NCBI GenBank assembly: GCA_016928435.1
Contig: JAFGKT010000023.1
Location: 1-64,000, forward strand
From: Sedimentisphaerales bacterium
Lineage (GTDB): Bacteria > Planctomycetota > Phycisphaerae > Sedimentisphaerales > SM23-30
Direction: 5' to 3'
DNA: 64,000 nt
Positions 1 to 64,000 of this stretch are shown piece after piece. Under the pieces are notes generated by a model, which saw nothing but the letters and a program-made list of their open reading frames with translations, did no database searches and was not told the DNA's origin. Position 1 is the stretch's first letter, and each line of letters opens with the position of its first letter. The translations under genes and the position numbers were made by a program.

Positions 1-640
1 AACAATTACCGTTAGCCCCCGAACTTCATGTTCGGGGGTTAGAACTCATTGCCGCTACTAATCCCAACCAATTACCTGTCCCCATTTATACTCATGCCCC
101 GCCCCTGGCAAACTTAAAATCTACGCAAATCTGCGCAATCTGCGGATAAAACTCCCCGTTCTCTCGTTTCCGCTACCTACCAAACCGCCCAAAATCAGCC
201 ACCCCAAAAAACCTCCGAATTTCTGAATATTCCTGCCCCATTTCCAGCCAAAACAGATCAAAACTCATTCATTTCAGTCGATTTCTGAACACCTTTTTCC
301 CCGCTGCCTTACAACCGTGCGCTCCCGGTAAACAATCGCGCATCTCATCTGCCGTTCCTTGGCCCTCACCTGCCACACTAAGCGCGCCCGTATCCCGCCA
401 ACTCTCTCATTCCTGCTTCGCGATTCCGCGCACTTATGTCATTCTGCGCCCATTTTTTACCCCCGTAACGCGGGCGCGCACTCGCTTGTTTCTGCGCGTT
501 TCCCAGCGCGTTTTTGCGACCTCCTTTATGCTGCGATCTCGGTAGGGTGGGTAATTTTGAACATCTTGTTCAGAGTTACCCACGCGGTCCCCTGAGCAAC
601 TCAGGCCGTAGGGTGTGCAACTCGCTTGCACACGCGACCC
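1..640. other. Non-coding gap at the left edge
   Basis: No convincing gene. The short ORFs here have no recognisable product, no good ribosome binding site and unnatural composition. The stretch holds a hairpin repeat at 11-45 and a pair of GTAGGG-type palindromes at 541-642. The middle is AC-rich with low coding potential. Confidence 0.6.
11..45. repeat. Palindromic repeat, GTTAGCCC family, copy 1
   Basis: Inverted repeat: arm CCCCCGAAC and arm GTTCGGGGG around a short loop, flanked by GTTAG and TTAGAAC. A near copy lies at 59192-59226 and a degenerate one at 51849-51876, all intergenic. Confidence 0.6.
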
Positions 641-642
641 TA
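541..642 (+). repeat. Two adjacent REP-like GTAGGG palindromes
   Basis: Two imperfect inverted repeats in tandem. The first (542-590) has arms GGGTGGGTAA and TTACCCACGCGG with an inner AACATCTTGTT hairpin. The second (608-640) has arms GTGTGCAA and TTGCACAC followed by GCGACCC. Both begin GTAGGGTG. A small CCTGAG/CTCAGG hairpin lies between them. Related copies are at 10511-10564, 23004-23025 and 54930-54960. Confidence 0.65.
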
Positions 643-1410
643 ACGCTGTTCGGTCCAATCTTCGCCATTGTATTTGTCTTCGAACTGCTGGGCTAACGCC
701 TTTTCCAAAGCAGTGAGCGGGGCGATTTCCAGGGCCAGTTTTAGTTGCGCTGCAATCTGTTGGGCGGTTAGTTCTATTAATTTGTCGAGATCGAAAAAGT
801 TTTTGGATTGCTCAGCTATTTGAGCTGCTTCCGCGGCAGGCTGCTGGGGGAAATGACGGCGGATGATGAGTGAGCCGTGTTGCAGGACAGCGTTTTTCAT
901 GCGCCGTTGGGCGCTGCCGAGCAGTTTGTCGGGGCCTACGACGAGGTCCAGACGATGGGTGCGGGCGAAGCAGAAAAATGGGCCGCGCTGGGCGTTGCCT
1001 CGGTCGTCGCCGCCGCGATACTCAGCGTTGATGCCGAACCACGCCAATGATTGGATGAAAGAGTCATGTACGATGCCGTAGAGTTTTTCGATGTCGGTGT
1101 GTTGGTTGCCCAAGTCAAGAGGCAGGACCAAGGAGTAGGTTAGTTCGTCGTCGTGGAGGATGGCGCCGCCTCCGGTTTGACGCCGAACCACGGGAAGCCG
1201 GGCGACATCGCTGTGCTGGTCCGCCACCTCGGCGAACTTCTGGAAATAACCCAAACTTATGGTCGGCTGATCCCACTGATAAAATCGCAACGTAGGCGGG
1301 GCGGTATGGTCATTGACGCTGTTGAGTATCGCTTCGTCAACCGCCATGTTGTGGGCCCCGGCCAAGGGCGGATCGATAACTAAACGCAATTGGTGGTTGG
1401 TACGATTCAT
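640..1410 (-). CDS. lipM: Octanoyl/lipoyl-protein transferase, LipM/LplA family
   Basis: A 256-residue member of the biotin/lipoate A/B protein ligase fold, which moves octanoyl or lipoyl groups onto lipoyl-domain lysines. Visible family features are the RRQTGGGAILHDDELTYS segment near residues 75-92 and LLGSAQRRMKNAVLQHGSL later. A cysteine in the FFCF segment (about residue 148) sits where LipM-type octanoyltransferases carry their nucleophile. The length fits LipM and is short for LplA, which has an extra C-terminal domain. It lies 12 nt downstream of lipA in the same direction, so a de novo lipoate pathway (octanoyl transfer, then sulfur insertion) is inferred. A lipoate ligase role cannot be excluded. 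The ATG start has no strong Shine-Dalgarno, which suggests coupling to lipA. Confidence 0.8.
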   Translation of the reverse strand: MNRTNHQLRLVIDPPLAGAHNMAVDEAILNSVNDHTAPPTLRFYQWDQPTISLGYFQKFAEVADQHSDVARLPVVRRQTGGGAILHDDELTYSLVLPLDLGNQHTDIEKLYGIVHDSFIQSLAWFGINAEYRGGDDRGNAQRGPFFCFARTHRLDLVVGPDKLLGSAQRRMKNAVLQHGSLIIRRHFPQQPAAEAAQIAEQSKNFFDLDKLIELTAQQIAAQLKLALEIAPLTALEKALAQQFEDKYNGEDWTEQR

Positions 1411-1422
1411 GTTTTTTTAGAG

Positions 1423-2376
1423 CTATGATTTTTGCGGTTGGTCTTTTTGGGATTGCTGTTGTAAGCTGATTTCCGCATGATAAGAACTTCGGACGAAGGG
1501 CCCCGCGGCAACATGGTTGAATCCCATATCTTCAGCGATTTGCCGAATTACGTCGAATTCTTCGGGCGGATAGAACTTAGCGACGGGTCGGTTTTGCTCA
1601 GACGGACGCAAGTATTGGCCGATGGTCAGCATGGTTACCCCAGCACTGCGAAGGTCGTGAAGCAATTGGCGGATTTCCTCATCGGTTTCACCCAGACCGA
1701 GCATAAAGCCGCTTTTTACGATCGGGCCTTTCTGCTCAGCGACGTAATTCAGTACCGCCAGCGAACGTTCATAGTCGGCGCCGCTGCGAATTTCCGGGGT
1801 GAGCCTGCGTGTGGTTTCAACATTATGATTGAATACATCGGGTTGTGCTTTGATAACGGTATCCAGACAGCTGGTGTCGAATTGGAAGTCGGGGGTCAGT
1901 ACTTCAATGGTTACCTTGGGACATTTTTGGCGCACAGCCTGGATAACCAAGGCAAAATGAACGGCACCGCCATCAGGCAAGTCATCACGCGTTACCGATG
2001 TTATAACCACGTGCTTGAGTTCCAACGCCGCCACCGCTTGAGCCAACCTTTGTGGTTCATCCGACTCCAAAGGCGTGGGAGTGCCATGACTAACAGCACA
2101 AAACCGGCAGTTACGCGTACAATTGGCACCCATAATCATAAATGTCGCCGTCCCGTGGGAGAAACATTCTCCTCGATTGGGACACGCCGCACTGCCGCAA
2201 ACCGTCTCTAATTTTAGCTTTTTCAAGGTCTCGATGACGTGTTCAAATTGGGGACCCTTAGGAATGGGACGCTTCAGCCAGGCTGGGAGCCGACGGGTGC
2301 AGCCATGGTCGTGTTTTTCAGCGGAGAGCGGGTGTTCTTCGTTGGAGGACGTTGGTTTTTTATTCGATTCTGTCAT
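1423..2376 (-). CDS. lipA: Lipoyl synthase (radical SAM)
   Basis: This enzyme inserts two sulfurs into protein-bound octanoyl groups. It has both iron-sulfur sites of the family: the auxiliary-cluster cysteines in CGSAACPNRGEC (about residues 60-71) and the radical SAM motif CTRNCRFC (about 86-93). The C-terminal RSSYHAE supplies the conserved serine ligand. The 317-residue length is normal. It is the first gene of a two-gene lipoate operon with lipM. The N-terminal ~30 residues are a variable hydrophilic extension. The start is set by the ATG at 2376, which lies only 6 nt after a consensus -10 box, so the transcript is probably leaderless. Confidence 0.97.
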   Translation of the reverse strand: MTESNKKPTSSNEEHPLSAEKHDHGCTRRLPAWLKRPIPKGPQFEHVIETLKKLKLETVCGSAACPNRGECFSHGTATFMIMGANCTRNCRFCAVSHGTPTPLESDEPQRLAQAVAALELKHVVITSVTRDDLPDGGAVHFALVIQAVRQKCPKVTIEVLTPDFQFDTSCLDTVIKAQPDVFNHNVETTRRLTPEIRSGADYERSLAVLNYVAEQKGPIVKSGFMLGLGETDEEIRQLLHDLRSAGVTMLTIGQYLRPSEQNRPVAKFYPPEEFDVIRQIAEDMGFNHVAAGPFVRSSYHAEISLQQQSQKDQPQKS

Positions 2377-2382
2377 ACGGGT

Positions 2383-2412
2383 ATTATAGCGGCAAACAGG
2401 GTAGCTTGTTAA
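2383..2412 (-). promoter_or_regulatory. Promoter of lipA-lipM, probably leaderless
   Basis: On the minus strand, -35 TTAACA (2407-2412), an 18-nt spacer and -10 TATAAT (2383-2388). Only six bases separate the -10 box from the lipA ATG. Transcription should therefore start at or within a base of the start codon. Confidence 0.7.
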
Positions 2413-2530
2413 GCTTTACTGGCGATAAAAGAAGACTGAGCCATGATTTGCCCGCAAAATAGCTCAAATCACGCCTGTACGTATGGCATACGAGCAAGAT
2501 TATGAGGGTTTATTGGCTTAAAGGGCTTTA

Positions 2531-2558
2531 TTGCGGAATTGGATGGTTCTGGTATAAT
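2531..2558 (+). promoter_or_regulatory. Promoter of thiE fusion, probably leaderless
   Basis: -35-like TTGCGG (2531-2536), a 16-nt spacer and a perfect TATAAT (2553-2558). The best ATG follows after seven bases at 2566. The upstream TTG at 2539 would lie inside the promoter and is disfavoured. No TPP riboswitch is recognisable upstream. Confidence 0.6.
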
Positions 2559-2565
2559 TACGCGG

Positions 2566-3609
2566 ATGGATAAACGTGTTTTACGATTGATTGACGCGAA
2601 TTTCAACCGGGCCCGAGAGGCGCTGCGGGTGATGGAAGACTACGCGCGGTTTGTTTTGGATAATAAACACCTATCCGGTGGATTTAAAGAGCTGCGTCAT
2701 CAATTACGTGGTTGTATGGGGCAGTTGAGCGAAAATGCACAATTGTTGGCGGCGCGAGATACGGCCCGGGATGTTGGTACCACAATAAGCACAGAGGCCG
2801 AGGGCTGTCGAGCGGATGCTTTCGCGGTGGTTGAGGCTGCGGGGCGTCGGTTGTCGGAGGCTTTGCGGTGTCTGGAAGAGTACAGCAAGATCGATAATCC
2901 TGAAGTCGCGGCCTCTTTGGAGGCTTTGCGGTATAAGGGGTATCAACTCGAGAAAAAACTGGGCCAAAGTGCCTGTCGCGGGCGTTTCAGCGGGGTCCAG
3001 TTATATGTGCTGCTGACTGAAGAATATTGCAATGGAAATATACTGGATGTTTGTCAGGCGGCGCTGGACGGAGGCGCCGACTGTATTCAATTGCGCGAGA
3101 AAAACAAAAGTGACCGTGAATTGTTGGCCTTAGCTGATGAGGTATGCCGATTGTGCAAGCAAGCCGGGGCTCTATTTTTTATGAATGACCGGGTGGATTT
3201 GGCGGTTTTAGCGCGCGCGGACGGGGTGCATCTGGGCCAGGATGATATTTCTGTTGCCGAAGCCCGCCAGGTAGCCGGGGATAATATGATTGTGGGCAAA
3301 AGTTCACATAATATGGATGAAGCGCTGGCAGCGGTGGCTGAGGAACCGGATTATCTGGCTTTTGGGGCGATTTTTGGCAGCGCTACCAAGCCCAGTGTTG
3401 ATCGATGCGGGGTGGACCGACTGCGTGAAGTTTCGCAAGTTGTCACTATACCGATAGTTGCGATAGGGGGGATAACGGCGGGCAATGCCGGGCAGGCTAT
3501 TGAGTCTGGTGCGACAAGTGTGGCGGTTTGTCAGGCCGTGATTTCCGCGGACGATGTGGAATCAGCGGCCCGAGAGCTAAAATCGAGGTTTTTGGACAAT
3601 CTTGAGTAA
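2566..3609 (+). CDS. thiE: ThiD2-ThiE fusion: HMP-P kinase / thiamine phosphate synthase
   Basis: Two-domain thiamine enzyme of 347 residues. Residues 1 to about 135 match the ThiD2-type domain often fused to ThiE (LIDANFNRAREALRVMEDYA near the start). That family is known as an HMP-phosphate kinase. Residues about 145-345 are the ThiE TIM barrel, with CIQLREKNK, FFMNDRVDLA, DGVHLGQDD, GAIFGSATKPS and PIVAIGGI, which bind the pyrophosphate and thiazole substrates. I chose the ATG at 2566 because a TATAAT box lies seven bases upstream; a longer TTG start at 2539 is possible. It diverges from lipA. The ThiD2 kinase role is by family similarity; the ThiE assignment is firm. Confidence 0.9.
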   Translation: MDKRVLRLIDANFNRAREALRVMEDYARFVLDNKHLSGGFKELRHQLRGCMGQLSENAQLLAARDTARDVGTTISTEAEGCRADAFAVVEAAGRRLSEALRCLEEYSKIDNPEVAASLEALRYKGYQLEKKLGQSACRGRFSGVQLYVLLTEEYCNGNILDVCQAALDGGADCIQLREKNKSDRELLALADEVCRLCKQAGALFFMNDRVDLAVLARADGVHLGQDDISVAEARQVAGDNMIVGKSSHNMDEALAAVAEEPDYLAFGAIFGSATKPSVDRCGVDRLREVSQVVTIPIVAIGGITAGNAGQAIESGATSVAVCQAVISADDVESAARELKSRFLDNLE

Positions 3610-3816
3610 CTATGACGCCGGCGTCAAAAGGTCCGACCGGCCCTGATATTAATAGAAAAACAACGTTTTATCGGGTCGAGCAGTACTTTTGTCGGGAGCA
3701 TCAACTATAAAGGCTGCGATTGTAGTAATTTAGGTAATTTAGGGTCTGTGTCGGCAAAAAAAAGCACAAAAGTGTGTAATATAGAGAACCGGCAAGCCGT
3801 TACAGCGTAAGTAAGG

Positions 3817-4416
3817 ATGGCAGAGCGAGTGAAGCAAGTCAGTGACGAAAAGCTTCTACGGATGTACCATGACGGCGAAAAGAGCGCTTTTGGCCAATTA
3901 GTACATCGTTATGAAAAGGAGCTGTATAATTTCTTGCTTCGTTTTTTAGGTAAAAACTCTTTGGCCGAGGAGGCCTTTCAGGAGACTTTTTTACAAGTAC
4001 ATATCGCATCAGAAAGTTTTGATTTTTCCCGTAAATTTCGACCGTGGTTATATACGATAGCCGCTAACAAGGCTCGTGACCTGCTTCGTCATCATGGGCG
4101 ACGCCCGGCAGTGCATATTACAGCACTGGATGACGATACGGGCAGCAGCGAGCTTTGGGATGTTTTGATGCGGGACGATACGACCGCACCGGAGATATTG
4201 GAGCAGCGTGAAGACCAAGAATTGGTGCGTCATTGTGTTAGTGAGTTGCCGGAACATTTGCGTGAGATTTTGATTTTGGCTTATTTTGAACAGTTGTCTT
4301 ATAAGGAAATGTCGCAGTCATTGGACATACCGTTAGGAACGGTTAAGTCGCGATTACACGCGGCAGTAGCGGCTTTTGCCAAGATGTATAAGGATTCGAG
4401 TGAGAAGAGTGAGTAG
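3817..4416 (+). CDS. ECF-type RNA polymerase sigma factor
   Basis: A 199-residue sigma-70 family protein with only regions 2 and 4, the ECF architecture. Region 2 spans about 20-90 (HRYEKELYNFLLRFLG, AEEAFQETFLQVH, FRPWLYTIAANKARDLLRHH) and binds the -10 element and core polymerase. Region 4 spans about 135-190 (LPEHLREILILAYFEQLSYKE, then IPLGTVKSRLHAAV, the -35 helix-turn-helix). It is followed after 5 nt by a membrane protein with an anti-sigma-like N-terminus, so the pair is probably a sigma/anti-sigma switch responding to an envelope signal. The target regulon cannot be seen from the window. A purine-rich stretch (GTAAGTAAGG) precedes the ATG. Confidence 0.93.
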   Translation: MAERVKQVSDEKLLRMYHDGEKSAFGQLVHRYEKELYNFLLRFLGKNSLAEEAFQETFLQVHIASESFDFSRKFRPWLYTIAANKARDLLRHHGRRPAVHITALDDDTGSSELWDVLMRDDTTAPEILEQREDQELVRHCVSELPEHLREILILAYFEQLSYKEMSQSLDIPLGTVKSRLHAAVAAFAKMYKDSSEKSE

Positions 4417-4421
4417 TATAT

Positions 4422-5450
4422 ATGGCTGAGAGAAACCAAGACAATATGGATATTTTGTTAGCTTACCGTTTGGGTATTGCTGACGATTCTTTGCGCGCCG
4501 AAGCTGAGAAGCTTTTGACTGGTGACGAGGGCCGGTCTTTAGATGAGGCTTTGCAGCGTACATTGAAGCCTTTGGGCGCTTGGCAGGATGTTGAGGCGCC
4601 TAGCGGTTTAGCTGATAAGACATTGGATTTTATCGCTCAACACGAACAAGCGCAGCGGATGGCCAAAGCTTCAGCGGCTATCGCTCAGCGCGGTCGTGAT
4701 CGTGAAAGTCGCGGCCGATGGATACTGGGTTCTATGCGTGATGTTATAGCGGTGGCTGCGAGCATAATGATTGTGTTTTTGGTATCTCAGACTCCTTTAC
4801 ATTATGCCCGGCAGCGCAGTCAAGAGATCGCGTGCGCGAATCAGTTGGGGTCTTTGGGTGGGTCGTATGCCAGTTATGCTTCGGACTACGATGGTTATCT
4901 GCCTTATATGGCGCGAAGTTCCAATGAACCGTGGTATGTGGGCCAGGCGGGCTCGAACACTCGTAATATGTTTTTGCTGATCCGTAATGGATATGCCAGG
5001 CCTAAGGATTTTCTCTGCCCTGGTGTTCCGTTCCGTACGCAAATGGTCATAAGTGTCGATCGCAACACCAACCAAGCGACGATAGTTGATTTTCGATGCA
5101 GTACGGAAGTGGGGTACAGCAGTCGTTTGATGACTGATGGAAGTGATGCGCAAGTGGCATATTTGGGTAACGCGGCGCTCATGGCGGATCGCAATCCATT
5201 ATTCGCTGATTTTGAAGGGCGCGGTGCAAGAGAATTGGATTTGGAACACAATAGCCGACTTCTCGGCGTCAATTCTCCCAATCACGCGGGCCGGGGCCAG
5301 AATGTTTTACGCAATGACAGAAGTGTTCAGTTCGAGCAGGAGCGTTACGCCGGCCAGCGGTTGGATGACATTTATACGATAGAATCGGTAACGCAGTACA
5401 GCGGCACAGAGGTGCCGGCTTCGCAGGCTGATACGTTTATCGCGCCTTGA
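4422..5450 (+). CDS. Membrane anti-sigma-like protein with pseudopilin-type ectodomain
   Basis: 342 residues in three parts. Residues 1-100 are cytoplasmic and hydrophilic, and resemble planctomycete anti-sigma N-termini (LLAYRLGIADDSLRAEAEKL, PSGLADKTLDFIAQHE) without a zinc-binding HxxxCxxC. One membrane span follows at about 105-124 (DVIAVAASIMIVFLVSQ). Residues 130-342 outside resemble the DUF1559/H-X9-DG pseudopilin fold: QEIACANQLGSLGGSYASYA just after the membrane, and NHAGRGQNVLRNDRSVQF near residue 290, where the usual DG is DR. There is no prepilin leader, so it is not an exported pilin. Its position 5 nt behind the ECF sigma gene suggests it sequesters that sigma factor and senses something outside the membrane. 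Function is inferred. Confidence 0.7.
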   Translation: MAERNQDNMDILLAYRLGIADDSLRAEAEKLLTGDEGRSLDEALQRTLKPLGAWQDVEAPSGLADKTLDFIAQHEQAQRMAKASAAIAQRGRDRESRGRWILGSMRDVIAVAASIMIVFLVSQTPLHYARQRSQEIACANQLGSLGGSYASYASDYDGYLPYMARSSNEPWYVGQAGSNTRNMFLLIRNGYARPKDFLCPGVPFRTQMVISVDRNTNQATIVDFRCSTEVGYSSRLMTDGSDAQVAYLGNAALMADRNPLFADFEGRGARELDLEHNSRLLGVNSPNHAGRGQNVLRNDRSVQFEQERYAGQRLDDIYTIESVTQYSGTEVPASQADTFIAP

Positions 5451-5533
5451 TGGAGGGGCGTGATATATTTGTTTTAGGGGGCGGTGAATGTCCCTGGTTG
5501 TTACAGCATGAGCTGAGAGTTCATCATACCTTG

Positions 5534-6925
5534 CTAGTTGGTGATTTCGCCTACTAGGTCGTATTCCGCTCTTTGGGTGATTTTGGCTTTGACGATTTGG
5601 CCTGGGATGATTTCGGTTTGCTTGGGGGCGCAGAGGAAGGTTTCGGTGTCGATTTCGGGGGCTTGTCCTTGATGGCGGGCGAGATACCACTTCTTTTTCT
5701 TGGCGGGCTTGAAGGTGAGAATCGATTTGGGGTCCAGTTCCTGGTTGACGATGCAGCTTAGAGTTTTGCCTACCAATGAATCCGCGATATCAAAGGCGAT
5801 TTCCTGTTGAGCGAGCATCAGGGTTTGCAGGCGTTGCTGTTTGATTTCTTCGGGGACTTGGGGGGCGAGTTTATCAGCGGCGGTTCCTTGTTCGCGCGAA
5901 TAAGCGAATGTGCCTAATGCGTCGAAGCGAGTTTGGCGTACGAATTCCAGCAGTTCGTTGAATTCCGCGTCGGTTTCGGATGGGAATCCGACGAGCATTG
6001 TGGTGCGTATGGTGATGTTGGGGATGGCTTGGCGTAATTTTTGGATGCGGTTTTCGCAGCCGGCGCGGTCAATGTGACGGTTCATCAGTTTAAGCATTCG
6101 GTCGTTGATGTGCTGTAGGGGTAGATCGATATAAGGCAGGGTTTTTTCGCACTGCGCGATGGCGTCGATGATTTCGTCGGTCAGGCTGGCGGGATGGGCA
6201 TAAAGCAGTCTTACCCAACGCAGATCGCAGAGTTGGTCCAGTTGTTGCAATATTTGGGCGAGAGTGGCTTTTGGTGTTAGGTCTTGGCCGTAGCTGGTGG
6301 TTTCCTGTCCGATGATGGTTAGTTCGGTTACGCCGTCGGCGACCAATTCTTGTGCTTCATCCAGAACGGTCTGAAGGGGTTTGCTGCGAAAGGGGCCTCG
6401 GATGCGGGGGATACTGCAGAAAGCGCAGCCTTGAGAACAGCCTTCGCTGATACGCAAATAAGCTCTATATGGCTCGGTGATACGCAGTCTTGCTTGGTCG
6501 TTGGTGATGCCGTGTGAAGGATGTGTAATGACGATGGGCGAGGGGTTGGGGGAATCGGCTGTAACGAGGTCGCGGATGATATTTGGGATATTGTCGCGTT
6601 CGGTTAGTCCGACTACGGCGTCGATTTCGGGGTATCGGTCGATAAGCTTTGAAGCATAATACTGAGCGAGACAGCCGACGACGATGACGTAGTTGACGTC
6701 GCCATTAGCTTTGGCTTCCAGAGCGGCTTCGATGTGTTCATAGGCTTCTTGGCGGGCGGATTCAATAAAGCCGCATGTGTTGATTAGGGTGGCATCGGCT
6801 TGATCATCGGGTGAAACGATGGCGATACCATTTTCGACGATCAGCCCCAGCATTTTTTCGCTGTCCACGAGATTTTTCGGGCAACCCAGGGCGACGAAAT
6901 TTATGGTGATTAGGTTGTCGAGCAT
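5534..6925 (-). CDS. rimO: Ribosomal protein S12 methylthiotransferase RimO
   Basis: A radical SAM enzyme that adds a methylthio group to an aspartate of ribosomal protein S12. Domain order is standard: an N-terminal MTTase domain with three cysteines (ALGCPKNLVDSE, INTCGFIES, VVGCLAQ), a radical SAM barrel with GCSQGCAFCSIPRIRG near residue 165, and a C-terminal TRAM domain with a basic KPAKKKKW segment. CPKNLVDSE and the S-I-P-R-I-R-G stretch favour RimO over MiaB. I placed the start at 6925, which leaves about 10 residues before the first conserved strand; the ORF is open to 6970. It ends about 80 nt from the convergent anti-sigma-like gene. Confidence 0.94.
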   Translation of the reverse strand: MLDNLITINFVALGCPKNLVDSEKMLGLIVENGIAIVSPDDQADATLINTCGFIESARQEAYEHIEAALEAKANGDVNYVIVVGCLAQYYASKLIDRYPEIDAVVGLTERDNIPNIIRDLVTADSPNPSPIVITHPSHGITNDQARLRITEPYRAYLRISEGCSQGCAFCSIPRIRGPFRSKPLQTVLDEAQELVADGVTELTIIGQETTSYGQDLTPKATLAQILQQLDQLCDLRWVRLLYAHPASLTDEIIDAIAQCEKTLPYIDLPLQHINDRMLKLMNRHIDRAGCENRIQKLRQAIPNITIRTTMLVGFPSETDAEFNELLEFVRQTRFDALGTFAYSREQGTAADKLAPQVPEEIKQQRLQTLMLAQQEIAFDIADSLVGKTLSCIVNQELDPKSILTFKPAKKKKWYLARHQGQAPEIDTETFLCAPKQTEIIPGQIVKAKITQRAEYDLVGEITN

Positions 6926-7033
6926 AGCGGGTACTTTTTGTTGAGTCCTATGAAAAGAGTCTCGAGGCACTGAAACGAGGGTCGGCGTTTGACGATAACG
7001 CGGATTTCAATACTGTTTATATCCAGCCATTGT

Positions 7034-10000
7034 TTAGTGTACGGGTTGGTTGTTTGGGGCGGCCTTGTTGGCTGATTCATCATTGTCAACGGGCTCTTCT
7101 TCGTCCTGATCTTCTGAGGTGTCTTCGGTCGATAGTTCTTGGTCTTGGTCTATATATTCATCGTCGTCTTCGTCGAAGTCCAGGTCGTCATCATCGTCTT
7201 CGTACTCTTCGTCGTCATCGTCATCTTCTTCGTATTCGTATTCTTCTTCTTCATCATCGTCTTCGTATTCATCTTCGTCATCTTCTTCGTCTATCTCGTC
7301 TTCGTATTCTTCTTCATCTTCGCCTTCATCTTCGCCTTCGTCATTGCCTTCTTCGTATTCTTGTTCGTCTTCGTACATGTTGTTTATTTCTCCGTGTTTG
7401 TCTTGAGGGTTGTCTTGGTCGGATTCTTGGTCTTGGTCATCGTATTCGTTCTGGTCGGCGATTTCGATTTCCTCATCCAGATCCTCATCCACTTCTTCGC
7501 CCTCATCGAAAGGGATGTTCATATGCGTAGTTGGTGTGGGCTTTCTTAGGGTAGTGGTTGGTGCTATGTCTGAATCATCGTTTATGGTGTTGTCTTCGAT
7601 TGGTCCGGTTTTGTTTTCTTGCTCGGCGGTGTTTATGGTTGCGGTGTTGCTTTCGCGTTCTATGTCAGGATCGGTATCGAGGGCAAATTCGCTGACAACG
7701 CCTGGGACCAGCGGTTCATCATCATCTTCATCGTCGGCGATGCAGAAATCGCGTCTGGTGGGAGCGACTTCATTGTACGCGGCTTCGGTCTGGAGTAATT
7801 CGGGCGCAGGCGTGTCGCCGTTGGCAGGGACGGCGGCTTGGGGTGCTTGATCTTCCTGCAGATCACTATAGCCGTTTTGGGCATCCTGGAACATCTGACG
7901 TCGGATGGCTTCGTAGTCGTCCTGGGTTATGAGTACTTCGCGGGCTTGAGAGCCTTTGTATTCGCCTACGATACCGGCGATTGCCATTTGGTCGATCAGT
8001 CGGGAAGCACGCGAGTAGCCGATGGTCAAGCGGCGTTGCAGCAACGATACTGAACCACGTTTGGTTTCAAGGACGATCTGCACAGCCTCGTCAAACAACT
8101 CGTCTTTTTCCATATCCGTGACATCAGCGGTATTGAGCTGCATCAGCTCCGGATTGTACTTCGGCTTGGCTACGTTGGTTAGGTGTTCCATGACGCTGTA
8201 TGTTTCTTCGTCGCTGAGGAACGTACCCTGGGCTCGAATCAGTTCGCTGGTGCCGGGCTGGAGGAAGAGCATGTCGCCTTGTCCCAAAAGGGTTTCGGCG
8301 CCGTTTTGGTCGAGAACGATTCGGCTGTCCATTCGCGCGGAGACTCGGAACGAGATTCTCGCGGGCAGATTACTCTTAATAAGTCCGGTTACGACTGTTG
8401 CCTGCGGACGTTGGGTTGCCAATACAATATGGATACCGACGGCACGGCTCTTTTGGGCCAGGCGAATGATGTACGCTTCGACTTCCTTGGCGGAGGTCAT
8501 CATCAGGTCGGCCAGCTCGTCGATGATGATTACGACGTAAGGCAGTCGCAGCGGGATTTTGGCACGCTCGGCATCATTGGACGGGCAGAAGCGTTTGTAT
8601 ATTTCTTCTTCGCCGAGCTTGTTGTAGCCTTCGATATTGCGGACGTGGGCTTCAGCTAAGAGAGCGTAGCGTTCGTCCATTTTTTGGGTCAGCCAATCCA
8701 GGATTTGTTCGGCTTTGCGCATTTCGGTGACGATCGGGCACATTAGATGGGGGGCGTCGCGGAAGGCGTTCATTTCAACCATCTTGGGATCGACCAGAAT
8801 GAGCTTGACCATATCGGGCCGTTGGGTTAGCAGGATACTGAGGATGATGCTGTTCAAGCAGACGCTCTTACCTGAACCGGTGGTGCCGGCGATCAGACAG
8901 TGAGGCATGGCGGTTAGGTCAATGATCAGCGGGGCGCCACTGGCGTCTTTGCCTAGGAACAACGGAATGTTCATCTTGGCTACTTTCTTATTGGCCAAGG
9001 CGAACAGTTCTTTGATGCGTACTTTTTCTTTCTTGCTGTTGGGGGCTTCGATGCCTATGGTACTCTTGCCCGGTATCGGCGCGACGACTCGCACGGCTGG
9101 GGCACCTAGAGCGCGGGACATATCATTAGCCAAATTGGCGATCTGACTGACTTTGACGCCTGGCGCCAATTGGATTTCGAAGAAAGTGATTACCGGTCCG
9201 GTGTCGGCGTCCACAACGGTCGCGTCGATATTGAATTCCCGGAGGGTTTTTTGCAGGATTTCGCCTTGGGCTTTGACGTGCTTGGTTTGTGCTTTGGAGA
9301 AACCGACTTCCGGGTCTTCGAGCAATTCCAAGGGCGGATACTCAAAGCCTGGGAAGTATTCGTTGGCGGACGCTGAAGCTGGCGGCGGAGCGGCGAGATG
9401 GCCTCGCATTTTCGCCAAGGCCTGACTTACGTTAGCCAATGACATTTCGCGCTGAGCTTCTTTTTCTTCAGCTTTTTCTTGGCGGGCTTTTTCGTCGGCT
9501 TCGTCGCAAGCTTCGTCTTGCTCGTCTTGGTCGGATTCTAGTTCTTCGTCCTCTTCTTCATCGTCCTGGTCTTCTTCTTCCTCCTCATCTTCGTATTCAT
9601 ATTCGTACTCGTATTCTTCGTCTTCGTCCTGGTCTTCTTGCTCCTCATCAGATTCTTCGGGCTGCGGTTTAGCCAGTCGCGGCCAGGATGGCAGTTTGAG
9701 CTTGAGCGCGCCGGTTCCGGCCGTGGCGAGTGATGTGTGGAATTTGCTGAATATGCTAAAGATAAAGCGTGGTACGAGGAATATCAGATTGTCGGCGGCG
9801 AGTATCATTCCCACCAGAAAAGTTGCCGCCAAAACCAGGAAGGTTCCAAAGCCGGCCATTTTGTCCAGTAGGAAATGCCCCAACGCTATGCCCAACACTC
9901 CGCCGTACCCGTGTGAAAGGGTGTTCTCGGCATTGGGCGTTAGGCCTATGCCGTGGTGGAGAAGGTATGAAGATGCCGCGACTACGGCGGCGACCAGGAA

Positions 10001-10297
10001 CAGGCCTATGGTCCGCAGCACCAATTGGTCCAAAGGGCGTCGCACGGCGGTGAGTACAATATAGACTATCGCGCCAATGAGCAGAGGGAGGGTGGCCGGC
10101 CCCAGATAATAATTGCAATAATACGCGATGAAGGCGCCGGCGGAGCCGCAAAGGTTGTGATTTGCGCGCGCAGGCGCCACGTCCGGGTTGGGCCAATCCC
10201 GAACATCAAAACTTAGTACGCTAACCATTACAAAAATGAGTAAGACGGCGATCAGATAAGTCGCGATTTTGGAATGTTTTTGGGTAGGTTCGCTCAT
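7034..10297 (-). CDS. ftsK: DNA translocase FtsK with acidic linker and long acidic tail
   Basis: Septum-located ATPase that pumps DNA at division. With the start at MSEPTQKHSK (10297) it has 1087 residues. About five membrane spans fill the first ~200 residues. A first acidic block (about 217-275, long Glu/Asp/Tyr runs) links to the motor. The motor shows GTTGSGKSV (Walker A, about 468) and VVIIIDELADLMM (Walker B). The DNA-reading gamma winged helix (DELFDEAVQIVLETKRGSVS, GYSRASRLIDQMAIAGIVGE) lies about 727-785. FtsK/SpoIIIE proteins normally end there, but this one continues ~280 residues, most of them acidic (densest at 7119-7400). The ORF is open to 10426, but the extra 43 residues precede the conserved N-terminus and look non-coding. 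Confidence 0.95.
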   Translation of the reverse strand: MSEPTQKHSKIATYLIAVLLIFVMVSVLSFDVRDWPNPDVAPARANHNLCGSAGAFIAYYCNYYLGPATLPLLIGAIVYIVLTAVRRPLDQLVLRTIGLFLVAAVVAASSYLLHHGIGLTPNAENTLSHGYGGVLGIALGHFLLDKMAGFGTFLVLAATFLVGMILAADNLIFLVPRFIFSIFSKFHTSLATAGTGALKLKLPSWPRLAKPQPEESDEEQEDQDEDEEYEYEYEYEDEEEEEDQDDEEEDEELESDQDEQDEACDEADEKARQEKAEEKEAQREMSLANVSQALAKMRGHLAAPPPASASANEYFPGFEYPPLELLEDPEVGFSKAQTKHVKAQGEILQKTLREFNIDATVVDADTGPVITFFEIQLAPGVKVSQIANLANDMSRALGAPAVRVVAPIPGKSTIGIEAPNSKKEKVRIKELFALANKKVAKMNIPLFLGKDASGAPLIIDLTAMPHCLIAGTTGSGKSVCLNSIILSILLTQRPDMVKLILVDPKMVEMNAFRDAPHLMCPIVTEMRKAEQILDWLTQKMDERYALLAEAHVRNIEGYNKLGEEEIYKRFCPSNDAERAKIPLRLPYVVIIIDELADLMMTSAKEVEAYIIRLAQKSRAVGIHIVLATQRPQATVVTGLIKSNLPARISFRVSARMDSRIVLDQNGAETLLGQGDMLFLQPGTSELIRAQGTFLSDEETYSVMEHLTNVAKPKYNPELMQLNTADVTDMEKDELFDEAVQIVLETKRGSVSLLQRRLTIGYSRASRLIDQMAIAGIVGEYKGSQAREVLITQDDYEAIRRQMFQDAQNGYSDLQEDQAPQAAVPANGDTPAPELLQTEAAYNEVAPTRRDFCIADDEDDDEPLVPGVVSEFALDTDPDIERESNTATINTAEQENKTGPIEDNTINDDSDIAPTTTLRKPTPTTHMNIPFDEGEEVDEDLDEEIEIADQNEYDDQDQESDQDNPQDKHGEINNMYEDEQEYEEGNDEGEDEGEDEEEYEDEIDEEDDEDEYEDDDEEEEYEYEEDDDDDEEYEDDDDDLDFDEDDDEYIDQDQELSTEDTSEDQDEEEPVDNDESANKAAPNNQPVH
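7119..7406 (-). repeat. Triplet-rich low-complexity tract coding the FtsK acidic tail
   Basis: About 290 bp made almost entirely of TCN/TTC-type triplets on the plus strand (GAA/GAT/GAG/TAT codons on the coding strand). It encodes runs of Glu, Asp and Tyr. A second, shorter tract of the same kind lies at about 9530-9660 in the same gene. Such triplet runs are prone to slippage and create long false ORFs on the other strand. Confidence 0.8.
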
Positions 10298-10426
10298 GAC
10301 GATGCACTCGATAAATAGGGAATTATTGATGTTAGTATCAACATTATTATCGGGCAAAAGAGGGGAAAAACTGCAAGATTTGGGTGTGGGAGCGGTTAAA
10401 CGGCTGGGAGAACCACTAATGGACAC

Positions 10427-10772
10427 GAAATTTCGCTAATTAGCTGCCGGGGGTTGGGCGGATGTTCATAGGGTTTTAGTCGAGAACACAATTGATGTGA
10501 TTAGGCTGGGGAACCGCGTGGGTAACAGTCGGGCAGAATGCCCGAAAATTACCCGCCCTACGGGGAGAAGTTTGCTTTTAGATCATAAGTTGTTTATTAA
10601 CAGCATGTTGAGGTGTGTATTCGGGGTTAAAAAGTAGAATGTCCCCTTTTTGGGGGTCGGGAAAAAACGGATGGGCGAGATACACTTGCGGGAGAGGTGG
10701 GTTGCAGATAGAATTTCAGGGGTTGAGGTGGAAATTGGGTAAACGAGGATTATTGGGCGACGAGGGTAATCG
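10427..10772. other. Intergenic gap between ftsK and the membrane-protein pair
   Basis: No gene seen. It contains a GTAGGG-type palindrome at 10511-10564. It should also hold the promoters of ftsK (leftward) and of the 10773 gene (rightward), but no box matches the consensus well. Confidence 0.5.
10511..10564 (-). repeat. REP-like GTAGGG palindrome
   Basis: On the minus strand it reads CCGTAGGGCGGGTAATTTT, an inner CGGGCATTCTGCCCG hairpin, then GTTACCCACGCGGTTCC. The outer frame matches the copy at 542-590 nearly base for base, while the inner hairpin sequence differs but still pairs. Confidence 0.65.
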
Positions 10773-11408
10773 ATGGAATATCAGGAAGTGCATATGACCT
10801 ATGGCAGTCGGAAGTTTCCGGCGATGCTGCGACTATACGAAGATCAGGTTACGGTATTCGATGAGGGTTGGTCAGAGGAGGCATTCATACTTGATCGGGC
10901 GGATTTCAATACGGTGTTTGATGTGGCGCCGTATTTTCTGGTGGCCAATCTGGATGGTAAGAAGCGAAACTATCGGATTGACAAGGAGGGGTACGAAGTG
11001 CTGAAGGGGTTTATGCCGCCTTTTACCTTTGAGAATATGCGGTCGGCACTATGGCAGGTTACGAAGTCGAACGTTGTTATGGGGATTGTTTGTATTGTGC
11101 TGTCGTACTATGTGGCAGGGTCGGTGGGGCCGAGGTTTTACGGTTTTGATGTGCTGAGTCTGGTGCCTGCGGTGCTGCTTTTGGTGGGGGGGGTGCTGGC
11201 GTATTTTAGACCGGCGCCGTTTTGCTTTGTTTGGAATGCGTTTTTTTGGGTGTCTTTGGGGTTGTTTAACGGGGTGCGGATTTATCTAGAAAGTGAAAAC
11301 AAAGCGGGGGCGTATCTGATGGCGGCAGCGCCGTTGTTTATTGGCTATTTGGCATTGCTGCACTACTGGAAGTATCGCAAGGTGAAGCGGCCGGTGGATG
11401 AGTTTTAG
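10773..11408 (+). CDS. Hypothetical four-span membrane protein
   Basis: 211 residues, family not recognised. Residues 1-90 are soluble and strand-rich (MLRLYEDQVTVFDEGWSEEA, FLVANLDGKKRNYRIDKEGY) and could be a small PH/GRAM-like domain. About four hydrophobic spans follow between residues 105 and 195, ending in a basic KYRKVKRP tail that suggests a cytoplasmic C-terminus. GAGGG sits six bases before the ATG. The gene 54 nt downstream also codes a membrane protein with a PH-like domain, so the two probably act together. No enzymatic motif is visible. Confidence 0.7.
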   Translation: MEYQEVHMTYGSRKFPAMLRLYEDQVTVFDEGWSEEAFILDRADFNTVFDVAPYFLVANLDGKKRNYRIDKEGYEVLKGFMPPFTFENMRSALWQVTKSNVVMGIVCIVLSYYVAGSVGPRFYGFDVLSLVPAVLLLVGGVLAYFRPAPFCFVWNAFFWVSLGLFNGVRIYLESENKAGAYLMAAAPLFIGYLALLHYWKYRKVKRPVDEF

Positions 11409-11461
11409 GCGGGACAGAAGGCTGAGGAAAAGCAGTTTGGGGAGATAGAAAGGCGACAGTT

Positions 11462-12118
11462 ATGCAGTTTCATTATGCGTCACAAGTGATCGGCAGTCAG
11501 GTCAGGGCGGGCGAAAGAGTACTCTGGACGGGGCAGCCGGCGGCGGGACTTCGGTTGCGGGCGAGTGATGTTTTTATGATTCCTTTCAGCGTGATGTGGG
11601 GCGGATTTGCGATAGTCTGGGAATACATAGCGTTGACGGCTATATTGAAGAGCGGCGGTGGGGAAGGGGCGCCGCCGAGTGCGGTGAGGTGGCTATTTCC
11701 GCTGTGGGGTGTTCCGTTTGTGCTGATAGGGCTGTATATGATGTTCGGGCGGTTTTGGGTGGATGCGAAGATGCGGGCGAAGACCTTCTACGGAGTGACG
11801 AACGAAAGGGTGATTATTCAGAGCGGCCTTTTCAAGACGAAAGTGCGGTTTTTGAATCTGCGGACTTTGGGTGAGATTGCAGTCACCAAAAAGAATGACG
11901 GGTCGGGGACGATTACGTTTGGCGTGTCAGGAAGGATGGGGAATTGGGGGGGATTTTCTTCCGGAGGTCAGGGGCAGCAGGTTGGGCCGCAATTTGAGAT
12001 GATTCCGAACGTGGATGAAGTGTACCGGATTGTAGATGAGGCGCAGAAGGCGAGTATGGGCTGGGGTTACGCGGCCGAGGGTTACGGCGGCGAAGATGAG
12101 GTTCAGGCGGGGCGGTAG
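11462..12118 (+). CDS. Membrane protein with bacterial PH (YdbS/bPH2-like) domain
   Basis: 218 residues. It begins with the short motif common before bPH2 domains (GERVLWTGQPAAGLRL, about 18-33). Two hydrophobic spans follow (about 38-60 and 75-98), then a bPH2-like domain at about 105-190 (FYGVTNERVIIQSGLFKTKV, FLNLRTLGEIAVTKKNDGSG). The tail is glycine-rich. Similar proteins are poorly characterised membrane components; no function can be assigned. The 3' end overlaps the convergent coaB gene by 16 bp. Confidence 0.72.
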   Translation: MQFHYASQVIGSQVRAGERVLWTGQPAAGLRLRASDVFMIPFSVMWGGFAIVWEYIALTAILKSGGGEGAPPSAVRWLFPLWGVPFVLIGLYMMFGRFWVDAKMRAKTFYGVTNERVIIQSGLFKTKVRFLNLRTLGEIAVTKKNDGSGTITFGVSGRMGNWGGFSSGGQGQQVGPQFEMIPNVDEVYRIVDEAQKASMGWGYAAEGYGGEDEVQAGR

Positions 12119-12729
12119 AGTTTTTGGGCGATTTTGATGATTTGTTGTGCTAGTTTGGCTTTGGTTATGTTGGTGTGGGTTTGCCAGGGTGCGGGGGGGG
12201 TAAGGATGTGGGCGTCGGTTCGGTCGGCGGCGAAGGCGGCTGGGCCGTTTAGGATTATTGCGTCGAGGTTTTTATTTTCGAGTTTTCGTCGTGCGTTGGT
12301 TTTGGCGGCGCGGTCCTGTACGGCGAAGCCGATGAGTTTTTGGTGAGTTTTCTGTTGGCCCAACTGAGCTAGGATATCGGGTGTGCGGGTTAGTTGGAGG
12401 AGCAGGTCTTCGGTTTGTTTTTGCATTTTGTGTTTAGCGATTTTTGCGGGCTGATAATCGCAGACAGCGGCGGTCATAATGACGCAATCGCAGTTAGGGA
12501 AGGCTTCGAGCGTTTTTTGAGCCATTTCTTGGGCTGAGACGACGGGGATGAATTTGACACCGGCTGGTCTTGGTAGGGCGGTGGGGCCTGATATTAGCGT
12601 TACTTTGTGGCCGAGCTTGACGGCTGTGGCGGCGCAGGCATAGCCCATTTTACCGGTCGAGCCGTTCGACAGAAAACGTACCGGGTCGAGATATTCGCGA
12701 GTTGGTCCTGCGGTTATCAAGAAACGCAT
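12103..12729 (-). CDS. coaB: Phosphopantothenate-cysteine ligase, stand-alone CoaB
   Basis: Joins cysteine to 4'-phosphopantothenate in coenzyme A synthesis. The protein starts directly with the CoaB signature ITAGPTREYLDPVRFLSNGS TGKMGYA and carries VIMTAAVCDY and KLIGFAVQ later, over 208 residues. In most bacteria this domain is fused behind CoaC. Here the two are separate genes, with coaC 148 nt upstream in the same direction. The gap between them holds a two-hairpin repeat (12784-12873). The assignment is firm. Whether coaB is transcribed with coaC depends on whether that hairpin terminates transcription. Confidence 0.92.
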   Translation of the reverse strand: MRFLITAGPTREYLDPVRFLSNGSTGKMGYACAATAVKLGHKVTLISGPTALPRPAGVKFIPVVSAQEMAQKTLEAFPNCDCVIMTAAVCDYQPAKIAKHKMQKQTEDLLLQLTRTPDILAQLGQQKTHQKLIGFAVQDRAAKTNARRKLENKNLDAIILNGPAAFAADRTDAHILTPPAPWQTHTNITKAKLAQQIIKIAQKLYRPA

Positions 12730-12783
12730 TGGAATTCCTCATTGATCGCCAAGATGTTCCGTTTTGAAAAAGTGAGATATTAA

Positions 12784-12873
12784 GTTAAAACCCCCTGACA
12801 GGTCAGAGGGCTAATCTATGTGTTTGAACAATGGAAGACGAGTCGAAATTATCCGGCGGTAATCGCGGATTAA
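12784..12873 (+). repeat. Two-hairpin intergenic repeat, copy A
   Basis: Starts AAAACCCCCTGAC, folds on GTCAGAGGG, then CTAAT, an AT-rich linker ending GAACAATGG, and a second hairpin TTATCC...GGATTAA. It fills the coaC-coaB gap. On the minus strand the first hairpin is followed by TTTTAA, as in an intrinsic terminator. Other copies: 13504-13570, 21938-22027, 25974-26010, 28632-28675. Confidence 0.7.
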
Positions 12874-12877
12874 GCTA

Positions 12878-13450
12878 TTAGGAATTCTTGGGTGATTTGC
12901 CTTGCAGTATTTTGGCGATCCGCTCGAGGATTTCTTGTGGTTCAGCCATTCTGCCGGTGCCGGTGGTGCCGCAAGCCAACATACCGACGGCGGGTCCGAC
13001 GAATTGGATGCCCTGGTTGGTAAGCGTGGTGATATTGCGTTGGGTAGCGGCGTTTTGCCACATTCGGTTGTTCATGGCAGGGGCGAGCAGGATATCGCCA
13101 TCTGAAGCGATAAGCGTGGTGCTAAGCAGGTCGTCGCAAATGCCGGTAGCGAACTTGGCGATAATGTTCGCGGTGGCTGGGGCGACGACGACAATATCAG
13201 CCCGGTCCGCCAGCGCGATATGTTCGGGGTCTTGCTGCGGGGCCCAAAGGTCGGTGTACACCGGGCGATGGGACAAGGTGCTGAAGGTCAAGGGTGTTAC
13301 GAAGCGTTGGGCGTTTTCGGTCATAACCACGGTTACGCGGGCGTGGGCTTGACTTAGCATGGAGCATAGGGCCGCGGCTTTATACGCGGCAATTCCGCCG
13401 GTCACCCCCAGCAGGATCTCAAAGCCTTTTAGATTGGTAGTCATAAGCAA
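12878..13450 (-). CDS. coaC: Phosphopantothenoylcysteine decarboxylase, stand-alone CoaC
   Basis: Flavoprotein of 190 residues that decarboxylates phosphopantothenoylcysteine to phosphopantetheine. Visible markers: LLGVTGGIAAYKA at the start (FMN fold), the histidine in TFSTLSHRPVY, PATANIIAKFATGICDDLL (the PASANT equivalent), LAPAMNNRMW (PXMNXXMW equivalent) and the flap cysteine in GMLACGTTGTGRMAEP. This is the CoaC half of the normally fused CoaBC; coaB follows downstream. It sits after rpoZ, the common gmk-rpoZ-coaBC order. The ATG of MTTNLKG, two codons in, is an alternative start. Confidence 0.93.
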   Translation of the reverse strand: MLMTTNLKGFEILLGVTGGIAAYKAAALCSMLSQAHARVTVVMTENAQRFVTPLTFSTLSHRPVYTDLWAPQQDPEHIALADRADIVVVAPATANIIAKFATGICDDLLSTTLIASDGDILLAPAMNNRMWQNAATQRNITTLTNQGIQFVGPAVGMLACGTTGTGRMAEPQEILERIAKILQGKSPKNS

Positions 13451-13503
13451 TCACCTTGCCTGGTTGTGGAGCGGACTCGCCTTAGGTCGGTCTGCGATAT
13501 CAG

Positions 13504-13570
13504 TTAAAACCCCCTGAGCAGGTCAGGGGGCTAATCTATATGTTGGAATAATGGAATACGAGTCGAAACT
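13504..13570 (+). repeat. Two-hairpin intergenic repeat, copy B
   Basis: First hairpin CCCCCTGA/TCAGGGGG at 13510-13530, then CTAATCTATATGTTGG and AATGGAATACGAGTCGAAAC, nearly identical to copy A over about 60 bp. The second hairpin is degenerate. It lies between rpoZ and coaC. Confidence 0.7.
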
Positions 13571-13650
13571 ATTATTCCCTGGATTCGGCGTTTTCGCAGG
13601 AATTAATTATGGGCGCGGGAATGCCATTGTTTTTTCGGGCAGTATGGGCA

Positions 13651-13935
13651 CTAAGCTTCGTTGCCGACGCGTTCGGCTGCGTCCATTTCGGGCAGAATCT
13701 CGGTGTCGGAAAGTTTGTCCGGCGGATCAATGCCTTCACTGGCTTCATAGTCGATAACAACTTTACCTTGGGCGACTTCCTCGACGACGATTTCGATCAT
13801 GGTTTTGCCTTTGGTTTCGACCAGAGGTCGAGCGCCGTCAACGAGTTCTTGCAGGCGTCGCTGCAACAAAGCCGTGAGGCGAAACGCGCCTCCAGTCCTG
13901 CGAATCAGTTCGTCACTTTTTAGATCATGAATCAT
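13651..13935 (-). CDS. rpoZ: RNA polymerase omega subunit
   Basis: 94 residues. The Rpb6/omega-like core (SDELIRRTGGAFRLTALLQR RLQEL) is followed by an acidic tail. Omega stabilises the beta' subunit. Identification rests on this weak but typical core and on synteny: gmk upstream and coaBC downstream is the standard neighbourhood of rpoZ. A Shine-Dalgarno GGAG lies about eight bases before the ATG. Confidence 0.82.
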   Translation of the reverse strand: MIHDLKSDELIRRTGGAFRLTALLQRRLQELVDGARPLVETKGKTMIEIVVEEVAQGKVVIDYEASEGIDPPDKLSDTEILPEMDAAERVGNEA

Positions 13936-14018
13936 TTTATATTCTCCGGAACAGTTTATCCTATAAGGTTAATCTTTCTTACGAGCTTCCATTTTTCGCT
14001 TCAATCCTCAATATTTTT

Positions 14019-14606
14019 TTATTGGGGTTGGCCTTGGTTTATTATATCGACGAGTTTTTGCAGGGCTTCTTCGAGATTATCATTTACGATAGTGTGTTTG
14101 AATCGTCCGGACTGACGAGCGATTTCGATTTCGTTTTTGGCCTCAGCAAGTCTTTTTTCGATAGTTTCTTGGCTGTCGCGTTTTCTGTTACACAGTCGTC
14201 TTTTGAGTTCTTCGTCGCTTGGCGGCAGAATCAAGATGCCGATCGCTTGGGCATTTTTGCTGAAAACCTGGGTAGCGCCTTGGACATCAATTTCCAAAAT
14301 TACGGTCAAACCTTGTTCGAGGCATTTTTCCACCGGTTCGATTGGTGTGCCATAGTAGTTACCGAACACGTTGGCGAATTCCAAAAACTGATCGGCGTCG
14401 ATTCTTTGCTGAAATTCCACTTCGGTGAGGAAGAAGTAGTCTTGGTTGTGAACTTCCTGATCGGACCGGGGTCTGGTCGTGGCTGAAATACTCAGTTGGG
14501 CGGCGGTTTTTTGCACCGCCAATCGGCAAAGAGTGCTTTTGCCCGATCCGCTTGGCCCACTTACTACTAATAGTTTTCCTGGTTTTTTCTTATCCGCCTG
14601 GGCCAT
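14019..14606 (-). CDS. gmk: Guanylate kinase
   Basis: Phosphorylates GMP to GDP with ATP. 195 residues with a P-loop VVSGPSGSGKSTLCR near the N-terminus, the GMP-binding TTRPRSDQEVHNQDYFFLTE segment, EIDVQGATQV, and ILPPSDEELKRRL in the lid region. It is separated from yicC by only 5 nt, so the two are probably co-transcribed, as in many bacteria. The start at MAQADKKKPG follows the usual length. Confidence 0.96.
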   Translation of the reverse strand: MAQADKKKPGKLLVVSGPSGSGKSTLCRLAVQKTAAQLSISATTRPRSDQEVHNQDYFFLTEVEFQQRIDADQFLEFANVFGNYYGTPIEPVEKCLEQGLTVILEIDVQGATQVFSKNAQAIGILILPPSDEELKRRLCNRKRDSQETIEKRLAEAKNEIEIARQSGRFKHTIVNDNLEEALQKLVDIINQGQPQ

Positions 14607-14611
14607 GTTTT

Positions 14612-15499
14612 TTATTCGATGTTTTGAACCTGTTCCTTGAGCCGATCGATAGCTACTTTGATTTCTACGACGTGCTGACTTATCTGGGCGTCGTTGGCTT
14701 TACTGCTCATGGTGTTAGCTTCACGAAGCATTTCCTGGGTGAGGAAATCGAGCCTGCGTCCGACTTGTTCTTCGCTGTGGTTCTCACAGTTTTCCAGAAA
14801 CTGCACTAGATGCGATTCCAAACGAGATGTTTCTTCATTTATGTCACAGCGTTCGGCAAATATCGCCACTTCGCGTAATAGGCTGTCCTGATCGATTTCG
14901 AGTTTTGCCGCGGCGAGCAGAGAGTCGGCTCGTTTCTGCAGGCGATCTTTATAGTTCGCAACCACGTTGTCCACGAGAGCCGCTATGGCCTTTAGGTTTT
15001 TTCGAATCGTTTCACACTGCGTTTTGAGGTCAGCCAATAGCGATTGGCCTTCTTCGAGTCGCATTGCCCGCAAGTTGTCTAAAGCCTGACTGACCAAAGC
15101 TTGGACGTCGCGTTCAAATCGAACGTTTTCTGCATCGGTGAACTCTCTTGATTGACACACTCCGGGCAGTTGCAGCAAAGCGGCGAGATCGACGGACAGG
15201 CCCGATTGCGCCTGTGCCACGGCTGCGAGTTTTTGTGCGTATTTATCCAGCGCGGCGGTGTTGATATCGTAGGCGGTTTCGGCGCCGGTATATTTCATAT
15301 GTACGGCGCAGGTGACCGATCCTCTAGCCAAGTGTTTTTGCAGCAGGCGAGCGATATTTGGTTCGAGGAACATCAACGGATCAGGCAGCTTGACCGATGC
15401 CTTTAGGAACCTGTTGTTGAGCGAACGGATTTCGACTAGAAGGCTGATATCTTGCGTTTCCAGTTGGGCCGCTCCATAGCCTGTCATGCTTTGTAGCAT
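14612..15499 (-). CDS. yicC: YicC-family endoribonuclease
   Basis: 295 residues with the family ends intact: N-terminal SMTGYGAAQLE and SLNNRFLKASVKLPD, and C-terminal FLTQEMLREANTMSSKAND followed by VVEIKVAIDRLKEQVQNIE. YicC proteins are RNases involved in RNA decay. The gene sits directly upstream of gmk, the usual arrangement. The middle is helical with many Glu/Lys residues. Confidence 0.93.
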   Translation of the reverse strand: MLQSMTGYGAAQLETQDISLLVEIRSLNNRFLKASVKLPDPLMFLEPNIARLLQKHLARGSVTCAVHMKYTGAETAYDINTAALDKYAQKLAAVAQAQSGLSVDLAALLQLPGVCQSREFTDAENVRFERDVQALVSQALDNLRAMRLEEGQSLLADLKTQCETIRKNLKAIAALVDNVVANYKDRLQKRADSLLAAAKLEIDQDSLLREVAIFAERCDINEETSRLESHLVQFLENCENHSEEQVGRRLDFLTQEMLREANTMSSKANDAQISQHVVEIKVAIDRLKEQVQNIE

Positions 15500-15555
15500 A
15501 TTATTGTTCTCTAGCGGTTTTGTTTATTGGCAATCAATGTCTGATGGTGTGTGTT

Positions 15556-16011
15556 CTACTGGGTGTCGGCCGGCGGTTGGGGAGCGTTTTCCGGCAGGGC
15601 AGCCGGGGCCGTTGCGGGCGCGGTGGTGGTTTCAGGTGCCACTGTTGCAGCCGTAGGAGTTTCGCCGCCATCTGTCAGCGGCGCAGCAGCATTGTTGGCG
15701 GGCGCGGAGGCTGTTGGTACCGCGGATGGGCCGTACTCTGTTGGTGTGCCGGGTTTATAACTGCGGGTTAGAACCATCGCGAGCAGTAAGAACATGGCAA
15801 CGGCAACGATAGTGACCCAGGTGAACACATCACCGGTTTTGCTGCCGAACGCGCTCTGTCCGCCCGCTCCGCCGAACGCGGCCGCCAAGCCGCCACCCCG
15901 GCCTTTCTGCAGCAGTACGAGCAGTATCAATGCCAAGCAGATGATGATGAATATTACCGCGAGAGTTTGTGCCCACCAAGGAATATCGGTATTGGCTAGA
16001 ATAAAATTCAT
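15556..16011 (-). CDS. secG: Preprotein translocase subunit SecG
   Basis: Small accessory subunit of the SecYEG channel. Two membrane spans (about 13-36 and 65-84) flank the family signature [19 protein letters not shown] and [11 protein letters not shown]. The 151-residue protein is roughly twice usual length because of an Ala/Pro/Thr/Glu-rich tail from about residue 95, which is unlikely to be part of the channel. It lies between tpiA and yicC in the minus-strand run; tpiA-secG adjacency is common in bacteria. Confidence 0.93.
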
Positions 16012-16096
16012 TGTCTAGGACTCCGGTTTTTGGTTGTTTTAGTGCCGCGTAACGGGCGACACATTGAATTTTCGTTGTTTGTTACTATTGTTTAAA

Positions 16097-16882
16097 TTAT
16101 TGGCATCCACATCCGCAGGTTGAGGCTCCGGCGTTGATGATTCCCATAAAGTCTTGTACTTTGAGGCTTGCTCCGCCGACCAATGCGCCGTCCACGTCAG
16201 GCAAGCTTAGCAGTTCAGCGGCATTAGAAGGTTTTACCGAACCGCCGTACTGGATACGCGTTTCTTGAGCTACGTTGTTGTCGAACATATCCGCGATGAT
16301 GGAGCGGGCGAAAGCGTGGGCTTCCTGGGCTTGTTCGGGGGTAGCGGTTTGTCCGGTTCCGATGGCCCATACTGGTTCGTAGGCGATGGTTACTTTGGCC
16401 ATTTGTTCTTTGGTGACGCCGGCCAGGCCTTTGCGCAGGTGTCTTTCGATGACGGCTTCGGTTTGGTTGGCTTGGCGTTCTTCGAGGAGTTCGCCGATGC
16501 AGAGAATGACATCTAAGCCGCCGGCCAAGGCTGCGAGTAGTTTTTGGTTGGTGAGTTCATCGGTTTCGCCGATGACGTGGCGTCTTTCGCTGTGGCCCAG
16601 TATGGTGTATTTGCAGCCGACGTCTTTGAGCATTGCCACGCTGACCTCGCCGGTAAACGCGCCGTTGCCCTCGAAGTAAACATCTTGCGCTCCAACGGCG
16701 ATGGGTGAGCCTTGAGCGATTTCGACGACTTGGGGAACATATACATATGCCGGGCAAACGGCTACATCGACCTTCGCGGCGGTGCAATCACAGAGATTGT
16801 CTTTGAGGCCTGTGGTCAGCTCTTTGGCGGCTGCGGCGTCCAAGTTCATTTTCCAATTGCCGGCAATAAATAATTTACGCAT
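16097..16882 (-). CDS. tpiA: Triosephosphate isomerase
   Basis: Interconverts dihydroxyacetone phosphate and glyceraldehyde 3-phosphate. All catalytic parts are seen: GNWKMN (lysine), ILGHSERR (histidine), AYEPVWAIGTGQTATPEQA (glutamate and loop 6) and QYGGSVKPSN with DGALVGGASL (phosphate site). 261 residues, normal size. A cysteine-rich end (STCGCGCQ) is unusual and might bind metal or form disulfides. An ATG with GGGAG upstream fixes the start. Confidence 0.97.
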   Translation of the reverse strand: MRKLFIAGNWKMNLDAAAAKELTTGLKDNLCDCTAAKVDVAVCPAYVYVPQVVEIAQGSPIAVGAQDVYFEGNGAFTGEVSVAMLKDVGCKYTILGHSERRHVIGETDELTNQKLLAALAGGLDVILCIGELLEERQANQTEAVIERHLRKGLAGVTKEQMAKVTIAYEPVWAIGTGQTATPEQAQEAHAFARSIIADMFDNNVAQETRIQYGGSVKPSNAAELLSLPDVDGALVGGASLKVQDFMGIINAGASTCGCGCQ

Positions 16883-16902
16883 GTTTGACTCCCGGAGATT
16901 TT

Positions 16903-17934
16903 TTAATCTGTTTCCTGCAATACCTGATTTTGCTTAATGATTTCAACCAGTGCTTTGACTTGCTGCATCAACTTTTCGTACATTTTGGGTGTTAGTGCTT
17001 GGGGGCCGTCGCATTTAGCTTTGTCGGGGCAATTATGCACCTCAACGATCAACCCGTCGGCACCTACGGCGATTCCCGCCAACGCCAAAGACATTACCAA
17101 ATCCCGGCGACCGGCGGCATGAGATGGATCCACGATGACGGGCAGATGCGAATCTCTCTTGGCCAGGGCGACCGCGCCGACATCGAGCGTAAAACGCATT
17201 TCGTTTTCGAAGCCTTGGCTGCCTCGTTCGCACAGTACTACGTTGCTATTGCCTTCACTGAGGATGTATTCGGCGCTCATGAGCCAGTCTTTGACGGTGT
17301 TGCTGGCGCCTCGTTTGAGCAGGACGGGCATTCTGATTTTGCCGATCTCCGACAGCAAGACAAAGTTCTGCATGTTCCGCGCGCCGACTTGGAGCATATC
17401 GGCGTATTTTGAAACCAACTCGACATTGCGCGGGTCGGTAATTTCGGTTACAAAAGGCAAATCAAACTCGTCGGCGCAATCGCGCAGGATTTTCAATCCT
17501 TCTTCGCCCAGTCCTTGAAAGCTGTATGGGCTGGTTCGTGGTTTGAATGCTCCGCCTCTTAGCATGTTCGCACCGGATGCTTTGACGGCCCGGGCGATCT
17601 CCATGCATGATTGTTTATCTTCGACGGCGCAAGGTCCGGCGATCGAGGCGAACGCTCCGGCACCAATGGTCACGTTGCCCACTTTGACCTGGCTATCGTG
17701 CGGCTGAAAGTCTCGGCTGGCGAGCTTGTAAGGCTTCATGATGCTGACGACGTTTTCTACGCCTTCGATGGTGCGGATTTGGTCGTAGAAAGCGGCGTTT
17801 TCTTCGCCGATAGCGCCGATAATCGTGCGGAACTCACCTTGCGAGATGTGCGCACGCAAACCTAGTCGTTCGATACGTTCAACGACATGATCGACAACTT
17901 CTTGATTGGCGCCGGATTGTAGAATTACAAGCAT
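16903..17934 (-). CDS. aroF: 3-deoxy-7-phosphoheptulonate (DAHP) synthase with N-terminal regulatory domain
   Basis: First step of the shikimate pathway: PEP plus erythrose 4-phosphate to DAHP. Residues 1-70 form the ferredoxin-like regulatory domain of type I-beta enzymes (MLVILQSGANQEVVDHVVER). The barrel follows, with IAGPCAVEDKQSCME, RGGAFKPRTSPYSFQGLG, LKRGASNTVKDW, CERGSQGFE and VDPSHAAGRRD (metal and substrate ligands). 343 residues. It is followed by tpiA after about 20 nt and preceded by pheA, consistent with an aromatic amino-acid set at the head of the run. The gene symbol is by family; other naming schemes exist. Confidence 0.95.
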   Translation of the reverse strand: MLVILQSGANQEVVDHVVERIERLGLRAHISQGEFRTIIGAIGEENAAFYDQIRTIEGVENVVSIMKPYKLASRDFQPHDSQVKVGNVTIGAGAFASIAGPCAVEDKQSCMEIARAVKASGANMLRGGAFKPRTSPYSFQGLGEEGLKILRDCADEFDLPFVTEITDPRNVELVSKYADMLQVGARNMQNFVLLSEIGKIRMPVLLKRGASNTVKDWLMSAEYILSEGNSNVVLCERGSQGFENEMRFTLDVGAVALAKRDSHLPVIVDPSHAAGRRDLVMSLALAGIAVGADGLIVEVHNCPDKAKCDGPQALTPKMYEKLMQQVKALVEIIKQNQVLQETD

Positions 17935-17992
17935 GGTACTAAAATATCTTGTTCTAAGGTTTACACGGTCAAAAACGTTTTTTGGTTTAGGG

Positions 17993-19072
17993 CTAGACGA
18001 CTTCGGTACTCATCGGATAACTGCCGATTACGCTTAGTCCGAGGCAATGTCGTTTGACTTCGGTGATGGCTTGAGCGACGTTTTGGTCTTCCTGATGACC
18101 TTGGCATTCGACGAAGAAAGCGAATTCGCGTTGGCGTTTTCTGCTGGGGCGAGATTCGATGTTGGTAAGATTGACGTTATTGTAACGGAAAGCCTGGAGT
18201 ACATCGACGAGGGCACCGGCTTTGTGGGCGGTGTGGAAGATCAGGGTTGTTTTGTCGTTGCCGGTCGGCTTGACGGGTTCTCGGCCTATAATGAGAAAAC
18301 GGGTAATATTGTCTGGTATATCTTCGATGTTTTCGCAGACGATTTGCAGGTTGTAGAGTTCGCCTGCGAGTTTGGAGCCGATTGCCGCGGCGTTATCTTC
18401 TTGGGCTGCTTGCTGAGCGGCTCTGGCGGTCGAAGCTGAGGGTATGGTTTGTATATTAGGCAAAGTCGCTGAGAGCCATTGTCGGCACTGAGCGAAGGCT
18501 TCGGGTTTGGAATAGACTTTTTGGATTTTTTCCAGTGGGCATTTAGCCAAGAGGTTGTGGTGGATGGCCATTTGCATTTCCGCCACGATTAGGACGTTGG
18601 ATTCGATTAGCAGATCGAGGGTTTCGAGTACTCCGCCGGCGATGGCGTTTTCGACGGGGACGACGCCGTAATCGCAGTGTTGGCGGCTGATTTCATCGAA
18701 CACAGCCCATATGTCGGCTAGGGGTTCGTATTCGACACTTTGTCCGAACTTGGCGCAGGCTGCGGCGTGGCTGAAACTGCCTTCGGGGCCCAAGCAAGCG
18801 ATACGCAGGGGGCGTTCGAGGAAGAACGAACCGGACATTAATTCGCGGTAGATGGCTTGGAGGCAGCGGTCGGGCAGTGGGCCGTGGTTATTGGCTTTGA
18901 TTTTGTCGAGTACGATCCGCTCACGGTCGGGAGCGTAAACGGGCGGGGCGTCTTTTTCGCGGCGTTTGTACTCGCCAACCTCGATTACAACCTTGGCGCG
19001 CTCGTTGAGCAAATTGACAATCTGCTCGTCGAGTTGATCGATCTTGTTTCTTAGTTGTTCAAGTTCGCTCAA
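17993..19072 (-). CDS. pheA: Chorismate mutase-prephenate dehydratase (P-protein)
   Basis: Bifunctional enzyme to phenylpyruvate. Residues 1-90 are an AroQ-type chorismate mutase (ELEQLRNKIDQLDEQIVNLL NERAK). Residues about 92-270 are prephenate dehydratase (ACLGPEGSFSHAAACAKFG, GVVPVENAIAGGVLETLDLL, and the NITRFLIIG stretch with the catalytic TRF). The rest is an ACT domain (GALVDVLQAFRYNNVNLTNI ESRPS) that usually binds phenylalanine for feedback control. The start codon is TTG at 19072 with no clear Shine-Dalgarno. It heads the minus-strand run down to coaB. Confidence 0.95.
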   Translation of the reverse strand: MSELEQLRNKIDQLDEQIVNLLNERAKVVIEVGEYKRREKDAPPVYAPDRERIVLDKIKANNHGPLPDRCLQAIYRELMSGSFFLERPLRIACLGPEGSFSHAAACAKFGQSVEYEPLADIWAVFDEISRQHCDYGVVPVENAIAGGVLETLDLLIESNVLIVAEMQMAIHHNLLAKCPLEKIQKVYSKPEAFAQCRQWLSATLPNIQTIPSASTARAAQQAAQEDNAAAIGSKLAGELYNLQIVCENIEDIPDNITRFLIIGREPVKPTGNDKTTLIFHTAHKAGALVDVLQAFRYNNVNLTNIESRPSRKRQREFAFFVECQGHQEDQNVAQAITEVKRHCLGLSVIGSYPMSTEVV

Positions 19073-19230
19073 AGCCCAGGCCCTGCTATTACGTGAAAAG
19101 TGATGTTAAGTCTATTATCCAGCAAAAGTTAGCGAATCTTAACCATATAGCATAGTTTGCTGGGTGCGTCAAGGAGAAAATCGGGGTTTATAGTGTTGAT
19201 TGGTGGTTTTTTGGCGTGTGGCGGGGGGGT

Positions 19231-19265
19231 AAAAAAGTAAGGCGGCTGGTTTTACCCAACCGCCT
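19231..19265 (-). terminator. Intrinsic terminator of the PEP-CTERM gene
   Basis: Stem AGGCGGCTGG (19240-19249) with CCAACCGCCT (19256-19265). On the minus strand it is followed by TACTTTTTT, just after the stop of the 19298-20326 gene. Confidence 0.75.
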
Positions 19266-19297
19266 GTATTAGGTACTAGCATTTTGTTTGAGTTTTT

Positions 19298-20326
19298 TTA
19301 GTTTTTCCGGCGTCTGGATCGCAATAATGTTATGGTTCCCAAAGCGAATAGGCTGATTGACATCGGTTCGGGCACGGTAAACTCATAGGCCATACCGTTG
19401 GTAGTCCCGTCGGCGTATTCCGTGACATATAGTGTTTTGCCGTCAGGTGTGATATCTAGGCAGCCCCATCGAGGGTCGTCCAGGCCGGAGATGATTGTCG
19501 AAACGATTCCGGTGTTCAGGTTGATACGCAGAACCGATCCGCTGGGGTTGCCGTCGAGGCTGTCGTATACAGTCATGAGCAAATCGCCGGTAATGGGGTC
19601 AAATACCGCTGCTTCGGCGTTGTGGAGTGGTGTCTGGGTAGCAATTTCTTCAAGATAAAGCTGGTCTGAAGGGTATTTTTTGAGTTCGAATAGCTGCCCG
19701 GTTGCGCCGCCGTCGATTACGATGATATGGTTGTCGTTTACGGCGACATCAAATGGGTCATTCAAGGCGGTAAAATCGCTGATGAGTTTTGTTTCTCCTT
19801 CGGCAGTATCAGGAGACCAGGCCCATAGTTCGTCGGGATTTCCGGAGCCTCGGTCTGTCGCGAGCGCGCTGCCTGGTGCCACTAAGCCGCCGGTGTAGGT
19901 TGAGGGGACAGTCGCGAGTCCGGCGATATCGCTTTCGCCGCCATCATAGTCTGAAACCCATGTGGATCTGGTTGTTTGGCCAAACTCTACGCGAAAGATG
20001 TCTCCGCAATAATCTTCTGCGAGAAACATATCGCCGTCGTCGGGGTCGAACGTTAAACCCCCGCCTTTATAGCTACTTACGATTTTTGTGGTAGTGCCGT
20101 CGGCGTTGAGGCGGTGAACTCCGCCTGTTGTTGTCCGTTCGATTGCGTAAGCGAGGCCTTCAAAGCTGTTATATGCTACGGACCATGCAGCTTCAACAGG
20201 CCAAGTCTGGGTAAGGGACCAATTGGTGTCCACAATAGTAGGGGCAGCCAGAATTGGGGCGGCTGCAATAGCAAGGAAGCAAGTAGCGCAGAATGCGCAA
20301 TACGACAGGGTTCTCTCTCTGCTCAT
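19298..20326 (-). CDS. Secreted beta-propeller protein with PEP-CTERM anchor
   Basis: 342 residues. An N-terminal signal peptide (cut probably after LAAPILAA, about residue 28) and a C-terminal sorting signal: VPEPMSISL, a hydrophobic stretch, then RSRRRKN. PEP-CTERM tails are processed by exosortase and tie proteins to the envelope or matrix. The body repeats strands such as GGGLTFDPDDGDMFLAED, AAVFDPITGDLLMTVYD and GCLDITPDGKTLYVTEYADG, which suggests an SMP-30/NHL-like propeller. Substrate unknown. No exosortase lies nearby. It stands alone with its own terminator; GGAGAG precedes the ATG. Confidence 0.85.
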   Translation of the reverse strand: MSRERTLSYCAFCATCFLAIAAAPILAAPTIVDTNWSLTQTWPVEAAWSVAYNSFEGLAYAIERTTTGGVHRLNADGTTTKIVSSYKGGGLTFDPDDGDMFLAEDYCGDIFRVEFGQTTRSTWVSDYDGGESDIAGLATVPSTYTGGLVAPGSALATDRGSGNPDELWAWSPDTAEGETKLISDFTALNDPFDVAVNDNHIIVIDGGATGQLFELKKYPSDQLYLEEIATQTPLHNAEAAVFDPITGDLLMTVYDSLDGNPSGSVLRINLNTGIVSTIISGLDDPRWGCLDITPDGKTLYVTEYADGTTNGMAYEFTVPEPMSISLFALGTITLLRSRRRKN

Positions 20327-20800
20327 CTCATCTCTCCGTGTTTATTCTACTTGGCTAGGGCATCGATCAAAAGCCCGTACTTTGTCAGCCCTTGCCTGTT
20401 AACTGGCACTGTGTTTCATGGCGTGTAGTCCAGCATAGCAGTATTGATAGTGGGTATTTGAACTGGTTTTGGGGCGTTTGTCAAGTCGGTAGTACCAAAA
20501 AGGATGGGATATATGTGGAAATGGCGGGGTAGTCAGATGCTGGTCGGTGTGTTCTTGGCGTAATGAAAATGGATAGCCGGGGATTGGGCGGGTGGTTTTA
20601 ACATATTGCCCAGATTACCTATTTTGTTGAATTTTGGGATGTTAATCTGGTTGGTGTGTGCTGTATTGGCAAAGAATCCCGGCATACACTTGGGGCTCTG
20701 ATTGGGGCGCGAATCGAAGGGATAGATTGACCGACGGCAGATAGTTGGGAAGAGGCGCTTGGGCAGGGCGTTTTACTGATTATGGTTTGGGGTTTTTGGC

Positions 20801-20829
20801 TTGACAGGTGGTTGTGATTGACATAATCT
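20801..20829 (+). promoter_or_regulatory. Promoter of rpsB
   Basis: Perfect -35 TTGACA (20801-20806), 17-nt spacer, -10 TAATCT (20824-20829). It gives a leader of about 65 nt before the TTG start. Confidence 0.8.
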
Positions 20830-20852
20830 TCTAGATTCTAAAGAGTTGTCGG

Positions 20853-20869
20853 GTAGTGGTTACCCGGCG
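20853..20869 (+). promoter_or_regulatory. Hairpin in the rpsB leader
   Basis: Stem CGGGTA/TACCCG around GTGGT in the short rpsB leader, about 20 nt before the GGAGG. It may be an autoregulatory S2 site or just a leader structure; no consensus match was tested. Confidence 0.35.
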
Positions 20870-20901
20870 TTGTAAGGCCTCGTTTTTCGGAGGACGTAAT
20901 T

Positions 20902-21753
20902 TTGGATAGTGCGACTGTTCGCGAACTGGTTGATGCGGGCATACATTTTGGTCATCGCGTAGGGCGTTGGAACCCGAAGATGAAACCTTATGTTTTTTGT
21001 GCTCGGAACTCAATCCACATCATTAACATCAAAGAAACGATCAAAGGTTTAGTGCGTGCGAAGAAGTTTTTGACCCATGTGGTTGCGTCTGGCAAAGACG
21101 TTCTTTTTGTTGGGACAAAACGTCAAGCTCGCCAGCCGATCATGGACCACTCCAAGCGTGTGGCGATGCCTTTTGTGGCGGAGCGCTGGCTTGGTGGAAC
21201 GCTGACCAACTTCCGTACGATTCGCTCGCGTTTGGGTCGTTTGGAAGAATTGGAAGCGATGGAAGCCGAAGGTACTTTGGCTGCTCAAGGCAAGAAAATG
21301 GAATCGATGCTTCGTCGTGAGTTGCGTAAGATCAAGCGTAACTTGGACGGCATTCGTACCATGGACAAGATGCCTGGGGTTTTGGTTATAATCGACGCTA
21401 TGCGGGAACACTTGGCGATCGCCGAGGCCCGCAAGTTAAAGATTCCGACTGTCTGTCTGATCGACACTGATTCCGATCCGGATTTGGTCGATCTGCCTAT
21501 TCCCGGCAATGATGACGCGATGCGAGTTATCGATCTGATAGTGTCGCAGTTGGCTGATTCGGTTGCCGAGGGCAAAGCGGCCGCGACCGAGCGTGAAGCT
21601 GATCATGCGGCTTCGGATCGCCGCAGCCGTAGTCGTCGTCCGAGTACCGCCCAAATGGCTGAGGCGATGCTGGAAGACTCGAGCGCAACAGACGCTTCTA
21701 AAGACGCCGGTGATTCCGCCAGTGCTGAAACTGCCGCGGACGAACCCAATTAG
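20902..21753 (+). CDS. rpsB: 30S ribosomal protein S2
   Basis: 283 residues starting at TTG 20902, with GGAGGA about 8 nt upstream. Typical S2 segments: GIHFGHRVGRWNPKMKPYVF, IINIKETIKGLVRAKKFL, RWLGGTLTNFRTIRSRLGRL and PTVCLIDTDSDPDLVDLPIP GNDDAMR. The last ~50 residues are a Ser/Ala/Asp-rich extension beyond the usual end, common in high-identity S2 cores of this phylum. First gene of the conserved rpsB-tsf-pyrH-frr order. Confidence 0.97.
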   Translation: MDSATVRELVDAGIHFGHRVGRWNPKMKPYVFCARNSIHIINIKETIKGLVRAKKFLTHVVASGKDVLFVGTKRQARQPIMDHSKRVAMPFVAERWLGGTLTNFRTIRSRLGRLEELEAMEAEGTLAAQGKKMESMLRRELRKIKRNLDGIRTMDKMPGVLVIIDAMREHLAIAEARKLKIPTVCLIDTDSDPDLVDLPIPGNDDAMRVIDLIVSQLADSVAEGKAAATEREADHAASDRRSRSRRPSTAQMAEAMLEDSSATDASKDAGDSASAETAADEPN

Positions 21754-21937
21754 TGAGATTTTATAATTCTCATGACTGGGCATAGGCCTGGTTGGGTGTT
21801 TGTCCCCGCGCGGTTTTCGTTGCGAAACTTTTGTCCCGAGAGTGCTTGTGTTGCTTGGGACATATAACAAGGTTCATCCGCGAATAGTGTGGAGTCAGGT
21901 TGGCGAATTGTTCGGCGATTTTTTTGGAAGTCGTACG

Positions 21938-22027
21938 ATAAAACCCCCTGACAGGTTCAGGGGGCTAATATGTTGGGTGAACAATGAAAAAGCAATTGGG
22001 ATCATCCACGGAAATTACGGATGAACC
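21938..22027 (+). repeat. Two-hairpin intergenic repeat, copy C
   Basis: AAAACCCCCTGA (21944-21951) pairs with TCAGGGG, then CTAAT, a linker with GTGAACAATGAAA, and a second hairpin TCATCC...GGATGA (22003-22024). It lies in the rpsB-tsf gap and ends just before the tsf Shine-Dalgarno AAGGAG. Here the T-rich side of the first hairpin faces the non-transcribed strand, so a simple terminator role does not fit. Confidence 0.7.
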
Positions 22028-22048
22028 AGAAATAAGGAGTTTGATGTA

Positions 22049-22921
22049 ATGGCTGAGATTACTGCTTCGATGGTAAAGGATCTGCGTGAGCGCACGGGTC
22101 AACCGATGATGGACTGCAAAAAAGCATTGGGTGAAACGGGCGGCGATGTAGAGAAAGCGATAGAGCTGCTGCGTAAAAAAGGCATGGCGGTTATGGAGAA
22201 ACGTTCCGGCCGTGATACCAAAGAAGGTCGCATTGTCAGCAAGGTAAGCGCTGACGGCAAGGCCGCGGCATTGGCGATGCTTTGCAGCGAAACCGATTTT
22301 ACATCCAAGAGTGACGAGTTCGGCGCTGTTTCTCAGGCCTTGGTCTCGGCATTGCTGGATACTCCTGGTGTACCAGAGTCGGTTGAGGCTTTAGGTGAGC
22401 TGGCTGCTCCTGACGGCCGCAAGTGCGCCGATCACGTAAACGACATTCTGAGCAAGACCGGTGAGAAGACCACAATTGGTGAATTCGCCAAGTACGAACT
22501 GGCCGGGCCCGGTATGTTGTTCTGCTATGTACACTTCAACAACAAGATTGGCACTCTGGTCCAAATAGACGCGGAAAGCCAAGCTGCCGCCGATCACGAT
22601 GTTACCAAGGAACTAGCCGCTGATTTGGCCATGCATATTACCGCGGTCAATCCGGAGGCTTTGTCCCGTGCAGATGTTGATCCTGAGCTGGTGGCCAAGG
22701 AGCGTGAAGTTGCCGCGGCCCAGGTCAAAAACAAGCCTGCTGAGATAGTTGACAAGATCGTGGATGGCAAGATGAACAAATGGTTCCAGCAGAGCGTTCT
22801 GCTCGAGCAGCCTTTTGTCAAGGACGACAAGAAATCCGTCGGTGAGTTGATCGACGAAATCAGCAAAGCTGCCGGCGGCAAATTGAGTCTGAAGCGTTTT
22901 GCCCGCTTGCAGATCGGCTAA
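22049..22921 (+). CDS. tsf: Translation elongation factor Ts
   Basis: Recycles EF-Tu by GDP release. 290 residues: N-terminal UBA-like domain with VKDLRERTGQPMMDCKKALG and a core containing SETDFTSKSDEF, the helix that wedges into EF-Tu. AAGGAG upstream supports the ATG. It follows rpsB after 295 nt, a gap filled by a repeat. Confidence 0.97.
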   Translation: MAEITASMVKDLRERTGQPMMDCKKALGETGGDVEKAIELLRKKGMAVMEKRSGRDTKEGRIVSKVSADGKAAALAMLCSETDFTSKSDEFGAVSQALVSALLDTPGVPESVEALGELAAPDGRKCADHVNDILSKTGEKTTIGEFAKYELAGPGMLFCYVHFNNKIGTLVQIDAESQAAADHDVTKELAADLAMHITAVNPEALSRADVDPELVAKEREVAAAQVKNKPAEIVDKIVDGKMNKWFQQSVLLEQPFVKDDKKSVGELIDEISKAAGGKLSLKRFARLQIG

Positions 22922-23003
22922 GGGTGTTCACGGATTTTCAGCATGGCTGAGAGCTCGTCCTACTTGACTACATTAGGGATTAGAATGATTTTCGGTCAGA
23001 GAC

Positions 23004-23025
23004 GGCGGGCATGGCCCGCCCTACC
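23004..23025 (-). repeat. Short REP-like GTAGGG palindrome
   Basis: On the minus strand GGTAGGGCGGGCCATGCCCG CC. It is the minimal form of the family seen at 541-642 and 10511-10564. It lies between tsf and pyrH. Confidence 0.55.
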
Positions 23026-23053
23026 TTACTTGACTTTTGAGATTGCAAATAGA

Positions 23054-23085
23054 AGAGGCGCAATGAGTTTTGCGTCTCTCTTTTT
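23054..23085 (+). terminator. Intrinsic terminator after tsf
   Basis: Stem AGAGGCGCAA/TTGCGTCTCT followed by CTTTTT at 23080-23085, between tsf and pyrH. It implies that pyrH-frr has its own promoter or is expressed by read-through. Confidence 0.7.
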
Positions 23086-23115
23086 AACCGCTTCTAAAAT
23101 GCTGAGCGAATAAAT

Positions 23116-23847
23116 ATGGTTGATCTAGAATACCATCGTGTTCTGCTGAAGGTTAGTGGCGAGGGGCTAAGTGGCACGGGTGGTTTTGGCTTGGACGGCA
23201 GTGAACTCGATAAGCTGACCGACCAGATTGCCGAGATCGTCAACGAAGGCGCTCAGGTGGGGTTGGTTGTGGGAGCGGGTAATTTCGTTCGGGGCCAAGC
23301 TCTAAGCGCCAAGGTAGCGGTGGAGCGTGTGACCGGTGACCAAATGGGGATGCTTGCCACGGTGATCAACAGCTTGGCGCTGCGTGATGTTTTAATCAGC
23401 AAGGGTACGCCTGCTCAAGTGCTTTCATCGATGCCTATCGGCAATGTTTGTGAGCAGTTCTCCCGACAACGAGCGATTGGTTATCTGGAACAAGGTCAAG
23501 TTGTCATTTTCTGCGGCGGCACCGGTAATCCTTTTTTCACGACCGACACCGCTTCGACGTTACGCGCCGCTGAGATCGACGCTGATGTTATTGTCAAAGC
23601 GACGAAAGTTGACGGGGTGTTTTCCGACGATCCGGTGAAGAATCCCGACGCCAAGCTGTATAGTAAACTGAGCTTCGATGAGGTCTTGGCTCAAGACTTA
23701 AAAGTTATGGACCATGCGGCCATTTCTATGTGCCGTGACAACGATATCGACATTATAGTATGCAATCTTATGAAGCCTCCCGCGGTTCTCAATGCTCTGC
23801 GGGGTGAGGCTGTTGGTACACGTGTAAGTCGTGCTGAGAAGTTATGA
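23116..23847 (+). CDS. pyrH: Uridylate kinase (UMP kinase)
   Basis: Hexameric bacterial enzyme of the amino-acid kinase fold making UDP. 243 residues with LLKVSGEGLSGTGGFGLD (ATP loop), GLVVGAGNFVRGQALS, GDQMGMLATVINSLAL, FCGGTGNPFFTTDTASTLRA, KATKVDGVFSDDP and an end with SRAEKL. It slightly precedes frr, with only 10 nt between the stop and the chosen frr start. Confidence 0.97.
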   Translation: MVDLEYHRVLLKVSGEGLSGTGGFGLDGSELDKLTDQIAEIVNEGAQVGLVVGAGNFVRGQALSAKVAVERVTGDQMGMLATVINSLALRDVLISKGTPAQVLSSMPIGNVCEQFSRQRAIGYLEQGQVVIFCGGTGNPFFTTDTASTLRAAEIDADVIVKATKVDGVFSDDPVKNPDAKLYSKLSFDEVLAQDLKVMDHAAISMCRDNDIDIIVCNLMKPPAVLNALRGEAVGTRVSRAEKL

Positions 23848-23857
23848 GGGATCACTT

Positions 23858-24418
23858 ATGGATGTTGAAGAAATTAGCTTTGAAGCTGAAGAAAAAATGG
23901 AAAAAGCGGTCGAGTTTCTGCGGGCTGAGTTCCGCGGTATCCGTACCGGTCGAGCTTCCACTTCTTTGGTAGAGCATATCAAAGTGGACTATTACGGCTC
24001 TACTGCTCCGCTGAAGCAGGTAGCAAATCTCTCCACTCCCGAGGCCAACCTTATTGTCATCAAGCCTTTTGATGCCAGTAGTCTCAAAGATATCGAAAAA
24101 GCTATAATCGCATCTTCTCTTGGTGTGACTCCCAGCAACGACGGCCGGATTGTTCGTTTGTTGCTGCCTCCTCTTTCGGGGGAACGTCGGACGATGCTGG
24201 CCCAGCAGATCAAGCAGATGGCTGAGCAAGGCCGAGTAAGTATCCGTAATTCCCGCCGTGACGCCAACAAACAGTTAGATCAGGCTGAGAAGAACAAGAC
24301 TATCTCCGAAGACGAACGCGACGAAGCCAAAAAAGACATGGACGAGCTGACTAAGAAATATGTCGCCAAGATCGACGAGGTGCTTCAAGCCAAGACCGAC
24401 GAGATCATGGAAATTTAA
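23858..24418 (+). CDS. frr: Ribosome recycling factor
   Basis: Splits post-termination ribosomes with EF-G. 186 residues, the normal size, with FRGIRTGRASTSLVEHIKVD YYG, PLKQVANLS and LNPPLSGERR-like LLPPLSGERRTMLAQQ motifs. The reading frame is open to 23831, but the ATG at 23858 has GAGGGAT upstream and matches the family start (MDVEEISFEAEEKMEKAVEF), so I used it. Confidence 0.97.
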   Translation: MDVEEISFEAEEKMEKAVEFLRAEFRGIRTGRASTSLVEHIKVDYYGSTAPLKQVANLSTPEANLIVIKPFDASSLKDIEKAIIASSLGVTPSNDGRIVRLLLPPLSGERRTMLAQQIKQMAEQGRVSIRNSRRDANKQLDQAEKNKTISEDERDEAKKDMDELTKKYVAKIDEVLQAKTDEIMEI

Positions 24419-24584
24419 TGTGGTCGCCGTTGCGGCAGCGTAATGCCCCGGCGAGATTTTCTGGCAGGTCACGCCAATAATTTATTGACCGTAATCGCAT
24501 AGTACGATATAAATACTTTTCTGATTCGGCGCTGTGGCGGCGGGGGCATTTGATTGTAAGGCGTTGATTAGGATGAAGTTAGTC

Positions 24585-24657
24585 GCACCACTAGCTCAAT
24601 TGGCAGAGCAGCTGGCTCTTAACCAGCGGGTTCGGGGTTCGAGTCCCTGGTGGTGTA
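24585..24657 (+). tRNA. tRNA-Lys(CTT)
   Basis: Full cloverleaf of 73 nt. Acceptor GCACCAC/GTGGTGT closes with a G-U pair. D arm contains AGCTCAATTGGCAGAGC. Anticodon stem GCTGG/CCAGC has loop CTCTTAA, giving anticodon CTT (reads AAG). T stem CGGGG/CCCTG has loop TTCGAGT. Discriminator A; no CCA encoded. The downstream bases form a strong terminator. Confidence 0.96.
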
Positions 24658-24666
24658 TTACGAATG

Positions 24667-24703
24667 ACGCACGTTGGACGCAATGCCTGACGTGCGTTTT
24701 TTT
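24667..24703 (+). terminator. Intrinsic terminator of tRNA-Lys
   Basis: ACGCACGT (24667-24674) pairs with ACGTGCGT (24690-24697), followed by a run of seven T. Confidence 0.85.
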
Positions 24704-24903
24704 GTTTGGGGTTTAATCCTAAGCACAATTGGTGGTATGGGGCAGGGAAGAATCCGGTCGGTGTGAGCCGCACTGGCAGATGTTACGCTCGCGGCTCTGA
24801 TTGGGGGTCTGCGTGAAAAGGCTTGACCAATTGTCGGCCTGGCAAGTACAATTCCGTATAGGTCAGACATTTACGTACCTGGCGCAGCCAAGCGGGAGTT
24901 TTC

Positions 24904-25860
24904 ATGAAGGTTATCATTCAGATTCCGTGCTATAATGAGGAAGAGACCCTGCCTGAGGTTGTCGCTGATCTGCCGCGGTCTTTGCCCGGCGTCGATGTGG
25001 TTGAGTACTTGATCATCGATGACGGCAGCCACGATCGTACCGTTGAGGTCGCGCGCGAATTGGGGGTACACCATATCGTCGAACTGGGGTCTAATCGTGG
25101 TTTGGCTGTGGCGTTCACTACCGGTATTCGTGCTTGTGTTGATCTAGGTGCTGATATCATAGTGAACACGGACGGCGACAACCAATACGCTGCGCGCAGC
25201 ATTCCTGATTTGATCGCGCCCATCTTGTCTGCTCGAGCTGATATCGTAGTCGGCAGCAGACCCATCGAGGATATCGAGCATTTTTCCTGGCTCAAGAAAC
25301 GTTTGCAGAAATTCGGCAGCCGTATGGTCCAGCGTTTTTCCGGCACTGATATTCCCGACACCACCAGTGGTTTCCGAGCCTATACGGCCGAGGCCGCGAT
25401 GCTTCTGCAAGTGTTCAATCGCTACACCTATACGTTGGAAACTATCATCCAGGCTGGGGCGATGAACCTGCGTATAACCCATGTCCCTATCGAAGTGAAC
25501 GCCAAGACCCGTGAGTCGCGTTTGATTTCGTCTGTCCCGCGCTATATTTGGCGGTCCACGTCGATCATCATACGCTCATATGTGCGATACCGTCCTTTGC
25601 GTACGTTTTTGTACCTGTCGGTTTTGCCCGGCTTGGCGGGCTTGGCTCTGTGTGTTCGATTTTTGTTCTTCTATTTCTCCAGCAGTGGGGGGGGGCACCT
25701 TCAGTCGTTGCTGTTGGCTACTATATTGCTGCTGCTTTCGTTCCTTCTGGTGGTTCTGGGTATATTGGGCGACTTGATTGGTGCCAATCAGAAGCTGATA
25801 TACGATGTTTTGCATCTGACGCGTAAGAATATGTCCGACAACAAACGCGAGCAAAGATAA
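24904..25860 (+). CDS. GT2 glycosyltransferase with membrane tail (DPM/GtrB-like)
   Basis: 318 residues. The GT-A domain covers about 1-230, with IPCYNEEETLPEVV, YLIIDDGSHDRT (nucleotide binding) and IIVNTDGDNQY (DxD-type metal site). Two hydrophobic spans follow (about 235-260 and 270-295). Proteins of this plan move a sugar from an NDP-sugar to a polyprenyl phosphate, or act at the membrane in envelope glycan synthesis. The acceptor cannot be read from sequence. GGGAG precedes the ATG. It stands alone downstream of tRNA-Lys. Confidence 0.9.
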   Translation: MKVIIQIPCYNEEETLPEVVADLPRSLPGVDVVEYLIIDDGSHDRTVEVARELGVHHIVELGSNRGLAVAFTTGIRACVDLGADIIVNTDGDNQYAARSIPDLIAPILSARADIVVGSRPIEDIEHFSWLKKRLQKFGSRMVQRFSGTDIPDTTSGFRAYTAEAAMLLQVFNRYTYTLETIIQAGAMNLRITHVPIEVNAKTRESRLISSVPRYIWRSTSIIIRSYVRYRPLRTFLYLSVLPGLAGLALCVRFLFFYFSSSGGGHLQSLLLATILLLLSFLLVVLGILGDLIGANQKLIYDVLHLTRKNMSDNKREQR

Positions 25861-25973
25861 GCTATCGTATCGAAGCCGGCCAGAGCAATTTCAAAATAGG
25901 TGTCATGTTTCGCACACCTTTTTGACAATTATCGGCTTGGTTGGGATTGATCAGGGGCGATTATTCTAGTTTG

Positions 25974-26010
25974 TTAAAACCCCCTGACGGGTCAGGGGGC
26001 TAATTTGTCT
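25974..26010 (+). repeat. Two-hairpin intergenic repeat, copy D (first hairpin only)
   Basis: AAAACCCCCTGAC (hairpin from 25980) with GTCAGGGGG (25991-25999), then CTAATTTGTCT. It lies between two convergent genes. On the minus strand the stem is followed by TTTTAAC, a plausible terminator for the SDR gene. Confidence 0.65.
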
Positions 26011-26044
26011 AGTGTTGCAGACGCTAGATGTTTTTTACTTTGCT

Positions 26045-26770
26045 CTAGAACCACGGGCTGGATGTCGCCCGGCGGATGCGCAGTTCATCGATTACGGCGT
26101 TGCCTTTGTGGGTGAGAAGATACAGGACCAGGTCCGCGATTTCCTCCGGCGCCATAAGGTCCTGTTGAGCTATGTCTGGCCTGACTTGGCTAACCATGTC
26201 GGTTGCCACTCCGCCCGGGCAAATAACATGCACTCGAATGTTATCTTTGCGCAGTTCCTCCGCCAAGGCGATCGACATTCCCCGCAGCGCGTGTTTGCTG
26301 GCGGTGTACAAAGTTTGGTTGGGGTATCCTTTTATTCCCACGACAGAAGATATATTGATGATTGTCGGCTGGGTTGACTGCTTGAGCAATGGCAGGGCTT
26401 CGCGACATAGGATGAAAGGAGCCCGCGCGTTCACGGCCATGACCTGATCGTATTGATCTGTGGGAGTGTTTTCGAGGGGCCCGGCATATACGATGCCGGC
26501 GTTGTTGATGAGTATATCCAATCCGGCGAATTCCTTCTGGGTGGTACGAACGAGATTCTTGATGGAATCCTCTTCCGCCAGATTGGTTTGGACCGCCAAG
26601 CCCTGCCCGCCGGCCTGGTTCACCAGTTGGACGGTTTCTTCCAGATGCTGCTGGTTTCTTGCCGCCAACGCGACCTTGGCGCCGGCTCGTCCTAATTCCA
26701 CGGCTATCGCCCGGCCGATCCCTCTGCTGGCGCCTGTCACCAGTGCCACCTTATCCGCTAACTGTGCCAT
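26045..26770 (-). CDS. SDR-family oxidoreductase (FabG-like)
   Basis: 241-residue classical short-chain dehydrogenase. Cofactor loop TGASRGIG, NNAG motif, catalytic serine in INISSVVG, and YTASK catalytic pair are all present. ALAARNQQ after beta-2 suggests an NADP preference. The substrate is unknown: it resembles 3-oxoacyl-ACP reductases, but the context gives no fatty-acid genes. An AAGGACC Shine-Dalgarno precedes the ATG. Probably single-gene. Confidence 0.88.
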   Translation of the reverse strand: MAQLADKVALVTGASRGIGRAIAVELGRAGAKVALAARNQQHLEETVQLVNQAGGQGLAVQTNLAEEDSIKNLVRTTQKEFAGLDILINNAGIVYAGPLENTPTDQYDQVMAVNARAPFILCREALPLLKQSTQPTIINISSVVGIKGYPNQTLYTASKHALRGMSIALAEELRKDNIRVHVICPGGVATDMVSQVRPDIAQQDLMAPEEIADLVLYLLTHKGNAVIDELRIRRATSSPWF

Positions 26771-27122
26771 TATGGTCCTTTCATGTCATTTTTTGCGTTC
26801 TAACGTGATCTTGACTGAGGTTAACAGATTGTTTGCGTCTGTCAATGGAGACGCCAAACTATAGTCTATTTCGCACGATACATTGCTTGTTTTGCATGAT
26901 TCAAACCCTGTTTGGTTGTTAGATTTGCTGTATTAACGTTATTACAAAAAGCTGTTTATTTTTATTCTGGCGAAAAAAAACTAGCCATGGAATGCCTTTT
27001 TAGCTTGACAATGCCCGTATTTTGTCAGTATTATAATATTATCGTTAATATTGATATTAGAGCATTGCTCTTATGATTTATCAGAGAAGTTAAGTATTTT
27101 TCGGGTAATTTAGGAGATGACT
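26771..27122. other. Intergenic gap with candidate aminotransferase promoter
   Basis: AT-rich, no ORF of interest. It contains TTGACA at 27005-27010, TATTAT at 27029-27034 (18-nt spacing) and an overlapping TATAAT at 27032-27037. The start region carries AGGAG at 27112-27116. Confidence 0.5.
27005..27037 (+). promoter_or_regulatory. Promoter of the DegT aminotransferase
   Basis: Perfect -35 TTGACA, 18-nt spacer to TATTAT; a perfect TATAAT overlaps three bases later. It leaves an AT-rich leader of about 80 nt. Confidence 0.65.
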
Positions 27123-28466
27123 ATGGTCGATCAGGCGGTATCCGGTCAGGCTTTGGCGCTATTGGGTGGTTCCAAGACCATTAATGATGACCACTCTTCG
27201 ATGTTCAAATGGCCCATTGTGACTGCCGAGCATGAAGCTGCGGTTCTTGAAGTTTTGCGGGCGGGCAATATGTCCGGTTTGGATGTGACAATGAAGTTCG
27301 AGGAAGAATATGCCTCGAAACTGAAACGGCGTTATGCCTTGGCGTGCAATACGGGTACGGCGGCGATTCACAGCGGTTTTTACGGCCTTGGCGTCGGCGT
27401 GGGCGATGAGGTAATTTGTCCGAGCATGACCTATTGGGCCTCGATATTGCAGGTTTATTCGTTGGGTGCGACGCCTGTTTTCGCGGAGATCGATCCCAAT
27501 ACGCTTTGCATCGATCCGAATGATATCGAACATCGTATTACCGAGCGTACCAAGGCGATTGTTGTGGTGCATTACGCGGGTATGCCTTGCGATATGGATC
27601 CTATCATGGCCATTGCCGAGAAGCACAATATTCCTATTTTGGAAGACTGCTCTCATGCCCATGGCGCTCTGTACAAAGGCAAGGAAATCGGCACGTTTGG
27701 CAAAGTCGCTGCCATGTCGCTGATGTCGGGCAAATCATTTGCTATCGGCGAAGGGGGCATTCTCTTTACCGACGATCAATTGGTTTACGAGCGTGCGATA
27801 CTTTTTGGTCATTATGCTCGCCACAACAAGCTGGAGCTGCCAGAAACCAAACGTTACGCGGGTTTGCCTGCGGGGGGTTACAAATACCGGATGCATCAGT
27901 TGAGTTCGGCTTTCGGCCGGGTCCAGTTGAAGCTGTATTATGATCAAATTCGCGAAATCGACAAAGCCATGAACTACTTCTGCGATCAAATCGAAGATAC
28001 TCCCGGTTTGGCCCCGATTCGGCCGGGGTATCCCAACTCGACCCGCGGCGGTTGGTATTTCGCCACCATGAAATATGCTGCCGAAGAACTGGGTGGATTG
28101 AGCAATGTGCGTTTTGCCGAAGCCGTGGTGGCTGAAGGTTCTATTGCCAATGCCGGATGCAACCAAGCTTTGCATACCCATCCGATTTTCAGCGAGCAAG
28201 ATATTTACGGTCATGGCAAACCTACGCGTGTCGCCAATCTGCCTGAAGGCGCAACCTTGTCACAGCCGATAGGCAGTTTGCCCGTCAGCGAAGACATCGG
28301 CCGTCATGTTTTGGCTCTGCCTTGGTTCAAGCATTATAAACCAGAAATCATAGACCAGCATGTCCTCGCTTGGAAGAAGGTTGCTGCTAACTATGAAGCC
28401 TTGTTGCCCGGCGACAAACCGCAACAACGTGTTGGTGGATTCAGCACTTTCATGCGTGGTCGCTAG
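27123..28466 (+). CDS. DegT/DnrJ/EryC1/StrS family PLP aminotransferase
   Basis: 447 residues of fold-type I sugar aminotransferase. Visible features: ALACNTGTAAIHSGFYGLGV GVGDEV, TYWASILQVYSLGATPVF, LEDCSHAHGALYKGKEIG and SGKSFAIGEGGILFT with the PLP lysine. Members transfer an amino group from glutamate to keto-sugars, or act in related reactions. The exact substrate is unknown. The second ATG (27123) has AGGAG at the right distance; the first one at 27117 touches the AGGAG. It is convergent with a Gfo/Idh oxidoreductase, a frequent partner family in sugar metabolism. Confidence 0.9.
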   Translation: MVDQAVSGQALALLGGSKTINDDHSSMFKWPIVTAEHEAAVLEVLRAGNMSGLDVTMKFEEEYASKLKRRYALACNTGTAAIHSGFYGLGVGVGDEVICPSMTYWASILQVYSLGATPVFAEIDPNTLCIDPNDIEHRITERTKAIVVVHYAGMPCDMDPIMAIAEKHNIPILEDCSHAHGALYKGKEIGTFGKVAAMSLMSGKSFAIGEGGILFTDDQLVYERAILFGHYARHNKLELPETKRYAGLPAGGYKYRMHQLSSAFGRVQLKLYYDQIREIDKAMNYFCDQIEDTPGLAPIRPGYPNSTRGGWYFATMKYAAEELGGLSNVRFAEAVVAEGSIANAGCNQALHTHPIFSEQDIYGHGKPTRVANLPEGATLSQPIGSLPVSEDIGRHVLALPWFKHYKPEIIDQHVLAWKKVAANYEALLPGDKPQQRVGGFSTFMRGR

Positions 28467-28501
28467 AACAGTGTTGATTGCCGACATTAATGTGCCGGAG
28501 C

Positions 28502-28558
28502 AAAAAAAGGGCCGAAAGCAGCGATGATTATTCGCGGTTTTCGACCCTTGGTTTTTTT
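28502..28558. terminator. Bidirectional terminator between convergent genes
   Basis: A-rich run, then AAGGGCCGAAA pairing with TTTTCGACCCTT, then a run of T. It can stop transcription from either side, between the aminotransferase (+) and the Gfo/Idh gene (-). Confidence 0.75.
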
Positions 28559-28631
28559 GTGGTTCATCTCTGAATAGTGGAGAGGCGGATCAGAGGGCTA
28601 ATCGGCCGGGGAAATTTTGGAAGTCTTGAGA

Positions 28632-28675
28632 GAAAAACCCCCTGACAGGTCAGGGGGCTAATTTGTTGAATGAAC
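28632..28675 (+). repeat. Two-hairpin intergenic repeat, copy E (first hairpin only)
   Basis: AAAAACCCCCTGAC (stem 28638-28646) with GTCAGGGGG (28649-28657), then CTAATTTGTTGAATGAAC. It lies at the 3' side of the Gfo/Idh gene. Confidence 0.65.
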
Positions 28676-28693
28676 CGTTTAATATTGTAGGGG

Positions 28694-29740
28694 TTATTCG
28701 TATCGTACTTCTTTGCCGGTCTCGGCGCTTTTGTATAGGCCGTCCAGTATTTTTTGCACTTTGATGCCTTCGTCGGCTGTGACTGAAGGGGTGGTATTAT
28801 TGATAATGCAGTCCACGAAATCCACATACGCCGAGGGCGTTGGGGTGGTAACTTTATCGACGTGTTTCGTAAAGAACAATCCGTCTTCTTCTAGATAAAG
28901 TTCTGCTTCCCAATCATACGTTCCGCGGATGTTTCGCTGCACCAAACCGCCTTTTTCGCCATACAGCTCGGTGGTCATGTGTTCTTCTTCATTGACGTTG
29001 AGGGCCCAACTGGCTTCCACGAGCAACGTCGCGCCGTTGGTAAACTTGACTATACCGCAAGCCAAGTCTTCAGTTGTGAAAGTTTTTTGTTGCTTGGCTG
29101 CCTCCGCGGCGGCGATTATGTTATACGCTGATCCGCTGACCGCCGCCGGCTGTGGGTGTCCCATCAGCCAGAGCGCCAAGTCGATACGGTGTACTCCCAA
29201 ATCAATCAACGGGCCTCCTCCGGCGAGTTCTTTGTTCCCGAACCAACCGCCGAACCCCGGCATACCGCGGCGCCGATGCCAAACCGTTCGACCGAAATAG
29301 ATCGGCCCTATCACACCTTTATCCACTTGATGCTTCAACGCCTGACAAGTTGGTTGAAAACGATAAGACAGATTAATCATGAGCTTCTTGCCGGCCTTCT
29401 GGGCGGCGATGTTCATTTTCTCAGCTTCGGCCACGTTCATCGCCATCGGTTTTTCACAAAGCACATGCAGGCCTGCGTCTATGGCTGCGAGTGTCAAGGG
29501 ACAATGAAATTTGTTCGGCACGGCGATACTCACCGCGTCCAACTTGGCGTCCCGGATCATCTTCTCCGGGTCCGTATAAAGGGCGTTGACCCCCAGATCC
29601 TCACCGACCTTGTTGAGTCGTTTTTCATCCACATCCGCCAGGGCAGCCAGCTCACAGTTATCGTATCCCGCGAACCCCTCAGCATGAACCCGACCCATGC
29701 CCAATCCTATGACGCCTATTCTCGGTTTGATTTTTGACAC
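28694..29740 (-). CDS. Gfo/Idh/MocA family oxidoreductase
   Basis: 348 residues. NAD(P)-binding GVIGLGMGRVHAEG at the N-terminus, the EKPMAMN motif (CEKP lysine) and GVHRIDLALWLMGHP in the C-terminal domain. These enzymes oxidise or reduce sugars or cyclitols; planctomycetes carry many. Substrate unknown. The start is GTG at 29740 with GGAGAA upstream at slightly long spacing. Likely monocistronic. Confidence 0.92.
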   Translation of the reverse strand: MSKIKPRIGVIGLGMGRVHAEGFAGYDNCELAALADVDEKRLNKVGEDLGVNALYTDPEKMIRDAKLDAVSIAVPNKFHCPLTLAAIDAGLHVLCEKPMAMNVAEAEKMNIAAQKAGKKLMINLSYRFQPTCQALKHQVDKGVIGPIYFGRTVWHRRRGMPGFGGWFGNKELAGGGPLIDLGVHRIDLALWLMGHPQPAAVSGSAYNIIAAAEAAKQQKTFTTEDLACGIVKFTNGATLLVEASWALNVNEEEHMTTELYGEKGGLVQRNIRGTYDWEAELYLEEDGLFFTKHVDKVTTPTPSAYVDFVDCIINNTTPSVTADEGIKVQKILDGLYKSAETGKEVRYE

Positions 29741-29905
29741 TGCCAGGATTCTCCACTGTTTTTGTGATAAATGGCTCTAACGACTGACGCTGTACTTCTC
29801 GTAAAAGGTACGCTTCCCCAAATTCTAGCAGGTAGCGCGGTGCTGGCAAGTTTCATTTTGTCCAAATCTGCGGTTTGCTTGTAAGTCTTGCCGGAAAAAT
29901 CCCCC

Positions 29906-29934
29906 TTGCCTGGGGTCCTATCTGTGCCTACAAT
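29906..29934 (+). promoter_or_regulatory. Promoter of the lactate dehydrogenase-amrS pair
   Basis: -35 TTGCCT (29906-29911), 17-nt spacer, -10 TACAAT (29929-29934), about 65 nt before the start codon. Confidence 0.65.
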
Positions 29935-30002
29935 GTTAGTGTACGCCTAGATTTACCCGCGGTTGTTCGGGGGGCCAGCTCTTTTTGCTATCAGGAGTTT
30001 GG

Positions 30003-32885
30003 ATGTCAGATAAACGTGACTGTGGTGCCATAGCGGCCCAATTGAACGATATCTTACGCGGTGACGCGTGGGCTGATCCCCTGACCCGGGCTATGTACAG
30101 TACCGATGCCAGCATATACCAGATACAGCCGTTGTGTGTGGCTTTTCCTCGCGACGGGGCTGATGTGGCAGCGGTTGTGCGTTTTGCTCATGAGAATAAT
30201 CTTTCTGTGGTTCCTCGCGGGGCTGGGAGCGGCTTGGCGGGTGAGTCGATTGGTCCGGGTATCGTCATCGACATGAGTCGCTATATGGCTGATATCGTCG
30301 AGATCAACAGCGCCGAGGGCTATGTCAAAGTCGGCGCGGGGGTGGTGCTGGAGCAGTTAAACCGGCGACTAGCGCCGTTGGGTAAACAGATCGGTCCCGA
30401 TCCAGCCAGCGGCAATCGCGCGACTATCGGCGGTATGATCGGTAATAATTCCACGGGGGCCCATTCTCTGAAGTATGGTTATATCGGCAATCATCTGCGC
30501 AGTCTCGAAGTGGTGGCCGCGGATGGTGAAATGCTGCGTCTTGATGCTTTGCTTTCTAATGGAAGCAACGGCAAAGTCGGCCAATGGTCCCAGCAAGTTT
30601 ACCAATTGCTCGATTCTCAGCGTGAGCTGCTGAATCGGGTAAAGCCTAAGAGTGATCGTAACGGCAGCGGCTATAATGTTTTTGCTGCGCTGCAAAACGG
30701 TGGTGTGAATCTTGCGGAACTCTTGGCAGGCTCTGAAGGCACTCTCGCCGTCGTTACCGAAGCCACTATAGGTATAGTTGATTTGCCGCGTCACAAAGCT
30801 CTGCTGCAGGTGAATTACGATTCGCTTGGCAACATGGCCCGCGCCGTCGCTGAGATTGTCAAGGCTGATCCTTATGCTTGCGAACTGATGGACGAATCTT
30901 TACTCAAGCTTGCGCGTGATGCGTATAAGCAATATCATGATGTTTTGCCTGGTGACGTGGCTGCGTCGCTTCTTATCGAAGTTGACGGCGACAGTGAAGG
31001 CGAGATCGATAAAAAGCTCACTCGGATGACCCAACTGGTTCGAGGTTTGCCCAGCAACTCGCAAAGCGTGAGTCTGAAAGAAATTCGCGACAAGAACCTG
31101 CAATCGCGGGTTTGGGCGGCGCGTAAAGCGGGAGTGCCGCTTCTTTTTCGTAACAAAAGCGCTTTGCAGCCTATTCCGGTTATTGAAGACGTAGCGGTGT
31201 CACCGGAGCAACTGGCTGAGTACCTGGAAGGCCTTAGCGAGATAACGCATCGGATGGATATTCCCATAGCTTATTACGCGCACGCTGGGCATGGCGAGCT
31301 GCATCCTCGTCCTTATCTTAATTTGCATGAGGGACGGGATGTCAAAAAGCTGCGGCAATTGGCTGATGAGGTTTTTGCTTTGGTATGGAAGCTGGGTGGG
31401 ACAATAAGCGGCGAGCATGGCGAAGGTTTGGTTCGGGCTGGGTATATCCGGCAGCAGTACGGCGACGAAATGTACGAAGTTTTTCGCCAAATCAAGCAGA
31501 TATTCGATCCGGAAGGCACTCTCAATCCCGGTAAAATTATCAATGACGATCCGGAGGTGATGACCAAAGATCTGCGTTTTTCCTATGCGCAGCCGTTTGA
31601 CGGTCGGCCTCTGAATCTGCAGTGGCGCGATGACGAATTCACTCGCGAAGTTGAGCAATGCAACGGAAACGGTTTGTGTCGTTCGAGTGATCCGCTTCTG
31701 TCGATGTGTCCTATATTCCGCGCGACCGGCAACGAAGCGTTTAGTCCTCGGGCGAAGGGCAATCTGATGCGTCATTGGGCTTACGGTCTTTTGGACAGCG
31801 ATATTCTCGCGAGTCCCGAATTCAAGGCTGTGGCTGATATGTGTGTTAATTGTAAGATGTGCGCTTTGCAGTGCCCTTCTTTGGTGAACATTCCGAAGCT
31901 CATGTTGGAAGCTCGGGCTGCGTATGTGAAAGAGCATGGCCTGACACGCACGCAGTTTATGTTGACCCGCAGTGAATTTATGAGCCGTATGGGATGTACT
32001 TTTGGGCCCTTGGCGAACATGTTTCTGCAAGCGAGCTGGTTCCGACGTATCTTGGAATGGGTAGGGGGGTTGGACCATCATCGCGCGATGCCTCGTTTCA
32101 AGTTGGGCAGTAACGTCAAGAAATTGCGTCGCTATCTCCGTCGGGCAACTCCTATTGCCCACCCAGTGGCGAAGGTCGCGTATTTTGTGGATTTATACGC
32201 TACGTTTAACGATCATGAGTTGGGTCGTTGTGCTGTTGATGTTCTTCGTCATAACAATGTTGAAGTTATCGTGCCGCCGCAGATTGGTGTTTCTATGCCC
32301 GCGATCAGCTATGGCGCTATAGATTATGCGCGTAAAGCCGTTGAGTTTAATCTTAAGCACATGGCCGAAGCGGTTCGCGACGGTTATACGATAGTGGCGT
32401 CGGAACCTACGGCTGCGCTCTGCTTAAAGGAAGAATATCTCGATATCGTTGACAGCGAAGACGCTCGTCTGGTCAGTAAAAACGCTTTGGAGTTCACCGA
32501 GTTTCTTAGCCAACTCCATCGCCAAGGCAAACTCGTGCTTCCCGAAAGGCCGGTCAATATCAAGGTTGCGTATCACGAGCCTTGCCATTATGGTTATATG
32601 CAGATCGAAGGCGGCACCCGCCAGCTGATGAGTCTGGTCGAAGGTCTTGAGATCGAAGAACTGCCCAACAGTTGCTGCGGGATTGCTGGGACTTTTGGTT
32701 TCCAAAAGGGCAAATACGAGTTGTCCATGCAGGTAGGTGAACCCATGTTGGGGCCCCTGCGTGAAAGCGAAGCTGAATTTGGCCTGACTGAATGCGGGAC
32801 ATGCAAGATGCAGATGGAACTGGGCAGCGGCAAAGAGGTTTTGCACCCGATCAAAGTTTTGGCGAAGGCTTACGGTCTGCTTTAA
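30003..32885 (+). CDS. FAD/iron-sulfur D-lactate (or glycolate) dehydrogenase, fused form
   Basis: 960 residues that join what are often separate GlcD and GlcF subunits. About 30-230 is the FAD-binding PCMH domain (VVPRGAGSGLAGESIGPGIV). About 260-520 is the FAD-oxidase C-terminal domain, with HAGHGELHPRPYLNL and GGTISGEHGEGLVRAGY. About 545-640 holds two 4Fe-4S motifs, one imperfect (CNGNGLCRSSDP) and one CVNCKMCALQCPSLVNIP. CCG-type cysteine domains follow (HEPCHYGYM; LPNSCCGIAGTFGFQKGKY). It should oxidise a 2-hydroxyacid and pass electrons to the membrane or an electron carrier. The ATG at 30003 has CAGGAG upstream. amrS follows after 14 nt. Confidence 0.92.
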   Translation: MSDKRDCGAIAAQLNDILRGDAWADPLTRAMYSTDASIYQIQPLCVAFPRDGADVAAVVRFAHENNLSVVPRGAGSGLAGESIGPGIVIDMSRYMADIVEINSAEGYVKVGAGVVLEQLNRRLAPLGKQIGPDPASGNRATIGGMIGNNSTGAHSLKYGYIGNHLRSLEVVAADGEMLRLDALLSNGSNGKVGQWSQQVYQLLDSQRELLNRVKPKSDRNGSGYNVFAALQNGGVNLAELLAGSEGTLAVVTEATIGIVDLPRHKALLQVNYDSLGNMARAVAEIVKADPYACELMDESLLKLARDAYKQYHDVLPGDVAASLLIEVDGDSEGEIDKKLTRMTQLVRGLPSNSQSVSLKEIRDKNLQSRVWAARKAGVPLLFRNKSALQPIPVIEDVAVSPEQLAEYLEGLSEITHRMDIPIAYYAHAGHGELHPRPYLNLHEGRDVKKLRQLADEVFALVWKLGGTISGEHGEGLVRAGYIRQQYGDEMYEVFRQIKQIFDPEGTLNPGKIINDDPEVMTKDLRFSYAQPFDGRPLNLQWRDDEFTREVEQCNGNGLCRSSDPLLSMCPIFRATGNEAFSPRAKGNLMRHWAYGLLDSDILASPEFKAVADMCVNCKMCALQCPSLVNIPKLMLEARAAYVKEHGLTRTQFMLTRSEFMSRMGCTFGPLANMFLQASWFRRILEWVGGLDHHRAMPRFKLGSNVKKLRRYLRRATPIAHPVAKVAYFVDLYATFNDHELGRCAVDVLRHNNVEVIVPPQIGVSMPAISYGAIDYARKAVEFNLKHMAEAVRDGYTIVASEPTAALCLKEEYLDIVDSEDARLVSKNALEFTEFLSQLHRQGKLVLPERPVNIKVAYHEPCHYGYMQIEGGTRQLMSLVEGLEIEELPNSCCGIAGTFGFQKGKYELSMQVGEPMLGPLRESEAEFGLTECGTCKMQMELGSGKEVLHPIKVLAKAYGLL

Positions 32886-32899
32886 CGGAAGGTGATTTG

Positions 32900-33940
32900 A
32901 TGGCTGAGCAATTGCACGAAGCGGTACTGTGGGACAAACTCGACGGCGAAGACGTACAGTGCAAACTCTGCGCTTTCCATTGCGTTATACCTGAGGGTCG
33001 CACCGGCCATTGCCGAGTCCGCAAAAACGTGGCTGGGAAACTTTATTCATTGGTCTATGACTCGGTTTGTTCAGCGAGTGTGGACCCTATCGAAAAGAAG
33101 CCACTGTTTCATTTTCAGCCCGGGTGTAAGAGTTTTTCCATCGCGACTATGGGATGTAATTTCCAATGTGCGTTCTGTCAAAATTGGCAAATAAGTCAAG
33201 CGCCTCGTCAGCGTATAATCAACGGTCAATCCGCTGACCCGGAAATGATAGTTCAATCCGCGATTGACAGCGGTTGTTCGAGCATCGCTTATACCTATAC
33301 CGAGCCTACTATTTTTATGGAGTTGGCTGCTGATTGCGGTCGTCTGGCTCACAGTCGCGGTTTGGCCAACGTGTTTGTTAGCAATGGTTATATGTCGCGT
33401 GACGCTCTTGAGTTGGCCGGCGATTTTCTTGACGCGATAAACGTTGATCTGAAAGCCTTCACTGAAGATTTCTATCACGAGCAGTGCCAGGCGCGTTTGG
33501 AGCCCGTGCTGGACACCTTGCGTTATATCGCCCACCACAGCAAGATATGGTTGGAAGTTACCACTCTTGTTATTCCAGGGCTCAACGACAGCACGGAGGA
33601 ATTGCGCAGCATCGCTCATTTTATCGCTGACGAACTCGATCCCTCGGTTCCTTGGCACATCAGCCGTTTCCATCCTCAACATGAACGAGCCGATATTCCC
33701 GCTACGCCCATTGATACGTTGAAAAACGCTTATGAACTCGGCAAAGCGGCAGGGCTGCACTATGTCTATCTGGGCAACGTTCCCGGCGACGATTGTGAAA
33801 GCACCTATTGTCATCAATGCGGCCAACTGCTGATCCAACGCACCGGCTATCGCTTGGGGGACTACAATTTGCTGGGCGGCAAATGTTTTTCCTGTGGTAC
33901 TGCCATGGCTGGGGTCGCGCTCGACCGCACTCAAATCTGA
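32900..33940 (+). CDS. amrS: AmrS-like radical SAM protein (AmmeMemoRadiSam family)
   Basis: 346 residues. The N-terminus has CKLCAFHCVIPEGRTGHCRV, the family signature before the barrel. The radical SAM core has TMGCNFQCAFCQNWQIS, then SIAYTYTEPTIF and NVDLKAF. The C-terminal end carries a possible zinc ribbon (CHQCG and CFSCG). Its biological substrate is unsettled, and the usual AmmeMemo partners are not in this window. The start at 32900 has GGAAGGTG upstream; a longer frame starting at 32792 would overlap the preceding gene by 94 bp and is disfavoured. It is co-oriented with the lactate dehydrogenase 14 nt away. Confidence 0.9.
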   Translation: MAEQLHEAVLWDKLDGEDVQCKLCAFHCVIPEGRTGHCRVRKNVAGKLYSLVYDSVCSASVDPIEKKPLFHFQPGCKSFSIATMGCNFQCAFCQNWQISQAPRQRIINGQSADPEMIVQSAIDSGCSSIAYTYTEPTIFMELAADCGRLAHSRGLANVFVSNGYMSRDALELAGDFLDAINVDLKAFTEDFYHEQCQARLEPVLDTLRYIAHHSKIWLEVTTLVIPGLNDSTEELRSIAHFIADELDPSVPWHISRFHPQHERADIPATPIDTLKNAYELGKAAGLHYVYLGNVPGDDCESTYCHQCGQLLIQRTGYRLGDYNLLGGKCFSCGTAMAGVALDRTQI

Positions 33941-34045
33941 CTTCACGAGTCACATATCCAATACATCGTTCATAATGCTCAAAACTCTATGTCCGCCGTT
34001 GGTCGGCATGAGGGGAAGGGGGACTTTTTTCTAGAAAATACGGCC

Positions 34046-34074
34046 TTGCGTATGAAAAGGCGATAGGCTAGACT
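34046..34074 (+). promoter_or_regulatory. Promoter of the sensor kinase gene
   Basis: TTGCGT (34046-34051), 17-nt spacer, TAGACT (34069-34074), about 77 nt before the ATG. Confidence 0.5.
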
Positions 34075-34150
34075 ACCGCTTCTCATGGATGAAGCCGGCG
34101 TGAGCTGAGTTGGACAGCGGGATGCTAAGCGTGGCCAGAGGAAGTGTATA

Positions 34151-35536
34151 ATGCGAGCTGATAGTCAATTGGTGTCGATTCTCTTAGTTGAGGACGACCC
34201 CGCACAGATGAATTTGATGTGCCGTGCCTTCGAAAGAAGCGGCAATGGCTATGATCTGCGCCAAGCCACATCGTTGGCCCAATCACAGCAGTTAATCGAC
34301 CAAAAATGTCCTGATCTCATTATCGCTGATTTGGTATTACCTGATGGTCAGGCCCTTGATCTGCTTCCCTGCCAAAACCGGCTAGCGCCCTATCCGGTTC
34401 TGCTGATTACCGCCGGAGAAGATACGCAAATAGCCGTCGAAGCCATGAAACGCGGTGCCATTGACTACGTTGTAAAGACCGCCAAAAGCCTCGCCGCCAT
34501 GCCGCGGATTGCGCAACGGGTCTTGCGTGAATGGAGCTTGATTGTTGACCAGCAACGCGCTGAAGAAGAACGTACTCGATTCTTCAGTTTAGCTATTGAT
34601 TTTCTCATGATTCTCGAGTTTGGCGGCAAGATAAAAAGAGTAAACCCCGCTTGGCAGCAAAAACTCGGATTTGCTTCGGAAGCGATTGTCAATCAGCCTT
34701 TCCTGGATTTCATTCATCCCGACGATCGCGCCGCTGTCCAAGAGCATTTGTCGCAGACCACTGCTGTTGAATCGCCGCGTCGTTTTGTTAGTCGCTGTTG
34801 TCGAAAGGATGGTGCATGTCTTTGGTTCAATTGGTCTGTTGTGCCGCACCCGGCTGAAAAACTCATTTACGGTCTTGGCCATGATATTACCGAACAGCGT
34901 CAAGCTGAAACGCGCCTACGAACTTCCTTGGATGAAAAAGAACTGCTGCTCAAGGAGGTTTATCATCGTGTGAAAAACAACCTGCAATTGGTTTCCAGCA
35001 TGTTGAGCCTTCAGGCGGCGAATGTTGGTGATAAATCCATTACCGAGATTTTAGCTGATTGTCAATCGCGGGTAACGGCCATGTCATTGGTCCATCAACG
35101 CCTCTATCAGTCCCAAGACCTTTCGCAGATAGACTTGGCTGAATTGACCCAAATCTTGGCCAACGATTTGTATCAAGCTTCCGGTCTTTGCCGGGATCAA
35201 GTGCAGCTCGAACTAGATATCCAAGAAGTACCCTTGGCTATCGACAAAGCCATACCATGCGGCTTGATCCTGAACGAGCTGTTGTCCAATGCGTTCAAAT
35301 ACGCCTTTCCGCAGGGTCGAACCGGGCGGGTTTGCGTCGAACTGGGTCGCGATTCCCAAGGACTGGTCCATCTGGCCGTTACCGACGACGGTGTTGGATT
35401 TCCCCCGGATTTTGATCCGGACCGGACCAAATCTTTGGGCTTACGCTTGATACGATCTCTGTCGCGCCAATTGGACGCCCGACTCCACATGGAACAAGGA
35501 GAACGAACCGGTTTCTCCCTTTGCTTGGCTGTCTAG
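34151..35536 (+). CDS. Hybrid response regulator-PAS-histidine kinase (HisKA_2)
   Basis: 461 residues, cytoplasmic, no membrane span. Residues 7-130 are a receiver domain (ILLVEDDPAQ; phospho-acceptor D60 in IIADLVLPDG; K110 region KTAKSL). Residues about 145-265 are PAS. Histidine kinase follows: VYHRVKNNLQLVSSMLSLQA with His at about 272 (HisKA_2, as in light- and stress-responsive kinases), then an ATPase domain with LILNELLSNAFKYAF and DDGVGFPPDF. The receiver precedes the kinase, so an upstream kinase may control it. No DNA-binding output. GAGGAAG precedes the ATG. The downstream genes are metabolic. Confidence 0.93.
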   Translation: MRADSQLVSILLVEDDPAQMNLMCRAFERSGNGYDLRQATSLAQSQQLIDQKCPDLIIADLVLPDGQALDLLPCQNRLAPYPVLLITAGEDTQIAVEAMKRGAIDYVVKTAKSLAAMPRIAQRVLREWSLIVDQQRAEEERTRFFSLAIDFLMILEFGGKIKRVNPAWQQKLGFASEAIVNQPFLDFIHPDDRAAVQEHLSQTTAVESPRRFVSRCCRKDGACLWFNWSVVPHPAEKLIYGLGHDITEQRQAETRLRTSLDEKELLLKEVYHRVKNNLQLVSSMLSLQAANVGDKSITEILADCQSRVTAMSLVHQRLYQSQDLSQIDLAELTQILANDLYQASGLCRDQVQLELDIQEVPLAIDKAIPCGLILNELLSNAFKYAFPQGRTGRVCVELGRDSQGLVHLAVTDDGVGFPPDFDPDRTKSLGLRLIRSLSRQLDARLHMEQGERTGFSLCLAV

Positions 35537-35671
35537 GATTCCTTTCCAGCGGGGGCGGCGATTCGTATTTGCACTAATTCCCCATAGCCGTTATTATTTA
35601 CCCGCTCGGATTTGCGTATTTTTTGGCGTGGTCAACGTCGCCTGGGTATCGTCTCGACCGGTGATTCGTCT

Positions 35672-36976
35672 ATGGACAAATACAATTTTATCAGCATCGG
35701 TGGGCTTGTCGCGTTGATGGTCCTGGCTTGGATGTTCTCCGCTGACCGTCGTCGTCTGAACTGGCGCTGTATATTGTGGGGTGTGGGATTACAGTTGGCT
35801 TTGGCGGTGCTGGTGTTTCGTTTGCCTGGCAGTAACCGCGTTTTTCTTTGGCTCAACGACGCTGTTATTCAATTCATCTCGGCCGCGGGCGAAGGGCAAC
35901 TTTTCCTGTTTGGCGCTTTGGGTTCCGATACGAGCGAACACTCGGTTGGCTTCATTCTGGCTTTTCAAGCCTTGCCGATTATCATTTTTTTCTCGGCTCT
36001 GATGGCCTTGCTTTACCATTGGCGTGTTATGCCCGCGGTGATACGCGGTTTTGCCTGGCTGTTCACTCGGCTTATGCGTATCAGCGGCGCTGAGAGTCTT
36101 TGTGCCGCGAGCAACATATTTGTCGGCATCGAGTCGAGTACGACGATTCGGCCTCATCTGCAAGACATGACGCGTTCGGAACTTGGCACCGTTTTGACGG
36201 CCGGGATGGCGACGGTGGCGTCCAGCGTCTTGGGTGTTTACGTTATATTTCTGAGCGATTCTTTTCCTACGATCGCGGGCCATCTTATCTCGGCTTCGGT
36301 TCTCTCGGCGCCTGCCGCGATTGTAATGTCCAAGATTATCATACCGGAAACCGGCCGCCCCCTGACTCTCGGCAAACACATCGAACTTCACTACGAACGC
36401 GAACCCTCGGCGGTAGCCTCGATCATCAGCGGCGCCATGGCCGGGGTGAAGCTGGTCGTAGGAGTGGCCGCACTCTTGATTGCCCTGTTGGGTATGCTTG
36501 GTGTGGTCAATTTGCTTATCGCTCAACTAGGGGGTTTCTTTGGAGCCGAACCCGGAACCGTCGATCAATGGTCTCTCCAAATGCTGTTGGGCTATATTAT
36601 GGGACCTTTAGCAGCCCTCATCGGTGTACCCATCGAGGATGCTATGGAAGTGGGGCGGCTCCTCGGCGAGCGAGCAGTCGTAACCGAGCTTTGCGCTTAC
36701 CAACACCTAGCTCAGATGATAGACGATAACGTCTTTGCCAATCCGCGCAGTGTTGTCGTTGCCACATACGCTCTTTGTGGTTTTGCTCACGTTGCTTCTC
36801 TGGCGGTGTTTGCCGGTGGTATATCCGCTCTAGTCCCGCAACGTCGGGCCGATATCGCCGCGGTTTCCCTTCGCGCTCTATTAGCTGCGACCTTGGCTTG
36901 TTTGATGACCGGTGCTGTGGCCGGCATTTTCTACCATGATGGTTTGGTGACCATTGTTTCTAATCCGGCTGGTTGA
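35672..36976 (+). CDS. Concentrative nucleoside transporter (CNT/NupC family)
   Basis: 434 residues, about ten membrane spans. The family N-terminal part and both conserved core segments are present: GIESSTTIRPHLQDMTRSEL and VPIEDAMEVGRLLGERAVVTE with NELCAY-like TELCAYQHLAQM. It imports nucleosides with H+ or Na+. The frame is open to 35612; the ATG at 35672 gives the usual hydrophobic start (MDKYNFISIGGLVALMV), although no clear Shine-Dalgarno is visible. The creatininase-like gene starts 28 nt downstream. Confidence 0.9.
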   Translation: MDKYNFISIGGLVALMVLAWMFSADRRRLNWRCILWGVGLQLALAVLVFRLPGSNRVFLWLNDAVIQFISAAGEGQLFLFGALGSDTSEHSVGFILAFQALPIIIFFSALMALLYHWRVMPAVIRGFAWLFTRLMRISGAESLCAASNIFVGIESSTTIRPHLQDMTRSELGTVLTAGMATVASSVLGVYVIFLSDSFPTIAGHLISASVLSAPAAIVMSKIIIPETGRPLTLGKHIELHYEREPSAVASIISGAMAGVKLVVGVAALLIALLGMLGVVNLLIAQLGGFFGAEPGTVDQWSLQMLLGYIMGPLAALIGVPIEDAMEVGRLLGERAVVTELCAYQHLAQMIDDNVFANPRSVVVATYALCGFAHVASLAVFAGGISALVPQRRADIAAVSLRALLAATLACLMTGAVAGIFYHDGLVTIVSNPAG

Positions 36977-37004
36977 AAATAAACTTATTTGTAAAGGATA
37001 TTAA

Positions 37005-37805
37005 ATGCGAGAACCGTCAACGGACAAGGAATGGGAGCTGATCTCCACCAATCAGTTCCGCGCTCGCGACCGTAAGTATGAAGTCGCCGTTCTTCCGCTG
37101 GCCGCGATCGAACCGCACAATCTGCATCTTCCGTACGGACAGGACTTCCTGCATACCACCTATGTCGCCCGTCGCTCTTGTGAAGCCGCGTGGCAGCGCG
37201 GGGCCGAGGTTCTTTGTCTGCCGGGCATCCCCTATGGTGTCGATTGCAATCTGATGGATTATCCACTTACCATCCATGTTTCGCAAGCTACGTTGGACGC
37301 GATGATAAAGGATGTTGTGGTTTCTTTGCGTAAACACGGTATTCGGAAGATTCTGCTGTTGAACGGCCACGGCGGCAACGATTTCGCGCCGTTAGTTCGC
37401 CAAATGCAGTCCGATACCGACATTCATATTTTTCTCTGCAACTGGTGGACCGTCGGGCGCGACAAATACGACACGATTTTTGACCGTCCCGATGATCACG
37501 CTGGTACTTTCGAGACTTCTGTCGCTATGGCACTGTATCCGGAATTGGTAGAATACGATGTGGCTGGTGACGGCAAAACTCGCGATTTCAAGTTTGAGGC
37601 TCTGCGGCAAGGTTGGGTAAAAACCAGTCGCGACTTCGCCAAACTCAACGACCACTGCGGCTGCGGCGATCCCCGCGGCGCAAGCGCTGAAAAGGGCGAG
37701 AAATATCTCGAATTGGTCTGCGAACGCATAACGGATTTTCTCGTAGAACTCAGCCAGACGCCAATTGATGGGTTTTTCCCCATGGCTGAGGATTTCAGCG
37801 AATAA
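37005..37805 (+). CDS. Creatininase-family amidohydrolase
   Basis: 266 residues. Metal-binding and family motifs: LAAIEPHNLHLPYGQDFLHT (E-x-H-G-x-H-L type), ILLLNGHGGND and DDHAGTFETSVAMALYPELV. These are zinc enzymes that hydrolyse cyclic amides or N-formyl groups; in planctomycete genomes the substrate is usually unknown. AAGGATATTAA before the ATG is a good ribosome site. It follows the transporter gene by 28 nt, so its substrate might be an imported nucleoside derivative. That link is inference. Confidence 0.88.
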   Translation: MREPSTDKEWELISTNQFRARDRKYEVAVLPLAAIEPHNLHLPYGQDFLHTTYVARRSCEAAWQRGAEVLCLPGIPYGVDCNLMDYPLTIHVSQATLDAMIKDVVVSLRKHGIRKILLLNGHGGNDFAPLVRQMQSDTDIHIFLCNWWTVGRDKYDTIFDRPDDHAGTFETSVAMALYPELVEYDVAGDGKTRDFKFEALRQGWVKTSRDFAKLNDHCGCGDPRGASAEKGEKYLELVCERITDFLVELSQTPIDGFFPMAEDFSE

Positions 37806-37810
37806 TCGTG

Positions 37811-37837
37811 TTATCATGAGCGGTGATTGAGTATAAT
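37811..37837 (+). promoter_or_regulatory. Candidate promoter of the hydroxyacid dehydrogenase
   Basis: TTATCA (37811-37816) and perfect TATAAT (37832-37837), 15-nt spacing, which is short. It lies between the stop of the creatininase gene and the next start. Confidence 0.4.
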
Positions 37838-37876
37838 GACAGAATAAAGTCACAATCAAAAAGAATGGGAATAGCA

Positions 37877-38866
37877 ATGAAACCGACCATTTGTATCACC
37901 GAAAAAGAGTACATCAAGAGCGCCGCTCTGTTTGACGGCAGTACTTTTGAATGTGTCGCTGTGGGCAGTGCCGAGGACACCTTGGCGGCGGCTGTTCGGC
38001 AACACCAGTCCACCGCGGTAATTGTCGGCGTCGATGCCTATACAGGTCCGTTGTACGACGTGCTGCCTAGCGGTTCCGTGATTGCCCGTTACGGCGTAGG
38101 CCACGACAATATCGACAAAGACCTCGCTACCCAAGCCGGCATAATTGTAACCAATACCCCGCTCGTTTTAGATGTCTCCGTCGCTGAACACGCCATGTGG
38201 CTCATCGGCGCCCTAGCCAGAAACATCACCGGCCATCATCAAGAAATGATCCAGCAGCACTGGCTGCCCCGCATAGGCATGGAACTGGCTGGGAAGCGTT
38301 TGTTGATTCTTGGTTGTGGTGGTATCGGTTCTATGGTTGCGCGTAAGGCGTCTTTTGGTTTTGGCATGGAAGTTATCGGTTTTGACATTGCCGGGCTTGA
38401 CGCTGACCACATGAAAGCTGAGTACGGCATCTCTCGATTAATCCGCAGCGTCGAGCAAGAACTGCCCCAGGTTGATTTTGTCTCCGTTCATCTGCCGTCC
38501 ATCGAAGCCACCCGGCATTACATCGACAAACACTTTCTGTCCCAAATGAAACCCAGCGCCTATCTCATAAATACCGCCCGGGGCAGTTTGGTAGATGAAG
38601 TCGCTTTGTACCAGGCCATCAAAGGCGGCACTATCGCCGGGGCCGGCCTCGATGTTTACGAAACCGAACCCTACCAACCGCGCGATCCCGAAATGGACCT
38701 TCGCCGATTGGAGAATGTTGTACTAACCCCGCATATCGCCACCAGCACTCGTGCCGCCTGCAGACGAATGGGTGAACGCGCCCTCAAAAACATCGCTGCC
38801 GTTTTGGCGCAAGACTACCACGCCCTGGATATTGTGAATCCCTCCGTCCTAGAAAAGCTGCGCTAA
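37877..38866 (+). CDS. D-isomer-specific 2-hydroxyacid dehydrogenase (CtBP-like)
   Basis: 329 residues. NAD-binding ILGCGGIGSMVARKASFGFG, and the catalytic set: arginine in NTARGSLVDE, glutamate in DVYETEP, histidine in LTPHIATSTRAA. Resembles phosphoglycerate dehydrogenase and C-terminal binding protein relatives; the specific hydroxyacid is unknown. Two other in-frame starts exist upstream (37823, 37865). I chose 37877 because GGGAAT precedes it and it begins at the first conserved strand (MKPTICITEK). Confidence 0.88.
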   Translation: MKPTICITEKEYIKSAALFDGSTFECVAVGSAEDTLAAAVRQHQSTAVIVGVDAYTGPLYDVLPSGSVIARYGVGHDNIDKDLATQAGIIVTNTPLVLDVSVAEHAMWLIGALARNITGHHQEMIQQHWLPRIGMELAGKRLLILGCGGIGSMVARKASFGFGMEVIGFDIAGLDADHMKAEYGISRLIRSVEQELPQVDFVSVHLPSIEATRHYIDKHFLSQMKPSAYLINTARGSLVDEVALYQAIKGGTIAGAGLDVYETEPYQPRDPEMDLRRLENVVLTPHIATSTRAACRRMGERALKNIAAVLAQDYHALDIVNPSVLEKLR

Positions 38867-38885
38867 AAACCATAGCTACGTGCGC

Positions 38886-38935
38886 AAAAAAAAGGCGGGG
38901 CCCAAGTCTGTAGGAGGCAGTCAGACTTAGGCCCC
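38886..38935 (-). terminator. Strong intrinsic terminator of the minus-strand RNA
   Basis: Stem GGGGCCCAAGTCTG (38897-38910) with CAGACTTAGGCCCC (38922-38935), one mismatch. On the minus strand this is followed by GCC and a run of eight T. No minus-strand gene ends here, so it must serve the RNA described at 38886-39194. Confidence 0.85.
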
Positions 38936-39194
38936 TAACCAGGGCAGAATAAGACACTTATGGTCTCAACGCGTTGACAACTTTTCCAGAGCCTGTAAAA
39001 ACCGGCTCTCAGGTTCAGAGTCGCCAAGATTCCGAAGGTTATTTATCAGTCTTACAGGCTAACAGGGCATCTGCTCTGTAGAAGCCTATCCAGCTTCCAG
39101 GTCTAATCCTGTAGGCTCGCAGAAAGATAGAATTCTGTGTCCTTACCGACCGATACTACGCTTTCACATAAAGCGTTTGGTTCCTCAATTGTCA
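38886..39194 (-). ncRNA. Candidate structured non-coding RNA, about 300 nt
   Basis: A 590-bp gap without genes on either strand carries an autonomous-looking unit on the minus strand: promoter at 39200-39228, body, and a strong terminator at 38886-38935. The 5' arm AGGACAC (39137-39143) pairs with GTGTCTT (38951-38957), closing 193 nt. Inside are several hairpins: GAGAGCC/GGCTCT, GAGCCTA/TAGGCTT and a CAGG/CCTG one nested in it. A further hairpin ACGCTTT/AAAGCGT lies 5'. Size and a long closing stem fit 6S RNA or another housekeeping RNA. It has no tmRNA tag or tRNA-like end, and no RNase P or SRP consensus that I recognise. Family unassigned. Confidence 0.6.
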
Positions 39195-39199
39195 CTAAA

Positions 39200-39228
39200 A
39201 ACATAAAATTCAAAACCACCCCAAGCAA
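39200..39228 (-). promoter_or_regulatory. Candidate promoter of the ncRNA
   Basis: Minus strand: TTGCTT (39223-39228), 17-nt spacer, TATGTT (39200-39205). It predicts a start near 39194. Confidence 0.45.
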
Positions 39229-39390
39229 ACCCCATCCTCAAATTATCTCATTCACCCATTATCGCGCGCATTAATATAAGACGATTTATCCGATTGTAAC
39301 GGATATGTCGTCTGGCGAAGAAATTGTCTTGCTCACGATGCTGTTTTTGTACCAACCGCGAAGACTTAGGTGCCCCCTAAGCGCAAAAAA

Positions 39391-39421
39391 AGGGCGTTTG
39401 CCTATTGAAGACAAACGCCCT
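39391..39421 (-). terminator. Intrinsic terminator of clpC
   Basis: Stem AGGGCGTTTG (39391-39400) with CAAACGCCCT (39412-39421), then seven T on the minus strand (39384-39390). It lies 35 nt after the clpC stop. Confidence 0.85.
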
Positions 39422-39455
39422 GTCACAAATTCTCTTAAAGTAGCTGCGACTTTTG

Positions 39456-42005
39456 TCAAGTCGTTTGATGCATTTGGGATTCCGAGGTGTTATCTTGCTC
39501 CGAATCACCGGATTTGGAGGCGTCTGTAGGAAGGTCCTCATGCGACCCTTCAAAGAACAAATGTTCGTCTTTGACAGCCACCTTCACCACGTTGAAATCC
39601 TTTAAGGTCCCGCGCAGCAAATCTTCACAAAGCGGGTCTTCAACATACCGTTCGATGGCCCTACGCAACGGCCGAGCGCCAAACTCCGGATCGTAACCCT
39701 TCTCGATAAGGAAGGCCTTTGCTTCCTTGGATACCCTAAGCTCAAAGCCTTGGTCCTTGACTCTGTCGAACACTTTACGCAGTTCGTAATCGACAATGGT
39801 TTCCAGGTCGTCGCGTGTTAGCGAACGGAACACGATCAAATCGTCGAGCCTATTGAGGAACTCCGGTCGGAAGTGTCTTTCCACTTCTTTCTTGAGCATA
39901 TCCTGCATCTTTTCGTAATTGGCTTCTTCGGTACGTTTGCCGAACCCGAATCCTGCTTGGTTCTTGATGAGGTCCGCGCCGATGTTACTGGTCATGATGA
40001 GAATCACATTACGGAAGTCAACGTGTCGGCCGAACGAATCGGTCAAACGTCCTTCTTCCATAATCTGCAGCAGCATGTTGGTAACGTCATGATGCGCTTT
40101 TTCGATCTCATCGAGCAGTACAACCGAATAAGGCCGACGTCTGATTCGTTCGGTCAATTGACCACCTTCTTCGTAACCGACGTATCCGGGAGGCGCGCCG
40201 ATCAATCGCGATACATTGTGTTTCTCCATGTATTCGCTCATGTCCAATTGGATAATAGCATCGGCGTCTCCGAACATGAATTCCGCCAGCGCCCGGGCCA
40301 ACAGCGTCTTACCAACACCTGATGGACCAATGAATATAAAGCTGCCCATCGGACGATTCGGGTCTTTCAAGCCCGCTCGGCTGCGACGCACACTCTTGGC
40401 GATCACATTGATAGCGTCGTTCTGGCTGACAACTCGCTTATGCAGCTCGGACTCGATTTCCAGCAGACGCGTGACTTCTTCCTTTTCCAGTCGCGTCAAC
40501 GGCACGCCCGTTATGGAGCTTACCACCTCGGCGATGACCTCTTCATCCACGACGCCGTCAACTTCGTCGCGTGACTCGCGCCAACGCTGCTGCATTTCCT
40601 GTTTTTCCTGCTGCACCCGTTGGCATTCATCGCGCAGATCGGCGGCCCGCTCATAGTCAGCGTTCTTGACCGCTTCGTCTTTTTCCATTTGGAGCTTTTC
40701 GATCTTCAGCTCGATTTCCGCGAGGTCCGGCGGTTTGGTCATGGTCTTCAATCGCATCCGCGCGCCTGCTTCATCGATAACGTCGATCGCTTTGTCCGGC
40801 AGGCAGCGCCCTGTGATATAACGGCTCGCCAACTCCACCGCGCTTACCAATGCCTCATCCAGCATTCGTACTCGATGGTGCGCTTCGTAACGATCACGCA
40901 GTCCACGCAATATTTCCACCGCTTCGGCCTTGTTAGGCGGTTCGACTATTATGGTCTGGAAGCGTCGTTCCAGCGCACTGTCTTTTTCGATATACTTACG
41001 ATATTCATCCAGCGTTGTAGCTCCGATGCACTGAATTTCCCCACGTGATAGTGCAGGCTTCAGTACATTCGACGCGTCGATTGCGCCCTCGGCACCGCCG
41101 GCCCCAACCAAAGTATGCAGTTCGTCGATGAACAATATTACATTCTTGGCTCGCTGCACTTCGTTCATAACCGCTTTGATACGTTCTTCGAATTGGCCGC
41201 GATACTTCGTCCCCGCCACCATCATCGCCAGGTCTAGCACCACAATACGTTTGCCCGAGAGCAGCTCCGGCACTTCTCGTGCTATGATTCGCTGAGCCAG
41301 TCCTTCGACGATCGCGGTTTTACCCACACCGGCCTCGCCCAGCAGAACCGGGTTGTTTTTTGTGCGTCGGCAAAGGATTTGAATTATACGTTCGATTTCA
41401 CGGGCTCGCCCGATGACCGGGTCCAATTGCGACTGTGTAGCCAACTCTGTTAGATCTCTGCCGAAACTGTCCAGAGCCGGGGTTTTGCTTTTGCCGCCCT
41501 TGCCTCCGGCTGAACGTTCGCCACTGGCGGTTCCCGCCCCGGGAGCTCCGGCTGATTCCGAGTCCATACCGGCGCCCAGAAGATTCAATACTTCTTCCCG
41601 TACCTCTTCCAGTTTCAGACCCAGATTCATCAGTACTTGCGCAGCCACACCGTCGTGTTCTCGCAACAAGCCCAAAAGCAAATGTTCCGTGCCGACGTAA
41701 TTGTGATTTAGGCTTCGCGCTTCTTCAATCGCGTACTCGATCACTTTCTTGGCCCGCGGAGTCTGAGGCAGCTTGCCCATGGTAACCATGTCCGGCCCGC
41801 TCTTGACCAACTTCTCAACTTCCAGACGCACCTTACGCAGGTCAACATCCAGATTTTTGAGAACATTGGCGCCCACGCCGCTGCCTTCTTTTACCAGGCC
41901 CAGCAAGACGTGCTCGGTGCCGATATATTCGTGGTTAAAACGTTGAGCCTCTTGGTTCGCCAGCGCCATTACCTTCCGGGCTCTATCGGTGAAACGTTCA
42001 AACAT
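39456..42005 (-). CDS. clpC: ATP-dependent Clp protease ATP-binding subunit ClpC
   Basis: AAA+ unfoldase that feeds ClpP. 849 residues: two Clp-N repeats (about 5-145; EYIGTEHVLLGL and NYVGTEHLLLGLL), first AAA with GEAGVGKTAIVEGLA (about 225), a middle UVR/coiled-coil segment (DYERAADLRDECQRVQQEKQ), second AAA with GPSGVGKTLLARALAEFMF (about 560), and a C-terminal D2-small domain. The UVR segment and length mark ClpC, not ClpB or ClpA. GGAG before the ATG supports the start. No McsA/McsB or CtsR gene is adjacent. Confidence 0.96.
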   Translation of the reverse strand: MFERFTDRARKVMALANQEAQRFNHEYIGTEHVLLGLVKEGSGVGANVLKNLDVDLRKVRLEVEKLVKSGPDMVTMGKLPQTPRAKKVIEYAIEEARSLNHNYVGTEHLLLGLLREHDGVAAQVLMNLGLKLEEVREEVLNLLGAGMDSESAGAPGAGTASGERSAGGKGGKSKTPALDSFGRDLTELATQSQLDPVIGRAREIERIIQILCRRTKNNPVLLGEAGVGKTAIVEGLAQRIIAREVPELLSGKRIVVLDLAMMVAGTKYRGQFEERIKAVMNEVQRAKNVILFIDELHTLVGAGGAEGAIDASNVLKPALSRGEIQCIGATTLDEYRKYIEKDSALERRFQTIIVEPPNKAEAVEILRGLRDRYEAHHRVRMLDEALVSAVELASRYITGRCLPDKAIDVIDEAGARMRLKTMTKPPDLAEIELKIEKLQMEKDEAVKNADYERAADLRDECQRVQQEKQEMQQRWRESRDEVDGVVDEEVIAEVVSSITGVPLTRLEKEEVTRLLEIESELHKRVVSQNDAINVIAKSVRRSRAGLKDPNRPMGSFIFIGPSGVGKTLLARALAEFMFGDADAIIQLDMSEYMEKHNVSRLIGAPPGYVGYEEGGQLTERIRRRPYSVVLLDEIEKAHHDVTNMLLQIMEEGRLTDSFGRHVDFRNVILIMTSNIGADLIKNQAGFGFGKRTEEANYEKMQDMLKKEVERHFRPEFLNRLDDLIVFRSLTRDDLETIVDYELRKVFDRVKDQGFELRVSKEAKAFLIEKGYDPEFGARPLRRAIERYVEDPLCEDLLRGTLKDFNVVKVAVKDEHLFFEGSHEDLPTDASKSGDSEQDNTSESQMHQTT

Positions 42006-42043
42006 TATTTGGTCTCCGCTGCTTGAGTTATCTTAGACGATAT

Positions 42044-42072
42044 ATTGTATATGGGTAATTCCGCTTCTTCAA
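42044..42072 (-). promoter_or_regulatory. Promoter of clpC
   Basis: Minus strand: -35 TTGAAG (42067-42072), 17-nt spacer, -10 TACAAT (42044-42049). No CIRCE-like or CtsR-type inverted repeat was noticed beside it. Confidence 0.7.
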
Positions 42073-42408
42073 GTTCAAAGGATTATTTGGACTAGTTATC
42101 GGCTGATTGCTATGGACCTTAAAGGTTCATATTTGCCGTGAATCCGCCCCACGAAGTTATTCGCTCTCCTCGATTACTCTTTTCTGGTCCATTTTTAATA
42201 TCCTTGGCGTTTCTGCTTTCGCCTTGTACGGACAATTTATTTACTCTAGAGTTATCGACTATAAGTGTCGATACATTTGCCATTTCCCGAACAAAAAAGC
42301 TGTAAATACCTCTCCTAAGCGTTCGTTGCAGGCGTACCGGTTGTAATGGTTATACTTTTTGTATTGTCGCTTAGTTATCCGGACCACACCCCTCGAAATG
42401 CGCATAGA

Positions 42409-42466
42409 AACACGGCCACCGCGTTAACCGAACGTTTTTTCGTTTGGTCTCAGCGATGGCCGTGTT
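42409..42466 (-). terminator. Hairpin downstream of hppA, probable terminator
   Basis: Long stem AACACGGCCACCGCG/GCGATGGCCGTGTT with an inner ACCGAACG/CGTTTGGT hairpin. Only a weak T-tract (TTTCTAT) follows on the minus strand. Confidence 0.5.
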
Positions 42467-42556
42467 GGGTACAAATGCTAGTAATTCATACTAGCTTTAC
42501 AAGCGTCATAAAGCCTGGTTGGACGGCCCATAGCCGTCATTTAGGCTGGCACTTTT

Positions 42557-45256
42557 TTAGCCAATGCCCAGCAGATCAGCGATCTTCGGAGCCCATTGAA
42601 CAATCAAGCCCGCGAACACGACCGATACCATACTCATCAGCTTAATCAGAATGTTCAAGCTCGGTCCGCTGGTATCTTTGAACGGATCGCCGACGGTATC
42701 ACCGACGACAGTGGCTTTGTGGTTATCAGAGCCTTTGCCGCCGTGTTGGCCGGTTTCAATGTACTTCTTGGCATTGTCCCAAGCACCGCCGGCATTGGCC
42801 ATGAAGATAGCCACGCCGAAGCCGCAAGTCAAACCACCAGCCAATAGACCCAGCACACCGGGCACGCCCAGTACCAAGCCCACGCCGATCGGCACCAACA
42901 GCGCCAGCAGCGAAGGCACAACCATTTCTTTTTGTGCGCCAGCGGTAGAGATCGCTACGCATCGAGCGTAGTCCGGCTTGCCTGTGCCTTCCATAATCCC
43001 GGGGATTTCCTTGAACTGACGGCGAACTTCTTGGACCATCGCGTAAGCAGCGCGGCCCACAGCTTCCATCGTCATCGCACAGAACAAGAACACCAAAAGC
43101 ACACCGGCAAACATGCCGCACAATACCTTCGGATTCATCAATGTCACTTCATAGAAGTCCATGTACTGCGCCATCGTGGCTTTGTCATGCTCTATTAGCT
43201 GGAAGGCGTGCTCCACACCCGCGATCAATCCGCCGCGAATATTGTCCAGTTGTGCAACAGGTGGGGTAAGCTCATCAGTCCTAGTTCCTTCTTCAACGGA
43301 ATCGTTATGAGTGAGGTCCATAAAACACACAACTCTCGTCGCACGTTCTTGGCCTTCTGCCTGTTCGCCTTCAGCAGGTATTTCCGCGGCCCATTTGTAA
43401 TCACCCATGTAGTACGCTTGATTGACTTGCGCGTTGTCTATCGTTTGCATGTACGTTTCCGCCTGACGATGTTGGCCGACGCGAACTTCTTCTACGTATG
43501 CCGCCATCAGCGCCAACGCTGTCAATGCCGCGGAACCAATAGCGAAACCTTTGCCTGTCGCCGCGGTAGTGTTGCCAAGACTATCGAGTGCGTCGGTACG
43601 TTTGCGAACTTCCGGATCTTGGTGGGTCATCTCGGCGTTGCCGCCTGCGTTGTCCGCGATCGGGCCGTAAGCGTCCGTCGCCAACGTAATACCCAACGTT
43701 GCGAGCATACCAACCGCCGCGATACCTACGCCGTACAGACCCAACGAGAAGTGTGTGAAACCGCCCGCGAACGCGAACGACGCCATAATCGCCACGATCA
43801 CCGTAGCCAGCGAAGCCCAGGTACTTCTCATACCTGTCGCGATACCGCCGATGATAACAGTTGCCGGGCCGGTTTCCGCCTGGGCACTGATGCCCTGGGT
43901 CGGCTTGTATTCATAACTGGTGTAGTATTCGGTGCTTTTTCCAATCAGGATACCGGCAACCAAACCGGACACCACCGAAAGCGAAATACCCCACCAATGC
44001 ACATCCTCATGAATCCCGCCCAGCAAAAGCCAACTGAACAAGAAAGACCCACCAACGATCAAAACACTGCTGCCGTTGATCCCTCGGTTAAGAGCGCCCA
44101 GCAGTTGCTTCATTGTCGCGTTTTCGTTGGTCCGCACTAGGTTGATGCCGATAATGCTCATCGCGATACCGATACCAGCCAAAATCATCGGCAAAGCCAG
44201 CATACGCAGCTGAGCGTTAATCAAATCCGTCCCGGTCAAACCCAGGCCCATCACCGCCGCCACACCCAGCGCTGCCGTAGCCAGAATCGAACCGCAATAA
44301 CTTTCGTATAGGTCAGCGCCCATACCAGCCACGTCACCGACGTTGTCACCAACGTTATCAGCGATTGTCGCTGGGTTACGCGGATCGTCTTCCGGAATGC
44401 CGGCTTCAACTTTACCAACCAGGTCGGCACCAACATCCGCGGCTTTGGTGTAGATACCACCACCAACGCGGGCAAACAACGCCTGCGAGCTGGCACCCAT
44501 ACCGAAGCAAAGCATAACCACGGTGATTTCCACCAGGCTCATTCCCCCAAAGAAGTTCAGAATGCCAAACCACAACGTGATATCCAGCAGGCCGAAACCA
44601 ACCACAACCAGCCCCATCACGGCACCAGCCCGGAAGGCTACTTGCAAACCACGGTTCAAGCTCTCTTTGGCGCCTTGCGTCGTACGATTGCTCGCCAACG
44701 TCGCTGTTTTCATTCCCAAGAAGCCGCACAAGCCGCTGAAGAAGCCGCCCGTCAAGAACGCGAACGGCACCAGCGGGTGCTGAACATGGAATACAAAAGC
44801 CATAATGCCCAGAATGATGCACACGGCGATAAAGAACATAACTACTACTCTATACTGACGCTTTAGATACGCCATTGCGCCTTCGGTTACGTGCCGGGCG
44901 ATCTCGATCATATTCGCGTCGCCCGGGTCGGCTTTAACCACGTCCTTGTATAGCTTGAATGCGTATATCAACGCGCCAATCGCGCCCAGGGGCGCCAACC
45001 ACCAGAATACATAGAAAGGCCAAGACGATACCCCGGTTTCCTCTTCCTCAGCCGCTTCTGTAGCAACGCTCTCGGTTGCTGCGTTGCTGCTTTCGGTTGC
45101 TGTTACCGCCGCGGTCGTACTGCTGTTTTGTGCGGTTTGCGCTGAGTCAGTGCCGCTTGAAGCGGCTTGGCTGACCGTACCGAAAATGAACAATAATCCT
45201 ATTGTGAGAATCAATAGCCAGAAGGGCCAACTTCTCGTTAGATTTACCCTTGCCAC
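42557..45256 (-). CDS. hppA: Membrane-bound ion-pumping pyrophosphatase
   Basis: Splits pyrophosphate and pumps H+ or Na+. 899 residues with about 16 spans. Active-site motifs: [20 protein letters not shown] followed by [15 protein letters not shown], and [14 protein letters not shown]. The A after GNTT (not K) is the mark of K+-dependent enzymes, so Na+ or H+ transport needing K+ is predicted. Unusual: an extra N-terminal span, then a Ser/Thr/Ala/Glu-rich linker (residues about 30-75) before the first canonical span. The start is GTG at 45256 with AGGAG six bases before it. The longer ATG frame to 45517 contains no plausible leader and crosses a hairpin, so I reject it. Confidence 0.93.
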
Positions 45257-45703
45257 AGTGGTCTCCTTTCGACTGACGCGAATATTTTGCGAACGCGCCC
45301 CATCGGCGCGGTTCTTTTTCCAATTAGACGGTGCTTTTCGTACAAACACCTTGTAAAAACAAATGATAACTTCTTTCGACCCCCGGTACCGGCTCGGCCG
45401 TTCCGAAAAAGAGATGCCCCAACCGACAATCTCCCAAATAATCAGCCCAACCCGTGTATGTATCGACTGGAAACAACAAACCGTACCCTCCGTGGTATCA
45501 GTTGTTAAAGTGCCCAAGCGAATTTATCAGTCCCGCGAAGAACTGCCGACGTCATTAAGCATTCCTGCCCGAATCCGGCGACAACAACGAACTGAATTGG
45601 GTTGCCGTTTGTGAAATAACGCTGACTACTTACCGCACGTTACGCCCGCCATTCTCGATCGCTACACACATCTTGCAGTCGGCCAATATGGCCGCGAGCA
45701 ACA
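45257..45703. other. Gap between hppA and rpsU
   Basis: Apart from the leader hairpin at 45291-45314, no gene, repeat or clear promoter was seen. Confidence 0.4.
45291..45314 (-). promoter_or_regulatory. Hairpin in the hppA leader
   Basis: Inverted repeat GAACGCGCC (45291-45299) / GGCGCGGTTC (45305-45314), one bulged base, 35 nt upstream of the hppA GTG and close to its ribosome site. On the plus strand TTTTT follows it, so it could also stop plus-strand read-through. Confidence 0.35.
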
Positions 45704-45874
45704 CTAGAACGAACGTTGCGTCTTACGGTCGCGACGACGGCGCTTCTCGCTGGGTTTTTCGTAATAAGAGCGTTTTTTGATATCCTTGATGAGCCCTTCT
45801 TTTTCGCACATTTTCTTGAAACGCTTCATCATTTGCTGGACGGATTCATTGGCTCTTGCTTTGACTTTGATCAT
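45704..45874 (-). CDS. rpsU: 30S ribosomal protein S21
   Basis: A 56-residue, strongly basic protein. It reads MIKVKARANESVQQMMKRF, KKMCEKEGLIKDIKKRSYY, then EKPSEKRRRRDRKTQRSF, the S21 pattern with its VKANES-like start and arginine/lysine-rich tail. S21 helps 30S subunits start translation. It is short enough to be missed by a length-based search, but the family match, a stop at 45704 and a promoter upstream support it. GAGG lies about 12 nt before the ATG, slightly far. Confidence 0.92.
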   Translation of the reverse strand: MIKVKARANESVQQMMKRFKKMCEKEGLIKDIKKRSYYEKPSEKRRRRDRKTQRSF

Positions 45875-46239
45875 AAACTCGTATATCCTCGTTCTTTAAC
45901 AAACTCATTTCCGCCGGCGGGCGGTACTAAACATTCTTATTAATACGCTGACATAAAGACTGTCAAGTGTAAGTGAAAACGCAAAAAGTTCAAGTAAAAG
46001 CCGTCCAAAATTACTGAAAATTATCCCCTTTTTCGTCTGCCTGCCCATTATGATTGCCGCGGAGCGCGGCCTGGCGGCGAAATTTTTGCCTAAGTGTGTT
46101 TTAATTAAGGGTTTACATTTAACTCCTTCACTTGCCGCCGACCGGCTTCCAGCCGACCGGTTGTTCTGTCGGAACCGGGTCGCCTAATGGTTTTGGTTGA
46201 CAAAAGCGGCCTTTTCCGGCAAAACGCAACATAAGGACC
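45875..46239. other. Gap between rpsU and the thioesterase gene
   Basis: Holds the rpsU promoter at 45937-45966 and a CCGGTT/AACCGG hairpin near 46160-46180 in a run of CCGACCGG-type sequence. No gene seen. Confidence 0.4.
45937..45966 (-). promoter_or_regulatory. Promoter of rpsU
   Basis: Minus strand: perfect -35 TTGACA (45961-45966), 18-nt spacer, -10 TAATAA (45937-45942). Confidence 0.6.
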
Positions 46240-46245
46240 GTGACA

Positions 46246-46707
46246 ATGCCGTCAAATGGCACGAATTCAGAAGCAGTAGAAACTTATCCGATGTCCCAGC
46301 AATCCAAATGTAATATTACTGTCGGCCGTATCCCTATCCAGGTGCGCTACGCCGAGGTGGACCGCCAAAACGCCGTTCACCACAGCCGTTATGCTGTGTA
46401 TTTCGAGATGGGCCGCACCGAACTGCTCCGCGATAACGGCTATGACTACCGTGACCTCGAAGCCGCCGGTGTATTTCTCGTTGTCGCTCGCTACCAGTGC
46501 CGATTCTACCATCCCGCTCGCTATGACGACCTCCTCGAACTGCAAACCTCCCTGGTCCGATCCAATAAAGCCAAACTCGAACACGACTACCAATTAACCC
46601 GGTCCGCTGACGGCAAGCTGATCGCCAAAGCCTCCACCACCTTAGTCCACGTCAACGCCGCCGGGAAACTGCAACCCGTGCCTGATTTTCTTGTACCCGA
46701 AGCATAG
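46246..46707 (+). CDS. YbgC/FadM-like acyl-CoA thioesterase
   Basis: 153 residues, single hotdog domain: VRYAEVDRQNAVHHSRYAVY carries the family Asp, followed by FEMGRTELLRDNGYDYRDLE and the CRFYHPARYDDLLEL segment. It hydrolyses acyl-CoA or acyl-ACP thioesters; substrate unknown. AAGGACC precedes a GTG (46240) and this ATG. About 25 residues before the hotdog are extra and could mean a later start at MSQQSKCN. The methyltransferase gene follows 55 nt later. Confidence 0.87.
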   Translation: MPSNGTNSEAVETYPMSQQSKCNITVGRIPIQVRYAEVDRQNAVHHSRYAVYFEMGRTELLRDNGYDYRDLEAAGVFLVVARYQCRFYHPARYDDLLELQTSLVRSNKAKLEHDYQLTRSADGKLIAKASTTLVHVNAAGKLQPVPDFLVPEA

Positions 46708-46762
46708 CGGTAGGGGGGCGCCCATGCTGAAAAAACAGTTATAAATCCATTTTGGAGTCATC

Positions 46763-47506
46763 ATGGCTTGGTACGAAAACTTTTTTGATGAATGGTATCT
46801 CAAGTATTGGGTCCAACCCATCACCGCCGAGCGCACCAATCGCGAGGTCGATGCCATCATCCGCTATCTTGAGCTGACCCCCCAAAGCCAAGTGCTTGAC
46901 TTATGTTGTGGCCAAGGTCGCCACAGTCTCGAACTTGCCCGGCGCGGTTTTCAAGTAGTCGGCTACGATCTCAGCGATACCCTATTGGATCATTCACGCA
47001 GCGTCGCCCAAGCTGAGGGCCTCAACGTCGAATTCGTCAAAGGCGACATGCGCGAATTGCCCTACACCGACCAATTCGACGGCATATTCAACTTCTATAC
47101 CGCTTTCGGCTATTTTGAACACGACCACGAAAACCAAGCCGTTCTTGATGTAATCGGCTGTGCCCTGAAACCCAAGGGCCGATTCCTCCTCGACTACCCC
47201 TGCCTTGAAGGTCGTATGCCCAATTGGAAAACCCAAGAATACTTCGAGTATGACGACGGCACCATCATGCTGCACGAAATGCTTCACGACACCTTCAACC
47301 AAACCATCAAAAACAACGTCCTTTACATCACCAAGGACAATCACCGCCACCGTACCGGCTTCACTCTTCGCCACTATTACGGCCGCGAACTGCGCCAATG
47401 CCTAGCCAACGCCGGCATGAACTTTCTTGCCGCCTACGGCGATCTTGATGGTAATCCCCTAACCAACCGTGACACCCGTGTCCTCGTTCTCGCCCAAAAG
47501 CAGTAA
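46763..47506 (+). CDS. Class I SAM-dependent methyltransferase
   Basis: 247 residues. Motif I VLDLCCGQGRHSLELARRGF, then VVGYDLSDTLLDHSR, and the acidic loop VEFVKGDMRELPYTDQFDGI. The N-terminus (WYENFFDEWYLKYWV) is typical of a widespread group of small unassigned methyltransferases. Substrate unknown. GGAG lies a few bases before the ATG. Co-oriented with the thioesterase. Confidence 0.88.
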   Translation: MAWYENFFDEWYLKYWVQPITAERTNREVDAIIRYLELTPQSQVLDLCCGQGRHSLELARRGFQVVGYDLSDTLLDHSRSVAQAEGLNVEFVKGDMRELPYTDQFDGIFNFYTAFGYFEHDHENQAVLDVIGCALKPKGRFLLDYPCLEGRMPNWKTQEYFEYDDGTIMLHEMLHDTFNQTIKNNVLYITKDNHRHRTGFTLRHYYGRELRQCLANAGMNFLAAYGDLDGNPLTNRDTRVLVLAQKQ

Positions 47507-47562
47507 CGAAGATCCGCCCCGTGCCACCATTGTATTCTCAACCCCAACTATGCGGTTCGCAC

Positions 47563-48939
47563 TTATAGCGTGCTAGCCGCGGGACCAGCCTGCGTTACAA
47601 AAAACGCCGCGTTTTGCATCAATTCCGGGAACGCTTCCGCGTGTTTCGCTTCCCATTCTTTGAGCATTTTTTCCACTTTGTCCTCAGCCACCAGCGCCCA
47701 AACGCTCCCGCCGAAGCCTGCGCCAAAAGCCGAAGCTGCGACTGCCCCTAGTTCCCTTGCCGTCCGCGCCAAAGATATCGTTGCTGGGACTTGTGTTCCT
47801 AATAAAGTTTCCGCCAACGCCTGCGAAACATCCACCATTCGGCCGAACTGCGCCAAATCCCCCTCCGCCAAAGCCGCCGCGGCCTGCGGAATTATATCGT
47901 CGCTCTCCGCCCGGAAATGTTCGTAACGCGCAACTAACGATTTCGCGTCAAATTCGCTGTCTTTGCTCGCGCTCAGCATTGCCGATAGCTCGTCCCCGGC
48001 GTCCGCTCCACTAGCTAGTGCCGCTGCGATATGCAAATCATCCCGACCGGTGTTTTCACGCCAAATCTCCGCGCAACGCCTTGCCAAAGCCGAAGCCCGG
48101 TTATATTTCGCCATCGCTGCGCCTGTCTTCTCCGCTACCACACCGCTTGACGCTACCGCGAACACATAACCCGCCGGAACATCCAATATCTGCTCGAAAC
48201 GCACCGGACAATAAGAATAAACACTCAGCTTCTTCGCTTCACAGCACAATATCGCGGTGTGGTCTTCGCTGCCGCCAAATGTCCCGACCCCTTTGTCACC
48301 CACCAAAGTGCCGAAGTTCTGTCCATTCTCGATCGTGGCGATATAACCCGCCAACGATTCCCTGTCGGTGATATTCTCTTTATATTCCGCTCTCTCGGCC
48401 AGGGCGTTAATTTTTGACATCGCTTCAAACACCGCGATTAAAAACGCGCTCGAGCTGCTCATCCCCGAAGCGGGGGGCAGATCACTGCCGAACGCGATAT
48501 CCGCGCCGCGCAGTTCTCCCGGGAAATTTCGCGCCACTCGCCGTGCCACCGTCATCGGATAATTAGACCAATGTCCCAAACGCGGTTCGATATCACCGGA
48601 CAACTCGAATTGCTCTTCTTGTCCCCATTCGCTCGCCCAGACTCGCATTTTACGGTCGCTGCGTCCCGCGGCCACCAAACAGAAGCCTTTGTCAACTGCC
48701 GTAATCATCGTACGCCCGCCCGCGTAGTCGGTGTGTTTGCCCAGAACCTCGATGCGTCCCGGTACCATCATCGCCACGACCGGCATGTCCGCTGCCACCC
48801 CGTTCTTAGCCAGACACTCAGCCGCGCGAACGAACAGACCAGTCTTAGATTCTAACGCCGTGTCCGACAAACCTCTGCCGGCCAACAACTCTTTTACACT
48901 ACCGCCGTCCAACAACTTCTCCAACCGCAATTCACCCAT
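47563..48939 (-). CDS. Galactokinase-like GHMP sugar kinase
   Basis: 458 residues. GHMP motifs: PGRIEVLGKHTDYAGG near residue 60 (galactokinase has E where this has K), LPPASGMSSSSAFLIA (ATP loop), and GAGFGGSVWALV near the C-terminus. It phosphorylates a sugar at C1, judged from the family, but the E-to-K change and a longer middle argue against ordinary galactokinase. It is the last gene of an operon with a nucleotidyltransferase (stop and start overlap in TAATG) and a NagB/PIG-L protein. A sugar-1-phosphate made here would be the substrate of that nucleotidyltransferase. That pathway step is inferred. Confidence 0.82.
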   Translation of the reverse strand: MGELRLEKLLDGGSVKELLAGRGLSDTALESKTGLFVRAAECLAKNGVAADMPVVAMMVPGRIEVLGKHTDYAGGRTMITAVDKGFCLVAAGRSDRKMRVWASEWGQEEQFELSGDIEPRLGHWSNYPMTVARRVARNFPGELRGADIAFGSDLPPASGMSSSSAFLIAVFEAMSKINALAERAEYKENITDRESLAGYIATIENGQNFGTLVGDKGVGTFGGSEDHTAILCCEAKKLSVYSYCPVRFEQILDVPAGYVFAVASSGVVAEKTGAAMAKYNRASALARRCAEIWRENTGRDDLHIAAALASGADAGDELSAMLSASKDSEFDAKSLVARYEHFRAESDDIIPQAAAALAEGDLAQFGRMVDVSQALAETLLGTQVPATISLARTARELGAVAASAFGAGFGGSVWALVAEDKVEKMLKEWEAKHAEAFPELMQNAAFFVTQAGPAASTL

Positions 48940-49760
48940 TACAAACTTAGCTCCATACCACGTAATTTCTCGGTTACACTGGCAACATCACTGCGACTCG
49001 ACAAATCCAAAACAGGTGCCGCGCACGTCAAAGCCTTAAAACGCTCTCCCAAAACGTCAATCGCGTATTGTACCGCGTCGGTAATCTCATATTCACCACG
49101 AGGTGAAAGGTCGATCGCTTTGCATGCCTCGTAAATCTTAGGCCCAAAACGCCAACAGTTCATGCTCACCCCGACCGGCTCCGGCAACGCCGCGATCTGC
49201 TCAGCGCTGGGCTTCTCGATAATCCGAGACATATAACCATCACTATCAACTTCAATCACCGCGAACTTCGTTATCCGGTCCGCGGGTATATTGCTTCCAG
49301 CCAACATCGCGTCTCGGTCAAACGCCGCTAACCCGCTGCTGTCCAAATCCCGCAAACCCCGCAGCGCTGCCATCGGGTAATAGTTATCGGAATTAATTAC
49401 CAATACCGAATCATTACCCGCGAACTCTTCCGCCGCGACCACCGCATTGGCGGTGCCCAACGGCTTTTCTTGCACCGCGAAATGAATCGTCAAACGATCG
49501 CAAGCAAGATTACCATAATAATCGCGAACCGCGTCATGCTCCGGCCCGATGACCAAGCATATCTGCTCATAACCCGCTTTTGCCAGATCATGCAACACAT
49601 AATCCAAAAAAGGCCGGTCAATCGGTATCATCGCCTTGACGCCGGTTTCAGCAATCGCAGCTTGTTCCGCCGTTAGTTCCGCGCCATCGTCCGCCTTGCG
49701 CATCCGAGTACCCAAACCACGCGCCAATATCACCGCTTTGTTCATCATACTGTCAGACAT
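48939..49760 (-). CDS. Sugar-phosphate nucleotidyltransferase
   Basis: 273 residues with the nucleotidyltransferase start ILARGLGTRMRK (usually LAAGLGTRLRP), MIPIDRPFLDYVLHDLAKAG, VQEKPLGTANAVVAAEEF and an IINSDNYYP metal-binding stretch. It activates a sugar 1-phosphate with an NTP; the exact sugar is unknown. Its ATG abuts the stop of the upstream NagB/PIG-L gene, and its stop shares one base with the downstream kinase start, which indicates translational coupling. Two in-frame ATGs follow (MMNKAVIL). Confidence 0.88.
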   Translation of the reverse strand: MSDSMMNKAVILARGLGTRMRKADDGAELTAEQAAIAETGVKAMIPIDRPFLDYVLHDLAKAGYEQICLVIGPEHDAVRDYYGNLACDRLTIHFAVQEKPLGTANAVVAAEEFAGNDSVLVINSDNYYPMAALRGLRDLDSSGLAAFDRDAMLAGSNIPADRITKFAVIEVDSDGYMSRIIEKPSAEQIAALPEPVGVSMNCWRFGPKIYEACKAIDLSPRGEYEITDAVQYAIDVLGERFKALTCAAPVLDLSSRSDVASVTEKLRGMELSL

Positions 49761-51659
49761 CTATTCTTCCTTCACAGTTTCCAGTTCATCTTTCCACTGA
49801 GCCGATCGACCCAACGGATAACGTACAAAAGCTTCCAAAGCATAATACTGCGGTAATCCCAAGCTGTCATATGTCTGCGCCGTTGTCTTGTTACGGTCTT
49901 CGCTGCGCTGCCAAAATTCACGGCTGTCATATGGTCCCGGAAACATCGCCCGGTCCTTCTGACTCTGATGACGGAATATAGCGTAACGTTTTTTCTTCAA
50001 TTCATCCGGCGCCATCGGAACCGCCCGCTCTATTTGCTCAGGACTCCATTCCTGCCAAGCGCCCCGATACAACCACAACTCCGGCTTCGCGTTGCCCCCC
50101 GCCACGTATTCATCAAATGCCTTTAGCACCGCTTCCAAACACAAACGATGCGTCCCGTGCGGATCCGACATGTCGCCGGCCGCGAATATTACCGTCGGCT
50201 GCAACTCGTTCAGAATATCCAGCACCGCTTTTACATCGGCATTACTGATGCTTAACTTTTGTACTTTTCCGGTGTTATAGAAAGGCAGCTCCAAGAAATG
50301 CGTCTGGTTTTCACTCAAACCGCAGAATTTTGCTGCGTCAACAGCTTCTTTCCTGCGAATAAGACCTTTGATCTTCTGCACTTCTAAAGTATCAACATGC
50401 CCCGGTTTCTTACTGCGCAAAAACTGGATCACCTGCTTATCGATCACTTCCGAGTCTTGAGGCAATCCAAATATCTCGCCAAACTCCCGAACAAACTCCG
50501 CGTAACGTTCCACATCATGATCGAACACACTCAAACATCCGCTTACCATGTAAGCGATATGCACTTCGTGCCCGCGTTCAATCATCCGCATTATCGAGCC
50601 ACCCATGCAAATTACGTCGTCGTCCGGATGCGGACTGAATACCAGCACCTTTTGCTTGTCATTTTCACCTGTGGGTTTGCCCGTTATTGTCTTCATCAAA
50701 TAGCGAAACACGTCTATGTTCAGATGATACGACCCCTTGCATTCGCGTATCAAATCATACAAACCGTTTTCGCTGTAGTCTTCGTCGGTCAACATCAAAA
50801 TCGGCTTTTGGATTTCCTGCGAAAGCCATATCACCGCGCTGCGTTTCAGTTTGTCATCCCATTTGCATCGGCCCACCAACCAAGGTTTGCTCATCCGGGT
50901 CAGGCTCGCAGCGGCCGCTTCATCTAAAAATATCGTCGCGTTGGGATGTTCCTGCAAATAACTAGCCGCCACACTATCCGATATATCACCTTCCACCGCG
51001 CGTTTCACGATCGGCGCCTTATGTTCACCAAACGCTAATAAACAAAGTTCACGCGCCGCCAAGATTGAACCCACCCCCATCGTGATCGCCATCTCCGGCA
51101 CATTCTCTTCGCCAAAGAAATCACTTGCCGCGTCCCTGCGTGTCACAACATCCAAATGAATCCGCCGTGTCTTACTGCTTTTCCGCGAACCCGGCTCATT
51201 AAAACCAACGTGACCGCTGCGACCAATCCCCAACAACTGTATATCAATACCGCCCGCGGCCGCGATCGCCTCCTCATACGCTCGGCAATGCTGGTCAATC
51301 TCATTCTCACTCACATCACCACGAGGAATATGAATGTTCTCAGCCGGTATGTTCACCGAGTCAAACAAATTCTCGTGCATCCAACGATAATACGACTGCA
51401 ACGCCTCTCGCTCTATTGGCCAGTATTCGTCCAGATTGAACGTCACTACATTCGAAAAATCCAACCCCTCTTCCCGGTGCATCCGGATCAATTCCTTATA
51501 CACCTTCACCGGCGTATGCCCTGTCGCCAACCCTAGCACCGCCTGCCGGCCCGAGGCCTGCTTGGCCAGAATTATCTCCCGAATCCGATGGGCAACCGCC
51601 ACCGAAACATCACTATCATTCGCAAAAATCCGTACAGGAACCTTCTCGAGACTTTTCAT
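49761..51659 (-). CDS. NagB-like deaminase/isomerase fused to PIG-L deacetylase
   Basis: 632 residues in two catalytic domains. About 10-260 is the NagB fold: LGLATGHTPVKVYKEL, VVTFNLDEYW (the Asp72 equivalent) and GIGRSGHVGFNEPGS. In glucosamine-6-phosphate deaminase the last motif reads DGH; here Ser replaces the catalytic Asp, while His and Glu remain. About 385-625 is a PIG-L N-acetyl deacetylase with metal motif SPHPDDDVICMGG and DPHGTHRLCLEA. Natural fusions of this type exist in Bacteroidetes and planctomycetes. Likely acts on an N-acetyl amino sugar. The ATG at 51659 has GGAG six bases upstream; an ORF extension to 51812 lacks this. Substrate is inferred. Confidence 0.85.
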   Translation of the reverse strand: MKSLEKVPVRIFANDSDVSVAVAHRIREIILAKQASGRQAVLGLATGHTPVKVYKELIRMHREEGLDFSNVVTFNLDEYWPIEREALQSYYRWMHENLFDSVNIPAENIHIPRGDVSENEIDQHCRAYEEAIAAAGGIDIQLLGIGRSGHVGFNEPGSRKSSKTRRIHLDVVTRRDAASDFFGEENVPEMAITMGVGSILAARELCLLAFGEHKAPIVKRAVEGDISDSVAASYLQEHPNATIFLDEAAAASLTRMSKPWLVGRCKWDDKLKRSAVIWLSQEIQKPILMLTDEDYSENGLYDLIRECKGSYHLNIDVFRYLMKTITGKPTGENDKQKVLVFSPHPDDDVICMGGSIMRMIERGHEVHIAYMVSGCLSVFDHDVERYAEFVREFGEIFGLPQDSEVIDKQVIQFLRSKKPGHVDTLEVQKIKGLIRRKEAVDAAKFCGLSENQTHFLELPFYNTGKVQKLSISNADVKAVLDILNELQPTVIFAAGDMSDPHGTHRLCLEAVLKAFDEYVAGGNAKPELWLYRGAWQEWSPEQIERAVPMAPDELKKKRYAIFRHQSQKDRAMFPGPYDSREFWQRSEDRNKTTAQTYDSLGLPQYYALEAFVRYPLGRSAQWKDELETVKEE

Positions 51660-51848
51660 ATAATCTCCATAAAAACAGCAACTTGTGAACAAACTAATAA
51701 GCGTTACTGCCTTCATAACGCTCTGCCAAGTCTTGCAGTATAGAGCCCTCTTTCCCAAAGCACAATGTAAAATCCCCGTTAATTCGCCCCAGCTTTCTAA
51801 TTCCCACTCCAAACCCCACCAACTGCCAATTGCCGCTAACTCCGGCGC

Positions 51849-51876
51849 CGGCCCTCGAACTTTATACGTTCGACCA
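51849..51876. repeat. Palindromic repeat, GTTAGCCC family, degenerate copy
   Basis: CTCGAACTTTATACGTTCGA resembles the core of the copies at 11-45 and 59192-59226, but the GC arms have decayed. It lies between arfB and nagB-PIG-L. Confidence 0.35.
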
Positions 51877-51925
51877 GCGGCACATTTTCACTTAGTTGCT
51901 CTTTTACAATGAACGGCTGCGCGAA

Positions 51926-52348
51926 TCACTCCTCCATGTCAGGCCTGCGACGATACTTCTTCGTCACACCGCGATGCTTTTTGTCTTCCATGCGTTTCAG
52001 ATTAGCCGCGCGCGTGGGTTTCGTCGCTATCCTCTTTTTCGGCGGAATCAACGCCTGCCGAATCAACCGCGCCAACCGGTCCAAACACTCCTGCCGATTA
52101 CGAATTTGATCCCGAAACCGATCCGACTGAATAATCACATGCCCCGACTTTGTCAGTCGCCTGCCCAATATCGGTCGCAGCCGCTTCTTGACCCCGGGCG
52201 ACAACTGCTCGCAATTTTCCAAATCAAACTGCAATTGCGCCCGCGTACTAACCTTGTTCACATTCTGTCCGCCCGGCCCTTGCGACCGTACATAACTTAT
52301 GTGAATATACTGCCTCGGTATTATCAGCGTCTCGGTAACCTTCAGCAT
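51926..52348 (-). CDS. arfB: Peptidyl-tRNA hydrolase ArfB/YaeJ (ribosome rescue)
   Basis: 140 residues. GGQ motif in SYVRSQGPGGQNVNKVSTRA, and a lysine/arginine-rich tail (KPTRAANLKRMEDKKHRGVT) that enters the mRNA channel of stalled ribosomes. It releases nascent chains without a stop codon. The ATG at 52348 follows AGGGGG; the frame extends upstream to 52402. Its start overlaps the end of the upstream cyclase gene by 7 bp, so the two are coupled. Confidence 0.93.
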   Translation of the reverse strand: MLKVTETLIIPRQYIHISYVRSQGPGGQNVNKVSTRAQLQFDLENCEQLSPGVKKRLRPILGRRLTKSGHVIIQSDRFRDQIRNRQECLDRLARLIRQALIPPKKRIATKPTRAANLKRMEDKKHRGVTKKYRRRPDMEE

Positions 52349-53022
52349 TGTTTGCCCCCTGGTTCGCTTTGTCCCTTTGTCTTTATCAGCACCGCTCGAC
52401 AAGGCGCCGCTTCACAGCCACGCAGCAGCACCGGCAAACAACTCAACTCATACTCACCCGGCTCCACCGCACTCAAATCGATACCCTCCAATATCGCCAT
52501 CCCACCACCCAGCAAAACACGATGCGCTATCTGCTTTTCACTGCCCACCGGATCAACGCTGATATAATCAAACCCCACCAACCGTAACTTCCGTTCCGCG
52601 CAAAGCTGTGCCGCGGACTCATCGATATACGCCGCGCCGTCCTGCCCAGCCTCACCACTGCCCGCGAGTAGCCGTGAATTATCACTCTTTATCAGCAGCC
52701 GCTCCACTTCGCCCAGCCAAACCCGCTCCAACACCTCCGCCGTAATCACCCCGTACCCGCGACAATCCACCACCCTCGCACGTCCCACAAAAACCCCCGC
52801 ATCCAATTCATCGATCCCCGCTGCCCCCGCGAAGTAATGGCTCGGCGCATCAATATGCGTTCCCAAATGCGCCGAAAGCGTTATCGTCGATACCACCGCT
52901 CCGTTATCCTCGGCTGTCTCATTGTCCAACCTTCGGCAAAACGGCGTATCAGCCGGATAACGAAGCATTTGCTCATATATTGGCATCGATATATCGATTA
53001 TTTCCCGTTCAAAACGCTTCAT
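52342..53022 (-). CDS. Cyclase-family protein (kynurenine formamidase-like)
   Basis: 226 residues. The metal-binding motif HLGTHIDAPSHYFAG (HxGTHxDxPxH) near residue 50 and a second conserved part around DYISVDPVGSEKQIAHRVLL. The family includes kynurenine formamidases, isatin hydrolases and polyketide cyclases; substrate unknown. No tryptophan-breakdown genes are nearby. Overlaps arfB by 7 bp at its 3' end. Confidence 0.88.
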   Translation of the reverse strand: MKRFEREIIDISMPIYEQMLRYPADTPFCRRLDNETAEDNGAVVSTITLSAHLGTHIDAPSHYFAGAAGIDELDAGVFVGRARVVDCRGYGVITAEVLERVWLGEVERLLIKSDNSRLLAGSGEAGQDGAAYIDESAAQLCAERKLRLVGFDYISVDPVGSEKQIAHRVLLGGGMAILEGIDLSAVEPGEYELSCLPVLLRGCEAAPCRAVLIKTKGQSEPGGKQC

Positions 53023-53200
53023 GGCAGCATTTTAACCTCAACCGGCACCACCGGTCAACGCTGTGAAATGTTAATTTGGGCAATTTCTTTGCCGTGGCCT
53101 TGAACACTCAATTCGGGTACAATAAAGGTCTAGGTGCCGCAATAGTTTAGAAAAGGGAATGCGAATAACTTAGATCGCTATAGTTTTTGGGAGAAGGCGC

Positions 53201-54934
53201 GTGCGGTCAATCTCTTTCCATAGCCTTATCATCGCGGGTATGGCTGGGTTGCTGGCAACCATCGCTTCAGGGGTTCAACTCGAACCGATCTGCCTTGAAA
53301 CTATCGGTTTGCGCAGCGTTGTCCAAGCCAACCCCCAACTCGATGGTTCCACGGTAACAGTCGGTCTGGTGGAATTGTGCCAGCAAGGCGATTGTGCCGC
53401 CGGCGGCTACGCTTTCATGCCCAACTTCGAACATGTAGGTCTATCCCAAGTCCGCCTGCGAGGTCTTTACTATTACGATAATCCCGACCGTCCCGTCTGC
53501 TATTCCCAACACGCCAGCAGCATCGCCGGTCTATTATTCGGCAACGACACCGCCGCCCAAGCCTCTGCCCTGGGCGACTTCGCCTATCGCGGCATAGTCC
53601 CCAACGCTTCACTCGAACTCTACGAAGCCAACTGGTTCCTTTACCGCCGGGTCATGGGCGGACTCGACAAACCTGTCGCCGCCGACGTCCTTAGTTGCAG
53701 TTGGGGTACCGTCTCCGACGACCCTCTAACCCTGTTCTGGCAGCGGGGCGTCGATGCCTTCGTCGAACGTCATGGCTGTGTCGTAGTCGCCGGGGCCGGC
53801 AACGGCGGCGAAGGATCCGAGATTCGCAAACCTTCCTGGGGTTCCAACGTTATCAGTGTTGGTACCGCCAATGGCTTGGGCGAATTCCCTGATCGCCTTC
53901 GTTATGTCGGCGGTCCCCTAGGTGACGAAAGCTGTTTTGGTCCCACCGACGACGCCCGCTGCAAACCAGACATTATCGCTGTGGGCCTAACCGTTGGCCC
54001 GCGCCCCGACAGCACCAAAGACTATTATTCAAGCCCCGGCCCTGTCGGTTACAGCAGCTTCGCCACCGCCCAGGTCGCCGGTGTCGCCGGACTGCTCATC
54101 GATGCCGCCCGCCAATATCAATTCGAAGGCGCCGACGATGTCCGTGTTGTCAAAGCTCTGCTGCTCAACGGTGCTGACAAACTCCTTGGTTGGCATCGCG
54201 GCTATATGACTCCCGATGACGACGCCGATTGGCCCCTCGATTTCCGCCAAGGCGCCGGCCTGCTCGACGCGACCAACTCCTTCAACCAGCTAATCGCCGG
54301 CCGTTACGATCCTATCCAGCCCGCCGAACAAGGCTGGGACCTCAACACTGTCGCATTGGCCGCTGACGACCCCAACTGGATCCGCGTCTATCCCCTTGCC
54401 GGCACCTACTCTGCGAACACCACCCTCCAAGCCACCATCGTTTGGCTTCAGCACTATCAGCAAGGCGGTGTCTTCACGCCCGCCCCTCATGCTCGCCTTT
54501 CACTCGAACTCTGGTCCCTCGATAAGCAAGGCCGACTCTCCGAACAACTCGACTATTGCGCCAGCCCCCGCGACACCGTCGGCCACATCTATTGGCAATC
54601 CGACCGTTCCTGCCGCTTAGCCCTTGTAGTTCGCGGCCTATCAGGCCCCGTCAAGCAATACGAAACCTTCGGCCTGGCATACGCCCTCAACCAGAAAAAT
54701 TGGATCGGAGACCAACTACCCGCCGACATCAACCGCGACGGCATCGTCAACGTTGACGACATCCTCCAGTGGACCTGGGAATGGGACAAATGGCACGGCA
54801 CCGGACCATACTACAACGAATACCCATTCTGGCTCCCCGAAGATGTAAACTGCGACGGAACCATCGACACCCAAGATTTCGCCCTAATCTCCACCCAATG
54901 GCTCCAACGCTCCCCCTGGTACGCCGAACCGTAG
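53201..54934 (+). CDS. Secreted subtilase-like protein with C-terminal dockerin-type repeat
   Basis: 577 residues, signal peptide at 1-23 (IAGMAGLLATIASG). The S8-like domain spans about 45-330: H104 in YSQHASSIAG, oxyanion Asn in VVAGAGNGG (N201), and Ser286 in YSSFATAQVAGVAGLL, in the GTSMATPHVAG position. The expected Asp motif reads GLVELC, with Glu58 in the Asp place. Whether it is active is unclear. Residues about 515-570 carry two EF-like dockerin repeats (DINRDGIVNVDDILQ and DVNCDGTIDTQDFAL), common in planctomycete extracellular proteins. GTG start with GGGAGAAGG upstream. Its stop codon lies in a palindromic repeat. Confidence 0.85.
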   Translation: MRSISFHSLIIAGMAGLLATIASGVQLEPICLETIGLRSVVQANPQLDGSTVTVGLVELCQQGDCAAGGYAFMPNFEHVGLSQVRLRGLYYYDNPDRPVCYSQHASSIAGLLFGNDTAAQASALGDFAYRGIVPNASLELYEANWFLYRRVMGGLDKPVAADVLSCSWGTVSDDPLTLFWQRGVDAFVERHGCVVVAGAGNGGEGSEIRKPSWGSNVISVGTANGLGEFPDRLRYVGGPLGDESCFGPTDDARCKPDIIAVGLTVGPRPDSTKDYYSSPGPVGYSSFATAQVAGVAGLLIDAARQYQFEGADDVRVVKALLLNGADKLLGWHRGYMTPDDDADWPLDFRQGAGLLDATNSFNQLIAGRYDPIQPAEQGWDLNTVALAADDPNWIRVYPLAGTYSANTTLQATIVWLQHYQQGGVFTPAPHARLSLELWSLDKQGRLSEQLDYCASPRDTVGHIYWQSDRSCRLALVVRGLSGPVKQYETFGLAYALNQKNWIGDQLPADINRDGIVNVDDILQWTWEWDKWHGTGPYYNEYPFWLPEDVNCDGTIDTQDFALISTQWLQRSPWYAEP

Positions 54935-54960
54935 ATTGTGCAACTTGTTTGCACACGCGT
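54930..54960 (+). repeat. REP-like palindrome overlapping a stop codon
   Basis: CGTAGATTGTGCAACTTGTT then TGCACACGCG; arms GTGCAA/TTGCAC. Same family as 608-640. It contains the TAG stop of the protease gene. Confidence 0.5.
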
Positions 54961-54964
54961 TCGA

Positions 54965-57022
54965 CTATAATCCCGCCAGAAACTCCGCCGCCGGCATAAC
55001 CTTCACCCCCAGCTTTTCCGCCTTTTCCACTTTCGATCCCGGATTCTCCCCGTACACCACCAGCGATGTTTTCTTGCTTACCGATGATGAACACTTTCCC
55101 CCGCGTTGCTTGATCAAATCTTGCATGTCCTCGCGCGAATAACCTTCCACGGTTCCTGTCACCACAATCGTCTGCCCCGCTAACGTCTGCCCCGCTAACG
55201 TCTGCTCCACATCTGCCTTTTCCGGCCCCGGCATCCGCAAACCCGCCGCCATCAATTCCTCGACCAACCCCCGGCCCTCATCCCCATGACAAAAATCATA
55301 CACACTCCGCGCAATCTGCGGCCCGATCTCATCAATTCCCTCTAACTGCTCTACCTCAGCCTCCAACAGCCCATCCATTGCTCCGAACCGCTCCGCCAAA
55401 ATCTCCGCCACATTCTTACCCACGTGCAATATCCCCAGCCCTGCCAACACCCGCGCCAATGGCTGTGCCTTACTCGCCTCGATCCCCTTTATCAAATTCT
55501 CCGCTGACTTCGCCCCCATCCGCTCCAACCCCGCCACCGTCTCAGCGTCCAACCGGTACAAATCCGCGAACGATTTCACCAACCCCTCTTTCACCAACTG
55601 CTCCACCAGCGCGCTGCCCAGCCCTTCGATATCCATCTGCCCGCGTCCCGCAAAATGCTTTATCCGCTCCACCAACTGCCCCGCGCAATTCGGATTCACG
55701 CACCGCACATACACCCCGTCTTCATCCTTCGCCACACTGCCCCCGCACACCGGGCAATCTTTCGGCACCGCCAGCGGTTTGCTTCCCTTGGGCCTTTTAT
55801 CCAAATTCACCGACACCACCTGTGGTATAATCTCCCCAGCCTTTTCCACCACCACGGTATCACCCACCCGCACATCCTTGCGCGCAACTTCATCAAAATT
55901 GTGCAGACTCGCCCGGCTAACCGTCGTCCCCGCCAACGCCACCGGCTCCAAATTCGCGACCGGCGTCAACGCCCCCGTCTTACCAACCTGAATATCAATA
56001 CTCGTTATCCGCGATTCCGCCTGTTCCGCGGCAAACTTATACGCGATACACCATTTCGGCGCCCGCGCCGTCTGCCCCAAAACCCTCTGCTGTGCCAAAC
56101 TATTGACCTTGATCACCATTCCATCGATCGGATACTCCGCCTCGTGCCGTCGCTCCTTTTCCCACTCCTGGCAGATCGTAATCACCTTTTCGATATCTGC
56201 CGCCGTCCGACAACTTGGATTCACCGCCATCCCCATCGCCTTCAACCGCTCCAAGTTTTCGCTATGCGTCTCCGCTAATACCTCCGTACTCTCTCCCACC
56301 GCGTAAGCATAAAAACGCAAACCCCGCTTCGCCACCAAACTGCTGTCCAACAATTTTAATGACCCAGCAGTCGCGTTACGCGGATTCGCGAACAACGGCT
56401 GACCCTCATCCTCTCTTTGCTCATTAATCCGCCCAAATTGCCCATGGTCCATAAACACTTCCCCCCGCACCTCCAACAAATCCGGCACATCGTCCCCATC
56501 ATCAAACAGCGAATCCTTCTTCTTGCCCTGCCCCTTGATTGCATTCAACTTAAGCGGTATCGAAGCAATCGTCCGCAAATTCGTCGTTATATCATCCCCT
56601 TGCGTACCGTCGCCCCGCGTTGCTCCCAATGTCAGCATTCCGCCTTCATACCGCAGCGCTACCGCGATCCCATCTATCTTGCTCTCCACCGCGTATTCAT
56701 ATTTCTGCCCGTTAAGCGTCTTAGCCACCCGCTTATCGAACGCTCGCAATTCCTCCGCGTTATAGGTGTTGTCCATGCTCAACATCGGCCGGCTGTGCTT
56801 CACCGTCGCGAATTCCGTCAGAGGCTGTCCCGCAACCCGCTGCGTCGGACTATCCGCCGTCACCAACTCCGGATGCGCATCCTCCAACTCCTTCAACTGC
56901 GCATACAACCGGTCATACTCCCGGTCCGAAATCTCCGGCTGCGCCATCACATAATACAAACGATCGTGCCGCCGTATCTCCTCCCGCAGCCGCTCTATCT
57001 GCTTCTCAATTGATTCACCCAT
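54965..57022 (-). CDS. ligA: NAD-dependent DNA ligase LigA
   Basis: 685 residues in the normal order: Ia domain (YYVMAQPEISDREYDRLYAQ), adenylation domain with ESKIDGIAVALRY (lysine nucleophile), OB fold, four-cysteine zinc finger (CPVCGG ... CVNPNCAGQ), helix-hairpin-helix and a C-terminal BRCT (TIVVTGTVEGYSREDMQDLI). Just before BRCT, LAGQT is doubled by a 15-bp tandem repeat (about 55170-55205). The frame is open to a TTG at 57034; the ATG at 57022 fits the family start. ndk lies 33 nt upstream in the same direction. Confidence 0.96.
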   Translation of the reverse strand: MGESIEKQIERLREEIRRHDRLYYVMAQPEISDREYDRLYAQLKELEDAHPELVTADSPTQRVAGQPLTEFATVKHSRPMLSMDNTYNAEELRAFDKRVAKTLNGQKYEYAVESKIDGIAVALRYEGGMLTLGATRGDGTQGDDITTNLRTIASIPLKLNAIKGQGKKKDSLFDDGDDVPDLLEVRGEVFMDHGQFGRINEQREDEGQPLFANPRNATAGSLKLLDSSLVAKRGLRFYAYAVGESTEVLAETHSENLERLKAMGMAVNPSCRTAADIEKVITICQEWEKERRHEAEYPIDGMVIKVNSLAQQRVLGQTARAPKWCIAYKFAAEQAESRITSIDIQVGKTGALTPVANLEPVALAGTTVSRASLHNFDEVARKDVRVGDTVVVEKAGEIIPQVVSVNLDKRPKGSKPLAVPKDCPVCGGSVAKDEDGVYVRCVNPNCAGQLVERIKHFAGRGQMDIEGLGSALVEQLVKEGLVKSFADLYRLDAETVAGLERMGAKSAENLIKGIEASKAQPLARVLAGLGILHVGKNVAEILAERFGAMDGLLEAEVEQLEGIDEIGPQIARSVYDFCHGDEGRGLVEELMAAGLRMPGPEKADVEQTLAGQTLAGQTIVVTGTVEGYSREDMQDLIKQRGGKCSSSVSKKTSLVVYGENPGSKVEKAEKLGVKVMPAAEFLAGL

Positions 57023-57055
57023 AAACCGTCTCAATCCCCCAATCCATCTATCCGC

Positions 57056-57511
57056 CTACTTCGGCCGAATCCAATCCGCCGTCGCCATATCGTAATCGCA
57101 AATCTCATCCTCACCAAAAAACAGCTTAATCTCTCGTGCCGCAGATTCTGCGCTATCGCTGCCATGAATCAAATTATATGTATTCGGTGCCGACCCCAAG
57201 TCGCCTCTAATCGTACCCGGCTCAGCATTATTCGCGAACGTCGCCCCCATCATCTTCCGCGCCGCCGCGATTACATCATCACCTTGCCAAACCATCACCA
57301 GCACCGGATCACTCGTCATATATTTAACCAGCCCCGGATAAAACGGCTTCTCCACATGTTCGGCATAATGCTTCGCCGCCAAGTCGGGCGTAATACGCAT
57401 AAACTTGCAAGCTATCATCTGTAGCCCGCGCTGCTCGAACCGAGTAATGATCTGCCCCATCAACTGACGCTGCACCGCGTCCGGCTTCAATATAATCAAC
57501 GTTCGTTGCAC
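57056..57511 (-). CDS. ndk: Nucleoside diphosphate kinase
   Basis: 151 residues. RTLIILKPDAVQRQLMGQII start and the catalytic histidine in YNLIHGSDSAESAAREIKLF. Balances NTP pools. I set the start at GTG 57511 because AAGGAAG lies 4-5 bases before it; the frame extends to a second GTG at 57526 that overlaps the Shine-Dalgarno. It may share a transcript with ligA, 33 nt downstream. Confidence 0.95.
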   Translation of the reverse strand: MQRTLIILKPDAVQRQLMGQIITRFEQRGLQMIACKFMRITPDLAAKHYAEHVEKPFYPGLVKYMTSDPVLVMVWQGDDVIAAARKMMGATFANNAEPGTIRGDLGSAPNTYNLIHGSDSAESAAREIKLFFGEDEICDYDMATADWIRPK

Positions 57512-57526
57512 AATTCTTCCTTTCAC

Positions 57527-57880
57527 TTAGAGACCTTTACTTGACTCTTGGTTCTGTCCTGAGTAGGCTGTGCCGTGCCCATCATTTGCCCGACGTTCCA
57601 CCATTATAGAAGCGCTTTCCCTCATGGTCAAAAGGATTAACCACCTACAAACTGCCATCAGGCCCATGCTCTCACACCATCAATTCTCTCCATGCCACAC
57701 CGCTAAAGTAATATGCGCTAAAATTTCCCATAACCCTTGCTCACCCCGTGAATTTGCGGTATAAAAACACTGTGATTTGGGGATTGCGATTCGAGGCGCA
57801 AACGTTAAATTGGCTATGAAATCAGGTAGGATTCTCAGCTCATGCTGTAAATATCCGCTCATCCGGCGAAAGGAAAGACA
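57527..57880. other. Gap with the promoter of the 57881 lipoprotein
   Basis: No gene. It carries a promoter at 57737-57765 and presumably the promoter of ndk on the other strand. Confidence 0.45.
57737..57765 (+). promoter_or_regulatory. Promoter of the small lipoprotein gene
   Basis: TTGCTC (57737-57742), 17-nt spacer, TATAAA (57760-57765), about 115 nt before the ATG. Confidence 0.55.
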
Positions 57881-58231
57881 ATGCGAGCAACCACTCTAGC
57901 ACTCTTCACGATAACTTCTCTGCTCTTAGTTGGAGGCTGTGCCAAGGTCATGACCATGGATCCTGAATCTGGGCCGCCCGGAATGCCCGTTTATGTGGAT
58001 ACTTGCGGCATGTTCGGCGATCCGACCGGCCAAACCCTGCTATGGGACGGCGAAGTCATCCGCGATCCCTTCTGCGGCTCCTTTACCGTTCCTCGGCCCG
58101 AAGACGGCGGAACGCCCGGGCCCCACGACGTCACTGTCGTTGATAACCTTGATGTTGACGAAGCCATGCTTATTTTCCCCATGTTTCGCGTCCGGCACCA
58201 CACCGTAACCTTTAATGTCACCGGCCCCTGA
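57881..58231 (+). CDS. Small lipoprotein, possibly IPT/TIG-like
   Basis: 116 residues. Lipobox LLLVGGC with Cys at about 20. The mature part (DPESGPPGMPVYVDTCGMFG and PGPHDVTVVDN) looks like a single IPT/TIG-type immunoglobulin fold, judged by pattern only. No known function. AAAGGAAAGACA before the ATG supports it. The M48 protease gene follows 90 nt later in the same direction. Confidence 0.7.
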   Translation: MRATTLALFTITSLLLVGGCAKVMTMDPESGPPGMPVYVDTCGMFGDPTGQTLLWDGEVIRDPFCGSFTVPRPEDGGTPGPHDVTVVDNLDVDEAMLIFPMFRVRHHTVTFNVTGP

Positions 58232-58320
58232 CTTTACCGTCCCCTGAGCCTATAATCTTAAATAAAGTCTCGCGATATTAGGCAAATGATCTAAAATGTT
58301 GTAGGATTGGGAGTAACGTC

Positions 58321-59166
58321 ATGGCAAATTATTTGAGAAACATCAAAAAACGTACCGCTGTAGTTGTCTGGTTCACCCTGTTAATGATTACCGCCGTTTC
58401 TTGCCGGCAGGTGCCCATCACCGGACGCCGTCAGTTATCCCTCGTGCCCAACAGTGTTGTTTTCGACATGAGTTTCCAAGAGTACCAGGATTTCATGGCT
58501 TCCTCCAAGGTCAGCACCGACTACGACGCCCGGGCCATGGTTCAGCGTATCGGCCAACGCATCAGCTCCGCTGTCGAGGACTATGCTTCCGAGAACGATT
58601 TTTCCTTGGAAGGCTACGAATGGGAATTCAACCTTGTCAAAGATGATGCTGTAAACGCTTGGTGTATGCCCGGCGGCAAAGTTGTCGTTTATACCGGCAT
58701 TCTCCCGGTTACCCGCGATGAGTCAGGCCTGGCCGTTGTCATGAGCCACGAAATCGCCCACGCCGTCGCTGAACATGGCAATGAACGTATGAGCCAAATG
58801 CTTGTAGCCCAAATGGGCGCTATGAGCCTCTCTGTTGCGCTGCGTCAGCACCCGGCAGCAACTCAGGAACTCTTTATGCAAGCCTATGGCGTCGGCGCCC
58901 AAGTTGGTGTTCTGCTTCCCTATAGTCGTCTTCACGAAAGCGAAGCCGACCACATGGGTCTTATCTTCATGGCCATGGCCGGCTACGATCCCCGCGTTGC
59001 CCCCGAGTTTTGGCAACGCATGTCCGACATGCGAACCAGCGCCGAACCCCCGCAAATCCTCAGCACCCACCCCTCCGACGCCACCCGTATCCAAAACCTA
59101 AACGACTACCTTCCCGAAGCAATGGAATACTACCACGGCGAAGCCGGATCCCCCGATCCCCTCTAA
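58321..59166 (+). CDS. M48-family metalloprotease lipoprotein
   Basis: 281 residues. Signal with lipobox-like TAVSC (about residue 29), zinc motif SHEIAHAVAEH near residue 140 and the third ligand in HESEADHMG (about 205). Related to Oma1/LoiP-type envelope quality-control proteases, so it probably degrades damaged membrane or periplasmic proteins. GGGAG precedes the ATG. It may share a transcript with the small lipoprotein upstream. Confidence 0.9.
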   Translation: MANYLRNIKKRTAVVVWFTLLMITAVSCRQVPITGRRQLSLVPNSVVFDMSFQEYQDFMASSKVSTDYDARAMVQRIGQRISSAVEDYASENDFSLEGYEWEFNLVKDDAVNAWCMPGGKVVVYTGILPVTRDESGLAVVMSHEIAHAVAEHGNERMSQMLVAQMGAMSLSVALRQHPAATQELFMQAYGVGAQVGVLLPYSRLHESEADHMGLIFMAMAGYDPRVAPEFWQRMSDMRTSAEPPQILSTHPSDATRIQNLNDYLPEAMEYYHGEAGSPDPL

Positions 59167-59191
59167 TCCCCAATACATAATCACCCCCAAC

Positions 59192-59226
59192 GTTAGCCCT
59201 CGAACTTTACGTTCGGGGGTCCGAAC
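59192..59226. repeat. Palindromic repeat, GTTAGCCC family, copy 2
   Basis: GTTAGCCCTCGAACTTTACG then TTCGGGGGTCCGAAC. Nearly the same as 11-45. It lies between the convergent M48 and guaA genes and could act as a terminator. Confidence 0.6.
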
Positions 59227-59248
59227 ACTAAACCAACAATATCATCCC

Positions 59249-60796
59249 TCACTCCCACTCAATCGTGGCCGGCGGTTTACTCGAAATATCGTAAACCACC
59301 CGATTGATGCCTCGGATTTCGTTGATGATTCGGTTGGATATTCTCGCTAGGACCTCGTAGGGGATACGTGTCCAGTCAGCAGTCATGTAGTCGGTTGTAT
59401 CTACTGCGCGAAACGCCGCGACGTGTTGGTTTTCGTATGAGCGGTCGTCGCCCATTACGCCCACCGAGCTGATCGGCAGCAAAACCGTCAGCGCCTGGCC
59501 GATCCCCTTATATAACCCCGCAGCCGTGATCTCTTCAATGGCGATTGCGTCGGCTTCCTGCAGCATTGCGAGCCGTTCTTTGGTAATCTCGCCCACAATT
59601 CGCACCGCTAGGCCGGGCCCGGGGAACGGGTGACGCCAAACCATCTGCTCGGACAATCCCAAATGCTCGCCCAATATGCGGACTTCGTCTTTGAATAGAT
59701 CGCGTAGGGGCTCAACTAATTCAAAGCCCAATTCTTCCGGTAATCCCCCGACGTTGTGATGAAGCTTGATGTTGGCCGCGGGATTGCCGTCTTTGTGACC
59801 TGATTCGATAACGTCTGGGTAGAGAGTTCCTTGGGCCAGGAACCGGGCATTGCTGATGCTTTCTGTTTGGCTCCTAAATGCTTCGATGAACTCATGGCCG
59901 ATAATTCGTCGCTTTTGCTGAGGATCTGTAACCCCGGCCAACCGAGTGAGGAAACGCTCGGACCAATCCACCACGCGCAAGTTAATCTGAAAGTGATCGC
60001 GAAAGGTGCTTTCGACATTGTCTCGTTCTCCTTTTCGTAGCAAACCATTATCTACGAATATACACGTAAGCTGTTTGCCGATGGCTCTATGCAGCAGCGC
60101 CGCCACCACCGACGAATCTACACCGCCGCTCAGCCCGCAAATAACCGTATCCTTGCCCACCTGTGCCTGAATATCGCTGCAAGCCTGTTCGATAAAATTC
60201 CCCATCTTCCAATCGCCTTTGCAGCCGCATATCTCGTAAAGAAAATTCTGGAATATCTGGGTCCCGCAAGGTGTATGCGTTACTTCCGGATGAAACTGCA
60301 CCCCAAAGAACGGCACCGTCTTATGTCTTACCGCCGCGAACGGACACGTTCCCGTCTTACCTAATGCCATGAAATCATCGGGCAGTTCATTAACCTGGTC
60401 CCCATGGCTCATCCAAACCACTTTTTCCCCGCTTAGATGCGCCAGCAAAGCGTCCGGCTCTACCAACTGCAATTTCGTCGAACCGTATTCCCGCGAATGT
60501 GCCACATCAACATTTGCCCCCAGCAGATTGCATCCTATCTGCATCCCATAGCATATCCCCAAAACCGGCACACCCAGCTTGAATATTTCCGAATCGCACT
60601 TCGGCGCGCCATCGGCATAAACACTCGCCGGCCCGCCCGAAAGAATAATCCCCTTCAGATTCTTCTGCTTCAACTGCTCGACCGGCATATCGTGCCGCAG
60701 CAATTCACTGTAAACATGGTGTTCCCGTACCCGCCGGGCAATCAGTTGTCCGTATTGGCTTCCAAAATCCAAAATAGCAATCGTATCGTGCTTCAA
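59249..60796 (-). CDS. guaA: GMP synthase (glutamine-hydrolysing)
   Basis: Converts XMP to GMP. 515 residues: class I glutaminase domain (GICYGMQ cysteine loop; [11 protein letters not shown] histidine-glutamate), then the ATP pyrophosphatase with [18 protein letters not shown], and a C-terminal dimer domain. The start is TTG 60796 with GAGGATTTCA upstream. It lies downstream of guaB in the same direction, separated by a small lipoprotein gene, so both halves of guanine-nucleotide synthesis are together. Confidence 0.96.
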
Positions 60797-60864
60797 TGAA
60801 ATCCTCTTATATTCAGTTTTCTCATGTTATTCCTGCGAAAGCTCCGAATCCATCCCCAACGTTC

Positions 60865-61464
60865 TTAATTCGTCGTTTCACTCGTGGCAAACACGTCAGG
60901 AGTATATCCCATCTCCATCTCACTGGGCATTCTGCTTCGGCTTTGGTCTTGGTCCCAAGGCATCCCGCCCAGCATTAACTGGATCGGAACCACCGCGATA
61001 TTGCCCAAAGCGATAGGGGGGCTCGCTACCAAAGAAATCAAATCATTCGCTGAATACTCTTCGTGGTCGTAACCATATTCATTTTCAAAAAGCGTATCCG
61101 CGCAATACAACCTCGGATGATTTACCGTCACGTTCTGATAACCCACCGTTCGCGGCTGCCAATTGCGCCCTATCGGATTCACATATTCAGTATCCGCAGT
61201 CTCCGATGCCTCAACATAGCTAACTGACACTTCTCCCATACACGTTGCTTGCGATTCTTGGGCTTCAACAGCTTCTGTGTTAGCCGCTTCCGCGGTCTGT
61301 TCTTCATCAGCCTCAGCGATTCGCGCTTCCATGTAATCTATCATTGCCGCTTCAGCTTCGGTTGGACTATCTTGGGGTTCTACGCTTTCGCTCACGCAAC
61401 CACCGATCAGTCCCGCTGTCCATATCACCAAAACCGCACTCAAAATGAAATTACTACGGCACAT
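60865..61464 (-). CDS. Hypothetical lipoprotein between guaB and guaA
   Basis: 199 residues, unknown family. Signal with lipobox GLIGGC (about residue 20-25). An acidic, alanine-rich region (about 30-75) follows, then a C-terminal half with NWQPRTVGYQNVTVNHPRLY and a conserved-looking LYCADTLFENEYGYDHEEYS. Its ATG is one base from the guaB stop, and its Shine-Dalgarno GGAGG lies inside the last guaB codons, so it is translated with guaB. No link to purine metabolism is evident from sequence. Confidence 0.8.
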   Translation of the reverse strand: MCRSNFILSAVLVIWTAGLIGGCVSESVEPQDSPTEAEAAMIDYMEARIAEADEEQTAEAANTEAVEAQESQATCMGEVSVSYVEASETADTEYVNPIGRNWQPRTVGYQNVTVNHPRLYCADTLFENEYGYDHEEYSANDLISLVASPPIALGNIAVVPIQLMLGGMPWDQDQSRSRMPSEMEMGYTPDVFATSETTN

Positions 61465-61465
61465 A

Positions 61466-62938
61466 TCAAGCCTCCATGTGGTCGTATTGCGAATGGTAGT
61501 TAGGCGATTCATGTGTAATCGCGATATTGTGCGGATGGCTCTCCGTAACCGTCGCTGAACTAATGCGAATGAACTGCGACTTCTTCCGCAGCGTTTCAAT
61601 ATCCCGCGTGCCGCAATAGCCCATCCCCGCACGCAGACCGCCTACCAACTGATAAACATATTCCGACAATGGTCCCCGGTAAGGCACTCGCCCCTCTACG
61701 CCTTCAGGTACCAATTTGCCTTTTTCCTGTTTGCTGCTCTGGCCGTACCGTTCCGCACTGCCGCCCACCATCGCCCCCAGCGAGCCCATACCGCGATACT
61801 CCTTGAACCTTCTGCCTCTAAAGATGACCAGTTTGCCCGGCGACTCATCTAACCCCGCCAGCAGCGAACCCAGCATAACCGTCGAAGCTCCCGCCGCGAT
61901 TGCTTTGGTAATATCACCGCTGTGGCGTATGCCGCCGTCCGCGATCACCGGCACACCTGCCGCGTCACCCGCCTTGGCACAATTCATCACCGCTGTTACC
62001 TGCGGCACACCAACACCCGATACCACCCGCGTAGTGCATATCGCACCAGGACCGATGCCCACCCGAATCGCGTCAGCGCCCGCATCGATCAAATCTTTTG
62101 CCGCTTCCGCCGTCGCTACGTTGCCTGCCACAATGTCAATGTCGTAGTTCTTGCGTATTTCCTTGACCGTATTCAAAACGTTCTGCGAGTGACCGTGCGC
62201 CGAATCCACCACCAGTACATCCACGTCCGTGGCGATCAACTGCTCAACTCGCTCAAAATCCAACACGTTTACCGAAGCTCCCACCCGCAATCTGCCGCGA
62301 CTGTCCTTGCTCGAGTTGGGAAACTGATTCGTTCGCTCGATGTCACGCATCGTTATCAAGCCCGCCAGCGAATAATCCTTGTTCACCAGCAGCAGTTTTT
62401 CCACCTTGTGCTTGTTCAATATCTCTTGAGCTTGTTCCAAAGTCGTATCCGGCGCCGCGGTAACCAAATCTTTCTTGGTCATTACCGAGTCGATTTTCTG
62501 GTCCAAATTTTCGAGGAACTTCAAATCACGCTCGGTCAATATGCCCACCAGTTTCCTGCCGTCCACAATCGGTACGCCGCTGATATTGTGTTCTTGCATC
62601 AGAGTCCGCGCTCGGCCGACCGGCTCGTTCGGACCCAGCGTCACCGGGTCCAAAATCACACCGTTTTCACTTCGCTTTACTTTGTCAACTTCGCGCGTTT
62701 GCTCTGCCACCGTTAGGTTCTTGTGGATGATCCCGATCCCGCCTTCTTGAGACATCGCGATCGCCAACGCCGACTCCGTCACCGTATCCATCGGCGAACT
62801 GACCAGAGGAATATTGATCCGGATGTTACGAGTAAACTGCGTTTGCGTGTCCGCCTCCCGAGGCAGAAAATCACTACGCCCCGGCAGAAGCAGAACATCG
62901 TCAAATGTTATACCTTCAGCAAGAATCTTCTCTGTCAT
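61466..62938 (-). CDS. guaB: Inosine-5'-monophosphate dehydrogenase
   Basis: 490 residues. IMPDH barrel with [16 protein letters not shown] at the start, two CBS domains inserted at about 95-205 ([40 protein letters not shown]), the catalytic-cysteine loop [15 protein letters not shown] and the flap near [10 protein letters not shown]. Makes XMP for guaA. The ATG at 62938 has GGGGAC upstream; the frame is open to 63052 without a ribosome site. It is coupled to the lipoprotein gene downstream. Confidence 0.96.
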
Positions 62939-63050
62939 GTAACGTCCCCGTTCTGGATGATAGTGTGGCCATTCTGTTGCGCGACGCGAAAAGCAAACCG
63001 TGATTCTAACCCCCGCCAATGCCCCCGTCAAGGTTAAATGATTGCCCACC

Positions 63051-63086
63051 AAAAAGAAACGCCCCTGGTGTTATCCAGAGGCGTTT
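63051..63086 (-). terminator. Intrinsic terminator upstream of guaB
   Basis: Stem AAACGCCCCTGG/CCAGAGGCGTTT; on the minus strand TCTTTTTGG follows. It closes the partial gene 63158-64000. Confidence 0.75.
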
Positions 63087-63157
63087 ATAACCCAAATCAA
63101 ATAAACAAATTGTCACAAAGTCGCTGTTATGCGACTACCTGTTCAGCCCACGCCGGA

Positions 63158-64000
63158 TCATTTATGGAATATACGCGGCGGAGGACCTTGATCATCCGGC
63201 CCCGGCACAGTTGGTGCGCCCATCCCATTATTCTGACCCATCGAACTAAACATCATCGCCATCGTGCCAAAATATTGGACCATTTCGTTCGGAATCGTTA
63301 TCGTAGCTTCCATGCTGTTTCTGTGCGTTGTCCCCGCGAAGCCGATCACGCCTTCCAGTTCAGAAAACATTCCCATCGCCATCATCTCTTCCGGTGCCGC
63401 GTCCGGCATCTGACCAAGCGACTGCCTGATCATATTTCCCGCATGTAGGAAAAAGTACAGGTTTGCTTCACGAGGCAAATCCGAAGCAGCCATCCCGATC
63501 GATTCCGATGAATCCAGACCACTGCGACGACGGCTGCCCAGAAAATCAATGTAGTCTTCCAACGAATCTTCGCTCATCGTAAACAGCAATTGATTGTCAA
63601 CCGCACAAAGATATTCCGTCAGAACCATGTCTTCGCCCCATTGGGATTCCATGGCCGCCATGCCTTCGGCCCCCAAATCCATTCCTGACATATCCATCAT
63701 TATTGTCGAATATCTGTGGCCCGACACTTGGCCTGCGTTCTCATCAACATCTACGGACATCCCCAGCGAATCCCCAAACAGCCGGTTCATCGTTGGCAGG
63801 CTTTCGCTCACTAAGTCCAATGCTTCCTCGGCGTCGCTGTAAGTGTAGCAACCCATAATCACCGGAGGCTCCATCAAACCGTCATCGTTCATCGGTGACA
63901 AATACTGAGCGAACGCGCTGGGGCCTTCCCAGCCAGTCGTCCAAGCCATCATCGAGTCAACGATTTCGTCCGCTTCGTCCGCGTCGATATCACTTTCTTC
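63158..64000 (-). CDS. Hypothetical protein, cut by the window edge
   Basis: The minus-strand frame stays open to the last base, so only the C-terminal 280 residues are visible and the start lies outside. The product is acidic and methionine-rich (MMDMSGMDLGAEGMAAMESQ and EEMMAMGMFSEL) and ends in a proline/glycine-rich tail (PGPDDQGPPPRIFHK). I do not recognise the family. It is likely envelope- or surface-associated, given similar proteins in planctomycete genomes, but that is a guess. The ATG at 63952 should not be taken as the true start. Confidence 0.7.
   Translation of the reverse strand, partial: EESDIDADEADEIVDSMMAWTTGWEGPSAFAQYLSPMNDDGLMEPPVIMGCYTYSDAEEALDLVSESLPTMNRLFGDSLGMSVDVDENAGQVSGHRYSTIMMDMSGMDLGAEGMAAMESQWGEDMVLTEYLCAVDNQLLFTMSEDSLEDYIDFLGSRRRSGLDSSESIGMAASDLPREANLYFFLHAGNMIRQSLGQMPDAAPEEMMAMGMFSELEGVIGFAGTTHRNSMEATITIPNEMVQYFGTMAMMFSSMGQNNGMGAPTVPGPDDQGPPPRIFHK

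Follow-up and report, generated by a model that had tools for sequence, protein, structure and literature searches.

The window analysed here is a stretch of 64,000 nucleotides from a genome of 80 contigs and 3.07 Mb, whose named relatives are metagenome-assembled Sedimentisphaerales and other Phycisphaerae. Two consecutive genes on its forward strand are the subject of this work. The first one (3817..4416, +) encodes a protein of 199 residues in which both Sigma70_r2 (7.7e-17) and Sigma70_r4_2 (1.8e-15) were matched, and since it combines Sigma-70 regions 2 and 4 within about 200 residues, it is identified as an ECF sigma factor. Concerning NCBIfam, the best models for this product were SigW/RpoE-like, with scores below their cut-offs. 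The second gene (4422..5450, +) encodes a protein of 342 residues, annotated here as an anti-sigma factor with a pilin-type membrane helix and ectodomain, for which the search against Pfam gave no match with the window protein itself. Both open reading frames were confirmed, with 5 nucleotides between the end of the sigma gene at 4416 and the start of its partner at 4422, so the layout and the ECF nature of the upstream gene are as an earlier sequence-only reading had described them. Elsewhere in the window, 2539-3609 (+) encodes a protein judged by eye to be ThiE-like, whose N-terminus is extended by about 150 residues (RVLRLIDANFNRAREALRVMEDYARF), and 7034-10426 (-) encodes one judged in the same way to be an FtsK/SpoIIIE-like DNA translocase, in which very long acidic stretches of low complexity occur, chiefly at the C-terminus.

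The pair is interpreted, with a probability of roughly 80%, as an ECF sigma factor together with its membrane-bound class I anti-sigma factor, under autoregulation. Class I anti-sigma domains are defined by a four-helix layout, which consists of a three-helix bundle plus helix 4 (PMC7406223). The AlphaFold2 model of residues 1-95 (4422..4706, +), the putative cytoplasmic domain, presents four helices at residues 2-17, 22-32, 35-52 and 63-94 with a mean pLDDT of 90.8, and the zinc anti-sigma (ZAS) motif H-x3-C-x2-C is absent from the window protein. When this domain model was compared with the PDB by Foldseek, the top match was RsiW bound to SigW, and RsiW, MucA and RslA made up 14 of the 35 matches (best E 0.94, probability 0.63, none of them formally significant). 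The window protein also matched the NCBI anti-sigma model NF052375 over residues 12-136, with an E-value of 1.8e-4 that is under the cut-off. The identity of the N-terminal half is settled better by the family alignment than by the window sequence alone. In the alignment used for the family matches of both the N-terminal half and the ectodomain (A3, 24 sequences), NF052375 was matched by 21 relatives (best 1.3e-9, under the 100-bit cut-off) and NF010501 by 11, none of which passed the curated cut-off. It is thus the family that bears out the anti-sigma-like N-terminus proposed from the sequence alone.

The second feature expected of a class I anti-sigma factor, a gene adjoining that of an ECF sigma factor, was found well beyond the window. 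Within the family, an ECF gene lies immediately upstream and on the same strand in all nine orthologues. At the level of the order, a match at E <= 1e-44 was obtained in about 136 of 161 genomes (counted by hand), and within the L028-L048 set the sigma gene was present at all 18 loci that could be assessed. The same was observed in the rest of the class, both at the sampled loci that carry the N-terminal domain (41/41) and at further loci (9/9), and none of nine prepilins lacking the anti-sigma domain had a sigma neighbour. For two full-length relatives from the order, L055:5914-6999 and L056:5977-6969, the sigma gene was not found in the upstream sequence of about 5.9 kb. Masked bases occur near L055:5914-6999. 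Among the loci with 6-kb flanks, no neighbour was broadly conserved besides the pair itself.

The search across the phylum revealed two relatives outside the class, L125 and L124. L125 has the same anti-sigma/pilin architecture as the window protein, with a match to NF052375 at 3.1e-14. In its order, probably Pirellulales, a match was obtained in 116 of 118 genomes, most of them over both halves, and the sigma gene was located upstream at all 19 assessable loci. The second relative, L124:1505-2359, has an anti-sigma domain of the zinc-finger type (HLATCPSC; zf-HC2 E 1e-3, NF052375 2.5e-13), followed by an outer part that is T2SSG/GspG/DUF1559-like (E 0.013-0.015 for the T2SSG/GspG-like helix region), and an ECF gene adjoins it too. 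Judged by these domain matches, L124 by itself joins a pilin-type outer half to an anti-sigma domain of a recognised kind. The conservation of the two-gene pair in at least two large groups of Planctomycetota contradicts one of the outcomes that would have spoken against the sequence-only reading, namely a pair that is not conserved.

Directly before the sigma gene there is an ECF-type promoter motif, GAACC-N15-CGTA (GAACCGGCAAGCCGTTACAGCGTA, 3786..3809, +), with GAAC at 3786-3789 and CGTA at 3806-3809. At 51 of 104 loci, the 150 nt that precede the sigma gene contain the pattern GAAC-N15..17-CGT; in the controls, the count was 1 for the reverse strand and 6 for the interior of the gene. The upstream sites concentrate around -40 in the class, and around -75 in the other order. 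We take the GAAC-N16/17-CGT motif to resemble known ECF promoters, such as those of the SigW type. The motif points to autoregulation of the pair. In the rest of the window's own order, the ECF-type promoter appears at 1 of 26 loci, with TATAAT-like sequences there instead, and a possible explanation would be a switch from autoregulated to housekeeping expression in that order. A TTATAAT-like box was observed upstream of the sigma gene in L028-L048. Regarding a wider regulon, GAACC-N15/16-CGTA was outnumbered by the control pattern when searched for in the window's own genome and one relative, and in the own genome the sole clearly well-placed site is that of the sigma gene itself. Over that whole genome (G000), the motif occurs 33 times versus 75 for the pattern read backwards, that is, about half as frequently.

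These data also bear on the idea that the two genes are neighbours by chance and that the N-terminal half has no relation to sigma factors. The weak family matches of the window protein by itself would fit with it, but the pair is kept in at least two large groups and goes with the presence of the N-terminal domain, an ECF-type promoter is common to the loci, and the zinc-type relative L124 has the same arrangement. The explanation was rejected as contradicted by the conservation data, and it retains next to no probability.

Residues 139-342 (4836..5447, +) form an ectodomain of the H-X9-DG/DUF1559 type, supported by phmmer, PF07596 and TIGR04294. The phmmer search was carried out with residues 145-342, a query that excludes the hydrophobic helix, and it retrieved 11 prepilins among 2,461 ORFs (E 1.1e-11 to 2.3e-5), including the same-genome prepilin L016 (E 3.6e-7). 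In A3, PF07596 (DUF1559) was matched by 11 of the 24 members (best 2.5e-4), as was TIGR04294. The anti-sigma profile search matched 114 ORFs and no prepilin was among them. The ectodomain presents several conserved motifs, namely CP (199-200), ADxNP (255-259), NSxNHxxxGQN (284-294) and H288-X10-D299-R300, and residues W171, C199, D256, S285 and H288 are invariant. Homology of the ectodomain and the C-terminal motif, the two characters by which membership of the H-X9-DG/DUF1559 group is recognised, are therefore both present, in agreement with the H-X9-DG-like ectodomain that the sequence-only reading had noticed. That reading had also described a change of DG to DR in the motif. The DR is indeed there, but the spacing between H288 and D299 is H-X10, most relatives have H-X10-DG, and arginine after the aspartate is rare (2/78 relatives, versus glycine in 70/78); for the family as a whole, DR carries no particular significance.

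In the predicted structure, residues 97-155 form one helix of 59 residues, accompanied by a small number of strands; the mean pLDDT is 73, with values mostly between 50 and 90 in the ectodomain. The C-terminal half thus shows a long pilin-like helix and few strands, at a confidence too low to assign a fold, and Foldseek with the full model returned no significant match. Short H-X9-DG-type proteins that have a pilin-like helix, and neither a leader nor an anti-sigma domain, are encoded at L018:1474-2394 (G000:C65) and L011:609-1604.

The single membrane span predicted for the product of 4422-5450 was confirmed as one membrane helix, and it corresponds to residues 103-138 (4728..4835, +). This segment aligns without gaps to prepilins from the same genomes, with an acidic residue at the pilin Glu5 site, often Pro22, and Cys36. 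In the window protein, D107 (codon 4740-4742) occupies pilin position +5, so the hydrophobic helix is broken by an acid as in (pseudo)pilins, and C138 (4833-4835) occupies +36. The window span has Thr-Pro at +22/+23, and proline is at +22 in most relatives. The family profile searched against PDB sequences found Geobacter pilins, PilA and PilE at the span with E5 and P22 in register, these matches being weak (E 0.002 to 0.6). Among 74 class members, an acid is present at +5 in 54, none from +6 to +24, and Pro22 is found in 48; in the other order, Asp5 and Pro22 are both invariant in 15 of 15 proteins. On the other hand, the leader ending in Gly at -1 that prepilin peptidase acts on is missing from the window protein, where the position is Leu, and Gly-1 is scarce among its relatives (8/74 in the class and 3/15 in the other order). 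The earlier statement that there is no prepilin leader calls for a correction: the Gly-1 leader is absent, but the hydrophobic helix of pilins is present and constitutes the membrane span. Because +5 and Pro22 are conserved while Gly-1 is scarce, the span itself is, on alignment evidence, the pilin N-terminal helix, kept although the cleavage site is missing. The protein was not classed as a pilin because the prepilin cleavage site was tested for and is lacking; the pair was placed with ECF sigma factors and their class I anti-sigma factors, as a variant of these.

The position of the pilin helix, directly after the N-terminal domain, together with the prepilin peptidase encoded in the genome, could suggest a prepilin with a very long leader, from which the anti-sigma domain would be released by the peptidase. 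This seems highly improbable. Known prepilin leaders have 6-26 residues and end in Gly (PMC4471445), whereas here about 100 residues form a folded domain (pLDDT 90.8) and the glycine is rarely found. Release by prepilin peptidase was rejected for the absence of Gly-1.

That an H-X9-DG module was recruited to form the outer portion of the anti-sigma factor, as the sequence-only reading had suggested, is supported by the homology of both halves and is also backed by the conservation of the pair in at least two large groups, the ECF-type promoter and the zinc-type relative L124. Most likely, judging from these comparisons, the product of 4422-5450 is a membrane-bound anti-sigma factor, in which the part derived from a pilin would sense the envelope, possibly pilins or a secretion machine. 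When no signal is present, the cytoplasmic domain would hold the sigma factor at the membrane. The outer part could feel a change in the state of the envelope or in the pilin or secretion machine that it resembles, and the anti-sigma factor would then be cleaved or rearranged, probably via an RseP-type protease; an M50 (RseP-type) protease is encoded in the own genome. The freed sigma factor would transcribe its own operon plus further targets, and the pilin part, for want of a site for the prepilin peptidase, would remain unprocessed.

Two special cases of the membrane anti-sigma reading differ in what the outer part would contact. One of them is a sensor of the pilin machinery, in which the anti-sigma factor would behave in the membrane like a pseudopilin that is not cleaved, and the +5 acid and the helix would pair with mature pseudopilins or with the T2SS/T4P platform. 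The retention of the +5 acid in most of the class and as Asp throughout the other order, with no acid elsewhere from +6 to +24, speaks for it, as does Pro22; the cleavage site has been lost, so processing does not account for the conservation of these residues. Moreover, the own genome encodes T2SSF-type platform genes (three ORFs), prepilin peptidase and prepilins. Nevertheless, the operon has no genetic link to T2SS/T4P genes, 20 of the 74 proteins from the class lack an acid at +5, and the conserved residues could serve helix packing or membrane insertion instead. A contact with the pilin machinery is rather unlikely; if true, the sigma factor would report on the pilin pool or on the assembly of the secretion machine. 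A bolder form of the idea, in which the anti-sigma factor would act through much of Planctomycetota as a non-cleavable decoy pseudopilin that docks via its helix and the +5 acid, is likewise doubtful; it would make the sigma factor responsive to the condition of the secretion or pilus machine.

The other special case is a plain envelope or ligand sensor, where the pilin module would be a convenient anchored ectodomain without contact with the pilus machinery. It is favoured by the lack of genetic linkage to that machinery just as the kept +5 acid favours the contact. The ectodomain is also conserved in its own right, as seen in the five invariant residues, and there is a parallel in RsgI, with its swapped outer domains and RseP cleavage inside the membrane helix (PMC12203970). 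However, a plain sensor leaves unexplained the +5 acid in the membrane helix of two distant groups. Its probability is considered to be a little short of even.

Planctomycetes have many H-X9-DG pilins per genome without assigned roles and many ECF sigma factors without assigned inputs. Here, an operon that is kept in at least two large groups, with a visible promoter, connects one H-X9-DG pilin module with a sigma factor, and the pair offers a defined target for asking what planctomycete pilins sense or do. A pilin-type subunit that is not open to processing may control transcription in this case. In the full-text literature searched, no description joins an anti-sigma factor with a pilin or DUF1559; the main planctomycete ECF surveys (PMC7286433, PMC3497475) lay outside the scope of that search. 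The combination of an anti-sigma domain with a pilin-type membrane anchor and outer half is thus undescribed in the literature searched, and a mention in those surveys is possible.

Compared with known systems, the window family is similar to the class I anti-sigma factors RsiW, RskA, MucA/RseA and RslA in its predicted four-helix cytoplasmic domain, one span and outer domain, and in that its gene adjoins that of an ECF sigma factor, preceded by a promoter of the ECF type. It differs from them in that the outer domain and the membrane helix are pilin-derived, and the anti-sigma domain is too diverged for the curated sequence cut-offs. RsgI proteins are partners of SigI factors and their outer domains sense polysaccharide-type substrates. 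RsgI of Clostridium thermocellum, which senses substrates and is cleaved by RseP within its membrane helix (PMC12203970), shares the swapped-in outer sensor domain and the single membrane span, but it has no pilin helix.

On the pilin side, the T2SS pseudopilin GspG and the type IV pilins PilA and PilE align with the helix position for position, E5 and P22 included; in contrast to them, the window protein appears unprocessed by sequence criteria and its ectodomain is of the H-X9-DG branch. The planctomycete H-X9-DG/DUF1559 prepilins (PF07596, TIGR04294) have in common with the window family the acid at +5 of the helix, Pro22 and Cys36, as well as the CP motif and the H-X10-DG-type C-terminal motif. 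Unlike these prepilins, the window family carries an anti-sigma domain of about 100 residues in place of the leader, has no Gly-1, and is genetically tied to an ECF sigma factor.
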